Positions 1 to 64,000 of a stretch of 64,000 nucleotides of DNA are shown here, one piece after another (positions within the stretch are counted from its first letter, which is position 1; every line of letters starts with the position of its first letter). The position numbers and the translations under genes are program-made. The notes beneath the pieces are model-generated. The model was not told where the DNA came from. It ran no database searches and saw nothing but the letters and a program-made list of their open reading frames with translations. Source of the stretch: Neonectria sp. B-13 (taxonomy: Eukaryota > Ascomycota > Sordariomycetes > Hypocreales > Nectriaceae); contig NOKP01000008.1 of NCBI GenBank assembly GCA_002682825.1, positions 917,595 through 981,594 on the forward strand. The letters are read 5' to 3'.

Positions 1-2027
1 CGCGGATGAGACACACTGTGGATGGGGGCATTCCGGACTGCGTGCAGCGAGCACGCACTTTGATGCAACCCTGACACAACACACAATGGAAACCAGATAA
101 CACAGCATTGCCCACGCCTGCTCGACTATAAACCAATGCAGAGATGCCAAACTGCCGGTGGCGGGAGACACGACAGCCCGTGGACTGACTGATGCGTGCA
201 TGCGCTGGCATTTGTTCACGAATTGCAGGTAGATGTATGGACATGGATCGAACGGGATGAACTGATGCGATGCCAGCCGAGATGGTGTTGTCGACTTGTA
301 CCGTGCGAAGCCTGTAGGCGGGGACTTGGACGGCAGATGGTTGGAGTGGAGGTCCCAACATCGACGACTGACCGATGACTGATGTCTGGTATTCGTACAT
401 TTCTCCTCTTACTACCTAGCATGAGACAGAACCTAACCTAGATCAGACCTCCCTGCTTAATGCTTTTAGAGTGATGCTAGGGACACGAACACCTTTTGGG
501 AATGGCACGAATAAAAGTATACCGAAAAACTAAATACATACCTAGAACTGAGTACTTTAGTAATTCTATATCATAACTTACGCATTAGCCCTCAGGCTAT
601 GTGTTTTGTTCGTGTCTCTAGCAAGACTTAATGCTTCCCGTAGTCTAGTTGACCCGAATACTGGTACATCTAGATGGATGACGGGCGATTGAATTCAAGA
701 TGCCTACCCACTTACACACCCCCCTACGAATACGATGCCGACTTGGCATGGAATTTACCACCTTTATCAACTATGCCCAATTCTCACACCGGAAGGCCTA
801 AGCGGAGGTCTTAGAAGTGCCATGTTCCCTCGCGTCAACGAAATAACCAAGACAGAACGTCCACAAACCCCGACACGTGGTAGGTTCCGGGCTCCGAGTT
901 CGAGCGCCGAACCGTGTAGTGGGCAGTGGACGACAGAGGAGGCGTCAGTGGGGCTTATTTACCAAGGTACCTAATTCGCCGGAGTGAACAGCCCCCCTCG
1001 AGTTGACAGCCAGCACCCAGAACCCAGCGGCCTGGAATCCAACTCCCCCTGCCCTGGTTTGCCATCCATGGGAATTGGGAAGCACAGGGCTCCTGCTTGC
1101 GTTCGCTGAGCGCTGGGAGCCACTAGAACCCCACGAAGCGCCCCTGTGGTCTGGTGCTCCGCTCCCACTGACGGCCACCCTCCCTGGGTCTCTTCAATGC
1201 GTCCCCTGTCAGGCTGGCTCCCAGATTATCCATTCCGCCCCGAGGACCGGCTAGAGGGAGGGTATCTGGCAAAACACACCCCTGGAAAAAGAAGAAGAAG
1301 AAGAAGAAGAAAAAGAAGAGAGGCCGGGGGTAGCGGGCAGCGGGCCACAGAACAGTAACACGGCACCACGGGCAAGCATGACCCTTCTACCCGGAGAGCC
1401 GGAGGATCCAGCCCAACCCGGCCCAGTTCCAGCTCGCTCAGTTCAGCCCAGTGTTGTTTGGATGAGCATCCGTACCACATAAGGTGCTGGCACGATGGTC
1501 ATCGCCCCAGCAATTGAGCGGCGAGCAATGGAACGGATAGACCGTGATGTGCTGTAAGGGTGCTGCTGTAAGGATGAGGTGCTCTTTGCTCCTGCCCGCC
1601 TTGGGGACACTCCCCCAGTTTCTCCAGGCGCGCCCCCTCGCACTTCCCGCGGGAGGGCTGTTTCTGCGGCGTTCCCGGTGCAGAGCTGCAGCGGTCCAGT
1701 TGGTGGGCACTCCCCTGTGGCACTCCCCTGTGGGGATCATCAGCCTCTTGCAGCGAGTTCCTTCCTTCTCCCCCCTCCTCCAAAAAGAAATACCCGACAA
1801 AAATACAAAAGTGGAGGGGCAAAAGGCCGCCCGGGCCATTTCTCAGTGAGACCAAGTGAGATAGCCCCCGCCGGCAGTGCCCACCGCATGTACGAATCAT
1901 TCCTCCCACGCCCACAATCCGCGGGCGACTTCTCTCACTCTTCCAACACTCGCCGCCCTCACACTCGCAACTCGTCGTCCGCATCTCTCTCTCTGTGTCG
2001 CGCCTTTGCACGCCCAATGTTTGCCTC
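1..2027. other. Intergenic / 5' flank of the KCS1-like gene
   Basis: I see no credible coding gene here. The open frames are short and lack fungal splice-linked continuation. Roughly 400-720 is AT-rich, and the remainder is GC-rich with pyrimidine-rich tracts close to the following gene. A purine microsatellite of GAA units lies at about 1288-1318. The stretch is probably promoter and long 5' leader of the downstream kinase gene, although a small upstream exon cannot be excluded. Confidence 0.5.
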
Positions 2028-5000
2028 ATGTGCAGCCCGCATTCTGAGTACGAAAATGCCGCATCCGCTGTCCCAGTGAGCTTGTCCTCGAGCAGCCAGA
2101 CAGCGGCAGCGGCAGTGACGGCGGCAGGCCCTGCCCCAGACGATGATTCCCCAGGCCCTGCCAGAGGCGCCGCACTCACAGCAGTCTCAGCAGTCTCGGC
2201 AGAACCACTGACAGAACCTGCCCCGGAGCCACTGCCAGCACCCCGGGGCGAGGCGTCGCAAAGCACATGGGCCCCGGCTGCTGCCAATCCCAACCCCAAT
2301 CTCAATCCCACTCCCACTCACACTCCCACTCCCACCTCCGTCACCACTCCTCCCACCACCACAACTACGTCTACAACTCCTCCAGCCAATCCTCTCACCA
2401 ACGTGCTGGCCCAACTTCCCCTTCCTCCCTCTCCCATATCAGCCTCCTCCTGCGCTGGCTCTCTTGCTCCCCAGTCGTCCACCGACAACGTGCCCATACC
2501 CATGCCGGTTCCCGCGCCGATCCCAGCGCCCACGCATGTTCCCCGTGGTGATGCCAATCCTGGCGACGCCAACAATAAAAAGCCCCGAGGTGCCGGCTCA
2601 CTGCCGCGCCAGTCTGGCCCTTCCCTGCTGTCCCAGGCCTTGGCTTCAGCTCGTGGCATCCCGTCTTCTATAACTACATCGTCCCCCTCTTCCACTTCGT
2701 CTACTCTCACTACAACTCACCAGCCTAGCGGCCGGCCCTCGACGAGACAGAAACCTCCGACGCCCACCACACCGATATCTCCCACAACTGTCACAGCACC
2801 AGCCGCGACCGCCTCTGCGCCCAATCCACCATCAGACCGCGACATCGCCGTCCCTTTCACCAACTCCCTGCCCCAAGATGTCCCCGCCCAATGCGGCGAC
2901 TCAAGGCCGCTGAAAAGAATCGCTTCCCAACCCATCGACATGGTTTCCTCCACCGCCCTTACCACCACCATCACTAGCATGGCTACCCTCGCCACGCGCG
3001 AGGCCGCCAGCGTCCCTTCCTCCTTTACTAACTCGACTCTCGCCAACTTTCGAGACATGGTAATCGACACCCGCCACGACTTGGATCTCCCTCGAAATCG
3101 GCCCTCCACCTCCCTCGACATTGATCTTGACAGTCCTTATAGTCCCCGATCCCTCTCCCATACAACACCGTTCACTGGCCTGGTCCCTAAGAAAACCGAA
3201 TGTCTTGACGAAAACGCGCCCGTCACATCTCTGCGACAGGATGATGGAGGGAAATCTATTGCTAGGCATCGGCCAACCCCTCCACATTGGATCAACACGG
3301 CCCCCGAGAAGAGGGAGAAAATCTGGTCCATCGGCTCTGGCGAAGGCGACGGAGAGGATGGTTTGGTCGAAAAGTCGGTCACCGAGGCAATGGCTGGTGT
3401 GGAACCAAGCACGAGAAGTCGAAAGTCAAGTTACAGTCTTCGCTTCTTCAAGGAAGGTCTTCCAGCCGAGGACAAGGTCCGCCGAAAAGATTCCAGGCAT
3501 GCGAACAAAGACAAACTCACGCCCACGACGGAAGAAGTCAGCGAGCCCAAGCCTCGAGACGTAAAACACAAGACCGCTGCGAGGCAACCCACTGCGATCC
3601 GATCTCGATCTGAAGACCGAACTCCCTTACAGCCCTCGAATGCGCAGACTACGCCTTCCCTCACTGCTGGTGAACTCCCCGTGCTCAGTACGTCACCAGA
3701 CGAGGATTACTTCACCTTTGCTATCAGTAGCTCCGCAGAGGACAAGGAAAAGCTGCCGTCGTGGGCGGCACAAATTCCCAGGTCTCAACCCGCTGATCAC
3801 ACCGAGGCCAAGCCCGTGGGGACGCCAGGACAGGTGGGGCCGACCCCGGCTACCGAGACCGATGCCGACCTTCATACCGAAGTAGTGGATGCACGGCGGG
3901 AGTCAGGTGACAGCTCCAGCACCGAGGTTGCTGGCTCTCATGATGACGCGGACGAATCGGGCGAGGAGAAGATCTCATCTGCTGTTTTCCTGCCCCACCA
4001 GGAACTGCGGGAATCTTGCGTACCTGTAGGCGAGACTCCCCAGGAGCGGGCCGCCGCCCGCGCCTCTGGGTCGCGGACCCTCTCTCAGACTAAGCAGCAT
4101 CCGTGGCTTGTCAAGGCCGATGAGCCTGAGCCTGAAATCCAGGAAAAGGATGAACCTCCCTATGGCCTCTCTCGCCTCCCATCTCGCGAGAGCCTTGCCT
4201 CGAGATGCGGGGATCTTGTTGTCGAGAGGCTCGAAGAGTGTCCTTCTATCGAGGATGAAGAAGTGAAAACCGTTGTTCCTCCCAAGCTCCCCCAGCCTGT
4301 GAATGAGTACGAAGACCATGTCCATGAGCACCAGCACCACGTTCCGGAGCCCCTTGAGGCCATTGAGCTCATCCCATATAAGCACCAAGTCGGTGGCCAC
4401 ACCACCTTGTGGCGGTTTTCTCGCAGGGCCGTTTGTAAGCAGCTCAACAACAGGGAAAATGAATTTTACGAGACCATTGAGAGTTATCACCGTGATTTGC
4501 TGCCCTTTCTTCCTCGGTACGTTGAGATCCGGTTTCAGAGGCTTTTGTGAGGCTTAAAACATGAAACGATGTTCCTATGTGTCCTCGTCCTTTGACTAAC
4601 ATGACATTAGATACATTGGAGTATTAAACGTCACGTTTCAAAAACAAACTCGCCGTAAGAGTACTTCCAAGAAAGACGATGGCGCAGCAGCAGAGCGAAA
4701 GAAGTTACAGGAACTGGCGGCAACAAACCGCGTGGACGCGGAGAAAAGCGGCCGAAAAGCGTCTCACGGAAGGGTCATTAGCCAATCCTTGGCTAGCAGC
4801 AACATCCCTATCCCAACCGTGACATTTGACGACAACAGACATATTCTTCCCCGCAACCTACTCCAGCCTACGGTACTTCCAGAGTCGTTTCGACGCCGAA
4901 GCATCTCCACGACCAAAGTCTCAGTCTCGTCGAGACCGAGCATTCAGAATCGTCCGCCGATGGATGATAGACCGAACAGCTGGGGCGCGACAACGGTCAA

Positions 5001-6468
5001 CAAGCGACTGCGTAACGAGGTGTTTAACGATGCCTTCCTCAAGGAGCCCGTCGAGATTCATCGACACCGTCGGCCCCACCAGAGGTCTATTCCACGACAG
5101 ACGTTGCAGCGCTTGCTCCGATCCACCAACTCAGACCCTAGCTTGCTGCTGAGTGGACGCGACTCGACATTTGGCGATGGCGAAGAGACGACTAATAGCC
5201 AGTCGAGGAAGCCCATGCACCCCTACTCGCACAGCAATCTCGGACCGGACCTTGACTGTGTACAGTCTGAGCCTGATGCACCAGAGCACGACGAAGTCAA
5301 AGATGTGACTGGAACGAGCGCACCCGAAGCGGAGACTCTCAGAGTCAACCCTATAGCAGCGAAGAAGAAGCGAAGGTACTCGGCTGGTGGACTTCGACGG
5401 AAACCTCAGGACGTCAGAGAGTCGAGGGGTGACCTCAAGTATTTCGAGGAAGCTGACGGTGGCGATGACGAAGACGACTCGGTTCAAGAAGCGGATTCCT
5501 GTTCGCACACCAACGGCCATAGCACCCCGGATGTTAATGGCGCCTCGGAGGATCCTGCCAACCCCGAGCCAGCAGACTCTACCTACAGTTCCGCAGTTAC
5601 ATCTGCCCTACCAAGCCCCACTCCCGAGTTCACTAAGGTTCCTCGCCCGGTCAATCCGAAGGAAGCCAAGAAAGGGGACAGGGTTGAGTACTTTCTGCTC
5701 CTGGAGGATCTAACAGCAGGCATGAAGAGGCCGTGCATGATGGATCTGAAGATGGGCACTCGGCAGTATGGCGTGGAGGCAACACCGAAGAAGCAAAAGT
5801 CTCAGCATGAAAAATGCCGAACCACGACATCGGGCGAGTTAGGGGTGCGGATCTGCGGCCTTCAAGTCTGGAACGCCAAGACGGAGACATACGATTTCCA
5901 GGACAAGTACTACGGCCGGAAACTGAAGGTGGGCATGGAATTTCAGGGAGCACTTCAGAAATTTCTCTACAACGGTGTCGACTTGCATAGCGTCCTCCGC
6001 CATATCCCTGTGGTGTTAAAGAAACTCACTCAACTAGAAGAAATTGTGCGTGGTTTAGAGGGGTACCGCTTTTACGCCGCGAGCTTGCTCATGTTCTACG
6101 ACGGCGACATATCAGAGGACCCGGCCGAATACGAGACGATGTACGATTCAACAACAGACTTCGCCACGGATACGGAAGAGACGCCGCGAACAAACAAGAA
6201 GAACAAGCGGGAGATTGACTTCAAGATTGCCGACTTCGCCAATAGCCTGACACCCCAGGACAATATTGAGGACAAGCCATGTCCGCCACAACACCCTAAT
6301 CAGCCCGATGGCGGGTTTCTCAGGGGACTACGCAGCTTGAGGAGATACTTTCTCCGAATTCAGCAGGACGTGAGGGAAGAGCTGGGTCTCGATCCTCGCG
6401 GACGACTTTCGGCAGCGATGGACTATCCCCAAGAGGATGACGATGACGAGGGGATGGTCAGCTCATGA
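2028..6468 (+). CDS. KCS1: Inositol hexakisphosphate kinase (KCS1-type)
   Basis: Exons 2028-4516 and 4611-6468, about 1448 residues. The 94-nt intron has a GTACGT donor and a CTAAC branch point; joining across it restores [14 protein letters not shown], the entry to the inositol polyphosphate kinase (IPK) fold. In the C-terminal half I see the IPK signature P-x3-D-x-K-M-G-x-R-x-Y-G (about residues 1202-1214), LLMFYDGD (about 1320) and the metal-binding [10 protein letters not shown] (about 1366). Family knowledge: these enzymes phosphorylate InsP6 to the pyrophosphate InsP7, affecting phosphate signalling, vacuole and stress responses. The first 820 residues are disordered (Pro/Ser/Thr-rich), as in other fungal KCS1 proteins. 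The start is the first in-frame ATG; the earlier open frame has only GTG, so a 5' exon upstream is possible. The family assignment is firm, the N-terminus is not. Confidence 0.92.
4517..4610 (+). other. Intron of KCS1
   Basis: GTACGT donor, TTTGACTAAC branch region and ATTAG acceptor. Removing it keeps frame through the conserved IPK motif; reading through reaches a stop at 4548-4550. Confidence 0.9.
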
Positions 6469-7359
6469 TCGATCTTCTTCGATCCAGAGGTGTACGGGAG
6501 CCTGATACCAACACCTTTTTTCCTTCTAACAAAGAACTTAGCCGCTTGTTTTCTATTTTTATCCTCTCTTTGTCACTTTCCGACCTTTTTTTCCCTTCTC
6601 TTTACTGTCTGTCTATGCGGAGTTCAAAGGCACTTCTTGCAGGAACGAGCTAAAAACGGCCAAACGGACTAGGACATGCGCGTCTTATGACATTTTGTTT
6701 TCAAAAACATACCCTGCATTGATTTAGGCGCAAGCAACGGAGGGAGTGTGTCCAACCGGCCCTGGCAGGAGTTATTGTCTTTCCAAAACATTTTCTTCTC
6801 GTTGATGCTTACCCTTTGAGGGCGGGTAGGGCTTGGAGGGAAGGAGGGCCTGGTTTCATTGCTTGGGACTTTTTCTTAAGGGCCGGCGGTGGGCGGTATG
6901 GAACCAAAATGATGTTTGTTTATGGCCTATTGGAGTCATTGTTGCTTGTTTGTAGCTACGGGGCGGCAGGATGGTATCGGGCGGGGAACCTGGGGTGGGA
7001 ATCTAGAGTGTTAGAAAAAATGCGACTAGAAGGGACCTTGACCCTATATCTATGTGTGGTTGCTTCTTCCATCTTCAATTTGAGTACTAGTGATGTTATC
7101 GTCGAGTAACACGAGGAGGATGTGAGGGGTTAACTTGGTGACCCGATATGACACTACGGTGCATCCTGGCTCATCTTTGCATTACCGAGCAGCAATCTAT
7201 CACGCATTGCACTCTTATCTTTCACTTCGAATTGCTGCCCATACACGACACTCGTCTTATTGAACGCCAGTGGTTCCGAGGGCATTCGTCGTCCGACACA
7301 TAGTCTAATCTTCTGGTGACTTTGCGTTGTTTACTCAATCATTGTGGCTCACACTCACA
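6469..7359. other. Intergenic
   Basis: 3' region of KCS1 (T-rich, polypyrimidine) followed by the promoter of the next gene. I see no supported gene. The 97-residue open frame at 6816-7109 is not protein-like. Confidence 0.5.
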
Positions 7360-8936
7360 ATGGGTTCCGTCATATCCACCATCCAAGGCACTATCTTCAC
7401 CGTCTCCTCCATCATCAGAACCCTCTCCTCGCTCAACACGCAATTTTCTTCGCTTCTCAGCCGAGCCACCACCCCGCCTAGTCTTCCCGTGCCAGACCCA
7501 ACGTCGTCGTACTGGCTCGACGACCCGCCGTTCCCCGCGCTCTGTGATGTCCAGGGCGAGCTGCCACTGGAGGCGGACGTCGTCATTATCGGCAGCGGAA
7601 TTGCTGGAGCGTCTGTGGCGAAAACCCTTCTTGAACTGTCCAGCGAGAATAAAGACGAGCTGAACGTCGTCGTCTGCGAGGCGAGGCAGCTCTGCAGCGG
7701 CGCAACGGGACGCAATGGTGGACACATCAAGTGCACGCCCTACGAGGCCTTCTCGATCTCCAAGGCCAAGCTTGGGCCGCAGAGGGCGAGGGACATCGTC
7801 AGATTCCAGATGAAGCACTTGCCGACGCTGTTGGAGGTCGGGGCGGCGGTACCGGCAGGTGAGGTCAGGGAGGTGCAGACTGTGGATCTGTTCATAGAGC
7901 AGAAGGACCTCGAGACGGCGAGGGGCGAGGTCGAGCAGTTGAAGGAGTGGCTGCCAGAGGTGGATTGTCGGGTGTTGGAGGCCGAGGAGGCGAGAGAGGA
8001 GGTAAGAAAGCAAAAGGCGAGGTTTCTTCGGTTATGCTGATCATGCTCTAGTTCGGCGTCAATGAGTCCATCGCCGGTGCGGTGTCGTATAAGGCCGGTG
8101 CTCTTTGGCCATATCGGCTCGTCACCGGTGTCTGGAACGACCTGCTTCAGCGGTATCCAAGCCTAACCATCAGCACGCACACGGCAGTTGAGGCGGTCGA
8201 CCACACTCCGGCGTCCTCTCCCTATGCGTACTCGGTCAAGACATCTCGCGGCACCGTCAAAGCACGGCACGTCATCCACAACACCAACGCCTTCGCACCG
8301 CGGCTCGTCCCCTCTCTCCGGGGCAGACTCACCGGCGCGCTGGCACACATGTCGGCCCAGCGCCCCGGCACAGCATTCCCGGCGTCGCACGGGGGGCGCT
8401 CGTGGTCGGTTGTGTACAGCCCGGGGTTCGACTACGTGACGCAGCGGCCGGACGGCGCGGACGGCACGCCGGGAGACCTGATGGTGGGCGGGGGCTTCTT
8501 CCGCAGCCGCGAGCAGGGGCTGGACCAGATGGGCGTGTGGGACGACTCGCGCATCGACGCCTTGCCGGGGATGCACATCCGGGGCGTGATGCCGACGACG
8601 TTCGAGCCGCGGTGGGGGGAGGGCGGCGTAGTGAAGAAGGCGTGGACGGGCATATTGGGTTTTACGGGGGACCTGATGCCGTTTGTCGGCCGGGTCCCGG
8701 GGTCCGGGTCCGGGGAGTGGATCGCGGCGGGCTTCAACGGCGAGGGCATGGTGTGGGCGTGGCTCTGCGGGACGGCGCTGGCGGTCATGGTTCTGGGTAA
8801 GGAGGATGAAGAGCTGGAGAAGGGGGTTGGACGGCCGGGAGGGAAGCTGGCCGAGTGGTTTCCGCGGGAGGAGCTGAAGGTTGATCGGGGGAGGTTGAGG
8901 AGGGCCGAGTTGAAGAACTTGGCTGATGTTATTTGA
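7360..8936 (+). CDS. FAD-dependent oxidoreductase, DAO fold
   Basis: Exons 7360-8001 and 8052-8936 (50-nt intron), 508 residues. An N-terminal hydrophobic or amphipathic stretch is followed at about residues 75-90 by VVIIGSGIAGASVAK, the Rossmann GxGxxG for the FAD ADP moiety. GATGRNGGHIK (about 120) is the second flavin-contact motif typical of the D-amino-acid oxidase / glycine oxidase superfamily. Near the C-terminus GFTGDLMPFVG and AAGFNGEGMVWAW complete the FAD site. Members oxidise secondary or tertiary amines or amino acids to imines with release of H2O2; the substrate cannot be read from sequence. ATG 7360 is chosen because it is the first ATG of the open frame (upstream codons are non-ATG). 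Independent gene, no cluster partner seen. Confidence 0.88.
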
Positions 8937-9236
8937 GTCGGTGTTTCTTGGTAATTCTGGGGGAGAGTTCGTACTTACAAGACTACTTTGCTAGAACAGA
9001 ATGCGCTGCATCAACCGAACAGGCCACAGGAAGTCATTGGTGGGCAGCTGTCTGTCAGCCACTTACACCTGTTCGGGCTCTCCCCCAGCTGCCCACCATG
9101 TTGACACTCTCACCACCCACCTCGCGTAAACAAACACCTCTCTTCACATTTTGCACTTGCCCACAACCGCATCTGTTGTTCTACACCTTGGATTGCATTG
9201 TTATTCCTTACCACCAACGTCATCCATATCCACATC

Positions 9237-10482
9237 ATGGCCCTTAACGGCCGTATCGACACATGGCGCACGCGCGTGCCCAGCCGTCAAGACCGCGAGG
9301 ACCCCTTCGATGGCGATGGCTTTGAATCACGCCCTACGACCCGTCTGGTAAGTCCTCATGGCACGTGTGTTGACTAGAAATATGCTGACGAGTCCTGTTC
9401 ACAGACCTTCCGTGAGCCAGACCCGCCGGCCAGTCGTCCGTCTACGCGCCTCAGCTTCCTCCGTGCTGCTACGCCGCTTTTTGGACGATCGTCTACTTCT
9501 TTCAGTAGACCCCCAACCGCGCTGTTTGAGCGGAGGTTCAACGGCAGACGAAAGGGCCTTCTGGGGCTGTTCAGTCGCAAGCGAGGGCACAGGGACTCCA
9601 CCCCTTCACCTGAGCCTGTCCCCCGGGAGCCGGTTAAGTTGAACTTCCTCTTTGTAGGGAGTTGCTCTTCGGGACAAACGTCTTTGCTATTGTGAGTGCA
9701 GGAATGCAATTGCATGTACTCAAGGTAGCTAACTTGATACTATAGCCGTGCTCGGTATGGATACTTTCCAGATGTAAGTCCTCGGATGCACCAGCCCTAA
9801 CATGCAGATACTTACGACATAGACTCGCGCTTTCGCTCGGCCTTTGTATGAGACCTATGTCAGCGACCGCGTCTGCAATGGCCACCCTGCACGCATCGAG
9901 CTGTAGGACACCTCGGGCGTGCCAGATCTCAACACGGTCGAGCGCCTGACGTACATTACTTGGGACGCCGTTTTTCTGTGCTTTGATATTTCGGACAAGG
10001 TTTCCATGTATGCCATTGTGCAATGGGTGAGTTATCCTCGCTGAAAGGTCCTTAAAGGGCTAAGCTGATGGAGGCAGTGGCACCATGCATCAAGTCACGG
10101 CTTCGCTCAGTCCGAGACGTGCCAGCCGCTATTGTATCTCTTGGGCATGAAGAAAGATCTGCGCGATCAGTGCTTCCTGGAGGATCATCGGGAGGGTATT
10201 GCGCACTCGACCTCTGGGCTGTTGGCGTATCCGACATGTTGCGTATGCTCAACAGAGGTATGCATTCATCCACACCAGTGATCCATCGAGCTTCCAGTTG
10301 GCTAACGGTTGCAGGCGAGCTGGCATGCAAAGCGAATTGGAGCTCATCGTTATCTTGAATGCTCTGCTGCAACGGGAGAGGGTATGGAGGCGGTGTTTGA
10401 CGAAGCTGGACAAGAGGCGACGAGACGCATTGTAGGAACTGAAGAGGTTGAGATTGTGCAAAAGAAGAGACGATTCTTCTAG
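9237..10482 (+). pseudogene. Rho-like small GTPase with an in-frame stop
   Basis: Six putative exons (9237-9347, 9405-9691, 9746-9773, 9823-10026, 10078-10257, 10315-10482) join in a constant frame over 325 codons. A basic, disordered N-terminal extension of about 115 residues precedes a GTPase domain: G1-like GSCSSGQTS (about 122-130, with the nucleotide-binding Lys replaced by Gln128), G3-like DTSG, weak G4 LGMKKD, and G5 ECSAATGEG. Codon 170 at 9904-9906 is TAG where Rho proteins have the Trp of LWDTAG. All five introns and the frame after the stop look intact. The C-terminus ends KKRRFF without a CAAX box. It may be a young pseudogene, an assembly error, or a catalytically unusual GTPase in strains lacking the stop. 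Rho family is inferred from motif spacing; no subfamily name is safe. Confidence 0.75.
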
Positions 10483-11094
10483 GATGTCGCAATCACGGAG
10501 GGTATGTTTTAACTAGTTGCTTCCATTTTGTTGCTTGGTTTGACAGGGTAGATTTGCCCTCAGTATCCTTGACACTGCTTGTGAATGAGAGTTTTGTATA
10601 AGGATTCAACCTGTTTCAGATGAGGATAGTCTGAACCAACAAATCCAAGCGAGTCTGTGAGTCAGGGAATCAATGTGAAACTCATATCAATGTGAGAAGT
10701 ACTTATTCCAAGTTTGAGACTTCTATTGTGCTGTTTGGAGGACGAAAGGGGTGTCTGTAGGGTAATGGTTAGCTGCGTGGTCCGTGCATACATGTGCATC
10801 TCAATTATACTCATCGCAACTCGATTGGCCTTATTCATACTTCGCTTCTATTCACAATCCACCATGACATTCCCAGCTTGACGACGAACAATACGGATTC
10901 ACGTTAAAGTTTCCGTGCGACTGAACGATGCGGCTCGCATAAATATCAACAGCCCGGCCATGTCTTACTGTTTTCCTCTCAAATCTTTGCTACTCTCTCG
11001 GCAACCTTCTCTTCATGAACACTTGTCCTGAGCATATAAGTCCTCTTCAACCGTATCCTCACAGCTGTACATACACCAAAAACAACTGCACAGA
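10483..11094. other. Intergenic
   Basis: Contains the 3' flank of the GTPase-like locus and the ALG14 promoter. I found no tRNA, repeat or coding signal. Confidence 0.5.
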
Positions 11095-12007
11095 ATGTCA
11101 GCAACTCGACCTGGCTCCGGATTGGCCATTTTGGCTGGATGTATCGCCATCGTCACCGGGCTTGGCGTCACCACTTTGCTGGCCTTCCCATCATGGACTT
11201 CTATCATCCAGACCTATCTTCTACTGCTTGTTAGCTTCGTCATCTTCGTTTCGGTGAGCACCATTCTGCAATAAGACGCATGCCATTCTAACTGCATTAT
11301 AGACTCGGCATGCTCAGATAGTCCGCCGTCGTGGCACTACCAAAGTCACTGGGCAGGGAACCCAGGCGACACGCAGCCGGCAGGTGGACTACAACCTCTT
11401 CGTCCTGGGCTCCGGCGGCCACACCAAGGAAATGCTCATGATGATGGACGACGGCTTCTGCAGCTTTCGCAACTTCCACCGCCGCTACCTCATTTCCAGC
11501 GGCGATCGCATGTCCGAGAACCACCTCGAAGACTACGAGACTGAGCTCAAGGCGCTGTGCAATGCCCGCGACCAGCTCCCCGGCACCTTTGACAAGTGCA
11601 CCGTCACCCGGGCGCGGCGCGTCCACCAGCCGCTCTGGTCCACGCCTTTGACGGCGCTGCTGAGCATCCTCGATATCTTCCCCGTGCTCCTGTCGCCGCC
11701 AGCCAACGAGGTTGGAGCTAAGCTGCGGTACCCCACGAGAATCTTCTCTAATGGGCCTGCCACTGGCTTCTTCGTTGGTGTAGCTGTCCACCTCCTCAAG
11801 ATGTTCTACATTGTGCCCGAGGACACCATGATGTTCGTCTACATCGAATCTTGGGCTCGTATCTCGACCCTAAGCCTAACGGGCAAGCTCTTTTTCTACA
11901 CTGGCTTCGCCGACACTTTCCTGGTGCAGCACAAGGAGGTAGCCGCCAAGTATGGGATTGGCAACGCTGGTGAAATGGTCTTCAACTCGCGCCGGCCCGA
12001 GATATGA
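11095..12007 (+). CDS. ALG14: UDP-GlcNAc transferase subunit ALG14
   Basis: Exons 11095-11253 and 11303-12007 (49-nt intron), 287 residues. An N-terminal hydrophobic segment (about residues 10-53) anchors the protein in the ER. The conserved NLFVLGSGGHTKEML follows at about 80-96, then RIFSNGPATGF and YIESWARISTLSLTGKLFF, all hallmarks of the Alg14 family. Known role: Alg14 recruits the cytosolic catalytic subunit Alg13 to the ER membrane, and together they add the second GlcNAc to dolichol-PP-GlcNAc in N-glycan synthesis. Length matches filamentous-fungal orthologues. Start is the only ATG giving the membrane segment. Confidence 0.95.
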
Positions 12008-12124
12008 AATGGCGCAAGAGAAAGTGGAAACATGGCGTGGGTTCTGTTACATGGGCAGTTTTCTTTTTTACAGAGTGTGTACAATGAGGGCCTTTCCCTC
12101 CAAAATGCAAGCTCATGCGTTCGT

Positions 12125-12903
12125 CTATGCCACAGCGGCAGCCTCTGGTGCCGCCTCGGCCTCCACTTCGGGATCCTCCTCCTCCACACCAAAGCTCTCG
12201 ACCTCGGTGTTGCGCTGTGCCTCCTGCTTCTCCGTCTCCTTGCCGGCCCAGACCTTCCAGTTCTCGAACTCGCGGTCCTCGAGATGGTGGGCAACGTCGA
12301 TGCGGGTCCTGCCAAAGTAGGCGCCCACGTGGCGGGCCTCCTCGACGGCCACGCGCTTCTCGATCTGCTCCTCCTGTCGGATGCGGTAAAACTCGCGGCG
12401 GGTCAAGTCGTAGGCTTTGCGCTTGCCCATCTTCTCGTTGGTCATTAGCCACATCTGGCGTTGTACGACGCTGCGTCTTGGTTAGCTGCCTGGCGTGATC
12501 CTCATGGGGTCAAAGTGACTTGCCATTCTCCTGTCAGAGGGACACCCTGCTGTTGTAGACCTCGACTCCAATCGCACTGCTGGTAGTCCTTTCCATCCAA
12601 CTCCAGGATAACACGGGGCCTTGCGAGCTCCCAAGGGTGGTCTTTGTAGAAGGTGTTTCGGAGCTTGTCCTCGAGGTAGCCGATGCGCTGCGGGCGGAAG
12701 AGGTTCTTGGGCTTGGTGGCCTTGGGATTCGATGACCAGCGGTTCGGGGGGAGGGTTCGCACGAGGGTCTCGGCGGGCGGTACTGAGGTCATGATGTTGT
12801 ACCACGGCGGCGGGTTCGATGTTGAGCTCCCGAGGATTCGGTGGTTGAGCTCCTCGGAGACGGTCTGATAGACCCTCGCGGGTCTGATTTGTCGCCCGCC
12901 CAT
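12125..12903 (-). CDS. RSM25: Mitochondrial small-subunit ribosomal protein mS25
   Basis: Exons 12524-12903 and 12125-12470 on the minus strand, 241 residues. The protein starts MGGRQIRPARVYQTVSEEL and contains PPWYNIMTSVPPAETLVRTLPP and then VVQRQMWLMTNEKMGKRKAYDLTRREFYRIRQ, the pattern of fungal mS25/Rsm25. The acidic Ala/Glu-rich tail is typical. It is a nuclear-encoded structural protein of the mitoribosomal small subunit. The 53-nt intron (12471-12523) appears to use a GC donor (GCAAGT) with a CAG acceptor; this restores TGECVVQRQM, whereas no GT donor gives an equally good join. An in-frame non-ATG extension upstream of 12903 was not used. 3' end converges with ALG14 (about 117 bp apart). 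Confidence 0.88.
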
Positions 12904-13314
12904 GGCCAATGTCCTGGCTGTCCGGTTAGTCAGAGGAGACTGTGAGAGTCGGTCGCCGACGTACTGCTGGGTCAATTGGCGTCGTGAGGTTCGGTGGCTC
13001 TGCTATTGTCGCCGCGATTAACTCGGCGGTGGTGTCGTAGTGGAAATTTTGGAGGTCGGCGAATCGTAAGGCCGGCCGGGAAGCGGGTGCGGGACGCCGG
13101 AGCGCTGGCGCGAATGCTCCCCCGATTTACTGGTAAAAATCCATCGTGAAAGGGTCCACTGCGTCAAGCGTCAAGCGTCAAGCCTTACTTCGTTCAAGAC
13201 CAGCTTTCGAATTTTCTGCTCCGATTGTTCTCCCTTGATCCTGCTCTCTGGTGCACACGTGCAACAGCCTCGGCATAGCGTTGCGACGGGGCGTAGCACC
13301 ATGAGGACGAGCTC
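12904..13314. other. Divergent promoter region mS25 / PPR gene
   Basis: About 410 bp between two divergent genes for mitochondrial proteins. A short direct repeat (GCGTCAAGCGTCAAGCGTCAAG) lies at about 13161-13182. No gene seen. Confidence 0.5.
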
Positions 13315-15123
13315 ATGAAAATCTCCAGTCGAGTGGACGGCTCCGTGTGTGCGGTGCTCGCGAATCGACCGTCGGCAAGTTTTGGCGCCACGACTGCAAG
13401 GAGGAGCCTCTGCACCGTCAGAGATGTCATCAAGAAGCCGCAGAGGAGCAGACCGGCCACCAATTCCTTCTGCACGAGAAGTTCACAATGGCTGCTCTCG
13501 ACCTTTACCCCGACGACCGATGCCCGCCGGGCCCTTCCTCTTCAACGACCCCGACATGTCTCGAGCACGTACAGCACCGCCGCCGCGGCGTCCAGGCCTC
13601 CGTTTCAGGCCCCGATCCCCCCGCCCATGCAAAGCCCGCAGCACCTCATGTCCTTTGTCCGACAGGAAGACGCCGGCTCTGTGGAGGACCATCTCGAATT
13701 CTACCGGGACCCTTACCGTCGGGGTTATGCCCAGTCCGACGGGCCCAAACTTCAAGTGTCGGATAAGAGGCGGGATGTGGAATACCCCTCCAAGGAAGAG
13801 ACGTTCAAGATCAACGATGAGACAAGAAGATTGATTGGCAAGCTGTGTTCAGCCATTTCGTACCGGCTGCGGCATCCGAGCCGAGCGAGCCTGGAACCCA
13901 TATACAACCTTTACAACCAATTGCCTGAACCGAAAATGCTCTATCTCACTTGGCAATGGCGAGACAGGTTACTCAAAGTGATGGGCATGCCGCCCAAACG
14001 AAACTCCGAATCAATGCTGCGATACTTTGCCCTGATCGGCGATGTTAAAAATGCCGGGTTGACACTCCGTCGGACGCACTGGAACTTGGCCTTGGTGTTT
14101 GCTACAAAGTACGCAGCTCGCAGTACATCCGCCGAGGTGGAGTCCGCGTTGCGTCTTTGGCGGGAGATGGAGCGAGGGGCAAATATCAAGGGCAACGAGG
14201 TGACGTTCAACGTCTTGTTTGACGTTGCGTCCAAGGCTGGAAACTTCACACTCGCCGATATGATATACAAAGAGATGGAAGCTCGCGGGATTCAGTACAA
14301 CCGGTACCACCATGTCAGCCTGATACACTATTTTGGATTGAAGTTGGATTCCTCAGGGATCCGAGCCGCGTACAAGGATATGGTCGAAGCGGGCGAGATG
14401 ATTGACACGGTTGTACTCAACTGTGTGATTTCGGGACTTCTCAGGTGCGGGGAAGAGTCGGCGGCCGAGGAGACATACGACCGGATGAAGAAGGGGCATG
14501 CACTGACTGCATCCATGCCTGAGAGGAACTACATGATGAGCAAGGTCATCACCAAGGTCCTGATGATGTTTACGAGAATCGGCAAGGTGCACCCGGATAT
14601 GCAAAAGTCACTGCAGAAGAACGTGCGACTGGCGCCAAGTCTACACACGTACAAGTTGTTTGTCGAGCACTACGCTATCCGTGTGGGCGATCTAGCCAAG
14701 GTTGCGCAGTATCTGGACGAGATGAAGTACCTCAAGATTACGATCCACCCGACGATCTTCCTGGCGCTTTTTAAAGGCTTCTACTCTCACGGCGGGTATT
14801 CGAGCTCGGAGTGGAGCTCGCAGCGGCTCGAGGGAGTTTTGATGGCGTTGTACCAGGCCAAGGACGAGGGTGCCAAGAGCTTCCGCATCGACCGGTGGCT
14901 GGTCATCTGGGCCTTGCGAGCAGTGAAGAAGTGCTCTTCTAACGAGGCTGTCGTCCGCACGTTTGACGCCATGGCCGTGCGCTGGGACATTCCGCCTGAC
15001 CGGGACGTGTTCATGAATTCCCTGCTGGATAACATCACCAATGGCAGCGACATGATGTCATCCTTTGGCAATTGGGACGGCCCAGCACATCAAAGATATA
15101 AAAAAGACGGGACGCGGTTATGA
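13315..15123 (+). CDS. Mitochondrial pentatricopeptide-repeat protein
   Basis: Single exon, 602 residues. The first 90 residues are rich in Arg/Ser/Thr and nearly free of acidic residues, as expected of a mitochondrial presequence. From about residue 200 onward helical pairs appear with the PPR pattern: NEVTFNVLFDVASKAGNFTLADMIYKEMEARG, YHHVSLIHYFGLKLDSSGIRAAYKDMVEAGE and DTVVLNCVISGLLRCGEESAAEETYDRMKK. PPR proteins bind organellar RNA; fungal members act in stability, processing or translation of specific mitochondrial mRNAs, or in the mitoribosome. I cannot assign the RNA target. Start is the first ATG; a second in-frame ATG would shorten the presequence. Confidence 0.85.
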   Translation: MKISSRVDGSVCAVLANRPSASFGATTARRSLCTVRDVIKKPQRSRPATNSFCTRSSQWLLSTFTPTTDARRALPLQRPRHVSSTYSTAAAASRPPFQAPIPPPMQSPQHLMSFVRQEDAGSVEDHLEFYRDPYRRGYAQSDGPKLQVSDKRRDVEYPSKEETFKINDETRRLIGKLCSAISYRLRHPSRASLEPIYNLYNQLPEPKMLYLTWQWRDRLLKVMGMPPKRNSESMLRYFALIGDVKNAGLTLRRTHWNLALVFATKYAARSTSAEVESALRLWREMERGANIKGNEVTFNVLFDVASKAGNFTLADMIYKEMEARGIQYNRYHHVSLIHYFGLKLDSSGIRAAYKDMVEAGEMIDTVVLNCVISGLLRCGEESAAEETYDRMKKGHALTASMPERNYMMSKVITKVLMMFTRIGKVHPDMQKSLQKNVRLAPSLHTYKLFVEHYAIRVGDLAKVAQYLDEMKYLKITIHPTIFLALFKGFYSHGGYSSSEWSSQRLEGVLMALYQAKDEGAKSFRIDRWLVIWALRAVKKCSSNEAVVRTFDAMAVRWDIPPDRDVFMNSLLDNITNGSDMMSSFGNWDGPAHQRYKKDGTRL

Positions 15124-15441
15124 TGTATCATTAAGATTTGTACCAATTGTACATTATGCAAGATAGACGAAGAAATAATACCCCAGAGCTAGACAACATG
15201 TCTGAGCATCCTGACAACATTACATATGCAATTAGGGCGTCAATTAGAGATTGCCGATTGCAAACTATTCGCTCCAGTCACTGGGAAGGACAATGGCATG
15301 GTTTAGTTAATAAGTACGATTGAGTGTAAGGATTGAAGGTGACTGAGTTATGTCTATTCGGGTATGTACACAACAATCCAACACCCCAGCTCCGGGATTT
15401 GTCAATGGACAAGCGCCAGGCCCAAGCCGCGAACCGCGAGC
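15124..15441. other. Convergent intergenic region
   Basis: AT-rich 3' ends of the PPR gene (plus) and COX8 (minus). No other feature seen. Confidence 0.5.
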
Positions 15442-15736
15442 TTAGGTAGGCTTGTAGGTCTGCCAGACTGCACAGCAGGTCAGTATTTGCCTCGAGTCGG
15501 GGAGAGTCTCTGCTCGACGGAAACCACGCACCAGAGATGCCGAAGGGGGCGAAGAAGCCAACGCCCATGAAGGTCCAGTAGCCAACACCGAACCACTTGC
15601 TGCGAGGGTTGAAGGGGATGTTGCTGTAGGCGCCCTCGGGGTAGTGGTAGGGCGAGGACAGGCGGGCGCGGGTGCTGTGGAAGCCTCGGCGGGCGACCAG
15701 CGAAGTGGTGGTGCGGGTGGCGGCGCGGGAGAGCAT
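15442..15736 (-). CDS. COX8: Cytochrome c oxidase subunit VIII
   Basis: Exons 15532-15736 and 15442-15467 (64-nt intron), 76 residues. The N-terminal 27 residues (MLSRAATRTTTSLVARRGFHST) form a mitochondrial presequence with Arg/Ser/Thr. PYHYPEGAYSNIPFNPRSKWF and the single membrane helix VGYWTFMGVGFFAPFGISVW match fungal Cox8. The tiny last exon encodes VWQTYKPT and a stop; reading through the intron would add an unrelated tail, so the intron is supported. The product is a small integral subunit of complex IV in the inner membrane. Divergent from MTR4. Confidence 0.9.
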
Positions 15737-16391
15737 CTGAATAGTCAATTAGGCCTGCAGGATGGAGGGGATGCTCAATGGAGCGGCGGCGGAGGATGGA
15801 CGTACCTTGAGCGCGTGGAGTGGCGATTGGGATGTGAGATAGGTGAGCTTGAAGAGTCAACGTCGTGGTCAGACCCGAGGTCAAGATGGGTGGTCTGAGG
15901 TTGAAAGGAAAACGCCCAGCACGGAGAGTCACGTGGCTGACCAGGTGACTAATGTCATTGCGGGCTGATTTGGTTGGGTCGTACGTGACGTCGGCGGGAA
16001 CCGCGTCCTTCTGGTCAGTGCACTGTGGTACCTTACCTAAGCCTCTAAAGCACAGCACCTGGCACCTGGTTTCACCGCCCGCAGCTCCGTCGCCGGGTCA
16101 TTTTTTCTGCCGCCCAGCCCACTTCTATCCAACTTTTTAGCCAAGCCAGAGCCCATGCCCATGTCCCACGCAATTGGGAGTTTGCGATCGAGATCGTCTC
16201 TGTGTCTTTTGCACACACCGCACTACTCGAAGCTGAGTTGAACCGAAGCTTTGAGATAGCTGTTGCGCAGTAGATCAGGACTTCGCCTGATTCTCTACGC
16301 TGCGAACTTCGCTTTGTTTCGCACATCCGTTTCCGAACCCATTGCTCGCGAACCGACCCTCCGTCCCGGAACTGGGACCACAACCGCCGCC
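15737..16391. promoter_or_regulatory. Divergent COX8 / MTR4 promoter
   Basis: A 655-bp intergenic region between the two starts. TCACGTG (E-box type, about 15929) and GTGACGTCGG (15985-15994, CRE/ATF-like core TGACGTC) are visible. Function is inferred from consensus only; a 5' UTR intron of COX8 is possible here. Confidence 0.45.
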
Positions 16392-19300
16392 ATGGATGAC
16401 ATGTTTGATGTGTTCGAGGGCAAGGCGGACGCCTCCAGCTCTAGCGAAGACGAGCGAGCGCCCCAGAGGAGCCGGATCCGCGACAAGTCCAAGAAGAGAA
16501 AGGCCGACGAGGCGGTCCACAGCAACGGCGCCAAGCAGGAGCAGGATGTGGACATGGAGGATGCCGCTGAGATTTCAAAGGACGACGCTTCAGAAGACGA
16601 GGGCTCCGACACCCCCAGCCAGCAAGACAAGAAGCGGAGGAAGAAGGAGGATGGTGCTGGTCCCGTCATGACCGACGCCTTCCAGACTGCCGAGTCGAGA
16701 GAGATTGCTGGCGCAGCGACCTTTGTGCCACAGGACTCCTCGCTGGTATTGTCGCATAACATTCAGCATCAGGTCGCCCTGCCACCGGACCTGGATTGCG
16801 AATACGTTCCCCTGTCCGAGCACAAGGCGCCCAAGGAGCCTGCGAGAACCTACAGCTTCAAGCTGGATCCCTTCCAGAGCCTTTCGGTAGCATCCATTGA
16901 GCGCGACGAGAGTGTGCTCGTGTCGGCGCACACCTCTGCCGGAAAGACTGTTGTTGCCGAGTACGCTATTGCACAATGTCTCAAGCGCAACCAGAGAGTC
17001 ATCTACACGAGCCCGATTAAGGCCCTTAGCAACCAAAAGTACCGAGACTTCGAGGCCATCTTTGGAGACGTGGGCTTGATGACTGGTGATGTCACTATCA
17101 ACCCGACTGCGAGTTGCTTGGTCATGACGACGGAGATTCTGCGGTCCATGTTGTATCGCGGTTCTGAGATTATGCGAGAAGTTGCGTGGGTTATCTTCGA
17201 CGAGATTCATTACATGCGCGACAAGACGCGAGGTGTCGTCTGGGAGGAGACCATCATCATGCTTCCCGACAAGGTCCGATACGTCTTTCTGTCGGCCACC
17301 ATCCCCAACGCCTTCCAGTTCGCAGAGTGGATTGCCAAGATTCATCACCAGCCCTGTCACGTTGTCTACACCGATTTCCGACCAACGCCGCTTCAGAACT
17401 ATTTCTTCCCCTCAGGGGGTACCGGAGCCAGACTCGTCGTTGACGAGAAGAGCAACTTTAACGAGCAAAACTTCAACCTGGTTATGCAGGAGGTGGAGGA
17501 CAAGAAGGGCGCCGACCCGTCAGACCCCAACGCCCGAATGAAAGGAAAGGGCAAAAACAAGAAGACCAACAAGGGCGGTGCTGCAGACGGTGGCTCAGAC
17601 ATCTCCAAGATTATTCGCATGACTGTTAAGAAGAAGTTCAACCCCGTCATCGTCTTCAACTTCAGCAAGCGAGAATGCGAAAACATGGCCATGACCATCT
17701 CCAGCCTTAGCTTCAATGACGACTCGGAAAAGGCCATGGTGAAGAAAGTCTTTACCAGCGCCATCGAGAGCTTATCGGAGCAGGACCGTGACTTGCCGCA
17801 GATTATCCACCTTCTCCCCCTGCTGGAGAGGGGTGTCGGCGTGCATCATTCGGGTCTGTTGCCCATTCTCAAGGAGACGATCGAGATTCTGTTCCAGGAA
17901 TCCTTGATCAAGGTCCTCTTCGCAACCGAGACCTTCTCCATTGGCCTGAACATGCCTGCCAAGACTGTTGTCTTCACGCAGGTGACCAAGTGGGACGGCA
18001 TCAAGAGGCGACCGCTTACGTCGTCTGAGTACGTGCAGATGGCTGGTCGAGCAGGTCGTCGTGGTCTGGACGCCCGAGGTATTGTCATCATGATGATTGA
18101 CGACAAGCTGGATCCCGAAACCGCCAAGGAGATCGTTACTGGCCAACAGGATCGTCTCAACTCTGCGTTCTACCTAGGATACAACATGATCCTGAACCTG
18201 CTAAGAATCGAGGCCATCTCGCCCGAGTTCATGCTGGAGAGATGTTTCCACCAGTTCCAGAACGCATCTAGTGTACCGTCTCTGGAGAAGGAGTTGATGT
18301 CTCTGCAGCAGGAGCGGGATTCTATGTCGATTCCTGACGAGTCGACCGTCAAGGACTACTACCAGATCCGCCAGCAGCTTAACACCTACACCAAGGATAT
18401 GCGAGCGGTCATTCAGCACCCCAACTACAGTCTTTCGTTCCTGCAGCCTGGTCGACTGGTTCAGATCTTCAACCCCAAGGAGTCAGCCGAGAACGTGGGA
18501 GGTGGCGTTGATTTTGGCTGGGGTGTCATTGTCGAACACAAGCCCCGTCGTGCGCCCAAGCTTGGAGAGCCGGAGCACATCCCTCAGGAGTCGTACATTG
18601 TCGACGTCATGCTCCCAATCTCCAAGTCAAGCGCCGAGTTCTCCCCCGGACAGCCTGCTGCGGAGATGCCTCCTGGCGTAAAGCCGTCAGCGGACGAGGA
18701 CGATGTCATTCACGTCGTGGTCCCCTGCCTGCTAACCTGCGTCAAGGCTATCAGCCAGATCCGACTGTTTTTGCCCAAGGAGGGCCTTAAGTCGGAACAG
18801 GACCGGGAGCAGCTCAGAAAGTCCCTCTCCGAGGTCAAGCGTCGTTTCCCCGACGGCCTGCCTGTTCTCGACCCCCTGGAGAATATGGAGATTACGGACG
18901 ACTCGTTCAAGAAGCTGCTTCGCAAGATTGAGGTTCTTGAGTCGAGACTGCTGGCAAACCCCCTGCATTTGTCGCCCCTTCTGCCATCGCTCTGGGATCA
19001 GTACCACTCTAAGGTCCTGCTCGCAGAGTCAGTCAAAGAGAAGAAGAAGGCCATTGCCAAGGCCCACAGCATCGCGCAGATGGACGAGCTGAAGTCCCGC
19101 AAGCGAGTTCTTCGCCGGCTTGGATTTATCAACGAGGGTGAGGTCGTGCAGCTCAAAGCACGTGTCGCCTGCGAGATTTCTTCGACCGAAGGCCACGAAC
19201 TGCTTCTCTCCGAGCTCCTGTTTGATCGCTTCTTCAACGAGTTGTCACCCGAGACGTGCGCTGCCGTCCTGAGCATCTTCATTTTCGACGAAAAGGTCGA

Positions 19301-19721
19301 GACATCGGCGCTTAAGGAGGATTTACAGAAGCCGTTCCGCGAGATTCAAGCCAAGGCAAGAATTATTGCCAAGGTCAGCCAGGAGTGCAAACTCGACGTC
19401 AACGAGGAGGAATATGTGCAAAAGCTCAAGTGGCAGCTGATGGAGACGGTCTATGCGTGGGCCCAAGGACGACCGTTTATCGAGATTTGGTAAGTTTCTT
19501 GAGTATTCAGCATTGTGAGCGACCGTACTAACTTGCATAGTAAAATGACGAATACCTACGAAGGTTCATTGATTCGTCTCTTCCGCCGACTGGAAGAGCT
19601 GCTGCGACAGATGGCCCAGGCCGCCAAGGTCATGGGCAATGACGATCTGACTAAGAAGTTCGAGGATAGTCTTTCGAAGATTCGTAGAGACATTGTGGCC
19701 GCCCAAAGCTTGTACCTGTAA
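16392..19721 (+). CDS. MTR4: Exosome RNA helicase MTR4 (DOB1)
   Basis: Exons 16392-19489 and 19541-19721 (51-nt intron), 1092 residues. After an acidic, disordered N-terminus come the Ski2-like helicase motifs: SAHTSAGKT (motif I, about residue 177), VIFDEIHYMRD (II, about 268), FLSATIPN (III, about 300), HHSGLLP, and QMAGRAGRRG (VI, about 548). These are followed by the KOW/arch insertion and the C-terminal DSHCT helical domain ending in MAQAAKVMGNDDL. Mtr4 is the 3'-5' helicase of the TRAMP complex that feeds rRNA precursors, snoRNAs and aberrant transcripts to the nuclear exosome. Length and motifs are complete, so it is presumably functional and essential. ATG 16392 has a good context (GCCGCCATGG); an earlier in-frame stretch has no supported start. 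Confidence 0.97.
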
Positions 19722-19993
19722 GACGCTGTGTACTGTAGTGCATGGGAGGTGACGGTAATCTAAAAAGAAGTGGCATGGCATGGTTGTTGTTTTATATACC
19801 ATCACAGGCTAGGGAGTTCTGGCGCGTGGGAAAGACGTTATTTGAATTGCATATCAGAGACCTCGATACCGGTAGTCAGGACTTTCCGCAATGGAATCAA
19901 TGAAAGCTATTGTTATCCCCGTGACAGTGAACTCCCCTATTGAAGCCTTGACGCCTTCTATCCGTTAATGTTACAATCCCAAAAGCATGGCAA

Positions 19994-20836
19994 TCACGTC
20001 CGATCACCCGATATTCCCATGATGAACCCAATGCACAAGCTAAAGACAACGCCGAAACCAACAAAAATCTGCCACCTCTTACTCCAGATGCCTTCCTCGC
20101 GCAACAGCCAGGTCAAGCTGCCAAGAGGGAAGAAAAAGCCAACCATCATGGCGCGGAATAGTATCTCTAATACGGACGCCATCCCGGAATACTCATCCTC
20201 GAGAGGGTTGGCGTCTGAAGGTATCCCACCAGCGTTGTTGTCAATCCAAGCGTCCTCGAGGTTACGTAGTGTGTTAGGAGAAGGCATGGAGTCTGGAGTG
20301 TAATTCGCAGTGTGGATGGACGTGAACTGGGTGCGTAGAGTCGAGATCTCCGAGGCAGTGAAGCCAGACTGGAGCAGCCGGTCGAAGCCCCGAGGGCGAG
20401 GCCTCGTAGACGTCGCAGGCTTGGAGCTGTCAGATTGCGAATCCTCTGGAGGCTTATGGGACGCAGCCTCCTCGGCCGCAAGCTCCTCGTCCGACAGCTC
20501 ATCACCAATGGAGCAGTTCACGTAGACGCGCGCAACCGGCGGGCCATCGACGGCCTTTCCCTTGCCCTTGGGGTCATCGGACGGTGGCGGCGGCGGCGGC
20601 GGCGGCTTGAGAACGGCGCTGAGGGCGGCAGAATCGGGGAGGAGACGGCCCTGGTGGATGAGGCGGAGGCGGGAGCGGGAGACGAGGCGAGAACGGAGGA
20701 GGTGCTTTAGGGCGAGAACGGTGGTGGACGGCGGCGACGGGACTTCGAGTTCGAGATCTGGCTGCGACGTGGAGAAGCGGATGGTGAGGTGGAGGGGGTG
20801 GATGGAAGGGCGCTCGGGCGGGGGTCGAGACGTCAT
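19994..20836 (-). CDS. DSC3: DSC E3 ubiquitin ligase complex subunit 3 (DUF2407)
   Basis: Single exon, 280 residues. A ubiquitin-like domain at the N-terminus (LTIRFSTSQPDLELEVPSPPSTTVLALKHLLRSRL ... RLIHQGRLLPD) is followed by a poly-Pro linker, the DUF2407 C-terminal helical region (GFDRLLQSGFTASEISTLRTQF) and two membrane segments near the end (LFRAMMVGFFFPLGSLTWLL, WQIFVGFGVVFSLCIGFIMG). Dsc3 belongs to the Golgi/endosome DSC ligase, which triggers SREBP cleavage and membrane protein quality control in fungi. Convergent with MTR4; divergent from IMA1. Confidence 0.9.
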   Translation of the reverse strand: MTSRPPPERPSIHPLHLTIRFSTSQPDLELEVPSPPSTTVLALKHLLRSRLVSRSRLRLIHQGRLLPDSAALSAVLKPPPPPPPPSDDPKGKGKAVDGPPVARVYVNCSIGDELSDEELAAEEAASHKPPEDSQSDSSKPATSTRPRPRGFDRLLQSGFTASEISTLRTQFTSIHTANYTPDSMPSPNTLRNLEDAWIDNNAGGIPSDANPLEDEYSGMASVLEILFRAMMVGFFFPLGSLTWLLREEGIWSKRWQIFVGFGVVFSLCIGFIMGISGDRT

Positions 20837-21295
20837 GGCAGGGGCATTGTGTGGAGGCTGTTATCTGCGTGCTCTCTCACGGCGATGTGTAGGAGGAGAG
20901 ACGACGCTGTTAAGATGCGACTGTCCAGATGGCGAATGGATTGATGACGGGGTTGAGGCTCAACCAGCGTGTGACGTGACGTCGGGACATGGCACCTGAA
21001 CTGATTAGGGGACTCATTATAGGGGGCTCCAGGGGACGACAGCGGCGCGTGGCAGCACCTGCAGACCCCGCCAAAGTGGCCCGTGTGGACGGCTCGCCCC
21101 GGCACACGATCACTCGGCGCAGGCAGCCCGTAGTAGTTGGCTGCGACCGCCTGGCAGAATCCCCAGAATCTCGCACATTTCATCATCATCCTCTCATCCG
21201 CTCTCCATCCCACGTTCGTTGCTTGACGGTGACGCGTCTTTCTTTGTGTTCCACGGGATATAATCTTACGTACTTCGCCTGATGATGAAGGAAGC
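20837..21295. promoter_or_regulatory. Divergent DSC3 / IMA1 promoter
   Basis: 459-bp region with overlapping GTGACGTGACGTCGG at 20971-20985, sharing the 10-mer GTGACGTCGG with the COX8/MTR4 promoter. Regulation is inferred only. Confidence 0.4.
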
Positions 21296-23483
21296 ATGCC
21301 GCGCCTCCGAGGGACGAAATATCTGACCTGCTTCTACTGTGGCAAGCGATCCAACACCAAGTTCGATGGCAGCGTCCATGATTTTCTCTGCCTGTTTTGC
21401 GATGCAACAAACTATCTAGACGAGGTGAGTTTCCGAGGAGGAAAGAGCACCAACAAAGAACTACTGACTGATGGATAACAGAGCGGAGACATCACTGATC
21501 CTCCTGTCGCAACCGAACGCGAAGCTCCCGCAACGCTCTATGCCGCCCCACGACAATCCTCTCCTGCCGCGTCCCAAGGCGAAGACAACATTTTCTGCTC
21601 GACATGTCTCAAGAACCAGCACCTACTCACGTCATCCATTGCGCAATACCTCCCCGACAAGTCGGACCCCGATTATGACGAGCTTTACCGGAATCGCTAC
21701 CGCTTCCGCAAGGGCCTCGAGGAGCGCTATCCTCAAGTGTGCGATGAGTGCACCGAGCGGGTCGAGGCCCGGATCGCCCAGGCGGGGTACACGGCGAAAA
21801 CGGACCATCTGCGAAGGATGATCGATAAGACTCGGGGGAAGAGAGGCGACCCTGGACGGACGACGATACTAGACTGGGCGAACACTCTTGGAAGAGGCTT
21901 GTGGTGGGGAGGGCTCGTCTTCCAGATGCTGTGGCATTTGAGTGCCGTCTCCGACGTGTTGAAGCACCGAGATGAGGGGATGTACGATCCGGATGACAAG
22001 AGCTGGCCGGTGTTGGCTGTGTCCGGCCTCGCCTGGGTCGTCGCATTCCTCCCACCGGCCGAGACCCTGATCAACGGGGCCTTCACGACAAGCGTTCTGT
22101 CGGTTTGGTGGAACCCCCAGTTTGTACAAGTGAGCCGCGGCTTCACTAGACACCTCCTGGGCTTCACGCAGTGGTACTCGTTCCAAGGTCTCATAGTCTT
22201 CTTTCGGTTCTTCTTTGGCCGGGTTCTCGAGATGGACGGCGGCCAGGCACAGTCCAGAGGCGCCCAGCTGAGTGCTCACCTGATTATGGCTGCAATCATG
22301 ATCTTGGTAAGTTCGCCGGAGACCATGGCGAGAGATCTACTAACATGTGTAGGTCTACACCTTGGCGAAAGGATCGATCCGTATCGACACTACCCCGTTG
22401 TTTGGAACCCACAGTACGACCGTGTCGCCGAGGCAGACAAAGCCGAAGCCAACGAGGAGGGAGGAACCGAAGACATTCTCAGATTCCTTCAACGAGGCTC
22501 TTGACTCGCCATCCACTAAGCTGCAGAGGGACACGCTTAATCGTCCACTCATCAACTCTCTTCCGTCTCCCTATCCTCCCATCAATCCTATGCAAACGCG
22601 AGAAAGTCCACGCATCCAAATGAAGTCGCTGGGTATCTCACCACAAACCCCTTCACAAACCCGCCAAATCCAGTACTCGGAAGAAATGGACTGGACGCCG
22701 ACTCAATCCCAATCTCAGCACCGTGCCTTTCGCGAAATGCCTTCATCTACCGGCCCGACCCGTGCCTTTGGAGGGGCACCCGTGAACCCAGAGGGCAGCC
22801 CGTTCTGGTACAAAGTCCCCGCCGCACCGACAACCCCGGCTCAGCGTCTACGGAACCCGAATGCGCCTATATTGAGGAGCAAGCCGGCCCCGGAAGAGAG
22901 AGTCTTGTTTCGAGCTAGTGATCGGACCAAGACTCAGGCGAACGAAGAAGATCCCGGCGACGTTGCGTTCAAGCCACCTAGTTTCTTCGCGCCAGCAGCA
23001 GAGAATGATGATACCAACTCGCTGGCCGATCTGTTGAACCAGAGCTTTAGCCTGGGCCAAGAGAAGGCTCAGCCCGGCCCTTCTCCATCGAAGCCTTCAA
23101 GATGGACATCCGCAAACCACCGGCCCACTACTCAGGCCCAAAAGCCTCTCAGTGTTGAATTCGTCATTCTTGCCTGCCTCTTGGCCCTCTGGCTTCTGAC
23201 TGTCGCCGTACCTGTTCCATTCGGCCGAGAATTGCAACTCGCGGTTCTCTCCGCGGCGGGAACGATAGCTCTCCGCGTTACTGGTGAGACGAGCCAGGAT
23301 GCGAAGGACGAAGTAGTCCCGAGCACGGCGACCTACGTGGCCTCTGTGCTGAGCGTCATCGAACTCGCGGCTGTCTGTTTGTTAGGCTGGGAGGTATGGA
23401 AGAGCGAGGCCGACAGCGGCAGATACGGGGTTGCAGTGTTAGTGACAATGCTGGGCCACCAGGTATGGAATGCTGCCATGTGA
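21296..23483 (+). CDS. IMA1: Inner nuclear membrane protein IMA1
   Basis: Exons 21296-21424, 21482-22306 and 22353-23483, 694 residues. The N-terminal Ima1 domain shows four Cys pairs (CFYCGKRS, CLFCDATN, FCSTCLKN, VCDEC), probably metal-binding. At least four hydrophobic helices follow (WWGGLVFQMLWHLSAV; VLAVSGLAWVVAFLP; FQGLIVFFRFFF; LIMAAIMILVYTL), then a long disordered loop, then C-terminal helices (VEFVILACLLALWLLTVAVPV; YVASVLSVIELAAVCLLGW). The animal homologue is Samp1/NET5/TMEM201; in fission yeast Ima1 sits in the inner nuclear membrane and couples centromeric heterochromatin or LINC complexes to the envelope. Both introns have standard ends and restore the frame. Confidence 0.92.
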
Positions 23484-24000
23484 GACTTTACCGAGCATGT
23501 GTAGTAGACATTGGATAGGCTGTTTATACGAGGGGGAACACTAGAAGGCGGCATATATTGAAAACAGGCGTTTTTGCGAAATGTATATAGGGCGTTGGGA
23601 CATGGTTGCCCTGGCCGGCTGGCTGGCCACGAGTCTTGTGAATAGAGCTAGATGCAAGGATTAAACTTAGGAAGAGGTGTAACATACACAATGTCTCGGT
23701 GGTCACCACATGTCGTTGAGCGAGTCTTTGAGATAAGCGTCTTCAGACGCTCTATATCCTCGCCCCTGAATCACCAAGTGGAGTCGCAAGTTATGCTTAA
23801 ACCCACAACTCTCTGACGACTTCACGGAGTTATTAGGTAAAACCAAGTGGTAATATTCGTTCAACACTTCAAACGCACAGCATTTTCTGAGTTCAATTTT
23901 TGTTTATTGCTCCTTCGCTGGGTCATTCACCTGCCCGCGGGATGGGACATGCCATCATGTACAAACTACCTATTCATTTCATTTCTCCTCCTTGGATAAT
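23484..24000. other. Convergent intergenic region
   Basis: AT-rich 3' flanks of IMA1 and of the dioxygenase gene. No gene or repeat recognised. Confidence 0.5.
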
Positions 24001-25265
24001 CTAACCCTCGAAAGGGGTCTCAAAAGGCCGCTCGGCCTGAGGAGTAATGCGGGCAAGATGTCGACGCTGGCCCGACTTCCAGTCGACGATGGCGGTGTGC
24101 TGGACAGATCGGTTGTCCCAGACGACAACAGTTCCAGCCTGCCACTTCACGCGGGCGTGGAAGTCGGCACCCCAGGCGATGTGCTCGTAGAGGAAGTTGA
24201 GGATGGCGTCGGACTCTTCCTTCTTGAGGCCGACGATGTCGCGGGTGACTGCAAAGAAAGTTAGACGCTGAGACGGGAGCTGTGGGGTAACGACGTCGAC
24301 TTACACTGAGGGTTGATGAACAGAGACTTCTCGCCCGTGACGGGGTGCGTCCGCACGATGGGGTGCTCGGTGACGGTGGGCTCGCGGCGCTTGACGCTGC
24401 CCTTCTTGACGCTGGCGTTGACCTGCTCGATGCCCGAGTGGGTGGCCTTGAGGCCGTGCAGGATCTTCTGGAACGCCGGCGACAGGCGGTTGTAGGCCTC
24501 GACGGTGTTGGCGAACAGGGTGTCGCCGCCCGTCTCCGGGTTGTCGAGGATGTACAGGAAGGTGGTGCCGGGCGGCTGCTGCTCGTAGGTGACGTCGGAG
24601 TGCCAGGCGACGGAGCTGACACGGCTCTTGAAGAAGGTCTCGTGCGACTTGTCGCCGGCGCCGCGGTGGACCAGGTGGATCTCCGGGTGGCCGGCGGGCG
24701 AGCCGGAGGTGGGGTGGATGTGGTGACGGCCGAAGTAGCCGCCGAACTTGAGGGCGTCGGCGATGGGCAGGTCGGCGAAGTCCTGGTTGCGGAAGGCGAC
24801 CACCTTGCGGTCGGCCACGTACCGCGCGAGCTCGTCCTTGCCGGCGTCGCTGAGCTGGCTGAGCTGCACGCCCTCCACCTCGGTGCCGATGGTGGGCGTG
24901 AGGTGCGTGACGGTGGCGTCCTTAGTGAGGATGTTGGGGAAGCTCAGGTCGGCATCTTTACCGTGGTCGTAGTGCTCGAAGGGCTGCAGCGGAGGGTAGG
25001 TCTGCTCCTTGTTCCAGGTGGGGAGGTAGTTGGGGTACTGGAGTTCTGTTAGATGTCTGGTCTCACTGATGGGGTCTCTGTCAGACGCGGTTGTTGGACT
25101 CACCTTGGCTGCGGCGAACTCGTCAGTGCCCTGCTCCTCCTGCTCCTTGGAGTAAACCACCGGCGACAACTCCTTGTAGACGCCCTGCACGCCACCGGCG
25201 TAGATCTTCAACTTGGATGTCTCGACGGCCAGGTCGGTGGCGATCTCGGTTGCTGAAGGAGCCAT
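24001..25265 (-). CDS. TauD/JLP1-like 2-oxoglutarate dioxygenase
   Basis: Exons 25104-25265, 24305-25037 and 24001-24248 on the minus strand, 380 residues. The Fe(II) site is HSD in VAWHSDVTYEQQPP (His about 200, Asp about 202) with the distal His in RSVQHTAIVDW (about 348) and the 2-oxoglutarate-binding Arg in RRHLARITPQ. GTEVEGVQLSQLSDAGKDELARYVADRKVVAFRNQ is typical of the TauD family. Close relatives (yeast Jlp1) release sulfite from taurine and other alkyl sulfonates so they can serve as sulfur source; related clades act on other substrates, so sulfonate use is inferred. It is divergent from an anion transporter gene, which supports a substrate-uptake and cleavage pair. Splice ends keep frame at both introns; ATG 25265 is the first ATG (upstream codon is TTG). 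Confidence 0.9.
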
Positions 25266-26863
25266 GATGGAAATGGTGCAAGTGTTCTCGTCCAAGTCGA
25301 TTCCGGGACTAGCAGATCAGGACTCTTGTTTTCTTTTTGAAGCTGATAAGAGAAGCAGTCTAGATTGTCTCATCCACCCTCCCTCCCCGAAAAGCTAGAA
25401 AGGCGCCCTTTATATACGGCTATCAGTCATTCCTCATCTCGGGCGTCGGTATCGCCATCTCGCAAATGGATGCCGACGTCGACATCAGCGCGGGGAAGGG
25501 CAGTCAGACGCAGTCCGGCGGGATGGAAACGGGCGAATCTCAGCGCCTCGATCCTTCGTGACGACGTTGCAAAAAGCAACCAAGTCCCCGGAGGCGGATT
25601 GCGCAAGTGTCGTGTCCATTTGCGTTGGTGTCGTCGCTGATCGACGAGCGGAACCGGCGAGCCAGTTCGAACATGTCGGGCCAAATCACGCAATGCGCGC
25701 CCAGACTTGAAGTACCGAGACGGCAGTACGACTTGCCACTTGTTGGCCCGTGGCTTGTGTGCAGCAAAGTGGACCGTCGTTGGATTGCGCCATCACAACG
25801 TGCTCGAGTCCAAGACGCCCGCGCGATGATGGTGTCGCAATCCCCGGGGCCGAGTCACGCAATGCCAGTACGTGGCTATCACCGTCGGGGAAAGACGACG
25901 ATCCTTGCGATTCAATAAAACAAAGGATTCGAGCCTGGGAAAATGTTTCGAGGTCTGGGAAAGAGCAGCCCTCGCTGGAGGAGTCCCGGGGAAGTCCCAA
26001 AGCTGTTCGCATCCCAGGAGAGTGTTTATAAGCATCCTCCACGCATGCTCGGTCCGATATCTACGTCTCGATTCTCGGCTCGCCGCAGCGACGACGACAA
26101 CCCGGGACGTATCTCACCCGCCCCAACATCCCAGACCCCAATCTAAAGGCGGCAGAGTTCACCGGACTCCGACAAGCATAATGCATCCCGCGGGATATCG
26201 GCCGGATCACGCAGCGATTGGGCTCTCGTCACTCGACGGCCATGGCTAGCTGGCACGCCATCCTCGATTCCCTCCTCCTTGCGGTCAAAGCCCCGTCATG
26301 TTCGGTCATGTTAGTTGGAAGCCCGTCCACGCTCTGGGTTTCACCAATGAGGTCTGCTCCGTTGTTTTTCACCCCAGGCTGGGTTGATACCACGGTAGGG
26401 GGCTGATGCAACTCTATCCGGTCTTCGTCATTGGCCTGTCGGCGACGGCCCGGTGTGAACGGGCTCAAGCAGGCTCAGTGCTTCGCATGGGAATTGCCTT
26501 ATTGGAATCAAGTTGGAGTCGATGAAGGTGCTGGGATGTCGGCCCAGACGCCTGGGCCCCAGTGGCACCATGGCGATGAGCGTCGAGTTTTCGCGGCTTT
26601 TGAGGTGATATCGAGAGCGCATCGCGACATTGTGTCCCCCACTGGACGAATGGCCGAGGAACTGGTTTGCCAGCCCCTGGTTCTGCGTAGGAGATCTCCC
26701 AAGGCCGTGTGGTTGCGAGGATAGTCGGCGGCCCGAGTCTTTATAATACCGGCCCTGCATCCTGTTCATGCCCGTCTTCTGGCAGGCTGCAGCGACATCT
26801 CCGCGGCATCTCTTCTTCTGTTTTCCCCATCTCCGCGGACTTAAGGTCTTGTGAGTTGAAACC
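25266..26863. promoter_or_regulatory. Shared upstream region of dioxygenase and transporter
   Basis: A 1.6-kb divergent control region without a credible gene. CGCAAT, or its complement ATTGCG, occurs at about 25598 (as ATTGCGCAA), 25689, 25784, 25836 and 25858. A perfect 12-bp palindrome ATCCCGCGGGAT lies at 26185-26196. The half-site cluster resembles bZIP recognition sequence. Sulfur control through Cys3/MetR-type factors is only a guess. Confidence 0.35.
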
Positions 26864-28821
26864 ATGGCCGCTACCGACAGGGACACCAAGGAGGTCTTTG
26901 TCCAGGACCAATCGTCTGCGACCGACTACGACAGGGACACCAAAGAGGTCTTCGTCCAGGACCAGTCGTCTGCTACCTACGACAGCGGCAACGAGACGTC
27001 ATCTTCTGCTGGTGAACATGTCTTCTCCGACCCCAAGGTTGCCGACCACTGGCGCAAGGTCTACGAGAAGGCCCAGTATGAGAACCGTCATCGCTTCGAT
27101 CCCACTTACACCTGGACGGCTGAAGAAGAAGCCAAGCTTGTGAAGAAGGTATGGCTTAACTGCCCAACTGGCATAGCTCCATGCCGGCTGTTTGCTAACG
27201 ACGCCACCACAGATCGACTGGCGCATCACCTTGTGGGCCTGGGTCATGTTCCTCGCCCTCGACTTCCACCGTCGAAACATCAATCGCGCCATCTCCGACA
27301 ACATGGTAAGCCTGGTTGGCCCAATCGAGCTGCCGCCCTGGACTAACAAGTGGATAGTTGCCCGAGATAGGCATGGACACTAACGACTTTAACTACGGCC
27401 AGACGGTTAGTCCATATCCCAGTTCTGTCCTTGTACACCCGCACTTACACCATGCCAGATCTTCCTCGTTACCTTCCTTTCTGCAGAGCTCCCCAGTGGC
27501 TTGATTAGCAAGAAGCTTGGCGCCGATCGATGGATCCCGTTCCTCATCTGCAGCTGGTCCATCGTGGCCGGCTCCCAGGCCGCGCTCCAGAGCAGGGCCG
27601 GGTTCTACGCCGTCAAGGCCATACTGGGTCTTCTCATGGGAGGCTTCATTCCGTATGTTCCCCAAACCAGGCGTCGAAATATACACACTTGCTAACAATG
27701 AACTAGTGATATCGTTCTCTGGCTCACCTACTTCTACAAGTCCAACGAGCTGCCCGTTAGACTGGCCTTCTTCTGGACCGCCCTTAGCACCTGCAACATC
27801 GTCGGCTCCCTGCTTGCGGCCGGCGTTCTGCAGATGCGAGGCATCCTTGGCTGGGGAGGCTGGCGCTGGCTGTTCCTCCTAGAGGCCATCGTCACCTTCA
27901 TCATCGGCGTCTTCTCGTGGGTTCTCATGCCTCCCGGTCCCTGCCAGACCAAGAACTGGTTCCGCGGTAAGCAAGGATGGTTCACTGAGCACGAGGAGAA
28001 AATCATGGTCAACCGACTGCTCCGCGACGACCCTAGCAAGGGCGACATGAACAACAGGTAATTAAACTCACTCTCTTGCTCTTGCATGACCACCGCTAAC
28101 TCCTCGCAGGGAGGCCGTCAACCTCCCCAAGCTCTGGAAGGCCGTCAAGGACTGGGAGCAGTGGCCGCTGTACATCATCGGCCTCATGGTCTATATCCCC
28201 CCGGCTCCCTTGAACACCTATCTCTCCTACATCCTGAAGCAGATTGGCTTTTCCACCTTCCACGCCAACCTGTTGGCCATCCCCTCGCAGTTCCTCTACG
28301 CCATCAACCTCCTCATCATCACCTGGCTGTCTGAGAAGTTCAAGGAGCGCTCCATCCTGGCATCCGTATCCAACATCTGGATCTTCCCCTGGATGGTCGC
28401 CCTCGTGGCCCTGCCCGCCACCATCTCACCCTGGGTGCGCTACGCCCTCATCACCGGCCTGCTCAGCTACCCGTACTGCCACGCGATCCTGGTCGGCTGG
28501 AACGCCAAGAACAGCAACAGCGTGCGAACCCGCGCCATCAGCGCCGCCCTGTACAACATGTTCGTGCAGTCGGGTAACATTGTCGCGTCCAACATCTACC
28601 GCCAGGAAGATGCGCCGCTGTACCGCCGCGGCAACAAGATCCTGCTGGGCATCACGACCTTCAACATCTTGCTGTTCTATCTAGTCAAGGCCTTTTACAT
28701 CTGGCGTAACAAGGTGCGCGAGAGAAAGTGGGCTGCCCTGAGCAAGCAGGATCAGCTAGACTACGCCCTGCACTCCACCGATGAGGGTCAACAGCGGCTG
28801 GATTTCCGATTCGTTCACTAA
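26864..28821 (+). CDS. MFS anion transporter, Dal5/Soa1-like (ACS family)
   Basis: Exons 26864-27148, 27213-27305, 27358-27405, 27459-27652, 27707-28057 and 28110-28821; 560 residues. The cytosolic N-terminus is followed by about 12 membrane helices (ITLWAWVMFLALDF with the family's INRAISDNM; FLVTFLSAELPSGLISKKLGADRWIP; LGLLMGGFIPDIVLWLTYFY; GGWRWLFLLEAIVTFIIGVFSW). This is the anion:cation symporter family that includes yeast allantoate permease Dal5, nicotinate Tna1 and the sulfonate/sulfate transporter Soa1. With a divergent TauD-type dioxygenase, an organosulfonate substrate is plausible but unproven. Residues 5-40 contain an 18-residue tandem duplication. Confidence 0.9.
26876..26983 (+). 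repeat. 54-nt tandem duplication in transporter N-terminus
   Basis: Two consecutive copies of an 18-codon unit encode DRDTKEVFVQDQSSAT plus two residues. Synonymous differences (for example AAGGAG versus AAAGAG) show the duplication is not brand new. Confidence 0.85.
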
Positions 28822-29279
28822 AGGATTCCTTTATTAGAGGAGGAGTAGAGTTTGGAAGTTTGGAGGGGGAGCAAGTAGAGAGAAGACGGAGCTTCAATGA
28901 ATTGTCAATTATCTTTGTTTGACTACTTTGAATTATACTGCTGAGCTGTCAAGTTTAATTACCTACACTAACAGCCTTGCTCTTGTGGCTGCACAATGGT
29001 ATGGCTCATGGGCCGATATCTGCTAATATCAACATTTCTAACCATTGGGCTATTTAAATAAATTACCACTCTCTTCAGACTCTGTTCATATTTTCAGACA
29101 TCATTGCGATATTCTGATGTTGTTGAAGACATGAGCGCCGGGTTGTAAATCACCCGACGGCTCAGCTCGGCTTGCAAGAGCCGAACCTCGGCATCTCAAA
29201 TCTAATACGCGATTGACATTCTAGAGACGTCACTTCAGCAGACTCCAACCACAACAGCCCGATTATTCAATATTCAACA
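28822..29279. other. Intergenic
   Basis: AT-rich 3' flank of the transporter and promoter of the hydrolase. Nothing else recognised. Confidence 0.5.
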
Positions 29280-30268
29280 ATGGCAACATACGAGACAGCG
29301 CCAGACCAATTCGTCACCGTTGACGATATCAAATTTGCGTATCGACGCCTCGGCCCAAACCATGGCGTACCCCTCGTCATTCTCGCAGGTTTTAGGTTCG
29401 CCATGTCTATCCTAAGAAATAGCCGAAGCTGACCTTCTAGGGGAACAATGGACCATTGGGATCCGGCTTTGATCAACCCACTCGCCGCGAAGCGTCCGGT
29501 GATACTGATTGACAATGCGGGCGTGGGACGGTCTGAGGGACAGGTTCCTAAGACCTTGACGGCCTGGGCGCGGTACTACGTCAACGTCCTGCAAGCGCTG
29601 GGCGTCAGGAAGGCTGACATCATGGGATATTCCATGGGAGGCTGCGTCGCCCAGCTCGTAGCACTCAACGCGCCGGATCTGACCCGACGCCTGGTCCTCT
29701 GCGGGACGACGCCCAGCACGGGAGATGGTGTGGTGATGGCACCGCTGGGACCGTTCAACAGGGTCAAGGCCGCTACAACGGAAGAAGACCATAGGAAGGC
29801 CTGGATTGATGGCTTCTTCAACACCTCGGACCGCAGCCGGCAAGCTGGCGAGGCTATGTGGAAGCGCATGACTACGGCGCGTCGCGATCGCTGCGGGCCG
29901 GTTGACGCCGCCAGCGCGCACCGGCAGGCTGTTGCGTTTGCCAAGTTCATGGACCCGAAGCAAGCCAAGGATGCGTCGTATAACCGGTTTGATGAGCTTC
30001 GTCTGCCAGTATTGATCGCCAACGGTAAGGAATCGCAACGAGGAGAGAGTGATTCAATAAGGCGCTGACATGACTGCTAGGAGCCGAGGACCTGCTGTTG
30101 CCGTCTGAGAACAGCTACCTCATGTGGAAGATGTTGAACAAAGCCAATGCCCAGCTACATCTATTTCCGGATTCGGGGCATGGGTTTCTGTTCCAGTACG
30201 CCGAGGAGTTCTCCAAGTTGATAAATGACTTCTTGGACCATGGGGAAAAGCCGACGAGCCGATTATAG
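29280..30268 (+). CDS. Alpha/beta hydrolase
   Basis: Exons 29280-29395, 29441-30024 and 30081-30268, 295 residues. The fold is complete: oxyanion-loop region GFRGTMDHWDP, PVILIDNAGVGRSEG, nucleophile elbow GYSMGG (Ser about 120), acid region NGAEDLLLP and catalytic His in PDSGHGF near the C-terminus. It resembles bacterial-type cofactor-free peroxidase/haloperoxidase-like and proline-iminopeptidase-like hydrolases; the substrate is unknown. The introns are 45 and 56 nt with correct ends, and the phase-2 and phase-1 joins restore R-G and G-A codons. No signal peptide, so cytosolic. Confidence 0.88.
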
Positions 30269-30335
30269 TTAATCAAAAGAAGCAGTTCCGATCATTGTGG
30301 ATCTAGCAAACGTTGTACGAAAATTCAAGTAACTA

Positions 30336-31282
30336 TTATAGAGCCACACATAGTGCCATTGCTAGCATCGCCCATACCATCACAGCTTGGCTAGAGACCG
30401 TTGTCTTTTGCCCGGCCGAATCCCCTGTCGACGACGCTGCCTCGGAGGAAGACGATGAAGACGCTGTGGTCTCTGCCTTTGTCGCATTTACCATAGTGCA
30501 TGTTCTGCTCGAGTAGTCGCCCATGTCAAGCAAGCCGGGACAAGCCTCTACGCATTCCTTGAACGCACTCTTCACCCCGTTGGCCTGGTTCCAATAGTAC
30601 TCATCCACGTCCAGATGGTCCTCGATGCACTTCCTTGCGCACGCAACAGAAGTACAAGGAAGCCGGCTCGACCAGTGGCTCACGGCGCCCCAGCCGTCCT
30701 TGCGCTCCCAGGCAGAAAGCGTGGCCTTGCCGCCGGTCAGGTTGAAACCGGTGGACTGGTCGCCCCAGGCCGAGAAGCCAACTTTGTTTGAGCGGAATAG
30801 GCTGTATGAGACACTCATGCGCACATCGGGTAGAGCGTCGGCGGGGACGTTGAGAGAGATGGTGGTGAGGTTAGTGGCGACGCAGGCGTCGAGAAGGCCT
30901 ATTGGAGAGGATTAGAAGGTTCACATAGGAGTTCTGGTATGAGTGTGTGGAGAGCGGAGTGAGATGATATGATTGATGAGTGGAATAAGTGAAGGAATGG
31001 TAACTGACAGTACAAGTTAGGCTGGGTAGAAGACCAGTCATCCTTCACCTCCTTGCGCGGCCACGCCCAAGCATATATCTCCATGTACTGATGCTCATAC
31101 TTGGCCTTGGCGCTGTTGGAGAAGTTCAAGTGCACGAGAATATCCTCTCCGGCCTTGACAGTATGCGGCATGTCGAGCACGGCGCTGGCGTTGATCGGCA
31201 CATAGGCAGCATCTTTGGCGCTGACCAGCGACGCCACTCCGAGAGCGAGGGCGAAGCCAGCGGCCCGTGTTAAGAACCGCAT
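30336..31282 (-). CDS. Secreted GPI-anchored-type protein, unknown function
   Basis: Exons 31009-31282 and 30336-30898 (110-nt intron), 278 residues. A signal peptide (MRFLTRAAGFALALGVASLVSA) starts the protein. Repeated Cys (CLLDACVATN, CTSVACARKCIEDHLD, CVEACPGLL) and N-glycosylation sequons follow. A Ser/Thr-rich stretch (ETTASSSSSSEAASS) leads to a hydrophobic C-terminus (VMVWAMLAMALCVAL) typical of a GPI-attachment signal. I recognise no named family; proteins of this layout are cell-wall or plasma-membrane-bound in filamentous fungi. The joined codon at the intron is TGC. Confidence 0.8.
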
Positions 31283-33626
31283 GGTCGGCTGGTAAAGACC
31301 AGAGTTTGGCGATGTTGCGATGGTGGCGTTGAGCGATCAGGGGCGAAGGAAAATTAATTTGATCTGCCTAAATAAAATCTGGCGTGAGAAGCGATTTCCC
31401 GATCCGGTGCCCCAGTCATCAGCCTTAAATCCGCCAGGGCATAGCGTAGGATCACCATCCTGAAACGCAGTGAGTTGCCAAGTTGCCTGACTGAATAAGT
31501 GGACTGCGAAATACGTCATAGCACCGGCCTTTGTAAGTGCGATTTCTGATCCTTGTGTTATAGTGACCTCGTCAGCAATGCATATGGTGGGTGGTAAAGG
31601 GTAAAGAAGGTGATATTTTCTTTATGATGCCGAAGTTCTATTTGGTAAGTTAAGAAATATCAAGTTCAAGTCCAGGCCATCAAAGCATTGTTCCAAGTGT
31701 TTTGACCTGTCCTGGAGCCCAACGTTGGGGTCGCCAGAGTCAGAGTTATCCTCCTCCTTGCTTTCTTTATTAGTCCCTTCGCGCTCGGATTCGCCGTCGT
31801 TACTCGTTGCCCAGATATCTGCTCCATATCTTTCACGAGCTTCCGAACGGTGAGCGGCGTGCTGCCACTAACGTAGAAACTGTAAATCTAAATGGCATAA
31901 GTCAGGCTAAGAGCGCTACCAAGGAACATTGCTCCCTCACTTCCAACAAAATCTTACAGCAGTTCTGCGTGGGTCTTCTTTTTCGTAATACATCATGTGA
32001 TAACTTCTCTACCAACATCGGAAAGACTCTCAGAGTGGACCTCAGTAATATCCAGTTGCTCGATCCTTCTTAGCATAAGCATGTGGAAAGACTGGTATGG
32101 GCAAATTGGAGTTAGTACAAGCACAACCAGTACTGATACTATACCACTGCGGACAGGTTGCTACAGGAGAAACGGAGGGCCAGTATGAAAAGTGTACTAG
32201 CACATTCGCAGTGTATAACTAGTATCAACAATGGATTCATACGGATTAAGTCAAGGACCAGTATAGACCGTACAAGTATGAATTGTTCTAGTATAGTGGA
32301 TAAACTAGTATAATGGATAGAAAGGACTGGAACGAATAGCATCCCAAGCCATGCGGTGATATGTAGAGTGAAAGTGACGTTATACGTGGGCTGGACGGAA
32401 ACGGTGTCCGAAACTGGCTTACCCCATCGAATTGCCTCTGAACAGGTAAACAAGAGGCCTGATGGGTAAAGTGGAGTTCGAGTACACGAATTATGAGCTG
32501 TTCAAATGTGTGCCTGCTCCAGCCTGCTCAAGCAGAATGTAAGATGGTCTCGTGCTAGCAATTTTGCGTCACGCGTTACTACCTGCAATCGACTATGTAT
32601 AATAGAGTACATAGTTATAGCCTGTTAGTAGAGGGAGAACAGCAAGATCACGAAATAGCACGTAATTTCAAATAATGCATAATTACAACCAGGTCTAGAA
32701 GTAAGTTCGCCCGCACCTCTTTGGGACCATGACCCTAGTAGCATGATGATCGCGAGTGAGGTTGAGATATATGAATAACTGGGATAACTATATATCTTTT
32801 CTTTAGCAAGGCGTTCTGGAAGTTGAATTCAGCGATCTAACGTGAAGGTTAGTGTATCCAGGGTGCAACACAGAGATTTAAGAGGTAGGTATCCGTACTT
32901 CCACTTGGGCGAACATTTAGAAATTGCTCGCCGAGCGTTCTCCAAGTAGGGTCCCTCATTTAGGGGCCCCGTGTCTAGGCGAGCCACTACAGCTCTGTGC
33001 AGCGCAAGGCGCCAACTCTTACAGCAACCAAGTATCATAAAAGTTGTTAGCCTTAAGTAGAGATTAAGTCCGCTATTATACCTACTCTGGTTGAAATACT
33101 AGCTGTTAAAACTTTCTATCATAATAACCCTATAGACTAGCTGCTGTGCTCATCACCACTATCTCCGGAACCCGGGCAGTGGACCGCCTAGCGATTACAC
33201 GGACGGATTGCTGTTGCGGGCCGCCGCGGGCCGTTGTGGGCCTGGGTTCGCCAATGTACGTATCATCCAGAACTATTGATTGAGAGCAATTGACCTGTTA
33301 CGGATAGCTTAGCGCAAGGCGGCGAAGAGGCTCTTGTGCGGGCTGTTCGCAATGCCTTGGCGTTCAATGTGAGGCTGACCTGCGAGACTAATGCACTGCC
33401 TCCATCTGATGGTTGCCTCGGAGTTAGGCAGATTCGGATGTCTAGCCAGGACGAGGCAGCTTGAAATTAATTCAAAGCCTCCGCTGGCTGCCTCCTCGGC
33501 TTGATTCATATCTGTTCATCTTTTCCTGTGATCGCTGAGGCATCTTCTAGACGCAAAATAACATCCAGTTGCACAAGCGAACTGCTCGTGTACGGTTCAT
33601 CCAAGAAGTGTAAGCGAACGCCCAAC
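31283..33626. other. Gene-poor AT-rich stretch
   Basis: 2.3 kb without a supportable gene. At about 32190-32320, CTAGTA/AGTATA words recur at short spacing. Around 33205-33245, GCGGGCC-type words repeat. No LTR ends, transposase fragment or tRNA recognised. May be degenerate repeat DNA. Confidence 0.45.
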
Positions 33627-36356
33627 ATGACCTTGACAAGCAACCAGCCGCAGCCAGCCCACGGGGGTGAAGCTGGCACTGATAAGCCTACCTCGACACA
33701 CCAGCCTTTCGGCGATGCTACAGTCTCCTTTGCCGTCGACATATCTGGCAGTACCTACGGCCAGACCATCGCCGCGGAGCAGGCTTTCATCCGGAGCGTC
33801 TCACAACAACTATCGCCACGAGCGCGCTTCGACGCGAAGATACTGCCGTGGGATGATCGGGCCCATTCCATCCTCAGTCTGGCTCAAGTGCATAGGCTTG
33901 AAGACCAGGGCGGCACAAACCCTGGAGCCATTCTTGCCAACGACGCACACAAAGCTGCGCTTCTTCAGTCCTCGCTTTGGTTTCTCATGACGGACGGCCT
34001 GATCCAAAAGGACACTAGGGCCAAGTTCGCCAGCGATGTTGCCAAACACGGCGTGCACGGCATCAGCTGCGTCGTGGTGGTCTTTGGAAACCCAAGCACA
34101 GGTCCCGCAAGCTGCGATGTATCCGTCGGCATAGGCGTCTTTGCTGCCGTCCCAAACTGCGCCTTTCTCTTCTGCAACGAGACGAACGGGGACCTACGCG
34201 CCCTGCAAACGAAGGGCACCTTCAACGCGCTGCTCAAGGGGAGGCCGCACCCCGTCTTCGACTCGACCTCGCGCTGGGACTCGCTCCCGCAAGTTTCGGT
34301 CGCCGACTTCGCCGCCGTCGCTATCCCCAAACCACAGCGCCTGCAGGCTGACGAGCTCGCGCTGCAAGACTCGCTCGTCATTCAGATGGAGGACCTTTTT
34401 GCGAACCGACTCAACCCGGAGCAGATTTCACGCATCTTTGCCAACGAGGACAACCTCTCCACCGTCATAATGACCTCGCAGGCACGCAATCAACAGGATC
34501 GCTTCCAGACCTGGGTGCAGCAACAGACGATCCGTTCCGACGACCCGTTGCTTAAGCCTCGCCCCGACCACGGCACCCAGGCCGCATCGCTCTTCGCCGA
34601 GCTCTCTGACCTCGTCAGACGGGGGCAAGCTCCCCCACCAACCCTTCGAGCGCGCCTCCGAGCCGCCTACCGTGAGAATATGAAGCTCTTTATCTCCAAC
34701 TCGCAGACCCTGATGCGGAGGGCTCAGGAGCGAGACCATCTCATCAGCACCGCCTCGGCTGGCAGCTCCCGCAACATCGACGGCAGCCATTCACTCAGCA
34801 GCCCAGTGTCCTGCCGCCCGTTTAGCAGTCACCCGGTGGCAGTGACGCCCCGTCATCAGGCGGCCACTGCTTCTGCGCCCATGCAGCCACCAGGCGCGCC
34901 GCGGAGGCGACGGAGTTCACCGCATAGAGGACCGGTACATATCACCTCGGTTGAGCTACCACCTCCACCTCGACACAGGGGAGGGATGGAAGAGGAGAAG
35001 GCATGGGGCAGCTGGGAGGGGGGCGATATCGACGCTTCGTTGCGCGGACTGCTTTACACGCCGGGCCTTCGTTCGTCTACGGGCTCTTTCAAGGGTACCT
35101 GTCCAGTGTGCAGCGGTTCTGGCCTGACCCTGGCCTGGCTGTTCCGCGCCATTTCCCTGCCGCCGCCCACGCCATCGACTCCCGGTGGCACTGCCGGCTT
35201 CCCGCAGCCCCACAGCCGGAGTCGCCTTGCATTCCCCCTGGCCATGGGCCACTTCGCCGAGACGGCAGGCGTGCTTACCTCTTCTTTTCCCGGCTCGGCC
35301 CCGCTCTTGGTCTGCGAGCCTTGTTCTACATTCTACGCGCGAGACGGGGCGCTCTCGTTCGGCGTCACCGTCGCCCTGCCCCTGGTCCGCTATGCCGAGA
35401 ACCGCGAAATGGTGTGCCGGGCGCTGGCCACCGCCTTCGAGGGCCGCTTCGCCGATGGCGACCTGCCGCAGGTCTTCTTGTCTGTGCTGCTTCTGGCGGC
35501 TGAAAAGGCCGGAGGTCGCGGTTCGCCGGCGCCGCCGACCCCGACCCCGACGGTCCGGGGGGATGACGTCGAGGCTGCGTTTGCTGCCGCTGCCGCCGCC
35601 AACACCTTCCGTGCTGCCGCCGAGTGGACGGCGCATGACCTGCTGCACTCGTTGCCGGTGTTGCGCGAGCTGTCCGAGTCCTTCTCACTGCCGCATGCCG
35701 CACCTCTCCACTGGCCACTGGGGACTGTACTGGCCGGGTCGTTCGAGGAGTCGGAGCTAGGAGACGGTGGGGCCGGCGGGGCCTCCGGAGCCGGTGGGTC
35801 GTCGTTGCTGCGGTATCCACTCGAGGGCTTCGTCGTGATGCTGCGGGCGGCGGCCTTGGTGAAGGTGGGGCCCGAGGCGCGGCGGCGCGCAACACTCCGG
35901 CGCCTACTATACCTACTCTGCGAAGAGCTCAAGAAGGCTGCGGCGGAGCTGCCGTCATCACAATCGGTGGCGCAACTATTTGGAGGACTTCTCGGAGAGC
36001 CCACTTCAACGGATCACGAGGATCCCATGAAAGGGCACGAGATTTGGCAGCCGGCCGACTCCGTCCCTATTTCGTCTCTACAGCTGACGCCGCTGTTGAG
36101 TGCGGCGAGCTACAGGGTCATGAGCCAGGCCGAGGAATTTCGATACCTCGAAGACCCTTCGCTTGCCTGGGTCGGCCCCACCATTGCCATTTTCTTGCAC
36201 GGCTTGTTCTTAGTGGTTCAGGCCAGACCCGAGCTACCGGCGTGGGAAACGTTTGAGGCTGTGACCAGCATTCCGGCTCTCAGGCATGTCCTCGTTCGAC
36301 CGGAGGAGGCCGACCAAGATGCTGTTCACACAATGTGGCGTGAGATCCACGGTTAG
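33627..36356 (+). CDS. VWA-domain protein with split CxxC pairs
   Basis: Single exon, 909 residues. The N-terminal von Willebrand A-like domain (about 30-235) carries the MIDAS start VSFAVDISGSTYG and a later LMTDG, so metal binding is likely. A helical segment (about 280-390) follows, then a Pro/Ser/His-rich linker. The C-terminal half contains GTCPVCSGSG (about 497) and LVCEPCSTFYARDG (about 572), two CxxC pairs that could form one zinc ribbon, followed by long helical stretches. I do not recognise the C-terminal family. No signal peptide, so intracellular. The start is the first ATG of the frame. The gene is very GC-rich and intronless, unlike its neighbours, and sits beside the AT-rich stretch. 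Confidence 0.75.
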   Translation: MTLTSNQPQPAHGGEAGTDKPTSTHQPFGDATVSFAVDISGSTYGQTIAAEQAFIRSVSQQLSPRARFDAKILPWDDRAHSILSLAQVHRLEDQGGTNPGAILANDAHKAALLQSSLWFLMTDGLIQKDTRAKFASDVAKHGVHGISCVVVVFGNPSTGPASCDVSVGIGVFAAVPNCAFLFCNETNGDLRALQTKGTFNALLKGRPHPVFDSTSRWDSLPQVSVADFAAVAIPKPQRLQADELALQDSLVIQMEDLFANRLNPEQISRIFANEDNLSTVIMTSQARNQQDRFQTWVQQQTIRSDDPLLKPRPDHGTQAASLFAELSDLVRRGQAPPPTLRARLRAAYRENMKLFISNSQTLMRRAQERDHLISTASAGSSRNIDGSHSLSSPVSCRPFSSHPVAVTPRHQAATASAPMQPPGAPRRRRSSPHRGPVHITSVELPPPPRHRGGMEEEKAWGSWEGGDIDASLRGLLYTPGLRSSTGSFKGTCPVCSGSGLTLAWLFRAISLPPPTPSTPGGTAGFPQPHSRSRLAFPLAMGHFAETAGVLTSSFPGSAPLLVCEPCSTFYARDGALSFGVTVALPLVRYAENREMVCRALATAFEGRFADGDLPQVFLSVLLLAAEKAGGRGSPAPPTPTPTVRGDDVEAAFAAAAAANTFRAAAEWTAHDLLHSLPVLRELSESFSLPHAAPLHWPLGTVLAGSFEESELGDGGAGGASGAGGSSLLRYPLEGFVVMLRAAALVKVGPEARRRATLRRLLYLLCEELKKAAAELPSSQSVAQLFGGLLGEPTSTDHEDPMKGHEIWQPADSVPISSLQLTPLLSAASYRVMSQAEEFRYLEDPSLAWVGPTIAIFLHGLFLVVQARPELPAWETFEAVTSIPALRHVLVRPEEADQDAVHTMWREIHG

Positions 36357-36594
36357 GCACAATTTAGGCCATTATTTGATCACATAAACAGTTTTTATTT
36401 TGGCTTTGTAAATGGTTCGAGTTATTTGGATATAGGTCGTTGAGGCTATAGGACCGTGGTATGTTAGACGTTGAATAACACTATTTTTTATTTAATATAG
36501 CCCTCTACAGTCACGTTGGTCAAAGTCGTCCTTTGAGAGCTGTACGTGCGGCATGAACAGCATGGAACGAAGCAGCTACCACCCACAGCTATCT

Positions 36595-38552
36595 CTATAA
36601 AATCTGCTTCTCAGGCTCTTGTTGCGTCTGCTGCTGTGTATCATTTGCTGTAGACGTTACTCCGACTTGGCTATCACTCTCGTTGTCATCGAATGTTTCC
36701 TTTTGGCGACTAATAACGTGGGCATAGACGCCAAATGCTATAGCCGTGAAGGTCACGGTGAGGACCACCCAAATCCAGATGTGAGATGGTGCAGTAAGGT
36801 AGTCGGTCTCGGTGAAGAAGGGCATAGAAAACACGGCCTGTTTTCGCAGTCAGATACGGATGACGACTTGGAAATTATAGGTTTTCCTATTAGAAGGATG
36901 GGGCTTTACCGCAAAGGATGCTGCAGGGAGAAAGAGCATTGTTACAATTGCTATCTACAGATTACCGCAGTCAGCATCAGTAGGCTCTACAACCAGCATG
37001 CCATTTGATGGCGGGGCTTTACTCACCGTCTTCATAGCAACGCTGTCGTTTTTCATACTGATTGTGAGCTGGTGGGACTGAAAAGCAACCTTTTGCGATA
37101 ACTTGGTATCCGCTTGTGCTGTCTTGAGGATTGCTTGCAAGGTGTTGTCGTTCGTCACTTGAATTTGGTTGAAGAGCTGCATGGTGAGGTGTGATGAGCA
37201 TGTGAGTGGGATCTGGTGAATGGGATGGGTGACGGGATCCAGTCTTACCAAAGTCAAAACGTTTTGAATCTTTTTCTCCATCTCATCTGCAAAGCTTACA
37301 ATGGCGTTAAGCTGCGACATGAGCTGCTCGCTCTTGAGGCTCTCCCTCTCGCCGTCCTCAGTGGACGTGATTGAGTTCGTACCACCACCCTCACTAGCAG
37401 TCGACGTGGGGTTAAATTTGGGCGATCGGATCTCCGATAATATGAATTCGACGCGATGCAGCTCAGACTTGTAACGATGTAAATGCGCAGCCATTATGTG
37501 CAACGCGGTGTTGATGTCCTTGCTTGCGTCTGAAAATGCCGATGACTGCGTAGCGATCTCCAACTGAAGCTGCTTCTCATGCATCACTAATTGTTGGTTA
37601 AAGCAGAACAAAACATTGTTCCACCATCTCAAAGCGCTTGAGAGATAAATTAGATGGATAAACCAGCGGCTCTTGGGGGAGCTCGTGCCGGACCGCCTCC
37701 GTATGGCCCCCCGGGCGCGAGTCAACGGTTCTTCGATGAGGCTGCGTAGACGACTGTCGAGAAGGTTGACAACCACAACATTGGTCCCTCCCGTCTCGGC
37801 GTCGTGCCGGACCCACAAGCCGATCTGGGAGCCGCGAATGTCCGTCTTGGTGCCGGACAAGTGGATATAGTGGAACGGGTCCATCTGATTGCTGCCGGCC
37901 CTGCTCTTTGTGTGGTCCTTGGCCTGGATGTGACATGTGGTGAGAGTTCTAACCGGTATCAGACACCAGTAGTCCCAGCAATGGGACGAGGTCCGGCGGA
38001 AACCGGTCCCGCAGACCTGGTACGGCCTGGAAAGGGCGGCAAGGAAGGCGACTGGGACTTGGTAAGTGGACATGAGGGACCGGAAGGCTTGCTGGCTAAC
38101 TTGGAGCCGCCCACGGTCGGTCGACGCGGCTGGCGACTTGGCATCGGGGGTCAACCGGGAGATGGCGCTGGCCGGTGCATCAGCGGCGGGAGTCGAGCAT
38201 TGAGGCGGAACTATGCTTACCACAACTCAAAGCCAGTCGGTGCTTGGCCCTGCCAGGCACATGTTAGACAAATGCCACCGTTCGTGGGCGGAGACAGGGA
38301 CTCACTCGAGAGGACAACCAGGCCAATGCCTGATTGTCGTTTAGCGTCGTCTCTTGGGCATCTGCGGAGGTTAAGGTGAGCGAGGTCTCCTAGGGCGAGG
38401 CGGCGCTTACTCGTCCATTGCACAGAGGCTAGCAACACGTACAGAGACGTGCTCTTGGCCAGCTGATCCGTCTCAATCTCCCTAAAGGCCCCGGCCACGT
38501 CGTCTTCATAGTCACTTTGGGCGATATGTATCAGCAGTCCGCAGTCGAGCAT
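36595..38552 (-). CDS. CorA-like fungal membrane protein
   Basis: Proposed exons 38411-38552, 38306-38361, 38221-38249, 37249-38167, 37027-37176, 36910-36954 and 36595-36837 on the minus strand, about 527 residues. The central part has long helices (HRYKSELHRVEFILSEIRS; LMSQLNAIVSFADEMEKKIQNVL), then LFNQIQVTNDNTLQAI. Two membrane helices near the end follow: IAIVTMLFLPAASFAAVFSMPFF and IWIWVVLTVTFTAIAFGVYAHVI. This is the layout of fungal CorA-like divalent-cation-transporter-related proteins, often found in variable regions; transport itself is not demonstrated and no GMN motif is visible. The 72-nt intron 37177-37248 is in frame and was called because it restores the helix. A further in-frame intron near 37870-37940 is possible. 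Confidence 0.65.
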
Positions 38553-39047
38553 TGGGGAAGGGAACACGGATCGAGCCTACAGATCTGGATCGAAGCAGGC
38601 AAGATTGTACGGCCACTCATGGGTCGAGTTCGCCCTAGGCGTTGGCGGTCGATGGGACACTTCTGCTTGGGCTGGGCTTAACGTTGCCATTGTGTGCCTG
38701 GGCTGTTTCGTTATTCAGGCACCGAGGCCGGTTTTCGAACGGTAGAGGAAAGGGAGGGTTCGGTTCATTCGCGAGGCTGTCGCATATGACTCCGTATGGA
38801 TTAGGCGTCCGGACGCCTTGGGTCCAATCTTCCGGGCTGCCTCAACTTGCGCCCAGTCTGCCTCGTCACTTATCTCTATTGGCATTCAACCCCGCCACGG
38901 CGAGTCGGCTGAGCGCCGCCACTCACTCTGCAGAAACACAGCCCCCTCGAAAACGAACCCAGCAATTCCAGCCGTTGCTGCACTTTTAATTCAGCAATTT
39001 ATCATGTACTGGAGCTCAGCAACCTGTCTCCTTGAAACTGAAGGGCA
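38553..39047. other. Intergenic
   Basis: Divergent upstream region between the CorA-like gene and the disordered protein. No supported gene. Confidence 0.45.
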
Positions 39048-40205
39048 ATGGCAACATTCTCGGCCAGCTGGACGCTTCCCAACGACCCGGCGGCCGCGGA
39101 CGCTGCTCAGCCGCACTTGGAAGCCTTCTCCTCAGAATGGACTCTGAACACCATTCCCGAGTCTATGTCGGACACAGCGACGTTGCAGGGCCACGAGACT
39201 CCGGGCTGGGATCGGAGCACGGCCTCCAGCAACTTGACATCCACGGCGCAAACGTATCCAAGCGAGACTGCCACCACTATCATACCCTCGTCCCAGACCT
39301 TCGAGAAAAGCTGGACTCTGCCACGGCGCGTCGACCCTGGCATCCCGGTTCCTCCTCCAGTTCTTCCGAGCCACAGCTGGTCGCCCGGGGCACCGGTTCG
39401 TGGCCTTGACCGACGAGATGGGAGCTCCAGCATCAGCGGCATCATGGGAAGGCTCCCCAGCCACGTGGTTCCTGGTGCCTCGACCAGTTCCAATTCCGCA
39501 CAATATCACCCTTCCCCTGCGGGCTCGGCAGTCGCCGCCTTTCCTGGGAACTTTAGGCCGCGAGGATATTCAAACAATGCCCAGTCGAGCGCTCAGAGCG
39601 CCGGTCTCGGGCAGGTCCGGCCGCCTCGGCCAGCGGCATACGCAACCGACAATACTAGCCCGCAGGGACAGAAAGACTCGAGCGCCTCTGCCGGGGCTGT
39701 ATCATTGCGTCCAGCGGGCACTGTGGTTAGGCCGGCTGGGTTTTCGTCAGACTCGACGAGCCCCTGGAACCCCGGCGACCCGGGACAGGTTTCCAGCTCG
39801 TCAGCTGGGTCATGGAACAGGACCTCTCATCGCCCTACAGCATTCGCATCCGACACGAGTCCGGCAAGGGGGTCCGCAGGCTCCACCTTGTATACCCACC
39901 GTCCGCCGCGGCCAGCAGGCTTCGCCCCCGACACCGTGACCCCGCAGACGCCGGGTAGAGATCAATCGCCGGCGGATCCTGCGACCGCCTCGCTCCCGGG
40001 GTCAATGGCCCGCTGGCTGCCGATAGATGCGGCCGGTCATGGGTTCGCGCCGATCGAGGTGCCCGTGTACGCGGCCACCTTGCCGGAGACGAACCCGTGG
40101 CTCTTCGCCGACTTGGACCAAGCGTATAATCCACCGGCGGCCCCGCTCACGGCCACTGCGCCGTGGCACGCCGACGACGATGAAATCCAGTGGCGGAATT
40201 TGTAA
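39048..40205 (+). CDS. Disordered Ser/Pro-rich repeat protein
   Basis: Single exon, 385 residues, no recognised domain. Almost the entire protein is low complexity (Ser, Pro, Ala, Gly, Thr). A degenerate motif recurs: RPAAYATDNTSP, RPAGFSSDSTSP, RPTAFASDTSP and RPAGFAPDTVTP, spaced by about 30 residues of Ser/Gly-rich linker. The C-terminus is distinct and more ordered (NPWLFADLDQAYNPPAAP ... WHADDDEIQWRNL). No signal peptide or membrane segment. The motif regularity and single long frame argue for a real gene, but it could be taxon-restricted. Confidence 0.6.
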   Translation: MATFSASWTLPNDPAAADAAQPHLEAFSSEWTLNTIPESMSDTATLQGHETPGWDRSTASSNLTSTAQTYPSETATTIIPSSQTFEKSWTLPRRVDPGIPVPPPVLPSHSWSPGAPVRGLDRRDGSSSISGIMGRLPSHVVPGASTSSNSAQYHPSPAGSAVAAFPGNFRPRGYSNNAQSSAQSAGLGQVRPPRPAAYATDNTSPQGQKDSSASAGAVSLRPAGTVVRPAGFSSDSTSPWNPGDPGQVSSSSAGSWNRTSHRPTAFASDTSPARGSAGSTLYTHRPPRPAGFAPDTVTPQTPGRDQSPADPATASLPGSMARWLPIDAAGHGFAPIEVPVYAATLPETNPWLFADLDQAYNPPAAPLTATAPWHADDDEIQWRNL

Positions 40206-40555
40206 CAGTCACCAGTACCTGACGGGTCCATAGAATGCATTTCCATGCGGTTGTATGATAATCTTTGGCACAGTAAAGTCTACAAGTTACGGTTCTGTTA
40301 TGAGGGACAATCAGTATTTAGATCCATATCAAGGTTCTTGATTTCATTATATGATCATTAGAAGCAGCTTTAATACATGCTTTTGGATAAAATTATCCCA
40401 AGGAGCTCAAAAGGAAGCAACTTCCCGTTGTCAAATGCCCAAAAGTTCCCAACCTGGACTGACGAGACCGTGATAAACAGAGTTATTACAAACTGTCACA
40501 TTCCTACTCATGTCGCTGGTCAAAAGGCACACTCCACCGAGCTCAAATTCCCATC
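40206..40555. other. Convergent intergenic region
   Basis: AT-rich 3' flanks of the repeat protein gene and the secreted-protein gene. Nothing else seen. Confidence 0.5.
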
Positions 40556-41272
40556 TTACTTTGACGGGCATTTGCACGTTGGATCGAAGACAACCGGGCA
40601 TTCACAGCAGACGGCATTGTCGCTCCAAGTGAGATGGGCACCCCAGTTGTACGCCTGATTGAGGGTGTTGTACTCAGAGTAGGCCAACGAGATTTTCCCC
40701 GTCTTCGGGTTCAGAAAGACCATGTTGATGCCGTTACTTCGGCCAAAGGGCTTGCCTCCGGGTACGGAAAAGTCTCCCTTCCAGTAGAAGCTGAAGGTGT
40801 TGCAGCCGTAGGCAACCTTGCCTTTCTTGATCAGGTTCGGCTGCTGGGGGACCGTCTTCTGATATTTGAGGAACTCGGCACGGTTTTTCCAGACCGGAGG
40901 GAAGTCATCTTTCTGATAATGATGTTAGATCACAGTAAACACCGTGAGTAGCTCAAACCCGCAAGGCAGAGACTGTATACAGGCGAAGTTTACCTCGGCA
41001 TGTGCGGCAATGATGTTCGGTTCTCCGACGACCCACCAGTTGGACTGTGAATACACCTTGTACTCGGGATCGAAGATTTCTATAATCTGCTTGCCACCGT
41101 CCGTGATTCCATCATAAGACCCAATGTACTTGGGCACGAGATCCTCGAGGTGCTTGCGAGGCCAGCAATGCTCTTTCTCAGGCTTCTCGTGGTAGGGCTT
41201 TCCGCGGGGCTCGTTGGTGGCCGTAACAGATAGCACCCATGCCAGGGCAGAGAAGGCAACGCTAGTCTTCAT
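40556..41272 (-). CDS. Small secreted protein, unknown
   Basis: Exons 40994-41272 and 40556-40912 (81-nt intron), 211 residues. The N-terminus MKTSVAFSALAWVLSVTA is a signal peptide. The mature part contains an HLEDLVPKYIGSYDGI ... IIEIFDPEYKVYSQSNWWV pattern that resembles secreted NTF2-like proteins of fungi, then NGINMVFLNPKTGKISLAYSEYN, and ends Cys-rich (CCECPVVFDPTCKCPSK). The NTF2-like idea is a pattern judgement only. It may be an extracellular or effector-like protein. The intron is supported by frame and by a stop if read through. Confidence 0.75.
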
Positions 41273-44149
41273 GATGAGGTCTGAGAGGATTGGTTTGGGT
41301 GGGTTCAAAGGGAGATTGATAAGCTATGGTTCTTCTGTTGAGGACTTCCATCTCCAGCCGACTTCCGTCAATTTATACCCAGGTCACGACGCGTCTAGGA
41401 GGCAAACTTGAGCACTTTTCATGTCGAAGATGCTGCGGCAAGTTCCGACTGGACGGTTGAAGCCATACGGCAAGGTTTATAACGGTAGTCTAACGGAAAT
41501 GACTGTGCAATGATGAGTTGACTCTCTCGCAGTAAGCATCCCGCCAGTCAAACACGGGCCGCGACAACGTCTCAGGCTGTTGATTTCAATTCACTCAATT
41601 CACGTAACAGTAGACACCTGAAGACGCGGCTCTCTGACGGTGGTGGCTTGCCGATATCGAAGGGATAGACCTCAGCCATGGCGCTTCGTGGCGTCCAAAC
41701 ACCTTTAAGGTTATGCACTGGGCAGAAGGCCGGTTTGATAGTCGCATCGGTACGTCCGTAGCGCCTCCGGCCCAGCACCCCGGGTCTCGTACCCTCGTAA
41801 GGCTGTATTTAGGCGAGACGTATACCAGTCAACGACGTGCGGAATGCTTCCACGGTGAGCGGGCACCTATCCCATCCCGTTGGAGCGGCCGCTAGTCGGC
41901 GGCTGAAGAGCTAGCAACGGGGGAGAGGCGTGTTAGTCGTTGCTTTGTTGCCACGACGCTACCTGCGAGTCCTAGATCTACGATGTGCAGATTGGATGCC
42001 CTGGCTTGGGGCGTTAGAGTAACCTGAGGAAAGATGGATGGGACTCTGCGAGTTGTTGGCAGCTGGTCGCAGAGAAGTGCCGGTTAACCCTGGCCACCTC
42101 GTATTTGGACCTCTGAGAGAGCGTCGTCGATCATCGCTAGTCTTTGCCCTAATGATCTTTCTCATCATTTGACTCACTGCCGAGAGACTTGGTCTAGATA
42201 TGGCTGGCTAGCTGAACTGCTGCAGGTACTCCCAGCGCAGCTCGTGGAAAATGGAGGATCGTTCCAGAAGGGCAAAACTGGCTAATATCAGATTTCAAGC
42301 TCTTGAATTTCTCCTCTATCTAGCAAAGCTTCTGACTCGGTTGGGTGGTCGAGCAACATGGTTCCCTTTTCAAAAGGGGTTTCAATATGATATTGTATAT
42401 GGGAGATGGCGACTTACACGTGGCGTTATTTAAACCGCTTACCCTATCCTAGAAATCATACATTGAACTTGAATACTTGGGCTGTAACGAAGTCTGCCGT
42501 TACGAGAATCAGCACGAAGAGAACTTACCCCGATTACCTCAAAGGAACCGGTCAGCTCACCAGCGTTTGGGTGACTTTTACCAGCTTCAATATCGGGCCA
42601 ATACTACTTCAGCTGAGGCTGTCCACGAAACGCAGTTGGGAAATCTCCGCCATTTGCTTTTGTCAGAAAGTTCGAGTGCCAGAAGTAGACGCGGGGTGCG
42701 AGAACCATCCTCACAATCTTAGTAGCCTCTTCCTCGAAGACGTCGTAGAAGCCAGCAATCACTACTCCCATCGGTACAGAAGTGATCTATTCTCAAGTCG
42801 TCGCCCGGTGTAGGCTTGAAAAGGGAACCACAGTGCAAGAAATTATTCACCAAGCGTTGCCGACAAAGTCACGAGCTGATGTTTGCTCTCCAACTCCTTA
42901 AAGTTGTTTCACGGTGAAACGCTCCGAGATGTTTACCCTGGTGATTTCGAGGCGCAAGTCGTGAAGCATCTCTCGACCTCGGCGCATTCATGCAGTCTTA
43001 ACCAGCCAGAAACAAAATTTATCAAGCAGTTCTTTGAAACTGGCTCAGGGGGAGGAATCGGAAGACATCCTCATGCATTACGGTGGAAGAGTCGGTGGCG
43101 ACGGGCCGCCAGCCCAGTCAAGCCTTCCAACGCCGAATACGGTAGCCACCGCCCCCAGATGGCCTTACCCCCGGAAATAAATAAGAGAAGAGAAGCCTCC
43201 ATCTCCACTTACCAAAAGTTGAGATAGACTACAGTGCAGCATGTGTGTGGTTCTGGGGCTTACGAGCTGACGACGGGCAATGGTCTTGAGCCGGCCGGAT
43301 ACCTGTAGTCTCACGTCTGCTGTTAGATTCACCCGTCATCTAGGACCATTCATTGCTCTGGGGTTATAGAAGGAGTTGTGTTTCAGTATAGCAACAATTG
43401 GGAAAGCGAGCAAACGACATGTCCCATACCAAGAATAAAAATCTGGCAAACACACAGCCACCCGCCGATTGCGTTCATACATACTGTCTCTCAGCCCAAC
43501 CAAACGACCGAGGCTTTGAAACAAAGGCGCATCCATTCCGAAAGCCCGGGGCAGCCAAAATGCTGAAAAGTCCGCGGCGTCCTTGGGAGATGGGGCTAGC
43601 GGGCACAGCTGAATTCGATCATGCAACCATCGCCGCCACAAAGTTTTGAGGCTTGATTGATGTTGGCCGGGTCGAGGCCAAAATCAAGGCAACCTAACAA
43701 GGTATAAAGGTACTAGTTAGCTAAGGGAATTAAGCTATTGGGCCCCCCCAAAAAGGGTGGTCAGACGCACCAAGTACAGTTTCGGTGCTGCTCACCAGTC
43801 TTTTTCAAACGCTGAACTCTTTCTGTCAAGTCCGGCAGATCTGTTCCTTATTAAGCCAAGTTTGAAATTGCCATACGCATTGATTAAGATCACATTCGAA
43901 GGTTAAGCCAACTCGCAACTTTTCGTTCAAAAACTAGAGATGTGATTATCATTGTTCTAACCTATTTGGCCCATGTCTCTTTCTCATCGCTGCCATCAAA
44001 GCTTTAAAGAGCGTGTAAGTGCGTTCCAATCATCAACGCCATAATTGAAGTATCCTCCCCCATTATTTGTCCTACTCCATTTGGCCTCATTCTCATCATT
44101 CGTCGGTGTCTCGCCATCCCGGTTCAGACCATGTCCCCAAGCGTGCCGC
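41273..44149. other. Long intergenic stretch
   Basis: 2.9 kb with no gene I can support. Short open frames on both strands (for example 43336-43641 minus, 42406-42813 plus) lack start context, domain or splice continuation. A homopolymer tract (GGCCCCCCCAAAAAGGG) lies near 43740. Possibly relic sequence. Confidence 0.4.
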
Positions 44150-44443
44150 TTAGAACCAAGACTTGACCCAATCTGTTGCGCGTTTGTAGGCACCATAGCT
44201 GCCGTATCCTCCCCTGGGAGGAGGATAAGAGCCGTACTTGCTGGGCTTTCCCTTGTAGCTGCCATATGTGCCGTAACTCTTCGGCTTGGCCTTGTTGCCG
44301 TAGTCGCCGTAGTTCCCGTAGCCTCCCTTGGGTGCTGGGTAGTCGCCGTAGCCGCCTGGAGCCGCGACCGCCTCGGCATTGGGGGCTGGGGCCGCGACGA
44401 TGGCCGGGACGACGGCGGCGAGGGCGAGGATGGACAGCTTCAT
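44150..44443 (-). CDS. Gly/Tyr-rich small secreted peptide
   Basis: 97 residues: signal peptide MKLSILALAAVVPAIVAAPAP, then five Gly/Tyr modules (GGYGDYP, GGYGNYGDYGN, SYGTYGSYKG, KYGSYPPP, GGYGSYGAY) and a C-terminal ATDWVKSWF preceded by KR, a possible Kex2 site. No intron needed. Proteins of this composition are found in fungal cell walls and extracellular matrices; they could alternatively be peptide precursors. A UstYa-like gene starts 1.5 kb away, which is the only reason to consider a processed-peptide role. Confidence 0.7.
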   Translation of the reverse strand: MKLSILALAAVVPAIVAAPAPNAEAVAAPGGYGDYPAPKGGYGNYGDYGNKAKPKSYGTYGSYKGKPSKYGSYPPPRGGYGSYGAYKRATDWVKSWF

Positions 44444-45948
44444 GTTGACAAGGAGCTGTTGAGGGGGGTCTTTGAAGAAGCAAAGGTGGTAAGGTTGTTT
44501 GGGAAGAGATGAGAAGCCTCGGAAGAGTGTAGTAATGTTGAGTCAAGTTGTTGGAGCTGAGTGACTATGATCAAGAGCTGAGACTTCAAAACAGCGGGGG
44601 AATCACCCAGCTTATAAGTCGATGCGGATTATCGCCAAGCTTGACGAATCCCAACAGCTCGATGTCATCATCTCTCCCAAACCAATGCACACCCAGAAAC
44701 AAGGCGTCTACAATTTCGGCATCGGCAATTCAGTCGTTCACCGAGCTAACCCGTCAAGAAACAACCTCGTATTGTTCGGTTAGCTCGGGCAGACATGGAA
44801 GAAGCTATCACGGCAGCTGCAAAGACTAGTTTGCTACACTATCTCGTACGCATAGAGTTCTAGACCACCAGCAAACACAATGTTCGCTCTGAATGGTGGA
44901 CTGTCACCATCCGGGATTCATAGCGTTGGATGACGGTTTGGTGGCTTGGCGTTGCTGCCTTTTGCTGAGATGTTGTCTCCGATCTGCCGAGCTAATACCA
45001 CCACAGCTCAAAGGTATTTTGTTTACCGGGTTGACAGAACCGTTTCGTTCCTGAGTAGAACAGATCTACGAAGTACATCTGAAATGTGAAGATCAAATTC
45101 GGCCATGATATTCCCGGGACTTAATGGAGGGTAGAATTGCAAGCCACTGATGCCCAGGCCGTACGGAAGGCGCAATCCGGAGTAATTGATAAGCTCTGCA
45201 TGAAGCTCTGCTTCGTTGGCCCCAGTAGGACTTCTCGTTGGTGATGCCATCGTAGTTTAGGCGTTGCGCCAATCGCTTTAGTCTAGTCAGCAGGTCCCTT
45301 ATTGAGATTGGCTCAATTGGGATGTGGCTTGGGCTAACAAAGTAGTTAAGTCGTAACAGTGCTTTTCATGTTAGTCGGCAGCCCGGCGTGAGGTCTCGTG
45401 ATGTATGAGGCTTACGATAGCATTCGACCTAACACCGAGCTACGGCTCCAACTGGGACAAGCGTCCAGCAGCTGAATATTCTCCAAAGCTTGAAACAGCA
45501 CGTCGGAGGGTAGCCGGTATGCTTTCTAGGCTGGGCTTGGCTGCCCTCGGTGAGCATCACTTCCTCGCGACGTCGCTACGATTGGTGCCCGCTCGATCCC
45601 CGTGGCGCGGATTGCAACTTTGATGCTCAGCTTATGATGCCTTCCCTAGCTTTGCAGCAAACTATCGAAAGCCTCGCTGTAATTCCCTGGCGCTTGATGG
45701 CGATCGCCTCTCAGCATCTGGCATCAGAGTCCGGATAGGGCTGTTCCGAAGCTAAGTGACTAACGATGAGGCAAACCGGGGATTCGTTAAGGCCCCCTCC
45801 CTTTGAGTTCTTGTCTCCGAAGCTTGTCCTTCGAGAGCAACCCTTACAGAGCGCCCTTCATCCATTCATATGCGTCTAGAATCATAACCACCACACAACT
45901 GCCATCTTACGCCTCAATTGACATCTCTCGTCACTTAAACCTATCATC
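44444..45948. other. Intergenic between secreted peptide and UstYa-like gene
   Basis: Divergent spacer of 1.5 kb. It contains one possible small ORF (45023-45250, minus). No other feature recognised. Confidence 0.4.
45023..45250 (-). CDS. Possible small ORF, unknown
   Basis: 75-residue ATG-initiated frame with no signal peptide or domain. Reported because it lies between the secreted peptide and the UstYa-like gene. It could well be chance. Confidence 0.15.
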   Translation of the reverse strand: MASPTRSPTGANEAELHAELINYSGLRLPYGLGISGLQFYPPLSPGNIMAEFDLHISDVLRRSVLLRNETVLSTR

Positions 45949-47062
45949 ATGCATCAAAAAGAAGAAGAAGAGGTTCCATTGAACGACGAAATGGACCGCA
46001 GCGATGACTCTGATGAGTCTGTGGATTCCTATCGCTATGTCTCTACGAGGCCACCGAGACGTGGATTGCGCAATTGGCTGTGTTTAGTCGTCTCTTTGCT
46101 TACAATTATCCTCGTTTCTGGCTTTACGGGGGCATGGATCTCGTTTGCGTTGTTGAACCTCGATCAGAACTGTGCGGCGCACACGACGCAATGGTGTAAG
46201 TAGGCACTCAGCGGCCTGGATTTGTATGTTTCTCTGACGTTGGATAGCTCCACTCCTTGACGACGTCTCAATAAAGTACTCGTTCAAGCCGTTCGACGGT
46301 AACTTCATGGAAGAGAACGTCTACCGGAAAAACGCGTCGGCTGAAGTTGACGCTGCGTGGGAGGCATTGGGGGTTGACTGTGCGCCCCCTTTATTCAATG
46401 CGCCGGTCAATTGCTGACTTTGAGTAGACCGAGCGGGTGTCATCTCGTACGAGGACGGTTTGGCCAGCGGGTTGGACTCGTCGTTTGTGCAGCGAGCCGA
46501 AAAGTACGGCGGAGGATTCCTTGTCAATGTCGAGGGCATGCATCACCTCCACTGCCTGGTATGATGCTCAGGTCTGGCGTTGGGGAGTGACAATGGCTAA
46601 CAGACACGCAGAACATGGTCAGGAAGTCGCTGTACTTCAACTACGACCATTACAAGGCGTTGGGAGGCCACGCATTCAAGAACGATGGCGACATATTCCG
46701 GCTACACCTCAGTAAGTCGAGCTCGTCGTCGCTGTGATTCTATTCTAACACCTCCAGCCCACTGCCTCGATACCATCCGCCAAGTGCTGATGTGCAACGT
46801 CGACACGGCTGTCCTCGGCCAGGTATGGGTCAACCCCGACGAACCCATCGCCTTCCCGGACTTCAACACGAAGCACATGTGCAAGAACTACGAGGACGTG
46901 AAGGAATGGGCGGAGAAGCTGCAGGTAAGGATCCCGAGATGAAGACGGTGGGCAAGGGATGGGTGCTGACCGCCGTGTTTTTAGGCACCTCCGAATGACG
47001 CGATTCCCGACGATTACTTGGCTCTGCCGAAGGACGGAGACGTTCATCCTCACACCCCATGA
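45949..47062 (+). CDS. UstYa-like (DUF3328) protein
   Basis: Exons 45949-46195, 46248-46379, 46428-46558, 46612-46711, 46758-46924 and 46985-47062; 284 residues. A cytosolic acidic N-terminus is followed by one membrane helix (about 44-67). The lumenal domain has both family motifs: MHHLHCLN (HxxHC) and THCLDTIRQVLMC. Members install oxidative cyclisations in fungal ribosomal peptides (ustiloxin, phomopsin, asperipin) and act in other mycotoxin clusters; many lone copies have unknown roles. No tyrosinase, P450 or methyltransferase gene is visible in the window, so a full peptide cluster is not shown. All five introns have GT-AG ends and keep frame. Confidence 0.88.
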
Positions 47063-48563
47063 GTTGGGATGCGTCTCAGGTGGGGAGGCGCATGTGGTCT
47101 ACATTATTTTCGAAGGTGTAATTAATTATTAGGGGTATATAACGGTGGATAGCTGGTGGGTTTCCGGGATCAACAGCGAGTGGGGCACTGCGCTCTGAAT
47201 GGCGTCAACACCACGGATACTTTGACTTTGGCGCCTTTACTTGTGAGATCGTATCAGTCTCGATTGATAGAAGCTAAAGTCCTGTGCTAGGTCCTTGGGA
47301 ATGGAAATGGATGTTTCGTCGCTCCCCTGAGCCTAGTGCCATAACTCATTCAACCCCATGTTCGTGTCCGGCCCAACCCCAGCCCGATGCAGCGCCCCGG
47401 GCTTCTCGGGATCCGAATTCGAGGGAACGACCCAGGACAGGCCAAGGACAAAGACGTTCAGCATCTACGAAGTGTGTTGGCATTCCATGTTGACCAGGAA
47501 ATGCATGCGGGTTTTGCTACCTGGATACCCAGAGTGCTTGAACCCCCGCATAAACTCCCCGCCACGCCGTTTCTGAACAAGGTAACCCGCTTCTCCCAAG
47601 TCCCCCGAGGATTGAGTTTCACTCGACTTTTCCACTCTTCTCGTATTATTTGCCTCTATCTGATCGAATCATCGGGTAGCTTGCTCGTCGGGTAACGCGC
47701 AACGGCGTGTCTTGCATGCATCGGAGAGGCTTGCGGGTATCGCAGGCGCCATTTGGAGTTCCGTCCAACCATGTCTTACATGGAAGTCCTGCCCGGCACG
47801 GCCGTCGCACCAGCCCAGCCAGCCTTTGGATTATTTCCTCCCCTGAAACATAATAGAAAAGAAAGAAAAAGAAAGGAGAACGTTACACTGGGGGGATCAA
47901 CGAGAATTGGGCATTAAACGCAACGCCCGATTAATGGCCCGGGATTTTGGGTATGAGGACAGGTGAGATGGTGCTCCGACGGAAACTCATGATGCACCCT
48001 AGGACGCGGCCAGCCACCGGAAGCGCGGGAGACGGCCCCCCGAGAGTTGAAACCGCGCGACGCCGACAGACGACCTACTTTTCGAAGAGGCAACAAGCCC
48101 AATCAAGGGCCGCGAATTCCTGCTGTACGTTGCATTTGATGCGCACTTGCGTGTAGCCTCCAACCTCGTAAAAAAACCGTGTTCCAATTATAGCCAGACG
48201 ATTGCTCGGCATGGTGACGTGGAGATTAATTCGGCGGCTGGGAGGGCGGAGGTGGGCCCAACCACGCAAAGCAAACCACGTAAACCACCTTCACCAACCT
48301 CTTCGATTGTGGACTTTCCAGCCGACGGCTTTTCCTGCAGTGTGTGGGCGTTTACTACGTCGCGGTTTTCCCAGTCTTTGCGACCCAAACATTCCTACTC
48401 CGTATTCTCAAATCAATCTCGAGTTTTTTCCCATTCCAGTCCGGTATCGGGTTCCGCTCGCTCTGCACCCATTCCGTCCATCCCACCACGACCGACCCTC
48501 CCCCACTATACACGTCTCTGCGAACACGCGGTGTCTGAGACTTCAACACAGAGCGACGACACC
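47063..48563. other. Intergenic
   Basis: 1.5 kb without a supported gene. A purine-rich AGAAAAG tract lies near 47858. The 3' half is probably the promoter and leader of the next gene. Confidence 0.45.
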
Positions 48564-49669
48564 ATGACCCCCCAACAAGCCCAATACATGAACCCCGACG
48601 ACAGAGGCCAGCGCGGCTCTCGCGAAGCCCGCCAGGCTGCCCGCGCTGCCAAGAACGGCGGCAGTGGCCACTACCGCCGCGCGCAGTCTCCAGACCTGGA
48701 CGAGTACGCCTTCAGCGGCGGTGACGAGCCTCGCTCGCCCACCTCGGACATTGCACTGCACGATGCAATTCTCGCGCAGACACAGCATCAGGTGTGTTTA
48801 TTGTGCTCTCTCTGCGCCTTAGTACTTGCAACGCCCGCTAACGCCCTCCTTCTTTCTAGCAACGAGTCGTCCCCGTCGGCCAGCAAATGGCTCGCAACCC
48901 CAACCAACGCAAACCCCCGCCAAACGCAAACGCAAACGCAAACGTAAACGGCGGCCCTCCCCCCAACACCCGCGGCGGCCCGGTCCCTCCCTCGCCCAAG
49001 TCACAACCGCCGTCGTACCCAGGCCCTCCGCTCGAGGACGGCCCCGCGAACCAAAACAACCAGGCGAGACAGGGCCATTACCGCCGTAACACAGGCCATG
49101 CCGTGCGCCGTCCCTCGGAAGCAGAGGGAGGCCCGCCTACATCTGGCCCGGAGTCCCAGAATCCCGCCTCTGGATCCCCTCCTCGCTCCGCACCCGCCCC
49201 GAACGGTCGACGAGCTCAGCTGATGGGGCAAGAATCGCAGAGACGCCCGCAGTCGCCGGGAAGCCGGTCCTTGTCGGGCAACTCCATCAGCCGCCTCAAC
49301 AGCCCCAGCGTCATGAAGAGCGTGCTGCAGCCGCTAGAGCTGAAGATCCAGGAGTACGACCACCTCATGCAAGAGGCCCAGCACCAGATGCTCCAGCTCG
49401 ACGAGGAGCTCCGCATCATGCAGGAGCGCAGAATGCAGGCCGAGGAGCGGTTCGTCGAGGCGAAAGCGAAGCACGACGACTACGAACGACAGCACCAGGG
49501 CGTGGGCAGGGCGCTACGAGGCGAGCCGGAGGTACGCATGATGTCGCCAGAGCCGATGCCCCGGGTTGAGCGACTGGACAGTTACGACGAGCGACCAGTG
49601 AGCAACCAGAGCTCCCACAAGGCCAAAGGACGGTCCAGGCTCCGCCTCAGCCTCTTCAAAGGCAACTGA
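48564..49669 (+). CDS. Disordered protein with C-terminal coiled coil
   Basis: Exons 48564-48791 and 48860-49669 (68-nt intron), 345 residues. Highly charged and Pro/Asn/Gly-rich, with an Asn-Ala microrepeat (NANANANVN) encoded by a hexanucleotide tract. A heptad-like stretch follows at about 225-290 (VLQPLELKIQEYDHLMQEAQHQMLQLDEELRIMQERRMQAEERF), predicted to be coiled coil. The end is basic (KAKGRSRLRLSLFKGN). I do not recognise the family. The intron join (Q-Q-R-V) is frame-correct. Confidence 0.75.
48910..48950 (+). repeat. AAACGC hexanucleotide microsatellite
   Basis: About five copies of AACGCA/AACGTA within the coding exon, translated as alternating Asn-Ala. Confidence 0.8.
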
Positions 49670-50094
49670 CTAGCACTGTGCGGAGGAAAGGGCGGTGATT
49701 AATGTGTAATGACTCGGGGATCCTCCGGCCAGATAAGAGGCACCATGTATACGAAGTAGCGGGCATAGAAACGTTGGGCACGACGGAATTTGGGCATGAC
49801 TGTTACGGATCCAGAAAAACGGGAGGGGGCGGTGGTCAATTTGTCCTCGGCGCAACGGAAATGTTTTGGCTTAGTTTGCTTCAATGTCACATAACTTTGG
49901 GAATTGCATTACTTCGGAAATGAGTGTATTGGGAGACAGGTGTGGTGTTGTTGAAAGTCCTCCTGAACTCAAGACTAATCAAGGGAAAGACTGATTGCGA
50001 GACAACTTAGGAAACCTGGTGACGGATGGCAAGGCCTGTGGTGTTTCAACCTCGAGGCTTGACATGCACATCATCCCTTGACCACCATCGAGCT
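49670..50094. other. Convergent intergenic region
   Basis: 3' flanks of the coiled-coil gene and THI5. No other feature. Confidence 0.5.
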
Positions 50095-51304
50095 TCAGGC
50101 CTGGACACCAGCGGCCTCGACCGGAAGCCTCTGAAAGCCACCTGTTTCGGCAACCTCCTTCTGCAGCTTGGCGATGCGCTTCTGGTCGCCCATGGGGTCG
50201 TTGGACTCGGGCTCCAACACCCACTCTAGGAACGAGTTGGTGTAGTTGGGCTCGAAGCTGGCATCCAGCACGCCCAGGCGCTTGCCGTACTTGGTGACCT
50301 TGGTCCAGTCGCGCTGGACGTTCTTCAGGTCCTTGGAGAAGTAGGCGAAGCTGCGCTCGAAGATCTTGCGGTTCAGGTCGCTGCCCATGACGGGCTTGAA
50401 GGCCACGTACTCGGCCCACGCCGCCTCGGGCTCCGCGAGCACGAAGTCGGTGGCGCGCTTGACGGCGCGCATGAAGGCGCGCGTGTCGGCGGGCCGCTCG
50501 CGCAGGAAGGTCTCGTTGCCGATGTACAGGATGGTGCAAAAGCAGCAGCAGCCGAGTTCGGCGAGCTCGTCGATGCGCAGCATCTGCACGTCGGACTTGG
50601 GGCGGCCCTGGGCAGCGAGCCACTCCTCGAGCTCGACCATCTGGACGTTCTCCAGGCCGATGCCGGCGTCGATCTCGCCGTGGATGATGGCGCGCGAGAC
50701 GTTCATGCCGCAGCGCACGGCCGTGTAGTCGTCGGGCGTCATGCCGTAGTGCGACGTCAGCTCGTCGATCTGGATCTTGCCGAACTCGCCGACGTAGCCG
50801 ATGCGCTTGCCCTTGAGCGTGCGGAAGTCGGTGGTGATGCCCGACGACTTGAGGTAGACGACGCCCGTGAAGGGCTCGTCGAGCAGACTGCCGATGGAGA
50901 GGACCGGGAAGTCACGCGCCTTGGCCTAGAGCATGGCTGGTGTAAGTTGCTGAAGTGATGACTACATCAGGGGAGGAATTCTTACGGCGAGGGTGTGGAT
51001 CATGGCCTTGAAGCCAAGGTCGACTTTTCCAGTTCCGATGATCTCGGTGACATCCTGCATAGGTACATTAGCATCCTGCCATCTTGTACTGCAGTTCCCC
51101 GAGTACCTACACTGGGGTCGTTGGGCTCGAGAAGAGCAACCTTGATGCCTTCATCCTTGAAGTATCCCTTGGCCTGGGCCAGGTACAGCGGGGCGTGGTA
51201 AGGCGTCGCGTGCCTAGCACAACCGTCAACACTCATTCACAAATCTAGCTATAATGTCATCTCCCGTACCAGTTGGTGAGGAAGGTGATCTTGTCAGTCG
51301 ACAT
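50095..51304 (-). CDS. THI5: HMP-P synthase THI5/NMT1 (thiamine pyrimidine synthesis)
   Basis: Exons 51270-51304, 51111-51213, 50986-51054 and 50095-50925 on the minus strand, 345 residues, the usual family length. [30 protein letters not shown] opens the periplasmic-binding-protein-like fold. The diagnostic Cys-rich CCCFC motif is present in [17 protein letters not shown], and the C-terminus FQRLPVEA is typical. The enzyme forms 4-amino-5-hydroxymethyl-2-methylpyrimidine phosphate from its own active-site His and PLP with iron, a single-turnover reaction. A TPP riboswitch lies about 75 nt upstream of the ATG, so thiamine repression at the splicing level is expected. Three introns (54, 56 and 60 nt) all restore frame. 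Confidence 0.96.
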
Positions 51305-51377
51305 GGTGACGGATCAAGCGTAATGCTACTAGGGTCAGTTTGCCAGCCTCACGGGGCGAGAGGGGGGAATCAAAGAA

Positions 51378-51514
51378 GCATGTCCTTTCGCTGGTATTAT
51401 CCAGATCAAGTTCGCCGGTATTTCTCAGATCAACTCCGCTTCACCTGTCTTCCAACATGGCCGGGATGACCATGTTGTGGGAGCAGGCAAAGCAAGAGCC
51501 GAACACCCGGATGC
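51378..51514 (-). promoter_or_regulatory. TPP riboswitch in THI5 5' leader
   Basis: On the minus strand the aptamer parts occur in order: GGGTGT (51508-51503), an extended P3 arm made by an 8-bp perfect inverted repeat CAACATGG/CCATGTTG (51453-51477), CTGAGA (51428-51423), and GATCTGGATAATACC followed by AGCGAAAGG (51407-51383). P1 can pair GCATCC (51514-51509) with GGACATGC (51385-51378). A donor GTGAAG lies inside the element (51444) and a better-exposed donor GTAACG just upstream (51531); an acceptor TAG is at 51331-51329. Two in-frame AUGs sit in the P3 arm. This is the arrangement of Neurospora NMT1, where TPP shifts donor choice and retains upstream ORFs. Confidence 0.93.
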
Positions 51515-51914
51515 GTTCTTTTAAACGTTACCTTGATACGTTGGATTCTTGCGAAGGGTGCCATGTTTGCCTTCTTTGAGGTTTCACATCGTACCGAAAG
51601 TTGGTGTGGTTTGGCGAGGATTGCGTTGAGTGCGGGAAGTATTGAGAATGTTGGTGACGGATCAGAGTTGGAGGAATAGAGCAAAGCTGGGAAGTCCGGC
51701 TTGAAATACTCCTGCTCCTGATGGCAATCACTTAGTCAACCTGCTGAGGCAGTGAGGGGCACCGGGAACTGATCGGATGCTTGATGTCATGGTGAGTGGA
51801 TATTCTGCGAAGGGTCTGCTGCCCTCATTGGTCGTTCGGCTCTAGACGAGGGGAAGATGGCTGATTGTGAGGTTTTGAGGGAGTTTCGATATGCATCTCG
51901 GGCCTTCAGCCGAA

Positions 51915-52364
51915 CTAGCGACGCTTGAGCAGGGGAGCGAGTTCGGCAAGGGAATCTGGTGACGGCTTAGGGCTTGGGATAGTGGACGAGAAATCACGCA
52001 GAGCACAGGAAAGCGACAGGTCATTTGTTGTCTGACGGGAGATAAGAGCCGTTGTTGTCTCGAAGCTGTGGGATGAGGGCCAAGTGGGGACGTGAGGAGA
52101 GTTGAGCATGACGACCCAACGATGATTCAGAAGACGTTCGATTGAATCGTAAAGATAACCGGGTTGCTCACGAAGCGTCTCCCATTTTTCGTAAGCAATT
52201 CGATTCACTTCAACTGCCAAATTCTCTTGGAAGGCAACTGTTATCAATTCCGAGGGTCGGCGTCGGCTTGAGAACCCGACAATGACGTCACTGTGCCCAA
52301 ATAACAGCCAAAGGCAATCAACCCAAAATGTCAGATCATTTAGGCATGAATTGTAGAATCTCAT
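51915..52364 (-). CDS. Possible 149-residue protein, unknown
   Basis: ATG-initiated intronless frame with plausible globular composition (SELITVAFQENLAVEVNRIAYEKWETLREQPGYLYDSIERLL) but no recognised domain. Its low-complexity C-terminal part looks less protein-like, so an intron or different end is possible. It lies directly upstream of the THI5 leader, same strand. Confidence 0.3.
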   Translation of the reverse strand: MRFYNSCLNDLTFWVDCLWLLFGHSDVIVGFSSRRRPSELITVAFQENLAVEVNRIAYEKWETLREQPGYLYDSIERLLNHRWVVMLNSPHVPTWPSSHSFETTTALISRQTTNDLSLSCALRDFSSTIPSPKPSPDSLAELAPLLKRR

Positions 52365-53227
52365 CTAAATTGCATTTATTCATATGCAACAGTGGGCCTC
52401 AGGCTTAGCATCAGTTTTCAGTGCTACAAGCTTTTCTAGACCAGGGCTATTCTCTGCCTCATGTGATTGTGAAACAATTCAGAATCGGTACATAGATGCA
52501 GGTACTCATTAGAAACTAGGTAAGCAGGTAGACTTCTGACAGTGATTACTGAATGTTGGTTTTGTCCAATATTTTCCAGTCTCGCTCCATCGGATAAACT
52601 TTGGCATGCAGGCTATGGCTGTCACTCGTCATGCTTCTTATCTCCCTTACACTTCTCTGATTCAAGACATAAAGACTCAACGCAGTTGACTCTCCCATCA
52701 AACCTGAATTTGCCGTCTGCGGTAGGGTACGTAGAGTGCATGTTGTATTTAGGGGGTCATTCCCCGCCGTCTTGCTGTCCCATTCTCCGCCTACCTTGCG
52801 GTCTCGCTGTCGTCGTCTGTCATCGAGCATTCGCCTCCCACCAACCGTTCGCCATACCGATACGTATATGCCCGATTACCCTACCCAGTACGCTGGCGTT
52901 GACGAACTTAAACTCGATTGAAGAACTCCTTGGCTTCCGACATTCGACAGCCCCATTGCAAGTCACAGCGATAAGAGCCAGTTCGAAAGGGCTGAGCAGG
53001 GGCCACCGTTTCTTCAGTCAAGTGACTAGGACCCAGACTTCCATGGCAATGAGCTCAACCCTACGTGTGTCCATTATGATACTGAGTGGAAACTAAGTTT
53101 AAGAAGGGAAAAATACTCTTCTAAGCTTGCGGAAATTACGTCAGTTGGCAGCTGTGTTATAGTGTCAATGTCGAGGAGCTGTCTCCTGTATCGTCATGGA
53201 GTAGATCATCAAAATTATACCCATATT
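52365..53227. other. Intergenic
   Basis: About 0.86 kb between the possible small gene and the NLR gene end. The open frames here lack any supporting signal. Confidence 0.4.
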
Positions 53228-56200
53228 CTAATTCTCATTCATTACACCGAGACGTTGAAGCAATTCTGCTCTGTCTTTCTTAAAAGTCTGCTCATCCCTA
53301 CCATCCCATACCGAAGGCTNNNNNNNNNNNNNNNNNNNNNNNNNNNNNNNNNNNNNNNNNNNNNNNNNNNNNNNNNNNNNNNNNNNNNNNNNNNNNNNNN
53401 NNNNNNNNNNNNNNNNNNNGTAGCAGCAGCAGCAAGAGCGCTACCATAGCGTCCACTGGATAGTAAGAGGTTGACCTCAGCCCCATTCTCGATTAGCAAC
53501 TCGACGATCTCCCTCCCCTCATAAGCAGTAGTAGCAGCAGCAAGAGCGCTGCCATAGTATCCACTAGGTAGTAAGAGGTTGACCTTAGCCCCATTCTTGA
53601 TTAGCAACTCGATGATCTCCCTCCCCCCATAAGCAGTAGTAGCAGCAGCAAGAGCGCTACCATAGTGTCCACTGGATAGTAAGAGGTTAACCTTAGCCCC
53701 ATTCTTGATTAGAACTTTGACAATCTCTCTCTCTCCATGACCAGCAGCGGCAGCAAGAGCGCTACCATAGATTCCACTAGGTAGTAAGAGGTTGACCTCA
53801 GCCCCATTCTCGATTAGAAATTCGACGGTCTCCCTCTCTCCATAAACAAGGGCGGCAGCAAGAGCGCTACCATAAGCTCCGCTCAATGGTACGTTGTTAA
53901 TCTGCACTCCTCGTTTAAAAAGTGTCTCGCAGATCAATTTGCAACCTGCTACTGCAGCAAGTGTCAAGAGGTCGTCGCCTTCATCATTCGTTTGTGAGAG
54001 TGTGATTTCTGCGTTCTCCCACCAGTCCCGCAGGACGTAATAGAATGAGAAGCGGCATATTGCGCAAATTGTAACGTCCTCTGGAGAGATTTGCTTCACC
54101 GTGATCCATCTCAGGCGTGATGGCCGTGACGTGACAAAATGCCCGTGCAGGTCACCTTGGCGGGATACTCCACGGTACCATCCACGGTATTGAACACTGC
54201 TGTTTCCAGGGGAACCAAGAAAGCTTTTCAAAAGCTGTACTAGCAAAGGGTCTGCCTTTTGTCCTTCTTTCGCTAGTTGTTCCTCATAGGTTGTGACATG
54301 GACGAACCAGTTATGCAGTAGATATTCTTGAAACAAATGAGCTAGGTCAAACATGTCCTGTGGTTCATAGTCGTGCTCGTCATCCGAGCTCTCGATCTCG
54401 CTTTCGTCGATGGGGTTCTTGTATGTCTCAATCAGAAGCTTGAGACACACTTTGGCAGTGTTACAACATGCCTGCCGAAGGCCCCAGTGGTTGTCTTCAA
54501 AATACTCCATTACCGATAGATGAGAGAACCTCCAAACGCTTTCCTCAGAGTCGAGGACAAGCAGATTGCTGCATACAGCTAACAAATGTTCTTCGGTGAC
54601 CTTGTTGGCTAAGGTGAAATCATTGTGGTCATAATCAACGCGAATTGCGGATAAAAGCTCATCGCTGCTTAGAGCTCTGCAAGCACTCATGACCCACACG
54701 CAGGCGCGATCCACAAGATCTTTCGCATGCTGATGGCTCGCGACTTTCTCGTAAATCTCGTCGTATGCATCTTTGAGTCCGGCTGGAAGTTTCCCGAGCT
54801 TGCTCCGGATATCTTCTTCAGTTGGCAGTTCAAGCACTTGCTTGATCTGCAGGTACGCCCACTGAAACCTGTCATGTCATAAGCTACATACTGAAAGTTT
54901 CTCACCCGAGTAGAACTTACATTCCCTGACTGCGTTCGAGGAGTATGCTGACGATGTCCCTCCGCAGCGGCGCGGATATCGGCCCCCATTGCCTAGGTCT
55001 GTCTATTTCCTCATTGACGAATTTCTCGATATCACCTTGATTGTCTGTAGCTTGGATCTCGAGGTTGGGCCAAGATGTGAAATACCCCTTGATATCGCCG
55101 TCAGGCCGACTTGAAATGAAGATCTTGAGCGGCTGCTCGGATTTGGAGACTAGGTATTGCATCATCTCGACGAGCTGCCAGCGCGACGCTGGGTCGCATT
55201 CATCGAGGGCATCAAGGATGAGGATGGTCTGGGAGTACAGATTCACCGATTCCAGTAGTTGATCCTTACATAAGTCGAAGCCGAGATCCGATCCTTTCAG
55301 CCTCGCTTCACGACAGAGGTCCTGGAGCGGTTTCCGCATGTGTCCAGGATTCCGTACGGAAGTTGACAGTTGGCGAACGTAGCTTTGAAGGACTGAGAGT
55401 GGATTCCGACGCTCATCTTCATTCCGATTGCAGTAGAAGTATGCAAATCCCACTTCTTTCAGCGAGCTTTCTAGCTGAGCTTGAACATGGTCGATGACCT
55501 GGGAAGTAAGAAAAGTTTTACCGGCACCAGCTAGGAAAGTCAGTCTCACAGAAGCCGAGGATGGGGATTGCACTTACGAGAACCTTGAAGCCACAAAATT
55601 GCTGATGAATCGATGTCCCTCCATTCATCGAATTTCTTGTGGTCTAATAACCACTTACATGTGCCGGATGTTCGCGCTTCCTTGACCGTGATGTGATGCT
55701 TTCCATATGGTATGGGCGAAACCCACTCCAGAATATTCAGCTGGTCCTCAGCGTCGATTCTTTCCAGAACTAAGTTACTATAAAAGTATCAGCATTGCCT
55801 TCATTACAGAACTGTGCACATACACCTGATGTTGCATGACCCGGGGGAAGTCTGCTGCAAGCTTGAGAAGTTCTTTAACATGAGTTCGACTTGAAGAATT
55901 ACAATGTTTTTCACAGTCATCTGAAGCTTTTTGTATATGTCCTTGACTCTCCACGAGCGTGTTGACATGGCCTCGCACGGCTTGAAGCTTGAATGCGGCA
56001 TCTATTTTGATATTGCTTCGCTGGCGCTGGACGGTAAAGCCAAGGAACAACTGTGATTTAGCATAAGCTTGAACGATGGATGTTCTCAATTTGCCCAAAG
56101 CGGCCTCGGGCGGACGGAGGGTGGGATCTGGAGCCATATATAGTTGCTGGTATGTGTCACATTGTACGAGGAGCGAAGCTACCTCGGCAATTCCAGCGAG

Positions 56201-56974
56201 GAGTTGACCTCTCAACTCGCTGTTAGCAGTCAATAACTACAGAGGTTAGCTCGATGATCGAAAGAGATACGTTACCCGAGTTCCATGTCGTCCGGATACA
56301 ACACGCTCTCTGGACCAGGGTTGCTTACCACGAGAACAGATCGGACAGCAGCCCATGGTAGAGCAGCATGGACAGGGTCAAAGCTGACAGCAACATCACC
56401 AGCAGAGGCAAACTTAGTTAATACCGACACAGAATTCTCGATAATGCGGCGTGTCGTGCTGTCGTGTTGTTCTTCCTTGAATGCCTTGTCTATTCGCTCC
56501 TGGATGTCCACCACCAACCCTTTTCTATTGGCAGAATTGGCATCAGACGCGAACATCTCCACATCCCGCCTTTCTGACTCTGTTAGAGACAATAAGGCTT
56601 CGGTCCATAGGTCATAATTGTTGGCATATGGCTTTGGTAGCTCCGGCTGATCGTAGGCTTGTTCTTCTTGACGTCCCGGCAGGATTTGGGCCGGCGGAAC
56701 AGCATCGAGAACTAGCTGGCCGGAGGTCGAAGGGGCCTCAGTAGCGGCTGCAGATGGAGTCGCCGGTGCGGTCCGAAGTGGGACTCGGCCGTTCACTAGT
56801 AGGCAGTGTGTCAGTCCGGGAAATGGAAATGGTAAGTTCATAACTGCTGTATTCGGACATACCGGTGGAAGGCCCCACACCAGAACCTTCGTGTGCCGGG
56901 ACGTCCTCGGACTGCCCGGAGCCCTTTCCGCCGCCGCTTCGGCGCCATATGCCGCAGCATATCATCGGAGACAT
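53228..56974 (-). CDS. NLR-type STAND protein: NWD-NACHT-ankyrin (interrupted by gap)
   Basis: Minus-strand exons 56863-56974, 56276-56795, 55824-56219, 55578-55777, 54921-55530 and 54868 down to the gap at 53420; a likely tail lies at 53228-53319. N-terminus: fungal NWD-type domain (PYANNYDLWTEALLSLTESERRDVEMF; FDPVHAALPWAAVRSVL). Then NACHT: Walker A GSPGAGKTF (about 410), Walker B ILILDALDECD (about 514), IFISSRPDGDI sensor, and the winged-helix region FSHLSVMEYFE. From about residue 915 ankyrin repeats of 35-36 residues begin, the last ones nearly identical (GxYGSALAAA ... VxLLIxNGAxVNLLL). Fungal NLRs of this class act in heterokaryon incompatibility and non-self recognition. The repeat count is unknown because of the gap. 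The tail frame across the 100 N differs from the upstream frame. Confidence 0.85.
53320..53419. other. Assembly gap (100 N)
   Basis: Exactly 100 unknown bases, a conventional placeholder. It falls inside the ankyrin repeat array of the NLR gene, where near-identical repeats would defeat short-read assembly. Confidence 0.99.
53420..53915 (-). repeat. Near-identical ankyrin repeat array
   Basis: Four full units plus a partial one, 105-108 nt each, run up to the gap. Encoded units differ at only a few positions (PSGIYG, SSGHYG, PSGYYG, SSGRYG variants), suggesting recent amplification or concerted evolution. Confidence 0.9.
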
Positions 56975-57557
56975 CGCTTCACAATCACAACGTGTGATAC
57001 TGCGTCAAGCGAAGTTGTCATGGTAAAACGGAGTGAAGATGCCTGCGCATGGGAGGTTGGAGGCATGTCCAGCTACCCCGCACAAACGCCCAATAAGAGT
57101 GCGTAAGCCGCCATCTGCGAGGACTTACAGCCCACAAGGGTTTCAATGTTAGCTCGTATACAGTATCTCATGGGTCCAGAGGGTGAAATATAAAAGACCT
57201 ATTCATTGAAGAAGGCAATCTGATTGGCACCTCTCGGTACTTCAGTACTTCAGTATTTCCTACCTATCTAGATGTCTTTAAGGCGGTTTTCAGTAGAAAC
57301 TACTTGAAAGCAGAATACTGGGGTAAGTACCGAACTAATATTTGAAACCCTTGTGGGGCCGTACTGTTGGCGCCTGATGCACAGTTGTAATTGAACAGGC
57401 CACGAAGGATTAGCATCCTTGAGACGCGTCTGCCTAACAACTTAACAACACGTCGTCCACTTTACTCAATACTTAACACTGCCACTTCTCCTACGACTTC
57501 AATATCAAAATCTACCTTTCTATCTATCCAGCCACCTCAAATCTTATCTAAGTTCAT
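56975..57557. other. Divergent intergenic region NLR / four-TM protein
   Basis: AT-rich, with short direct words such as CTTCAGTACTTCAGTA near 57240. No gene seen. Confidence 0.45.
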
Positions 57558-58584
57558 ATGGATTCTCCAAGTAGTGAGCCTCGTCCCGAAGAGAGAACAC
57601 CTCTCTTAGCATCGACCAGGAACGGGCGTGACGATGTGGCCGAGGAAACAGACGTCATCGAGAGACCACCAACCTCGACAGTTCAATTCATCCTCTCCGT
57701 CGCCTTCCCTATCTGCATTGTCCTCGACATTGCCGTTCTAGCCTTCTTGCTTGCCGGAACCCTGCTGGCTCAATATGGAGAAGCAAAATTCCAGTATCGT
57801 GATTGGGGATTGGAGTACTTCACACCAATCATCTTCTGGACAGTCAGTATCTTGCTTCCCTCGGACGTCACCTAAGTTAAAGTACTAATTCTATGTTTGG
57901 CAGGGCCTGGCATCCATCGTGTTCAGCGCCGTCAACATGATCCGCCTCAAGCGCATCCACACACCTTTGCCAGCTATCGTCAATGCCATCTTCCTTGTAA
58001 TATTCGCTTTCGCGGTCATCAGCGCTGTTGCGGACATTTCGTCGAGGTCGTCGTCGCTCACCTACTGCAGAGACGACCGAGATCACTACCCCATTGACTC
58101 GTCTACCGACGCGTATTCTAACCCTGACGACCCTCAACATGGTGACCTGACTCGTCGGTCTTATGGAGGGTCGCTAGAGTGTCAACAATGGGCTCTCAAG
58201 ATGCAGGCCGTGAGGGAGATCCTGATTTACCTGTCCGGCTTTTACGGGTTAGTAATTACAGCAGTACAGAGAAACCAGATCATCATCATCTCCTCACATC
58301 CCTCAAGCACTAGATCTCGGACGCCCACTATCTCTTGAGACTAACTCCATAATAGGATAATCCTTTCCGCCCTCTTTTTTACCGTCATGGTAGACGCTGC
58401 TCCCATTATCAAGCGATCTATTAGAAACCATTTCGCAACGCCTTATGGCACCGCCGTTTCCGGTCCCGGTGGCATCTCCTTTGAAGTGAGCTTGAGGTGG
58501 GGGATTTCGTCTCGACGCCATGACACCACCCGGCATCAAGTTGAGGGAATAACGGTCCCAGAGCCAGAACCCGAATCCACTTAA
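57558..58584 (+). CDS. Four-TM membrane protein, unknown
   Basis: Exons 57558-57842, 57904-58247 and 58356-58584, 285 residues. A short acidic cytosolic N-terminus precedes four hydrophobic helices: VQFILSVAFPICIVLDIAVLAFLLAG; YFTPIIFWTGLASIVFSAVNMI; AIVNAIFLVIFAFAVISAVADI; and EILIYLSGFYGIILSALFFTVMVDA. A lumenal loop with two Cys (TYCRDDRD, LECQQW) lies between the third and fourth. This is a common fungal tetraspan layout without assigned function. Splice joins keep all helices intact. Located beside the NLR gene and divergently transcribed. Confidence 0.78.
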
Positions 58585-59516
58585 ACAACTCGATCACAGG
58601 GCTCTTCATCCTGAATTTTATGAAAAGACTACAATCGAGCCGGATCAACCTCTTCACAGTTTTGGGGTGTTGAGTAGAATGAAGTTCAACTGTCTTGTTT
58701 TACTTAACTAAAAGATAGCCCTTAAGCATACCAAACGGTTTTTCTTCCCGACTCGTTGACAGTCTGTGAACTTGATCTTCCAAAAGGGTCTCGGAGGCCT
58801 AAACACCGCTTCCATGACAAATGAGCTCGTTTCTTGCATACTCCTTGTTCAAATCCCATTCAAACTGACTACCACAAGGCCTGACTCCGTACTTTTCGCG
58901 ATACTCGTCTTCTATCAGCAGTCTAGGGCCGGGTCGGCATTCCTTAAAAAGAGGCCAAGCGCGCTGTCTGTACAGACGGATGAAGCTGTTAGCATATCAT
59001 GAGACGCATATTAATGAGATATGGCCATGGACTAGGACGCTGGCGTTCGTAACATTGATGCGCGGACGATATATAGTTATGTCCCGACACATTTTTGCCA
59101 GAGCCTGCTCTGCTATGCCTGAGGTCGGAGCGGTTCTGAGGGAATCAAGACCTGACAATGCCAGGAGTGATAAGATCCGGTCACTATAAGTACGTAGGTC
59201 ACCCCTGATGATATAGTAGGCAAGGGGTTGACGGTGATTGCATAGATAAGAGTTGCAGTCTCAAATTCCAGAAAGCTTGTGGCAGGAAGAAGATTGCAAT
59301 TTGTTGTTCTCCCGAAAAGGAATACTGTATACCGTATGAGAACGTATAGCATGAGAACATACTCGCGTATGCAAGGAAGTCACTGAAGGTCGGGTGAAAA
59401 GCTGCTCCCTACTTCATACTTATCCAGAAAAGCCAATCCCAATGTCGGAATGGATCATCCGGAATTAATGGAGGTACCCATGTTGCTGGATCAGCTTGTT
59501 CCAGAGGATGTCATCC
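58585..59516. other. Intergenic, AT-rich
   Basis: No supported gene. Short frames only; may contain relic sequence like the following locus. Confidence 0.4.
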
Positions 59517-60133
59517 CTAGTAGTGACAGTTTCTTACAAAGCTTGTGTCACTCCTAAAAAGACCAGCAAAGAAGCTCGTGTTTTGAAACGCTTGAAATAT
59601 TTGTCGTTTTTGCTCTCCCGTTAGAGTGAATCGGCAGGTATAGCGAGCTGTTTGTTGCAGCTTTTGCTGCTTTCTGCTTGGAGGAAAGGGGGACCATACT
59701 GGGAGCCGATTGTAAGCCTCGGGTAGAGAGTCACTTATTGCTTTCAACAATGGTCATCGACATAAAGCCACAGACAATTGTAAAGAGAGTTCAAGTCGAA
59801 CACCATCTAGACATGCAACGTCACTGGCTTGGTCGGGTCTGGGAAGTTCTTCTGTCCCCATTGTCGAAGATGACAGCATACCCTGACGTAATACTGCTTT
59901 CTTTCAAGGTGTACGAGGACTCGGGGGAGGGTAACAATGGCGACAAGGTCCTGGATAAGATATTCGATGAGATTCCTTCTCACGTATTGTCGACATATCG
60001 TGATCTGGAATTTGTGGAAATGCCGGAACATTAGAGACGACGCATGACCGAGCGTGACCCCTTCTTTAAGACCGGGAAGGCATTCGAAGACTCGAAGTCG
60101 TAGCTCTGGTGAAAGTTTGGCGAATATATCCAT
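59517..60133 (-). pseudogene. F-box-like gene remnant
   Basis: The first frame starts MDIFAKLSPELRLRVFECLPG at 60133, typical of fungal F-box-like proteins, and remains protein-like to YYVR. A donor GTATGC and the TAG acceptor before ATGGTGTTCGAC would join MVFDLNSLYNCLWLYVDDHC. The frame then stops at TGA (59746-59744), while protein-like sequence (AISDSLPEAYNRLPVWSPF ...) resumes at once in another frame. A one-base indel is the simplest reading. Alternatives are an additional unusual intron or a sequencing error. Function, if any, would be substrate choice for SCF ubiquitin ligase. Confidence 0.45.
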
Positions 60134-60428
60134 GATCGCTCATCATCAGGTCGAGAAGGCAGATGGTATCTTGGGGCGGTGAGGAGGCCATTGCGATGGT
60201 TCTTCCAGTAAAGGCGCCGGCCCTTTGATACCCAATCCACATGTATGTTTGGGAAACTGCCCGTAACGTTGACTTATACGGACACAGCGCGTAACGTTGG
60301 CCTTTACGGACATGGCGCATAAATTTGCACTGTCAAAGTGCGCTGGTCGCAAGGTAAGAGAGAAGCAGACGCGCCTTTCGTACGGTTCATTCACTAACGT
60401 TTTTGCGTGGCCTTTTCTTCAAATCACA

Positions 60429-60758
60429 TCAATGGTGTATAAATATCACTGGGGCAGTCATGTCATGGCATTCAAAGGCGTAGCTTAATGCAACCTGTTT
60501 GACTCTATCCCACAGTGCTGGGAGCATCGGGAGTGATGTGAAGCATTCATGCCAGTCTTCCTTATTGTGAGAGTACCAAAAATCAGCAAAGTCAATCCCC
60601 AAAGTACCGCCCACGTCTTCGCATCTCGCAGTGAATATAGATAGCCTATTCAGTGTCCATATAGTTATGTGTAATCTTTTGAACTTGGCTGTTCTGTACA
60701 AGAACAGCTCATGCCGATCCATAGATGATCGTAGGCCCGAATTAGATATCGCGCTCAT
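60429..60758 (-). pseudogene. Fragment of unknown protein
   Basis: 109-residue frame (TARCEDVGGTLGIDFADFWYS; EDWHECFTSLPMLPALWDRV) that looks coding in composition. It lacks a domain and is only 70 bp downstream of the homeobox gene end. Probably a relic related to the nearby F-box-like debris, or a separate tiny gene. Confidence 0.25.
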
Positions 60759-60829
60759 CAGCTCATATACAGTATGTCATTTCAAATCATCCGATACCGG
60801 CATTCCGACCGTATCTTATCCATCCATCA

Positions 60830-63577
60830 CTACACCATAGTTATCCAGACTTTCTCATAGAAGCAGGGGTCTCTATATTGTCTTCGTAGTCTGGCTATCC
60901 ACTGCATGTATAACTGTTGAGCTTGAATTAAACTCACACGTGGGCTGGATTTTGTGCAGAGTCATCCTTAAGAAGGCCGACTTCACACTTGAACTCACGC
61001 AGCCATTCAACATTGTCGGCAGGAGTTTGTGTCCATGGGTCATCCCTGAAAGACTGTCAGTTATTCCCATACGACTAAACGGATAAACGAAATTGAGACG
61101 GGAGCAAGATCTTATGGAGTTGTCTTACTCGTCACACCAAATCCACCGTGCCTGATACCTGAGCTCATCGTCTGTGGGTACATGGCTGTTAGGGTTATTC
61201 GAGGACATAGTGCTCGCAACAAATCGGGACAGTTCGTTCGTAAGCCGTCGGTAACTAGTGTTGTCGTTGTGAAATAGGGGTGGCGTGCAACTGTGGAAGG
61301 AATATTCACGGCCAGCGACCGTACTCGTTGGCACCGTATCCTGTGGGTCGGAAAACAGGCCTAGTCCATGTGCAAGTGGCATCATGCCAGATTTCATAGC
61401 CTGTTCTGTCTTACTCAATAAAGAGCGTGCTTGTTCTGCATCCGGGTCGACGTTGAGCTTGTATAGTTGGTGAGGATCTTCTTCATCTGTCATGCTGTCC
61501 AGTGATAACTGCTGTCCTCGTTGACGCAAGGGCACAAGCCAGTCACTTGAGGCCCAAACAAGCCTGACTAAGAAATCCATGAAGCGATTGGAAGGGTTTG
61601 GCGAGACAGCTTCAATACGGCCGAGCACGTGGGATGCTTCCTGTTGCAACTCGTAAGTTGATAATGAAAGACCCAATGTGTCGTGCATTGCGACAAGTTG
61701 ACGCAGCTGAAGTTCCAACTCGCAGTTCTCAAAAATATTCCCTTTGCCATTGATCTTGAGCTGGCTCAGTCGCAGCTTGGCAACCTGCGTCATATGGCGC
61801 AACCGAGCCTGTTTGGAGACTTCAGATGAAGACATGATAACGTCTCGAAGCCAAGACGGATCTGACGAGGCGGAACAATGCGAGACGACTTCTGCACCAA
61901 AAATGATGGAACAGCCCTCGTACTGGAGTTCATGATCTGATGGGAGGCGGCCGTGGGCATCGAAGAAGTGTTGCATGTAATAATCCAATTCCAGCTTGAT
62001 GAGTTCATAAGCGCTGGAGGGTGTCTCAACTGGTCCCGTCGTCGCGGAAAAAGGGAGCGGAGAGATTCGCTCGGTATGAATGAGGTCTACAAGGATAGGT
62101 TAGTTGGGACACAGGAGCATCAAGACGTCTGAAATCGTAACTTACAGGGCGGTATATAATTTTCTAGCATTTCAATCACCTGAGGATTGAATCCCCAGTT
62201 CCCTTTCCAGTCTGCCATTGTCTTTCCGGCCTTGAAGTGCTCAGCCAGATGATCAGCCCGGCTGGCCCAAGACGCCAAAGAGATTCCGCAGAAACCGCAT
62301 CGCGACTCTATCTCTCGGCTGGTGATCTTCCACTGTTTCATCGGCCACTCCATGTATTTTGATGCATGTACCAACTTGAGATGTTGCCGAAGATGGTCTT
62401 TTCGATAAAAGGTTCGCTCTTCAGCCGAGCGGTCAAAGCAGGCATCATGGTTGTGCCCACACAAGTGCGACTGATCCGGGCCGGCTTCTCCGCAATAGAC
62501 ACACAATAGACCTTTCTCGGGGTGTAAGGCAGTGGGCCCGTCCGGTGAACACATCCATTCCTCGAGCGAGAGATGTAGTGACTTTTCGTGTCGTTGCCAA
62601 TCATACTTCGTCTTGAATGTCTCGGTACAAAACGTACATTGGTACATGTTAGCGTGGAATAGGCTCAGGCGGGTGCTCTCCTGCCGCTTAGCAGCTGGCC
62701 GTCGTCTCCGCCGGTTGAAGTTCTGTTTTAGGAGGTCGAGGGATCTAAGCGAGTTGCGGGAATTGTGAGAATAGGCAGAAGTGTGCGACGCCGAGTTCAT
62801 GCTCGAATGCGAGGTGTCCACACTGCTAGCGGATGAAGCGTTCCCGGAAGACCTCCCTGATGTGCGCAGACGACTCGGAGCGGACGAGGCGGCTACGGCG
62901 CGAGAAATGTCAGAGGCTGCAGCGGCTTCATGTTCAGGCGGTGAGATTTCCCATCGCTGTAGAGGGTTCATGGTTGCGAAAGGGGCGGGCGTCGCGCGTC
63001 GCGGCGGGATATCGATGGGCGTATGTCCGGTCGATGTCGGCTCAGAGTATCCCCGAACAAGCAGCGAGGATGAGAGGGAGGGTTGAAACTTGGAGCGTCG
63101 CCTCGCGTTGACGAGCCAGTTGGTTACTTGTCGCTTGCTGAGACCTGTCTGGTGCTGGAGAAGCTCGACGTCTTCGGCGGTGGTGTAGGGGTGTTCTTCA
63201 TGACCCGCCAGCCAACTTCTCAATATCCTTACCGCGCTGGAAGAGAAACGAGAGCCAATTTTTGGTGGTATTCCGGTCCCGTGGCTTTGAAGCTTACTCG
63301 GAGATATGGTGCCTCCAGAGGGTTGGCCAGCGAAGTCAGTGGCAGGACCTCCTTCACCTAGGGCCTCTGGTGGCGGTAGAAATGTGTCTGCCGCAGTAAA
63401 GCTTGTATCGGCGCCTTCTAACTGCTGCTGCATCCAACTGAAGGAGTCATCGGTGTCGGAGTTGTGGGCAAAGTCATGGTTGTAGGTGAAGTCCGCGTCT
63501 GGGGTGGAGAGCCTACTAGTAGTAGGGAAGCCAAGAACAGGCTCTTGTATGCTGTCCCAGCTCAAGGGGTCAGCCAT
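60830..63577 (-). CDS. TALE homeobox / C2H2 zinc-finger transcription factor
   Basis: Exons 62146-63577, 61129-62086, 60938-61045 and 60830-60890 on the minus strand, about 852 residues. A homeodomain at about 107-166 has the TALE-like turn and recognition helix VTNWLVNARRRSKF (W154, N157). C2H2-type fingers follow: YQCTFCTETFKTKYDWQRHEKSLH (about 312), CVYCGEAGPDQSHLCGHNH, FYRKDHLRQHLKLVH and CGFCGISLASWASRADHLAEHF. The C-terminal 370 residues are helical with a repeated LPSDHELQYEGCSIIFG / VPTDDELRYQARWIWCDE pattern. This homeobox plus C2H2 fusion is known in filamentous ascomycetes; targets are unknown. The first two introns are firm; the last (47 nt) and the final 20 codons are less sure. 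Confidence 0.85.
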
Positions 63578-64000
63578 GTTTCGCGATCCTTACGGCTACG
63601 TAAGTATCCGGTTAATTCTTCGTGTCAAAAGTTTATTCGATGTCAACTGCCTGAGGCGAAAGGCGTGCCCGAGTAAGTGTGGACGATTTGAAAAGCCGGC
63701 CGATGTTTGGTGGGCGATGACAGGTTACTGGGGTGGTTGTCAAAACTGTCACCAAAGGGCGGAAGGCCGATCCATAATTATAATTATCTTCTAGACTAGC
63801 AAGCTTTACCCTAAAGCACGCTCGATAATTCGCTAGTATTCGTATCGGGGATGGTCCACTTTGCCTTACTTAGATAGGTCTAGTCCTGATGGACTTGACA
63901 TTCAACTCGATGTAGCTAGCTACTTTACTGCCTGAGGCAGCAAAGGCTATAGTCTATTCAGGAGAGAGAGGCACGCTTCCTTCATCTACGTCTCGGACCT
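63578..64000. other. Upstream region of the homeobox gene
   Basis: No coding signal. CTGCCTGAGGC occurs twice (about 63649 and 63929). Probable promoter and leader. Confidence 0.45.

Follow-up and report, generated by a model that had tools for sequence, protein, structure and literature searches.

A probable Type I TPP riboswitch in the NMT1/THI5 leader of Neonectria sp. B-13 with candidate splice donors at 51594 and 51531

Introduction

A TPP aptamer lies on the minus strand ahead of the NMT1/THI5 gene in the window (the whole 64,000-nt stretch of Neonectria sp. B-13 DNA that was analysed), and its position raises the question of which splice donors and which upstream AUGs it would control. 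In the original prediction, the donor at 51531 served at low TPP, the donor at 51444 within the P3 arm served at high TPP, and the AUGs at 51473 and 51458 between them repressed THI5 when retained.

Two published arrangements of fungal TPP riboswitches provide the standard of comparison. Type I is described in the accessible text of PMC5882874 (Mukherjee et al. 2018), where NMT1 and THI4 are named among its genes, as a distal donor (S1), a short upstream ORF (uORF), a proximal donor (S2), an aptamer within a 5'-UTR intron and an AG ahead of the first coding exon. P4/P5 pairs beside the proximal donor in this arrangement, and the text notes long P3 arms in many fungi. In Type II, according to the same text, the aptamer lies in a large internal intron (650-900 nt) of a urea-type transporter, and the antisense element RGCGGYRRY pairs with the P1 3' strand, not with P4/P5. 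The Neurospora crassa riboswitches are given in the accessible part of PMC11900860 as a trio, NMT1, THI4 and NCU01977.

Results

The gene and the aptamer

Exons were joined between the main ATG at 51304 and the coding end at 50095, with introns at 51269-51214, 51110-51055 and 50985-50926. The resulting 345-residue protein matched Pfam NMT1 (247.3 bits) and PDB chains named THI13 and THI5 (E 3.7e-151 to 9.3e-150); its best protein match was 97% identical and named from Neonectria punicea. Searched exon by exon, the protein occurred once in the genome besides a mirror copy (E 0.001; see below). Against viral contigs one stretch fit a pattern and none was confirmed. Features of the leader are collected in Table 1.

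Table 1. Features of the NMT1/THI5 leader and of the THI4 leader used for comparison
Feature	Position	Strand	Basis
Candidate distal donor S1, GTACGA; exon end 51595	51589..51594	-	sequence; THI4 alignment
Minimal uORF AUG-UGA between S1 and S2	51584..51589	-	sequence
uAUG and 11-codon uORF MAPFARIQRIK, identical with the anti-P4/P5 element	51532..51564	-	sequence and folding
Proximal donor S2 (most likely), GTAACG	51526..51531	-	sequence
TPP aptamer (RF00059)	51365..51520	-	48.2 bits, model 1-105
Extended P3 arm; holds AUGs 51473 and 51458 and GTGAAG 51444	51426..51506	-	folding
P4/P5 of aptamer, partner of the anti-P4/P5 element	51385..51410	-	CM alignment and folding
Candidate branch point CTGAC	51334..51338	-	sequence
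Shared acceptor AG	51329..51330	-	sequence
NMT1/THI5 gene, 4 coding exons, 345 aa	50095..51304	-	exon joining, Pfam and PDB
THI4 leader (L004): candidate S1 GTACGG, uAUG, S2 GTAATG	1340, 1370, 1422		
THI4 leader (L004): aptamer; end of AG	1501-1589; 1617		

The TPP aptamer in the NMT1/THI5 leader is real. In a permissive-threshold search of 50900-52000 (1,101 bases), RF00059 was matched at 51520-51365 on the minus strand (48.2 bits, E 4e-8), spanning model positions 1-105 with all 105 matched. The match is below the Rfam gathering score of 54.3, at which the whole 64-kb window returned no Rfam match. The covariance alignment omits 66 sequence positions within P3 where the model has four, and the extended P3 arm plausibly accounts for the score below 54.3. 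A whole-genome search placed the family at four genomic positions, none above cut-off; with the mirror copy discounted, these represent three elements, in NMT1, THI4 (L004) and a transporter gene (L003). An exact-pattern scan for the P4/P5 motif gave no matches in viral contigs and 22 stretches in bacterial and archaeal genomes, all with bacterial titles. The aptamer also contains an imperfect 24-nt tandem repeat (51387-51433, 87% matches), in which the J3/2-P2 strand resembles the P4/P5 strand.

Donor words, acceptor and upstream reading frames

The aptamer is situated between the candidate donors and the AG preceding the NMT1 AUG, and the leader stretch that holds it would be a spliced intron, with CTGAC presumably serving as branch point. 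The words read by the original prediction (GTGAAG at 51444, GTAACG at 51531, AG at 51330-51329 and AUGs 51473 and 51458 between the donors) were all present. What had been overlooked lies upstream of 51531: AUGs 51564 and 51589, and a candidate donor at 51594. The probable switch extends to about 51600, so the proposed extent of 51304-51540 leaves some of it out.

Donors were scored as linear matches to the donor consensus CAG/GTRAGT. Ten GT sites in 51820-51331 had at least five matches: 51444 had seven (best of the ten), 51531 had six (as did two other sites) and 51594 had five. Donor-like words by themselves are not beyond chance here. Among 288 mechanical intron-like patterns GTGAAG occurred three times, and GTACGA, GTAACG and the THI4 S2 word GTAATG did not occur, a table too sparse for scoring donors that, if anything, leans to 51444.

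The reading frames depend on the donor used. The A of AUG 51589 is the final base of the S1 word, and UGA follows immediately. AUG 51564 stands in the context GCAAACAUGG, and the six exon bases 5' of S2 form the end of the anti-P4/P5 element. A TAG at 51328-51326 lies directly after the acceptor and ends the 51564 uORF when it is spliced from S2, so that with donor 51531 and acceptor 51329 the 11-codon uORF closes 21 nt ahead of the main AUG. In the isoform spliced from 51444, the 51564 uORF is extended to 40 codons, and AUGs 51473 and 51458 read over the main AUG out of frame. Splicing from 51594 would clear the stretch from 51780 to the main AUG of upstream AUGs. Three more AUGs stand farther upstream, in sequence that may be transcribed, at 51896, 51828 and 51790, and the unspliced leader holds eight upstream AUGs from 51896 on.

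Complementarity of P4/P5 to the region at 51531

The MFE fold paired much of 51558-51532 with 51384-51410. In four free leader windows, the helix AUCAAG:CUUGAU (51537-51532 with 51405-51410) had probabilities of 0.965, 0.839, 0.968 and 0.962. The duplex of the 51531 region with P4/P5 scored -17.5, compared with -10.8 in 1000 mononucleotide shuffles (fraction 0.019), and the same comparison for the 51444 region was unremarkable (-15.9 vs -15.1, fraction 0.355). When 51600-51532 was shuffled, the S2 exon flank paired with P4/P5 at a mean of 0.03, compared with the observed 0.97 (reached by 1/200), and upstream pairing of the P4/P5 5' strand fell from 0.92 to 0.16 (0/200). The S1-S2 region resembles the P4/P5 reverse complement to a degree reached by 2/1000 shuffles and by 4/796 window controls, one of which is the region itself. 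The best P4/P5 duplex windows in a scan of the 300 nt upstream also fell at S2, with a score that 63 of 200 shuffles equalled; the same scan was equalled by 8/200 shuffles for THI4 and, for the transporter, by 63/200 with P4/P5 and 43/200 with the P1 side.

Because the anti-P4/P5 complementarity lies directly at 51531, this site is to be read as the proximal regulated donor and not the distal one. Most likely, 51531 is S2, GTACGA at 51594 is the distal donor S1, and the controlled AUGs are 51589 and 51564. The pair originally chosen, with 51531 as the distal low-TPP donor, was probably the wrong one.

The THI4 leader as an internal comparison

The THI4 gene of the same genome (Pfam Thi4, 390.5 bits) was used as an internal comparison. 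Its leader is like that of NMT1 in having S1, a uAUG, an anti-P4/P5 element, S2, the aptamer and the AG. Local alignment of the NMT1 and THI4 S1-S2 blocks scored 65 (0/1000 shuffles); among 797 minus-strand 80-mers of the window only the NMT1 block itself reached this score, and the next stood at 59.5. The NMT1 S1 at 51594 aligned with CGGTACG at the candidate THI4 S1, and the uORF start ATGG(C/A)ACC(C/T)TTCG is common to both genes. It is chiefly this parallel block that places S1 at 51594 and S2 at 51531, and use of S1 at 51594 is accordingly proposed from sequence. The THI4 S1-S2 region resembles the reverse complement of its own P4/P5 (0/1000 shuffles, 0/578 window controls), and its P4/P5 was paired with that region at 0.78, compared with 0.10 in shuffles (1/200). 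P4/P5 is nearly identical in the two genes, so the comparison yields no covariation.

The THI4 leader differs from that of NMT1 in its short P3, in a 20-codon uORF (beginning MEPFGG) whose UGA overlaps the main AUG, and in a second uAUG at 1404, which opens 22 codons reading over the main AUG. After splicing from the proximal donor (L004, 1340-1617), the uORF stop and the main AUG share the overlap AUGA.

The P3 arm and the donor at 51444

The P3 arm folded at -42.2 kcal/mol, compared with -23.0 in shuffles (z -6.9; 0/200 as stable), and the perfect 8-bp stem described earlier was recovered within a ten-pair run of its MFE fold. Donor 51444 (-3 to +6) had a mean unpaired probability of 0.0 in 4/4 leader windows, whether or not the aptamer was forced. 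Since the donor is paired in both modelled states, no ligand-dependent change is predicted there, and its proposed role as the switched high-TPP donor was not borne out. Donor 51444 and the P3 AUGs were rejected as the switch on the basis of this stable helix. As the best linear match of the ten GT sites, 51444 may be used as a minor donor.

Modelled free and ligand-bound leaders

For leaders of 240-340 nt, modelled secondary structures are crude, and agreement and disagreement alike are therefore not decisive. Forcing the aptamer left the S2 exon flank (-6 to -1) unpaired at 0.53, 0.04, 0.84 and 0.14 in the four windows, clearly open in two of them only. The six intron bases of S2 were less open when forced in 4/4 windows (0.50, 0.23, 0.40 and 0.59, compared with 0.65, 0.62, 0.65 and 0.65 when free), as, somewhat, was S1 in three windows (0.37, 0.45 and 0.27, compared with 0.45, 0.54 and 0.62). 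A consistent opening of S2 was thus not seen in these folding models. The energy gap between the free and aptamer states was -6.55 kcal/mol and was equalled by 25/200 shuffles. In THI4, S2 accessibility was unchanged (0.35 and 0.35) when P2, P4 and P5 were forced.

A transporter gene with a Type II-like intron

The third RF00059 element lies in L003. A 462-residue piece of the L003 protein, from two joined exons, matched Pfam SSF (sodium:solute symporter) with 33.2 bits (cut-off 22.8); its match to NCBIfam sss was below cut-off, and the last 347 residues alone gave no Pfam match. The aptamer is carried in an internal intron of this SSF-family transporter gene (1173-1666, 494 nt as read). The word AGCGGTAGC at 1212 fits the published Type II motif and faces GTTGCCGCT at 1602 on the 3' side of the aptamer (duplex -20.8, a value without a control). 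L003 thus resembles Type II, but its 494-nt intron is shorter than the 650-900 nt given in the accessible text of PMC5882874. With this reservation about intron length, the genome appears to hold the same TPP trio as Neurospora crassa.

In Type II (NCU01977 and, with the reservation above, L003) an intronic TPP aptamer is likewise accompanied by an antisense element at a distance, but there the antisense partner is the P1 3' strand, whereas in the NMT1 switch it is P4/P5. Type II was rejected as the class of the NMT1 switch: the gene is NMT1, the aptamer stands before the first AUG and RGCGGYRRY is absent from 51820-51331.

Discussion

A Type I switch at the NMT1/THI5 leader

The leader, as re-read here, fits the published Type I pattern at the level of sequence. 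Its aptamer lies between donor and acceptor sequences, the donors at 51594 and 51531 (the former a weak word) stand around AUGs 51589 and 51564, and P4/P5 is complementary to the region beside the proximal donor, beyond shuffles in the tests aimed at that region and not significantly in the less specific 300-nt scan (63/200). The NMT1 leader would then be a further fungal Type I TPP riboswitch, a kind that is already known. With Neurospora crassa NMT1, as described in the accessible text of PMC5882874, it shares the gene, the placement of the aptamer in an intron of the 5'-UTR, short uORFs flanked by two donors, a single acceptor ahead of the main AUG and P4/P5 complementarity beside the proximal donor; it differs in belonging to another fungus, to which the Neurospora mechanism would thereby be extended.

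We consider it probable that a Type I switch feeds back on NMT1/THI5 through a choice between donors 51594 and 51531, with one acceptor; we infer from the leader's anatomy the use of S1 and S2, the response to TPP, the release of S2 and the effect on translation. When TPP is low, the unliganded aptamer would have its P4/P5 strand paired with the element ending at 51532, directly 5' of S2, which would hide S2; S1 would be used, a 266-nt intron removed and the leader left free of uAUGs from 51780 to the main AUG. When TPP is high, the ligand-binding fold would take up P4/P5, S2 would be freed and a 203-nt intron removed, so that AUGs 51589 and 51564 would be kept in the mRNA. The 11-codon uORF from 51564 would then end at a UAG right after the junction, and little THI5 would be made. 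The general idea of the original prediction, a TPP-controlled donor choice in this leader with uAUGs kept at high TPP, is thereby supported; what changes is which donors and AUGs merit testing.

The three other readings were each judged a good deal less probable. The pair of donors originally proposed, 51531 at low TPP and 51444 at high TPP, is improbable. It draws on the best linear donor match and on the only one of the three donor words found among the intron-like patterns (GTGAAG, 3/288). In the 51444 isoform both P3 AUGs open the same frame, which continues beyond the main AUG, out of frame with it, and would repress strongly; because the donors are 87 nt apart, the retained piece does not close the 51564 uORF, which reaches 40 codons. 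Against this, 51444 is held within the P3 helix in both modelled states, the anti-P4/P5 element marks 51531, and the supposed ON isoform keeps AUG 51564 unless the transcript begins downstream of that AUG, so that use of 51531 would not remove every uAUG.

A switch between splicing and retention, in which 51531 is the one main donor and TPP alters removal of the leader intron, is marginally less improbable. Thiamine inhibits 5'-UTR splicing in Aspergillus oryzae thiA, according to the accessible text of PMC10226581; S1 is a weak donor (five matches), the unspliced leader retains its eight upstream AUGs, and the reduced opening of the S2 intron bases in the forced aptamer state has the sign that retention needs. 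The anti-P4/P5 element has the opposite sign, however, since at low TPP it would cover 51531 on its exon side, and the THI4 block aligns at both donors. That the aptamer is present without regulating anything is very improbable: its score is below the gathering cut-off, and diatom genes with predicted TPP riboswitches have been reported without thiamine regulation (PMC9544697, accessible text), but all 105 model positions are matched here and the leader fits the published pattern.

An antisense element that may double as a uORF

Under the preferred donor pair, 51594 and 51531, the alignable NMT1/THI4 block points to a double role for the anti-P4/P5 element, whose bases would also begin the repressing uORF. 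We put forward only tentatively, as somewhat doubtful, that in each of the two genes a single stretch of bases serves both as the antisense strand and as the inhibitory uORF. Without TPP, such a module would mask the flank of the donor (in some folds together with the uAUG); with TPP, it would act as a repressing uORF. NMT1 and THI4 may have inherited copies of a single ancestral S1-uORF-S2-aptamer cassette. No mention of an antisense element serving as a uORF was found in the accessible text of PMC5882874, PMC7404189, PMC10226581, PMC11900860, PMC11683625 and PMC2467506, a part of the literature whose silence does not establish novelty.

The mirrored scaffold

The window (1-64000) lies within one arm of an inverted copy (contig C105, 728210-1811617). 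Two pieces of the window, of 53,319 and 10,382 bases, recur inverted and 100% identical about 600 kb away, and three of three tested distant mirrored pairs were 100% identical over 4,954, 9,999 and 5,000 bases. The mirrored part runs to the end of the contig, and a 100-N gap lies at its hinge. The inverted copy is most likely a scaffolding artefact, and the second identical NMT1/TPP copy, which lies in the mirrored half, was rejected as independent evidence. The N gap of the window (53320-53419) is not mirrored exactly, being shifted by 199 bases in the mirror copy. It is adjoined by a tandem repeat at 53420-53874 (period 108, 4.3 copies).
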